Assembly: GCA_003140705.1 (NCBI GenBank)
Contig: PLKU01000461.1
Location: forward strand, 5,814 to 16,901
Reading direction: 5' to 3'
Origin: Acidobacteriaceae bacterium
GTDB taxonomy: Bacteria; Acidobacteriota; Terriglobia; Terriglobales; Acidobacteriaceae
Length of the DNA: 11,088 bases
Below, piece by piece: positions 1 through 11,088 of this stretch. Position 1 is the stretch's first letter; each line of letters starts with the position of its first letter. The notes under the pieces are model-generated. The model searched no databases. It was not told the origin of the DNA and saw nothing but the letters and a program-made list of their open reading frames with translations. The position numbers and the translations under genes were made by a program.

Positions 1-1
1 A

Positions 2-373
2 TGGGTGTTGATCGCTGCGGCCGGATCCGACATTCGGGTAAACGGAAGAACTGTGAATGCGGGCCTGTGGGCTCTCGCCAATAAGGACGAAATTCGCGCG
101 CGCGAGGAACGGCTCTACTTTTCCGCTGAGACGGTCGCCGAAGTCGTTCCATTCCCAGGTGTGGGTCGGCCGGTTTTCTGCGGGCGTTGCAGGTTGCCGA
201 TTGCTGCCGAGAGTCCTGCGGTATGTTGCCCCGGTTGTGGCATCTGGCATCACCAGGGTGGCCACGACAACCGCCTGTGTTGGACGTATGCCCCTGCATG
301 CAGTTGCTGCGATTCCCAAACCGAGCTCGGTGCGGGGCTGACTTGGGTCCCGGAAGAGGATACAACCCGATGA
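2..373 (+). CDS. RING-finger-like zinc protein, putative E3 of the Ubl system (5' end outside window)
   Basis: The frame is open from base 2 with no convincing ribosome binding site in the window, so the gene is probably cut at its 5' end; TTG at 5 is only a formal start. Residues below count from that TTG. Residues 1-55 look like the end of a beta-rich, FHA-like segment (GSDIRVNG, then DEIRA and YFSAE). Residues 59-102 hold a zinc cluster: C59-x2-C62, C74/C75-x2-C78, H82-H83, C92, then C99 with C101/C102. This spacing fits a binuclear treble-clef (RING-type) finger, and prokaryotic RING-like proteins are known next to E1/E2/Ubl genes. The stop overlaps the E1 start in an ATGA, so the two are translationally coupled. 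The inferred role is an E3-like bridge between charged E2 and substrate. It could instead be a non-catalytic zinc adaptor. Confidence 0.7.
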   Translation, partial: WVLIAAAGSDIRVNGRTVNAGLWALANKDEIRAREERLYFSAETVAEVVPFPGVGRPVFCGRCRLPIAAESPAVCCPGCGIWHHQGGHDNRLCWTYAPACSCCDSQTELGAGLTWVPEEDTTR

Positions 374-1425
374 ACAATCTGCGCATCGCGTTGATCGGCT
401 GCGGCAACATTGGCACGCACATGGTCCCCGAACTCCCGCGTATGCCGGGAATTTCGGAAGTGACGCTCTGCGACCCGGATCGCTATACCGCTGAGAATCA
501 CCTAGTGCAAAGCATCGACGCAGCCGACGTAGATCGCGCGAAGGCCGTGGTGCAAGCAGAGAGGCTGCGCCGCGCTAATCCAAGTCTCAAAGTGAATGTC
601 CTTGAGGCGCGCGTGGAGGATGTCCCAAGAGGACTGCTCAAATGTGACCTGATTCTGAGCTGCCTGGACAGCCGCTCCGCAAGACAGCATGTAAATGAGC
701 TGGCTACCCGATTGGGGGTCAATTGGATTGACAGCGGAATCCTCGGGAGCCAGAGCCTTGCGCGCGTGAATGCTTATGTGCCAGGTCATGACACCCCTTG
801 CCTGGAATGCGGCTGGGCGATTGCAGACTACGCGGCCTTAGAAACTGAGTTTGTTTGCGGCGCGGTATCCGGCGGCTCCTACCCGTCGATGGCCTCTTCG
901 CCGTTGGGTGCGGTCGCGGCCTCACTGATGGCCGTTGAGGTCGCGAAAATCCTTAACGGCGATCTGGCGGCATCTGTCGTGTCGAGGCAGGTGATCCTCG
1001 ATGTGCTGAATTTCCGGCTGCTGGTTACCGCCAGCCGGCGAAACCCCTGGTGCCGCTTTGATCACCGGACCTGGCATGTAGAGCCGTGGGAGTGCAGCCC
1101 AGAGGGGGTCACCCTCGGCGCCGCACTCGGGGTGCTCGGCAGTCTGCGTGTTGAGGGCCATCGATTCGTCACAGGGTTGCAATGTCCCGATTGCGGCCGC
1201 CGCGATGAGCAACTTCGGCTAAACCGCCCCTTGACGCGCTGTCCCGAATGCGACCGCCGTATGGTGGCCACCGGAATAGGCACTTTCGACCGTCTCGACC
1301 GCGCGTTTGCAGGAGAGCACACGAATCTGACGCTCGCCGAAATCGGCCTTCGCACTGGAGACATTATTACCGGCGGCGACCGCCACCATCGAATTCAGCA
1401 TCGCATGTTGGAGGCAGCGGCATGA
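370..1425 (+). CDS. E1-like ubiquitin-activating enzyme (ThiF/MoeB family)
   Basis: 351 residues from the ATG at 370, which overlaps the previous stop; AGAGGA lies about 10 bases upstream. The Rossmann adenylation fold starts at once: GCGNIG (10-15), the acidic pair D35/D37, N43, K58, N70-P71 and CLD (98-100), all expected of E1/MoeB/ThiF nucleotide binding. C163 (FVCGAVSGG) sits where MoeB has its active-site cysteine and is the best thioester candidate. C144-x2-C147 matches the first half of the MoeB zinc site. Two further CxxC pairs, C272/C275 and C291/C294, lie in a C-terminal extension, so there may be two zinc sites or a separate ribbon. The likely reaction is ATP-dependent adenylation of the Ubl C-terminus (gene at 2852) followed by transfer to the E2 encoded next. 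Family assignment is firm; the partner is inferred from the operon. Confidence 0.92.
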   Translation: MNNLRIALIGCGNIGTHMVPELPRMPGISEVTLCDPDRYTAENHLVQSIDAADVDRAKAVVQAERLRRANPSLKVNVLEARVEDVPRGLLKCDLILSCLDSRSARQHVNELATRLGVNWIDSGILGSQSLARVNAYVPGHDTPCLECGWAIADYAALETEFVCGAVSGGSYPSMASSPLGAVAASLMAVEVAKILNGDLAASVVSRQVILDVLNFRLLVTASRRNPWCRFDHRTWHVEPWECSPEGVTLGAALGVLGSLRVEGHRFVTGLQCPDCGRRDEQLRLNRPLTRCPECDRRMVATGIGTFDRLDRAFAGEHTNLTLAEIGLRTGDIITGGDRHHRIQHRMLEAAA

Positions 1426-1952
1426 GTGCTCATCTAATCAGTAGCGGCGACCCCGTTTACCAGGGTTTCATGGAAAGCCAGTTAGCAGAGGGCATGGCTC
1501 TTTCTGAGGCAAGTGACATTCTTGATCTCCACGTATGTCCGATGCCTCCACCAAACTTTGTTGCCGAGTTTCACTGCAAAGGTCTCACCCGCGACGATGC
1601 GGGTGAAATCCGGGAAGCCAATGAATCTTTCATGGTTGGTGTCTGGTTCCCGGATGACTACTTAAGGCGGGCAAGCACATTCGACGTTCTGCGCATGCTG
1701 ACGCCCCGCGTATGGCACCCGAATGTCCGTGATCATCTCATTTGTATTGGTGCCCTGACAGGCGGCACCCCTCTGGTCGACATTCTTCACCGGACATATG
1801 AAGTTCTCACGTATCAACTGTGCAATCCCGTGGAGAACAACTCACTGAACAAGGCCGCCTGTGCCTGGGCGCGCAGGAATCAGCATATGTTCCCAGTTGA
1901 TGGTCGGCCGCTGAAGCGGCGTCGTCTGGCCTTGGAGGTTCATCCGTCATGA
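1422..1952 (+). CDS. E2-like ubiquitin-conjugating enzyme (UBC fold)
   Basis: 176 residues. The start is the ATG at 1422, with GGAGG at 1410-1414 and an ATGA overlap with the E1 stop; upstream in-frame starts would run into E1. The central part reads like a UBC core: strand FMVGVWFP (70-77, where E2s have FPxxYP), then the hallmark H99-P100-N101 followed seven residues later by C108 (LICIG), the expected thioester cysteine. Helices with conserved-looking Leu, Tyr and Ala-x-Trp (147-149) follow, as in the E2 C-terminal helices. The role is to accept the Ubl from the E1 and pass it to a target, perhaps with the RING protein. The N-terminal 45 residues are not typical of E2 and carry no motif I recognise. 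The end overlaps the next gene in an ATGA. Confidence 0.88.
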   Translation: MSAHLISSGDPVYQGFMESQLAEGMALSEASDILDLHVCPMPPPNFVAEFHCKGLTRDDAGEIREANESFMVGVWFPDDYLRRASTFDVLRMLTPRVWHPNVRDHLICIGALTGGTPLVDILHRTYEVLTYQLCNPVENNSLNKAACAWARRNQHMFPVDGRPLKRRRLALEVHPS

Positions 1953-2827
1953 GGTTCGATCAGGTCGCAGAATCGACTTTTCGCGTGCTGGGAAAGTGCA
2001 CAGATGATGTCCGGCAGGAAGATCCGTGGCATTGGATTTCGAATGTGCGTAATGGAGCCGTGCTTCAAGTGGAGTCCCGGCTTGTAGAGGGTTTCCTTCA
2101 GCTTGCAAGCTGCTCTGAGTCGCGACTCAGGAGTGTGGCGGAACTGGAGCTTGCCCTGTTGGGAAACTCCGCATTGCCAGGCGGAATTGGCCTGGCACTT
2201 GGCGCTGCCAGCCGCGGACTTCACATGCGCGCCGATATTGCGCTGCCGCTTGAAACTACCCTGGATGAGGAGCGCCTGCGGAACAGGTTGAAATGGACGC
2301 TGGGCGGATTCCATGACGGCGCTGAATTGTTAAAGTCCCTCGGTTCGCGTGCTGGCCGCATCTCCCCACCTGCGGACACGGCTTCCGATGGCGGGCTTGC
2401 CGAACTCGTGCGCGCGTGCGCGTGGAAGTGCGAGGAGCGTGGCCCGAACGACTTTGTCGCGGTCCTCGATTCGGAAGCCGAGCCCGCGGCAAGAATCAGG
2501 GCGACTGAGCACGGTGTTCTGCTCAGCGTTGAACTGGGCAGGGTGGACTCCGCTGCAGCAGCTGCCCGTGCGGGATTGGCAGTATTCCTGTTGACGGCCG
2601 GTGGCCTGCTGCGCATGGCCCGCGCATACGCAGTGGAAACGGAAGCCGGCTGGGGATTCGGGTTTCGTGTCTGTCTTCGTGGCAACCCGGAGCCTCAAGA
2701 GATCGATCACGGACTGGCGGCACTCTCGATTGCGCATCAAAGCACAGCCCGGGAAGCAAGGGCGCTCCTCGATGAGCCGACGGCCAGGTGTTACCTGGCC
2801 GCGCGTGCAATTCCAACCACCAACTAA
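1949..2827 (+). CDS. Hypothetical protein with internal duplication, possibly a T3SS-chaperone/YbjN-like fold
   Basis: 292 residues, ATG overlapping the E2 stop (ATGA), with GGAGG at 1934-1938. I do not recognise a named family with certainty. The two halves (about 25-130 and 160-275) share a layout: a beta segment ending in a hydrophobic strand (GFLQLAS versus GVLLSVEL), a Leu/Gly-rich helix (LLGNSALPGG versus LLTAGGLLRM), beta strands (GLHMRADIAL versus GWGFGFRVCL), then a closing helix. That alpha-beta-beta-beta-alpha-like pattern resembles CesT/YbjN-type chaperone domains as a tandem pair. There is no signal peptide, membrane segment or catalytic motif. Its place between E2 and Ubl suggests an accessory or chaperone role for an E2/Ubl intermediate or substrate. 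Fold and role are inference. Confidence 0.6.
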   Translation: MRFDQVAESTFRVLGKCTDDVRQEDPWHWISNVRNGAVLQVESRLVEGFLQLASCSESRLRSVAELELALLGNSALPGGIGLALGAASRGLHMRADIALPLETTLDEERLRNRLKWTLGGFHDGAELLKSLGSRAGRISPPADTASDGGLAELVRACAWKCEERGPNDFVAVLDSEAEPAARIRATEHGVLLSVELGRVDSAAAAARAGLAVFLLTAGGLLRMARAYAVETEAGWGFGFRVCLRGNPEPQEIDHGLAALSIAHQSTAREARALLDEPTARCYLAARAIPTTN

Positions 2828-2851
2828 CCGCACTGTGAAATGGAGAAGACC

Positions 2852-3145
2852 ATGGGAAAAGTTGAAACTGCAGCAGAGATCCCGTTGGAGTTTTCCGACG
2901 TCAGCGGACAGAAAGTCTTCAACGTCAAGAATGCTCCGGTTGCCAATACTGTCGGCGAGCTCATCTCAGAGATGATTTCTGCCATGAACCTGCCACGTAA
3001 CGACAGCAACGGCGCCCCTCTCACCTATCAAGCGAGATCGGAGCGGGAAGGCCGCCATCTTAACGCAAGCGAGCGCATCGGAGATTCGCTGGAAGCCGGG
3101 GATCGCCTCACGCTGGCGCCAAACATCGACGCTGGGATGAGCTAG
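2852..3145 (+). CDS. Ubiquitin-like protein (beta-grasp), presumed substrate of the E1/E2 pair
   Basis: 97 residues from the ATG at 2852, chosen because GGAG at 2842-2845 lies six bases before it; an in-frame ATG at 2840 would add four residues (MEKT) but has no good ribosome site. The pattern fits a small beta-grasp fold: strands around IPLEF and KVFNV, the amphipathic helix VGELISEMISAM, strands LTYQARS and GRHLNA, then the ending SLEAGDRLTLAP, typical of the last Ubl turn and strand (LxxGDxLxL). The protein ends NIDAGMS. It has no terminal Gly-Gly; a single glycine is followed by Met-Ser. Conjugation, if it occurs, therefore needs either trimming of MS by the JAMM protein encoded next or an unconventional C-terminus. 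The assignment rests on the fold pattern plus the E1/E2/JAMM neighbours. Confidence 0.75.
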   Translation: MGKVETAAEIPLEFSDVSGQKVFNVKNAPVANTVGELISEMISAMNLPRNDSNGAPLTYQARSEREGRHLNASERIGDSLEAGDRLTLAPNIDAGMS

Positions 3146-3171
3146 CAATTGGCAAGCAACGAGGACGGCGC

Positions 3172-4206
3172 ATGCAGCTGAATGTTCCTTACCGCTTTGC
3201 CATTGCCATGTTCAGGGAGGACGGGGCCGAGGTCGGGACCGTGCTTGCCAAACGGGATTGGGAACCGGTGGCAGATTGGACGCGCTTTTACTACCAGCGC
3301 AGGGGTGCGTTGCCCCTCGCCGAGAGTGGCAGCGCGTCTATCCTGCCGCTTTGGGAACGCACCCTGGGAGAGCCTTACTGCCGTGGCTACTGCGTGCAGA
3401 TCGAACAGCCAGACAGGCAGCCGGTCACATCGGATTTCCCCAACACTCACTTCCGCGATTTTGCGAGCTCAGCCGCTTCTGTTTACGTCGAGCAAAAGAA
3501 GCTGCGCGCGGGAGAGTATTACACCTACATGGTGCTGGCGCACCCTGCGCAACCGGGGGGGGCGGCGGCCGGCGGCCTCTCGGTCATTGACGCATCTCCA
3601 AGCCTGCCGGCGCATGATGGATCGCTTGAGGCCTTTCTGGCCAAGGCAACGCCAAGTGGCGTGATCGATAGAGCCGACATGCCGGTTTTTGTCCGCAACC
3701 AGGTGCTTGAAGACGCGTCGGCGCTCACACATCAGCATCAAGGAACGGAAGTCGGTGGAATTCTCATTGGAAAGCTTTGGCGCGACGAAGCTGTGGGTGA
3801 GATATTCGCCGAAATCACAGCGCAGATCACTGCAGAGCACACCATGGGAACCAACGTGAAGCTCACTTTCACAGCGGACACCTGGGCTGCGGCAGACGCC
3901 GCATTGCGGTTGCGCAACCGTGGAGAGATTCCACTAGGCTTCGTTCATAGCCACCCTGTCCGTGAATGGTGTTCGGGAAAAGCCTGCACGCTGGAGGCGC
4001 AGAAGACCTGCCACCTGGCAAAGGACTTCTTCTCCGAGGACGACGAGGCCGTGATGCGGGCCGCGTTTCCGAGGGCCTACAGCGTAGCCATCGTGGCCAA
4101 CGACACAGCGTTCGCTGAGCTGACTTTCAGCATGTTTGGAAATAGAGAAGGGTTGACCAAGCCAAGGGGATTCTACTTTATGGAGGGAGACACCAGTGGC
4201 ACGTAA
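3172..4206 (+). CDS. JAMM/MPN+ metallopeptidase (Ubl isopeptidase) with extra N-terminal domain
   Basis: 344 residues; GAGG at 3161-3164 supports the ATG at 3172. The C-terminal half is a JAB/MPN+ domain: E193 (GTEVGGILIG), H259-S-H261-P and S288-x2-D291, the full zinc-binding and catalytic set. The stretch between HSHP and SxxD is 26 residues, longer than the roughly 7-10 usual, and carries C267, C272 and C280 (plus H281), possibly an extra metal site or an exosite loop. Residues 1-150 form a separate alpha/beta region I cannot assign. The likely role is to cleave after the Ubl C-terminus, either maturing the precursor (GMS end) or removing Ubl from targets. It overlaps the ATPase gene by 11 bases, hinting at coupling with unfolding, as for Rpn11 in the proteasome lid. 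Confidence 0.9.
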   Translation: MQLNVPYRFAIAMFREDGAEVGTVLAKRDWEPVADWTRFYYQRRGALPLAESGSASILPLWERTLGEPYCRGYCVQIEQPDRQPVTSDFPNTHFRDFASSAASVYVEQKKLRAGEYYTYMVLAHPAQPGGAAAGGLSVIDASPSLPAHDGSLEAFLAKATPSGVIDRADMPVFVRNQVLEDASALTHQHQGTEVGGILIGKLWRDEAVGEIFAEITAQITAEHTMGTNVKLTFTADTWAAADAALRLRNRGEIPLGFVHSHPVREWCSGKACTLEAQKTCHLAKDFFSEDDEAVMRAAFPRAYSVAIVANDTAFAELTFSMFGNREGLTKPRGFYFMEGDTSGT

Positions 4207-5890
4207 AACAGCTGGGCAGATGAGTGTGGCAGGCATGCTGGACGAGGTTCTAAGCGAGGGAGAGGGTGCACTGCCTTTCGACGAGCGCTTGGCTGTCTTG
4301 GCGAACCTGCGCGAAAGCAGAATTGAGGGCGCGGGGGCTATTGACCGCGCGATGATGGAGCGAATTGCACGACTCAACCAAGCTTTGTCCACTGTGCAGG
4401 AGGAGCAGGACCAGCTGCGCAGCCTGATCGAAAGACTGACACGGCCTCCAAACTTCCCCGCCGTATTCCTGGCGAACACGGATACGCCCCACGTGAAGGG
4501 CGCACTTGTGCAGACGGACAACGAGCGTCGGGTTGTATTGATCGGAGAAGGAATCGACCCGGAACAACTAACACCTGGTGATGAAGTCCTGCTCAACGGG
4601 GAAAGAAATGTACTGGTAGCAAATTCCGGAGTTCCAAGCCTCCTGACAGGTGAAGTGGTGACTTTCAGCCGGAGCACCGACGATGGCAGGATCGTGGTCA
4701 AGTCCCGCGATGAGGAGTTCGTGATTCTGGCCAAGAAAGCCCTTTGGATCGCCGGGCTCAGTCCGGGTGACCGTCTTCGGGTCAGCCGCAGCACGGGCAT
4801 TGCATTCGAGAAGATGGCTCCGGAGAAGGGAGAGCACTACTTCCTGGAGGCGACGCCTGCAGACTCCTTCGACGATATCGGTGGACTTGATCGGGAGATC
4901 GAATCACTGAAGGAGTTGCTGACTCTGCACATGTTGCAGCCCGCAAAGACCAGCATGTACAAGCTTCCACGGAAGGGTTCTGTGCTGCTGCAGGGGCCGC
5001 CAGGAAACGGCAAAACAAAACTGGCGCGCTGCACATGCAACTGGCTCGGAGGAATGTCAGCGAGCGGACGCGCCCGGTTCATGAGCATCAAGCCAGGCGG
5101 CCTGAATTCAATGTGGTACGGACAGACGGAAAACAACTACCGCGAGATATTTCGAATCGCCCGTGAGGCGGCCGCGGCGGAGCCCGGTGTTCCAGTCGTT
5201 CTGTTCTTTGACGAAATTGACTCAATAGCCCAGAGCCGGGGTGAGTCAGCCAGCCACGTTGACGATCGAATGTTGAACACGTTCTTTACCGAACTCGACG
5301 GACTTGAGAAGCGCGGGAACATTGTTGTCATCGGGGCAACTAACCGGATGGACTCTCTGGATCTTGCATTGCTGAGGCCAGGCAGGATGGGGGACCTCGT
5401 GTTGAACATCCCGCAGCCGACTCGCAAGGGCGCCCGAGCCATTATGAGCTGCCATTTGCCTTTGGACATACCCTACGCCGTCAACGGCGAGGGGCCAGCC
5501 GCGGCCCGTGAGGTTCTGGTCGATCTTGCTGTTGCCCAGTTGTTTGCAGACAGCCGTGAAACCGAACTGGCAAAACTCACGATGCGTGACGGAAAGCAAT
5601 ACACGGTGCGGGCCGCGGATCTCGTCAGCGGGGCGCAACTGGAATCGATCGCACATGCTGCGATTGAGCGCGCCTGCATTCGCGATGTGAGTGGCGGCCC
5701 GGCCGGCGTGTCTATCCCGGACATCAACGCAGCGTTGTCGGACTTTTATCTCGCGGCTCCCCGGGCACTCACTCCACGGAACGCGCGGAACTACATCCTC
5801 AGCCTGCCCCAGGATGTCGATGTGGTCAGCGTGAACCTTTTGGAACGCAAGGTGAGGCATTCGCAACTTTACCGTGTGGAGGCGGCCTGA
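4196..5890 (+). CDS. ARC/Mpa-like AAA+ unfoldase (proteasomal-ATPase type)
   Basis: 564 residues. The start is a GTG at 4196 inside the JAMM gene, fixed by GGAGGG at 4182-4187 with ideal spacing. Order: a leader; a coiled coil (about 48-82); two OB-like beta domains (about 86-150 and 151-207); then one AAA+ module. Seen: Walker A GPPGNGKT (267-274), pore loop W307-Y308-G309, Walker B VVLFFDEID (334-342), sensor-1 N383 and arginine fingers R394/R397 in LLRPGRM. This architecture is that of actinobacterial Mpa/ARC, whose coiled coil captures Pup and threads the substrate through the ring. The C-terminus is SQLYRVEAA and lacks the Gln-Tyr-Leu ending that docks Mpa on the 20S proteasome. The Dop-like and Pup-like genes directly downstream make Pup the likely handle. 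It could also act on Ubl-tagged proteins. Confidence 0.9.
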   Translation: MARKTAGQMSVAGMLDEVLSEGEGALPFDERLAVLANLRESRIEGAGAIDRAMMERIARLNQALSTVQEEQDQLRSLIERLTRPPNFPAVFLANTDTPHVKGALVQTDNERRVVLIGEGIDPEQLTPGDEVLLNGERNVLVANSGVPSLLTGEVVTFSRSTDDGRIVVKSRDEEFVILAKKALWIAGLSPGDRLRVSRSTGIAFEKMAPEKGEHYFLEATPADSFDDIGGLDREIESLKELLTLHMLQPAKTSMYKLPRKGSVLLQGPPGNGKTKLARCTCNWLGGMSASGRARFMSIKPGGLNSMWYGQTENNYREIFRIAREAAAAEPGVPVVLFFDEIDSIAQSRGESASHVDDRMLNTFFTELDGLEKRGNIVVIGATNRMDSLDLALLRPGRMGDLVLNIPQPTRKGARAIMSCHLPLDIPYAVNGEGPAAAREVLVDLAVAQLFADSRETELAKLTMRDGKQYTVRAADLVSGAQLESIAHAAIERACIRDVSGGPAGVSIPDINAALSDFYLAAPRALTPRNARNYILSLPQDVDVVSVNLLERKVRHSQLYRVEAA

Positions 5891-5891
5891 G

Positions 5892-7547
5892 ATGAAGAAA
5901 GAGCAAAAATATAAAGGTCCTCGTAAGATCCTCCCTCTGCTCGTCGGCGCGGATATTGAACTGGGCAATTTCATAGCCAACATCGACCGGATTGGAGGCT
6001 CTGGATATGAGGCATCGCGCGCATTGCTGGCGGAGGTCAAAGGCCAGCCAGGCGATGCCTTGGATGGCCATAGCTACTGGAACTCCCCGGGCAACGCGGC
6101 AAACGGCGCTGCCTCGGGGAAATACGCTTCCACCAACCAGTGGGTCTACAACGTCCAGGACGTGGGTCGCCGCTATCTGCCAAGCACGGGCGGCTGCATC
6201 TACGTGGACCTGGATCATTTCGAAATTTGCACTCCGGAGGTGTTGTCGGCATTTGATCATGTGGCCGCGTGGCACGCGATGCTGCGCATCGCGAGAACCG
6301 CTCTCGATGACGCCAACGGAGGCCGTGCTCGTGACCGGCAGATACAGGTCCTTGTCAACAACACCGACGGGCAGGGAAGCTCCTATGGCAGCCATCTCTC
6401 GTTTCTGATCAACCGGCGCACGTTCGACAATATCTTCCTCCTGCGGCGGCCCCATTACCTTCATGCGCTCGCATCTTTTCAGGTGTCACTTCTGTTACTG
6501 ACGGGACAGGGGAAGGTGGGCTCTGAAAATGGCCGGCCTCATGTGGACTACAACATTACCCAGCGTGCCGATTACTTGGAAACACTCATGGGCGTTCCGA
6601 CCACGATCAACCGGCCGATCGTGAACGCACGGGATGAGGCGCTTTGCGGCCGGGGCTACACCCGTGATTCAGAAGCTCCCGCCCGCCTGCATTCGATCTG
6701 TTTTGACAGCGCTCTGGCCCATGGTTCAGCTCTGTTTCGGGTGGGAACCATGCAGCTCTTTCTCACTTTGCTGGAACGGGAGCTGGTGGACGCGCGCCTG
6801 ATACTACTAGAAGATCCCCTGGCCGCATTGCAGAGCTTCAGTACTGATCCCACGCTCAAGGCGCGCACCCGGCTCATCACCGGCGAGCAGCTCACTGTCC
6901 TCGAGCTGCAAAGCGCTTACCTCGACCTCATCAAGCGTCACGCTGCGCAGGGCGTCTTCGAAGGCGTCGTACCTGACGCGGAGGAGATTATTGCCCTCTG
7001 GGAAGACACCCTTGTGAAGTTTGCCAACGCCGACTGGATGGCTGTGGCGCGCCGAGGTATCGACTGGGTTTTGAAGCTGATGGCCATCGAGCGCGCGATG
7101 GACGAGGATTCGCACCTCGACTGGGACTCCCGGGAATTGAAGGTGCTCGACCATACCTACTCGAGCCTCGGAGATGACGGCTTGTATTGGGCCTACGAGG
7201 CAAGCGGCTTCGTGGAGCAATTGGTCACACCGGCGCGCATTGTCCATTTCACCGAAAACCCTCCAGCGAATACGCGGGCGTGGACCAGAGCGATGCTGCT
7301 GCGGCGCGCGTCGGAAGAGGGTGTGACGGTGACCAGCATGGATTGGGATTCAATCACGTTCAAGGTACGCGGGCGTCACTCATGGCCAACCTATCGCACG
7401 CTCGATATGGCGAGCCCGCTTGGGTTCACTGAGGCGGACGCGAAACCCATTTTCGACGACGCCGGGGACTTCAGGGATCTGCTCGATGGACTTGAATCCC
7501 TGGCGGCCGGCAATGCCTTGACTACGGATGTTCTGACCACAAACTGA
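5892..7547 (+). CDS. Dop/PafA-family enzyme (Pup ligase or depupylase/deamidase), closer to Dop
   Basis: 551 residues from ATG 5892, with GGAGG at 5878-5882 and one base after the ATPase stop; an in-frame GTG at 5874 is less likely. It is a carboxylate-amine ligase (glutamine-synthetase-like) fold. Seen: GADIELG (19-25, where Dop has GxExEYG); IYVDLDHFE with CTPE (103-116), D106 matching the catalytic aspartate; NNTDGQGSSYGSH (156-168); ITQRADY (222-228); RPIVNARDE (241-249); RLH (265-267). The C-terminal region (DPTLKA, KVLDHTYS, ENPPANTRA, WDSITF) tracks actinobacterial Dop well, and a long insert before IYVD fits a Dop loop. The usual HEN after SYG is HLS (168-170), so two normally conserved residues differ. 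Pup already ends in Glu, so no deamidation is needed; the enzyme may attach, remove, or do both. Family is certain, reaction direction is not. Confidence 0.9.
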   Translation: MKKEQKYKGPRKILPLLVGADIELGNFIANIDRIGGSGYEASRALLAEVKGQPGDALDGHSYWNSPGNAANGAASGKYASTNQWVYNVQDVGRRYLPSTGGCIYVDLDHFEICTPEVLSAFDHVAAWHAMLRIARTALDDANGGRARDRQIQVLVNNTDGQGSSYGSHLSFLINRRTFDNIFLLRRPHYLHALASFQVSLLLLTGQGKVGSENGRPHVDYNITQRADYLETLMGVPTTINRPIVNARDEALCGRGYTRDSEAPARLHSICFDSALAHGSALFRVGTMQLFLTLLERELVDARLILLEDPLAALQSFSTDPTLKARTRLITGEQLTVLELQSAYLDLIKRHAAQGVFEGVVPDAEEIIALWEDTLVKFANADWMAVARRGIDWVLKLMAIERAMDEDSHLDWDSRELKVLDHTYSSLGDDGLYWAYEASGFVEQLVTPARIVHFTENPPANTRAWTRAMLLRRASEEGVTVTSMDWDSITFKVRGRHSWPTYRTLDMASPLGFTEADAKPIFDDAGDFRDLLDGLESLAAGNALTTDVLTTN

Positions 7548-7566
7548 ATACAAGGAGAGGATCGAT

Positions 7567-7764
7567 ATGCGCTTTTTGCAACGCAATGACCAACAACGAA
7601 ACAACAGTGGGGGCGATGGCGAGCCAGGCTCAGGCAATGCGCTCGAGCAGGCAAGGGAACAAGGGGACCAACTGCTTTCGGCCGGCGACGAAGCCATCCG
7701 GCGCGCATTGTCCGGCAATTCAGAAAGCTTCCTCAGGGCGAGCAGACAACAAGGTGGAGAATAG
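7567..7764 (+). CDS. Pup-like protein modifier (ends Gly-Gly-Glu)
   Basis: 65 residues, AAGGAG at 7552-7557, 19 bases after the Dop-like gene. The N-terminal 25 residues are polar and Gly/Asn/Gln-rich, apparently disordered. Residues 26-60 form a helical stretch (ALEQAREQGDQLLSAG, then DEAIRRAL), and the end is SFLRASRQQGGE. Mycobacterial Pup has the same size and plan and ends FVRAYVQKGGQ. The ending is Glu rather than Gln, so the gamma-carboxylate is ready for ligation without deamidation. The protein contains no lysine at all, so it cannot be pupylated or chained through lysine. Its helix probably packs on the ATPase coiled coil. It also recalls UBact-type modifiers outside Actinobacteria. 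Small size leaves a little doubt, but the neighbours and the C-terminus make the call strong. Confidence 0.88.
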   Translation: MRFLQRNDQQRNNSGGDGEPGSGNALEQAREQGDQLLSAGDEAIRRALSGNSESFLRASRQQGGE

Positions 7765-8008
7765 GCACGCATTGACAACTCTGCGGGGCCGAAAATGGGT
7801 CCCAATGAGCCTCACGCGCGGGCGTCATTCCGGTGATCGGCCAATGAACGTCGGGCGATCCAAGAATGGCGCGGATCGCAAACTTCTTTCCAAAGCAGCC
7901 TGACTTGGGCGGTCTGGTGAACAGGGCGCGCTTGCTTCTCAGGCGTGTGTTGAATTGCCCATTGATAGGCCGCGACCCAAGTCTCATTGGAGCGGGCGGG
8001 GAGACCGA
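7765..8008 (+). other. 244-base gap between the Pup-like and Clp-like genes
   Basis: This is the only long gap inside the operon. A perfect TTGACA stands at 7772-7777, but no good -10 box lies 16-18 bases after it, so an internal promoter is only possible. A 65-codon frame (7866-8063) begins MARIANFF and carries a basic leucine-rich helix (RARLLLRRVL); it lacks a clear ribosome site and runs 55 bases into the next gene, so I do not call it a gene. No convincing terminator is visible, so transcription could continue into the Clp-like gene. Confidence 0.35.
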
Positions 8009-9175
8009 ATGCCAAAGGCAAATGAATCCACTTCTCTCGATCCCGCACTCGAAGCAAAGCTGAAGCGCTTGCGCCTGCGGGTGGAACTCTCCGACGAAGA
8101 GACACTCACCGTCAAGGGCGTCCCCGCCAACCAACTCCACTTCAACAAGGGCAGGACCAACCTCTTGATCAAGTGTTCCAGTGGGCCAATGCCATGTGTT
8201 GTGTGCGTGGACGATGACCTGGAGTACACCGGGGCAGACCGGGCGCTTGCTCATGCCTTTATTTCCGCCCCGACGCAACAAGGATGGCGGATTCTGACAC
8301 TCGCTACGTCAGGCGGAAGCGCTCAAGGGGAACTGACCGCAGGACTCGAGTACGCCCTCGACATTCTTGGTGTAGACGAGGAGTGCGGGGCCACTCCAGC
8401 TCCTCCAGAAGTGCAGAGTAGGAAGCTATTGCGGGCGTGGGCAGAAAGCCTGATCGAGAGCGGAGACGCCGAACGAATCCCTCCAACTCTTTATCGAGAT
8501 GAGGAGATCGAGCAAGTGGCGTCAGCGACTCTCAGTTGGGAGGGACGGCTCCCGCTGATTCTTGGAAATGCGGGAACTGGCAAGACCAATCTGCTCCGCG
8601 GCGTTGCCAACCTCCTGGACCGCCGTAACCAAGAGGTCCTTTCTGTGAACATCGGTGCACTGATGGCAGGCGCCCTTTTTGAGACTGGGCGGGAATCCCT
8701 GCTGGCGGCTCTGCTCCGGGAAGCCACCGATTCGGGGGCAGTTCTTGCGCTTGAGCAGGCTGAATGGGCATTGAATGGCACTCCCCGTACCTTGGTGTTG
8801 CTCCGGGACGCACTGGATCGCGGCGCCCGGCTCATCGTCACATCCACGCCGGACCAGGAGCGCCGTTTCTCGGTGCATCCGATTCAATCGCGGCTCGAAA
8901 TCGTCAGGCTGAATGAGCTTTGCGCGAGTGACACTCGTCGCATCCTGGAGCAACTCCGGCCTTCCATTGCGAGTCATCACGGTGTTGAGATTGACGAGGA
9001 AGTGGAACGAGCTACTGTGGAGCGGTCTCTCTCCATGAGCGGCGCGCTTCCTGGTAAGGCGGTGCGACTGCTCGACGCAGCGGCTGCACGTACGAATCTG
9101 ACACGCGGTAATCGTGTCACTCTTGTAGACGTATACTTGGCTGCCTCCAGGATGCATGCGCCGGAGCTTGCTTAA
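8009..9175 (+). CDS. Clp/Hsp100-like single AAA+ domain protein with degenerate Walker B
   Basis: 388 residues from ATG 8009, supported by GGGGAG at 7998-8003; the frame continues upstream to an ATG at 7955 without a ribosome site. Residues 1-130 form an unassigned alpha/beta N-terminal domain. The AAA+ part resembles the first ring (D1) of ClpA/ClpB/ClpC: Walker A GNAGTGKT (186-193), then VLSVNIGALMAG (210-221, as the Clp LxxGxLvAG segment) and LPGKAVRLLDAAA (347-359, the sensor-2 LPDKAIDLLDEA motif). Walker B reads VLALEQ (245-250) where Clp has hhhhDE, so the catalytic Asp-Glu is Glu-Gln. The pore-loop tyrosine of Clp D1 is also absent (GALFETGRE). It may bind ATP but hydrolyse poorly, acting as adaptor or switch rather than unfoldase. 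Same-strand position behind Pup suggests membership in the system. Confidence 0.8.
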   Translation: MPKANESTSLDPALEAKLKRLRLRVELSDEETLTVKGVPANQLHFNKGRTNLLIKCSSGPMPCVVCVDDDLEYTGADRALAHAFISAPTQQGWRILTLATSGGSAQGELTAGLEYALDILGVDEECGATPAPPEVQSRKLLRAWAESLIESGDAERIPPTLYRDEEIEQVASATLSWEGRLPLILGNAGTGKTNLLRGVANLLDRRNQEVLSVNIGALMAGALFETGRESLLAALLREATDSGAVLALEQAEWALNGTPRTLVLLRDALDRGARLIVTSTPDQERRFSVHPIQSRLEIVRLNELCASDTRRILEQLRPSIASHHGVEIDEEVERATVERSLSMSGALPGKAVRLLDAAAARTNLTRGNRVTLVDVYLAASRMHAPELA

Positions 9176-9177
9176 GC

Positions 9178-9383
9178 AGTTGGCGCTGTCCGAGGAGCGC
9201 AGTATTGCCAAACTGGCGCCGTGCTGCCCAAACCGCGTCCTCTCGGCTCATGCCTTGGCGAATATGCCGCTCCGCCAGAAGCTCAATGTGCGTTTCGACT
9301 TCGTCGCCAAACTCGCGATTCGTATTTCCTTGACCGAACAGCCCACGGAGTCTGGATATGAATCGGAGAATCAAAGAGGTCAT
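9178..9383 (-). pseudogene. Truncated ABC (MacB-like/ADOP) permease, N-terminal remnant
   Basis: Starting at ATG 9383 on the minus strand, the frame gives a short N-terminal stretch typical of acidobacterial duplicated orphan permeases: EFGDEVETHIELLAERH, then IRQGMSREDA and ARRQFGN. Such proteins normally run to about 800 residues with transmembrane and MacB periplasmic domains; here similarity stops after about 68 residues. The remaining 20 codons of the frame read antisense through the end of the Clp-like gene and stop at 9117. It sits two bases after the PadR remnant, the usual PadR-permease order. It is clearly broken, and the break falls next to the operon's final stop codon. Confidence 0.7.
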
Positions 9384-9385
9384 GG

Positions 9386-9535
9386 CTAAGCCTGATCCTC
9401 CAGGCGCAGGACGCGCCCGAATACGCCGGAAATTGTTTCCCAGTTTGACGTCTCAATCGCAAGCTGTTTGAGCCCGCGCTTTGTGATCGAGTAGAACTTG
9501 GCCTTCCGGTTGTTCTCTGATACGCCCTATTCGGA
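9386..9535 (-). pseudogene. PadR-family regulator, C-terminal remnant
   Basis: Read on the minus strand, 9535 to 9386 encodes SE-stop-GVSENNRKAKFYSITKRG and continues LKQLAIETSNW to a stop at 9386-9388. This is the wing and C-terminal helix of acidobacterial PadR repressors (SExGxSENNRxAKxYxIT). The codon for the tryptophan usual after SE is TAG here, and similarity ends just upstream, so the DNA-binding helices are missing. It is a 5'-truncated, stop-bearing remnant directly upstream of the permease fragment, which it would have regulated. Confidence 0.7.
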
Positions 9536-9903
9536 CGGACTCGACACTGAAAAATCCGCTGTCGCCCACCACGCAGTAATGCCCTCAAGCGTGGGAATGA
9601 GCGGTCACCCAGGTATCGAGAAACGTAATGAGCGCAACGCTCGGACTTCTCTCCAAATCGCGACTAAGTTGGACTTTCAACCTATGATGCGTGGCGCGCC
9701 TTAAATTCTTTCCGGACTTTCAACCTCTGAGTCCCAATAGCCGTGACACCAAAACTCCTGGATCCCGGTGATCCAATCGGAACGATGCCCCCCTCGAGGA
9801 GACCTTGCCACTGGCTGGCTTGCCGGCAGCGATCGGTTCTGGAATCGCGGTTTGGCGATCTCGCACGTACCGAAAAGCATTCTAGCGAGAACGGCGTTTA
9901 CGG
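9536..9903. other. 368 bases with no recognisable gene, containing a short direct repeat
   Basis: Both strands were read. Frames here are short, and none gives a family I recognise. On the minus strand there are fragments with protein-like composition (ALITFLDTWVTAHSHA followed by a stop, near 9586-9636; ITGIQEFWCHGYWDSEV, near 9727-9777), possibly decayed coding sequence. No terminator with a T tract is apparent. Confidence 0.4.
9671..9726 (+). repeat. 13-bp direct repeat pair
   Basis: GGACTTTCAACCT occurs at 9671-9683 and again at 9714-9726, 43 bases apart start to start. The copies are identical over 13 bases and are followed by a divergent base. They may be relics of a small duplication or of a mobile element; nothing between them looks like an element. 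Confidence 0.6.
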
Positions 9904-10827
9904 TTACCTATTCTGCAGACCAAGCGCCCAGGTTTGGCCGACCAGATCCATTCCGAACGAGTGATGCCGCTTCTCTTCGAGAAGCGTGAAACCAGCCGCC
10001 TGATAAATCTTGCGAGCCGAGACGAGCACGTCGTTGGTCCAAAGCATGAGCTTGCGGTAGCCCAGTTCTTGCGCTCGCTCGTTGCAGAGACCCACCAGAC
10101 GCGAGCCAACCCCCAAACCTCGGGCTGCTGGCTCTACGTAGAGCAGCCTCAGCTTCCCAACGTCGGGATCGTCTGTTTTCATGAGAAACACCGAGCCCAC
10201 GACCTGATCGTCAATCTCCGCAATCCATGCATCTTCGCGTGTCGCGTCGAATTGCGCAGAAAAGTTCCCCAAGATTTGCGACACAAGTCCCTCATAGGTC
10301 CAATCCCAGCCGTATTCGCGATGGTAGAGAACCGCCTGACGGTGAGTGATCCACCCAAGATCGCCAACTTTCAGCGACCGGAACTGCACATGCTGTGCCG
10401 ACACCGGCTTTGCCTTAAGGACATCTTGGATCTCCTGCATATTTTTCGCCAGGCGCTGGCGGTTTTCAGCAATGAGCGGCGCAACAAGTGCCTCGATCTG
10501 CGCCGCAGTTCCGTCATTCAGTTTCTTAAAAGCCTTCTTACCGGACGCAGTAAGCGACAAGAGCTTTTGCTTGCCGTGCTTTGGGCTGACCCGGCTTTTG
10601 AGTAACCCAGCATTTGCAAACCGAGCAACAATGCGGCTGACGTGCGCTTTGTCCATGCCCAGACTCCTGATGATCGTTGCTGCTGACTGCTCCCCAGACT
10701 GCGCGAGTTCATACAGCACTCTTGCTTCAGCCAGGGTGAGGTCGCTTTCCGGCAGATGCTTTGCCAAAAGACCAATCTCACGGGTGTAGAAGCGATTGAA
10801 GCTGCGCACTTGTTCGACGATGGACAT
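9904..10827 (-). CDS. MarR family regulator fused to GNAT N-acetyltransferase
   Basis: 307 residues on the minus strand, ATG at 10827 with GGAGG (complement of 10834-10838) six bases before it. Residues 1-140 are a MarR winged helix: LTLAEARVLYELA (30-42), the recognition-helix region MDKAHVSRIVARFANAGLL (58-76), then the wing HGKQKLLSLTASGKKA. Residues 147-300 are a GNAT acetyltransferase with the acetyl-CoA loop RGLGVG (236-241) after LRLLYVEP, and IYQAAGF (274-280) late in the fold. MarR-GNAT fusions are a known type, in which an acetyltransferase is tied to its own DNA-binding domain; targets are usually unknown. It is transcribed against the operon and separated from it by debris, so it is probably a chromosomal neighbour. 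A perfect palindrome directly upstream suggests autoregulation. Confidence 0.93.
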   Translation of the reverse strand: MSIVEQVRSFNRFYTREIGLLAKHLPESDLTLAEARVLYELAQSGEQSAATIIRSLGMDKAHVSRIVARFANAGLLKSRVSPKHGKQKLLSLTASGKKAFKKLNDGTAAQIEALVAPLIAENRQRLAKNMQEIQDVLKAKPVSAQHVQFRSLKVGDLGWITHRQAVLYHREYGWDWTYEGLVSQILGNFSAQFDATREDAWIAEIDDQVVGSVFLMKTDDPDVGKLRLLYVEPAARGLGVGSRLVGLCNERAQELGYRKLMLWTNDVLVSARKIYQAAGFTLLEEKRHHSFGMDLVGQTWALGLQNR

Positions 10828-10840
10828 CCCAGGCCTCCAT

Positions 10841-10867
10841 TTCTATGTTGTCAGTGACAACATAGAA
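10841..10867 (-). promoter_or_regulatory. Perfect palindrome, likely MarR operator
   Basis: TTCTATGTTGTCA (10841-10853) is followed by one base and then by its exact reverse complement (10855-10867). The 13-bp half-sites with a one-base spacer begin three bases upstream (on the minus strand) of the ribosome site of the MarR-GNAT gene. A weak minus-strand promoter (TTGTTC, 17 bases, CATAGA) would overlap it. Binding by the encoded MarR domain would block this promoter. The symmetry is seen; the regulator is inferred from position. Confidence 0.7.
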
Positions 10868-10883
10868 CAATGAGGGTGTCCTG

Positions 10884-10916
10884 CGCAAGGGGTCTGACAA
10901 CGTGAGACCCCTTGCG
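10884..10916. repeat. 12-bp stem inverted repeat with 9-base loop
   Basis: CGCAAGGGGTCT (10884-10895) pairs perfectly with AGACCCCTTGCG (10905-10916) around the loop GACAACGTG. No T tract follows on either strand, so it is not a classic terminator. TGACAACGTGAGA inside it resembles the operator half-site TGACAACATAGAA 40 bases away, so it could contain a second, weaker regulator site. Confidence 0.55.
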
Positions 10917-11006
10917 GCAGCGGACAGCAAGGTCCTCCCAAGTCGGCCAGTGTTTGCCGATCCGTCTGGGAATAAGCCTCGATTGACGCCCAAAGCGCGT
11001 TTCGAG

Positions 11007-11050
11007 GGCTTCGCTCTCATCGGATCGCTCCGCCAAGAGCGAAGCCTTTT
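11007..11050 (+). terminator. Terminator-like hairpin followed by TTTT
   Basis: GGCTTCGCTCT (11007-11017) pairs with AGAGCGAAGCC (11036-11046); the 18-base loop can form an inner CGGA/TCCG stem. TTTT follows at 11047-11050 on the plus strand, while the minus-strand side has no T run. It is a possible intrinsic terminator reading rightward, but no plus-strand gene ends just before it. It may instead be a structured repeat. Confidence 0.4.
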
Positions 11051-11088
11051 GCTCTCAACTAGTGCTATGCCCATGTATGACAGCGTCG

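Follow-up and report, generated by a model that had tools for sequence, protein, structure and literature searches.

A conserved bacterial locus joins a ubiquitin-like conjugation cascade to a Pup module and may direct both tags to one ARC-type ATPase

Ubiquitin-like (Ubl) and Pup tagging, chemically unrelated, are textbook cases of convergent invention. What might the two accomplish when their genes lie in a single cluster? The question is raised by an 11,088-nt stretch of an Acidobacteriaceae genome, referred to here as the window, in which an original prediction had read RING, E1, E2, X, Ubl, JAMM, ARC, Dop and Pup genes, overlapping or nearly touching. As listed in Table 1, all of these genes were recovered as ORFs in that arrangement; the Pup ligase PafA, just outside the window on the same contig, had been overlooked. 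The observation is broader than first described; the dual-tag cluster is conserved in some soil-type bacteria. A conserved locus with both tags, one motor and no recognised proteasome makes the combination of two tag chemistries on one pathway testable. It likewise opens to test the purpose of proteasome-free pupylation outside Actinobacteria and the way in which a bacterial Ubl cascade became wired to an AAA ATPase.

Table 1. Genes of the window and the PafA gene of the same contig.
Feature	Position	Strand	Basis
RING-type zinc protein (Prok-RING_1-like)	2..373	+	ORF; N-terminus truncated, 5' end lost at window edge (two-N gap in contig)
E1-like adenylating enzyme (ThiF)	370..1425	+	Pfam ThiF E 4e-31; Cys pairs close to C-terminus
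E2-like conjugating enzyme, HPN-Cys108	1422..1952	+	UQ_con E 0.016, below Pfam's cut-off; motif alignment
X, tandem CesT/YbjN-type chaperone fold (predicted)	1949..2827	+	
Ubl modifier, ubiquitin beta-grasp (predicted), C-terminus NIDAG-MS	2840..3145	+	
JAMM/JAB peptidase, N-terminal domain and Cys-bearing insert between HxH and metal Asp	3172..4206	+	Prok-JAB
ARC/Mpa-type AAA ATPase with non-HbYX C-terminus	4196..5890	+	pup_AAA 292 bits; AAA and proteasomal OB domains
Dop-like depupylase/deamidase	5892..7547	+	Pfam, NCBIfam and PDB comparisons
Pup-like modifier, end GGE	7567..7764	+	alignment with other Pups; no Pfam/NCBIfam match alone
Optional ClpA/B-D1-like AAA protein, degenerate Walker B LE[QHR]	8009..9175	+	present at 4/10 lineage-A loci
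PafA Pup ligase, outside window	L009:2578-4698	minus	second Pup_ligase paralogue, same contig

The RING, E1, E2 and JAB proteins are thus encoded together, E2 and RING being weak by Pfam alone. Prok-RING_1 scores poorly against the window protein (E 0.9), yet it matches all five aligned members of the family (best E 2e-6), and cysteines 59, 62, 75, 78, 92, 99 and 102 are invariant in the five aligned loci. Among the key residues originally singled out, the following are invariant in 5/5 aligned loci: Cys163 of E1, the HPN motif and Cys108 of E2, and E193, H259, H261 and D291 of the JAMM protein (Prok-JAB, E 1.1e-5), in which C267, C272 and C280 are also unchanged. Among the matches listed, 113 of 120 E2 homologues show the HPN..C pattern; the remaining seven keep HPN and Cys as judged by eye.

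The window Ubl, which has a predicted ubiquitin fold, ends without GG. Its homologues carry N[IV]DAG followed by a variable tail of 0-14 residues (118 of 120 among the matches listed), a pattern that may point to trimming of the Ubl to a C-terminal Gly. Three Ubls of a second lineage (lineage B, below) have VSAG at this place, and two of them end there. For X, structure comparison by VIA predicts a tandem CesT/YbjN chaperone fold. Profile comparison with X gave E 2.8e-5 at a probability of 74% for the protein at L104, a locus with the Ubl half and no Pup genes; for the lineage B protein it was not significant. At L097, where 808 bases separate E2 from Ubl, tblastn found no X.

The window's ligase-family protein matches Pfam Pup_ligase (E 5e-82). 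Its gene was correctly called Dop: it scores 231 bits with the NCBIfam Dop model versus 177 with PafA, and 177 bits with PDB depupylase versus 94 with Pup ligase. Both paralogues are present, the one outside the window being taken as PafA. The position of PafA relative to the RING-to-Pup genes varies between loci; in five of them 2 bases separate it from Pup. The GGE end ascribed to Pup holds as well, the ORF aligning with Pups that end in GGQ, GGE or SGE, as those of 11 other loci do.

The Clp gene fared differently. Its 388-aa product has a single AAA module and no second one, and Walker B is degenerate (LE[QHR]) in 4/4 sequences, in place of the intact unfoldase originally supposed. Since, in addition, six of the 10 lineage-A loci yielded no such gene (the contig of one, G173, stops just past PafA), we rejected it as the unfoldase.

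No classifiable 20S proteasome gene was found in any of the 13 genomes whose loci combine both halves (hybrids), searches yielding HslV, weak unclassified matches (PF00227 in G062, G064 and G321) or nothing; the window genome is 73% complete in 582 contigs, so that a 20S gene could lie on a missing contig, and several other genomes come without stated completeness. In G070 and G120, 20S genes adjoin the Pup ligase. A penultimate Tyr or Phe, as in an HbYX-like docking motif, occurs in none of the 11 hybrid ARCs read to the C-terminal end. The ARC of L085, a locus with 20S genes, ends in RYL.

Loci with the RING-to-Pup order were found in both Acidobacteriota and Planctomycetota. Lineage A comprises 10 loci including the window (two in two pieces); lineage B, a second deep planctomycete lineage, keeps the same order at about 25-40% identity in three loci (one in two pieces). 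Besides the window, nine lineage-A assemblies join the halves, seven of them with everything between RING and Pup on a single contig, and five of these seven are free of N as far as fetched; G321 has its RING-E1 pair on a different contig. Across 395 sampled Acidobacteriota genomes, the window genome left out, Pup_ligase occurs in nine and a close E2 (E<1e-60) in three, all three falling among the nine (chance 8e-6).

Whether the halves are routinely separate in relatives, a finding that would have told against the original prediction, depends on the distance considered. In the close E2 family (E<1e-40; 10 loci, of which one is the window, four came from searches that started with the Dop protein and five, G321, G206, G173, G504 and G468, were also found by E2 search) the Pup half is present in 10/10 genomes. 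Further out in the E2 family the halves lie apart: in the stretches fetched, some of them short, no Dop, Pup or PafA gene lies near E2 in 8/8 further Acidobacteriota loci or in 23 of 24 further Planctomycetota loci. In the 24th, G491, the E2 match (1.2e-20) sits on a 4.6-kb contig and the Pup half on another, with no Ubl genes in 8 kb upstream. Altogether, 31 Planctomycetota genomes have an E2 match, inspection covering all but G668, G599 and the second match of G806, and 37 have Pup_ligase, the Pup locus being inspected in 14. Nine genomes of this phylum carry E2 match and Pup ligase on separate contigs, with no hybrid seen; in G774 a RING-like stretch adjoins Dop-Pup-PafA on a 5.7-kb contig. 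L005, L085 and L140 are Pup-only loci, the first and last having no Ubl half nearby; L082 is undecided in this respect.

In trees built for each half, the loci divide into Planctomycetota and Acidobacteriota (support 92/93 and 99/99), indicating that the halves have travelled together. In the Pup-half tree, hybrids do not form a single clade against L005/L082 (70/81). In the E1 tree both hybrid lineages group with L093/L094 and L104 (100/100 against 20 other loci having the Ubl half alone, or solo loci), the grouping of lineage B with L093/L094 joining long branches. Scanning 32 solo loci revealed a full-length ARC-like ATPase, with pup_AAA as best NCBIfam model, at two, L094 and L104, both without Pup genes. 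Together with the E1 grouping, this makes it look as if the pairing of Ubl half and ARC either preceded the Pup link or is shared with it. In the place that Dop-Pup-PafA takes in hybrids, downstream of ARC, L094 and L104 encode a PRTRC_A-like protein along with a second ThiF (matches below the models' cut-offs); the window, unlike these two PRTRC-like cassettes, has no such genes. A short AAA match at another solo locus, L105, is at chance level.

A single cluster with two unrelated tags, a single motor and no recognised proteasome suggests that the two tags feed one machine. With moderate confidence, we regard it as one horizontally distributed locus holding two complete tagging systems that share one ARC-type AAA ATPase. 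The best reading is a transferable system whose two tags converge on a single ARC unfoldase, where the link to ARC is what we infer; the earlier idea of two tags feeding one unfoldase thus remains the leading model, with ARC in place of the Clp-like protein. The JAMM peptidase would cut the Ubl tail back to ...DAG and would release Ubl from its conjugates as well; E1, E2 and RING would join the glycine end to target proteins. X may bind unfolded segments, or Ubl, in the role of a chaperone or receptor. PafA would attach Pup through its C-terminal Glu, directly in the GGE/SGE forms and after deamidation by Dop in the GGQ/SGQ forms, and Dop would take Pup off again. The ARC ring would then pull in proteins with one or both tags, leading to unfolding or disassembly without a 20S proteasome. 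Such an action is modelled on Corynebacterium glutamicum, where pupylation occurs without a proteasome and disassembly of pupylated ferritin by ARC has been proposed (PMC8223512, in the text available). A more specific version, which we hold only tentatively, sees RING-E1-E2-X-Ubl-JAMM-ARC as a constant chassis with an exchangeable second tagging module (Dop-Pup-PafA in hybrids, the PRTRC-like second ThiF/JAB in L094 and L104); one unfoldase would read both tags and process a target only if both marks agree, as in a two-key system.

Against the dual-tag model, each half also occurs alone, and ARC might work for the Pup pathway alone. The locus might then hold two independent pathways, merely co-transcribed and co-transferred as a stress or defence island, with Pup using ARC and the Ubl half standing apart. 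Such independence would agree with the persistence of the Pup half without a nearby Ubl half in L005 and L140, with the distant Ubl operons lacking Pup genes in the stretch fetched, and with each half having its own ligase and remover. We nevertheless think it rather unlikely: the order is fixed in two deep lineages, the junction between the halves (JAMM/ARC) is an 11-base overlap in four loci, the close E2 family was never seen without the Pup half (10/10), and a full-length ARC-like ATPase stands beside the Ubl half at the two Pup-less loci. No promoter was seen inside the operon originally claimed; scans for signals splitting it did no better than shuffles (one sigma-70 site, outside the operon, versus 2.6; nine terminators versus 9.4), and the promoter scan may not suit this phylum. 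Unlikelier still is control of one tag by the other, whereby Pup is attached to Ubl itself, or pupylation is switched on when Dop, PafA or ARC is modified by the Ubl cascade. An asymmetry speaks for such control, as the Pup half can lack the Ubl half and no close Ubl half was met without the Pup half, and so does the near-invariant Lys25 of Ubl, present in 12/12 hybrid Ubls. This lysine is not special to hybrids, being found in 14 of the 26 solo Ubls without a gap at this position, and we rejected it as a Pup acceptor peculiar to hybrids.

The locus may also be a conflict system, directed against phage or otherwise, in which the proteins of an invader receive the tags and the manner of tag action on ARC is secondary. 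This reading is compatible with the others, and we give it limited credence. The patchy occurrence of the locus would fit, Pup_ligase being found in the window genome only among 60 genomes searched, as would the description of Bil and Bub as known or putative immune pathways (PMC13373217, in the text available). Flank genes, picked by eye, are of conflict type at 3/8 relatives' loci (SLATT_1 and two TIR at L004, DUF4062-AAA-WD40 at L078, a PDC-S01 ATPase at L079), and an IetA-like ATPase lies alongside at the solo locus L091. By eye, no clear conflict gene stands in the flanks of the remaining five loci or of the window's contig, PADLOC models match only partially (E1, JAMM and two ATPases), and a viral carrier was rejected, no close E2 relative appearing among viral contigs. 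An assembly or binning artefact joining two loci in one metagenome contig might be suspected from the incomplete, fragmented window genome and the two-N gap at the window edge, but is refuted by independent loci, namely the nine other lineage-A assemblies and their seven single-contig, five N-free examples; we consider it extremely improbable.

The combination of Ubl and Pup in one locus was not met with in any published description found, subscription literature lying outside the search. Its parts resemble several known systems. Proteasome-free pupylation (PMC8223512; Plesiocystis/Rhodopirellula type, PMC2588565) shares Pup ligase and Pup with no proteasome genes nearby, as far as the available text goes. 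The latter type, described by Iyer in 2008, carries a transmembrane insertion and lies beside a gene for a membrane protein; unlike in the window, no E1, E2 or Ubl neighbour is described in the available text (PMC2588565). With the actinobacterial Pup-proteasome system the hybrids share a Pup with a G[EQ] end, Dop and PafA paralogues, an ARC ATPase and adjacent genes; they differ in that they show no classifiable 20S core, their ARC has no C-terminal docking motif, and a full Ubl cascade precedes these genes on their own strand. The UBact system of gram-negative phyla consists of a Pup-like modifier with PafA, Dop, ARC and 20S; compared by this definition alone, hybrids have Pup, PafA, Dop and ARC, and 20S was not found. 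On the Ubl side, Burroughs, Iyer and Aravind reportedly predicted, in 2011, bacterial RING-E1-E2-Ubl-JAB operons, which share those five genes in one operon and similarity to Prok-RING_1; in the window, ARC-Dop-Pup follows this set in fixed order. The same E1/E2/Ubl/JAB logic underlies Bil, Bub and type II CBASS, and the window E1 matches PADLOC E1-E2 models over part of the adenylation domain; neither protein gives a whole-length match and E2 gives none. Those models represent E1-E2 fusions, whereas in the window E1 and E2 are separate genes, accompanied by RING, ARC and a Pup module.

The gene order foreseen in the original prediction, RING-E1-E2-X-Ubl-JAMM-ARC-Dop-Pup followed by a gap and a Clp-like gene, was borne out. 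All genes lie on the plus strand and, from RING to Pup, successive frames overlap (by 4, 4, 4 and 11 bases) or stand 1-26 bases apart. The contig (C54; assembly 73% complete) is 16,901 bases long, and the window makes up its terminal 11,088; the host, judging from the nearest relatives, appears to be an acidobacterium. JAMM residues 259-291 (window 3946-4044) include a Cys-bearing insert between the HxH of the motif and its metal Asp; the three Cys of this insert, invariant in 5/5 loci, may possibly form an extra zinc site. On the minus strand, a short ORF resembling by eye an N-terminal fragment of an acidobacterial permease (9117-9383) overlaps the end of the Clp-like gene, and an ORF convergent with the operon (9904-10827) resembles, also by eye, a fusion of a MarR regulator with a GNAT acetyltransferase.

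Genes of the window and grounds for their assignment
Gene	Position	Strand	Basis or remark
RING	2-373	+	weak Pfam match for the window protein by itself
E1	370-1425	+	family searches
E2	1422-1952	+	weak Pfam match for the window protein by itself
X	1949-2827	+	
Ubl	2840-3145	+	predicted fold
JAMM	3172-4206	+	family searches
ARC	4196-5890	+	family searches
Dop	5892-7547	+	family searches
Pup	7567-7764	+	position, relatives, GGE end
Clp-like	8009-9175	+	starts 244 bases past Pup

A second Pup_ligase gene, upstream of the operon and divergent from it, had been overlooked (L009:2578-4698, minus strand of the same contig). Its product begins GVETEY and matches the Dop and PafA structures in PDB about equally (170 vs 151 bits); no Pfam match was obtained for the C-terminal part past the ligase domain. 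A corresponding gene begins 2 bases past Pup in five other loci. We take the product to be the PafA ligase. With PafA on the contig, the set would thus be complete, each of the two modifiers having a ligase and a remover, alongside one ATPase. PafA lies 3' of Pup on the same strand in six loci (L004, L007, L078, L081, L096, L097), 3' of the Clp-like gene in L079 and downstream on the opposite strand in L006 and L008; only in the window's contig, among the loci compared, is it upstream. The first catalytic motif of Dop reads G[ATG]D[IV]E in nine aligned proteins from hybrid loci (those carrying both Ubl and Pup halves), as opposed to GIEQE in the classical protein of L085; the first Glu is replaced by Asp, a change shared by the Pup-only locus L005. 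In L006 (9965-11627), the Dop gene changes reading frame at a contig gap of two Ns, probably an assembly artefact.

A Dop-seeded scan, using one genome per species, returned five loci, four of which (three Acidobacteriota, one Planctomycetota) have the identical RING-to-Pup order, while L005 has ARC-Dop-Pup-PafA only. Pup_ligase occurs in 10 of 396 sampled Acidobacteriota genomes; the E2 profile matches 12, and Pup_ligase accompanies all four close E2s (E below 1e-60; one is the window's) and none of the eight distant ones. Among 392 sampled Planctomycetota genomes, 37 have Pup_ligase and 31 match the E2 profile, with the three close matches (one the seed genome) all hybrid. Fourteen of these 31 also carry Pup_ligase: five are hybrid, and in the other nine the two genes are on separate contigs with no hybrid seen. 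The hybrid order persists at about 25-40% identity (tblastn) in a second, deep planctomycete lineage, B, where L138 has the full set, with a Pup ending NRSGQ, L135 has everything except a recognised Pup, and genome G646 has the set spread over two contigs. In genome G321, the RING-E1 pair (L157:7447-9536) is on a 387 kb contig separate from the rest of the locus (L078); a second RING-like stretch lies alongside. The G173 locus is interrupted within JAMM by contig ends. Close upstream of the hybrid locus in L004 are an SLATT_1-like gene and two TIR-domain genes (L004:1-3627).

Trees of the Ubl half (E1+E2+JAMM) and the Pup half (ARC+Dop+PafA) over ten loci both split Planctomycetota from Acidobacteriota (support 92/93 and 99/99) and disagree at other, mostly weaker branches. 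Pup-only L005 and L082 are nested among the Acidobacteriota hybrids (88/99), so L005 is more simply explained as having lost its Ubl half; the L082 contig begins near ARC, and an upstream Ubl half would lie beyond its reach. Altogether, the comparative data make it nearly certain that one transferable unit encodes both tagging systems.

We lean slightly towards a scheme in which both tags would converge on ARC. A PF00227 search of the ten genomes of the window's lineage, A, and the three of lineage B gave HslV, weak unclassified matches or nothing. The weak matches are L014, L015, L016 and L124 (genomes G062, G064, G321), the first three with no NCBIfam assignment. True 20S genes adjoin the Pup ligase in Acidobacteriota G070 and G120, both with non-hybrid Pup loci. 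The penultimate aromatic residue of the ARC docking motif, described in PMC8223512, is missing from the 11 hybrid ARC C-termini read (..YRVEAA and the like); ARC of L085 (G070) ends RYL. An outcome limited to unfolding has precedent, since ARC in C. glutamicum, which lacks proteasomal subunits, has been proposed to disassemble pupylated ferritin (PMC8223512).

It is unlikely that two separate pathways merely travel together, and still less likely that one tag controls the other. A conflict or anti-phage role, compatible with the other readings, is a tentative idea; it draws on the patchy distribution (one of 60 genomes, the window's own) and on conflict-type neighbours, picked by eye, at 3/8 relatives' loci.

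Pup and PafA outside Actinobacteria were reported by Iyer 2008 (PMC2588565), with proteasome genes not nearby in Plesiocystis and Rhodopirellula; E1/E2/Ubl neighbours are not mentioned in the sections available. No description of the Ubl and Pup combination was found in the literature searched, which is no proof of priority.

In a 35-row E1 tree, lineages A and B each form one clade (96/95 and 100/100) and group with L093/L094 and L104 (100/100), against 20 other solo loci (Ubl half without the Pup genes); the finer placing of lineage B joins long branches. A full-length ARC-like ATPase was present in two of 32 solo loci scanned, L094 and L104 (best NCBIfam model pup_AAA, 120 and 88 bits), both devoid of Pup genes; the L093 contig stops short of the ARC point. 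Downstream of ARC, L094 (5963-8311) and L104 (7097-9839) encode a PRTRC_A-like protein together with another ThiF, each scoring under the models' cut-offs, as though the second tagging module could be exchanged. In another solo Ubl/E1/E2/JAMM locus, an AAA ATPase resembling anti-phage IetA (L091:10251-11321) adjoins E2.
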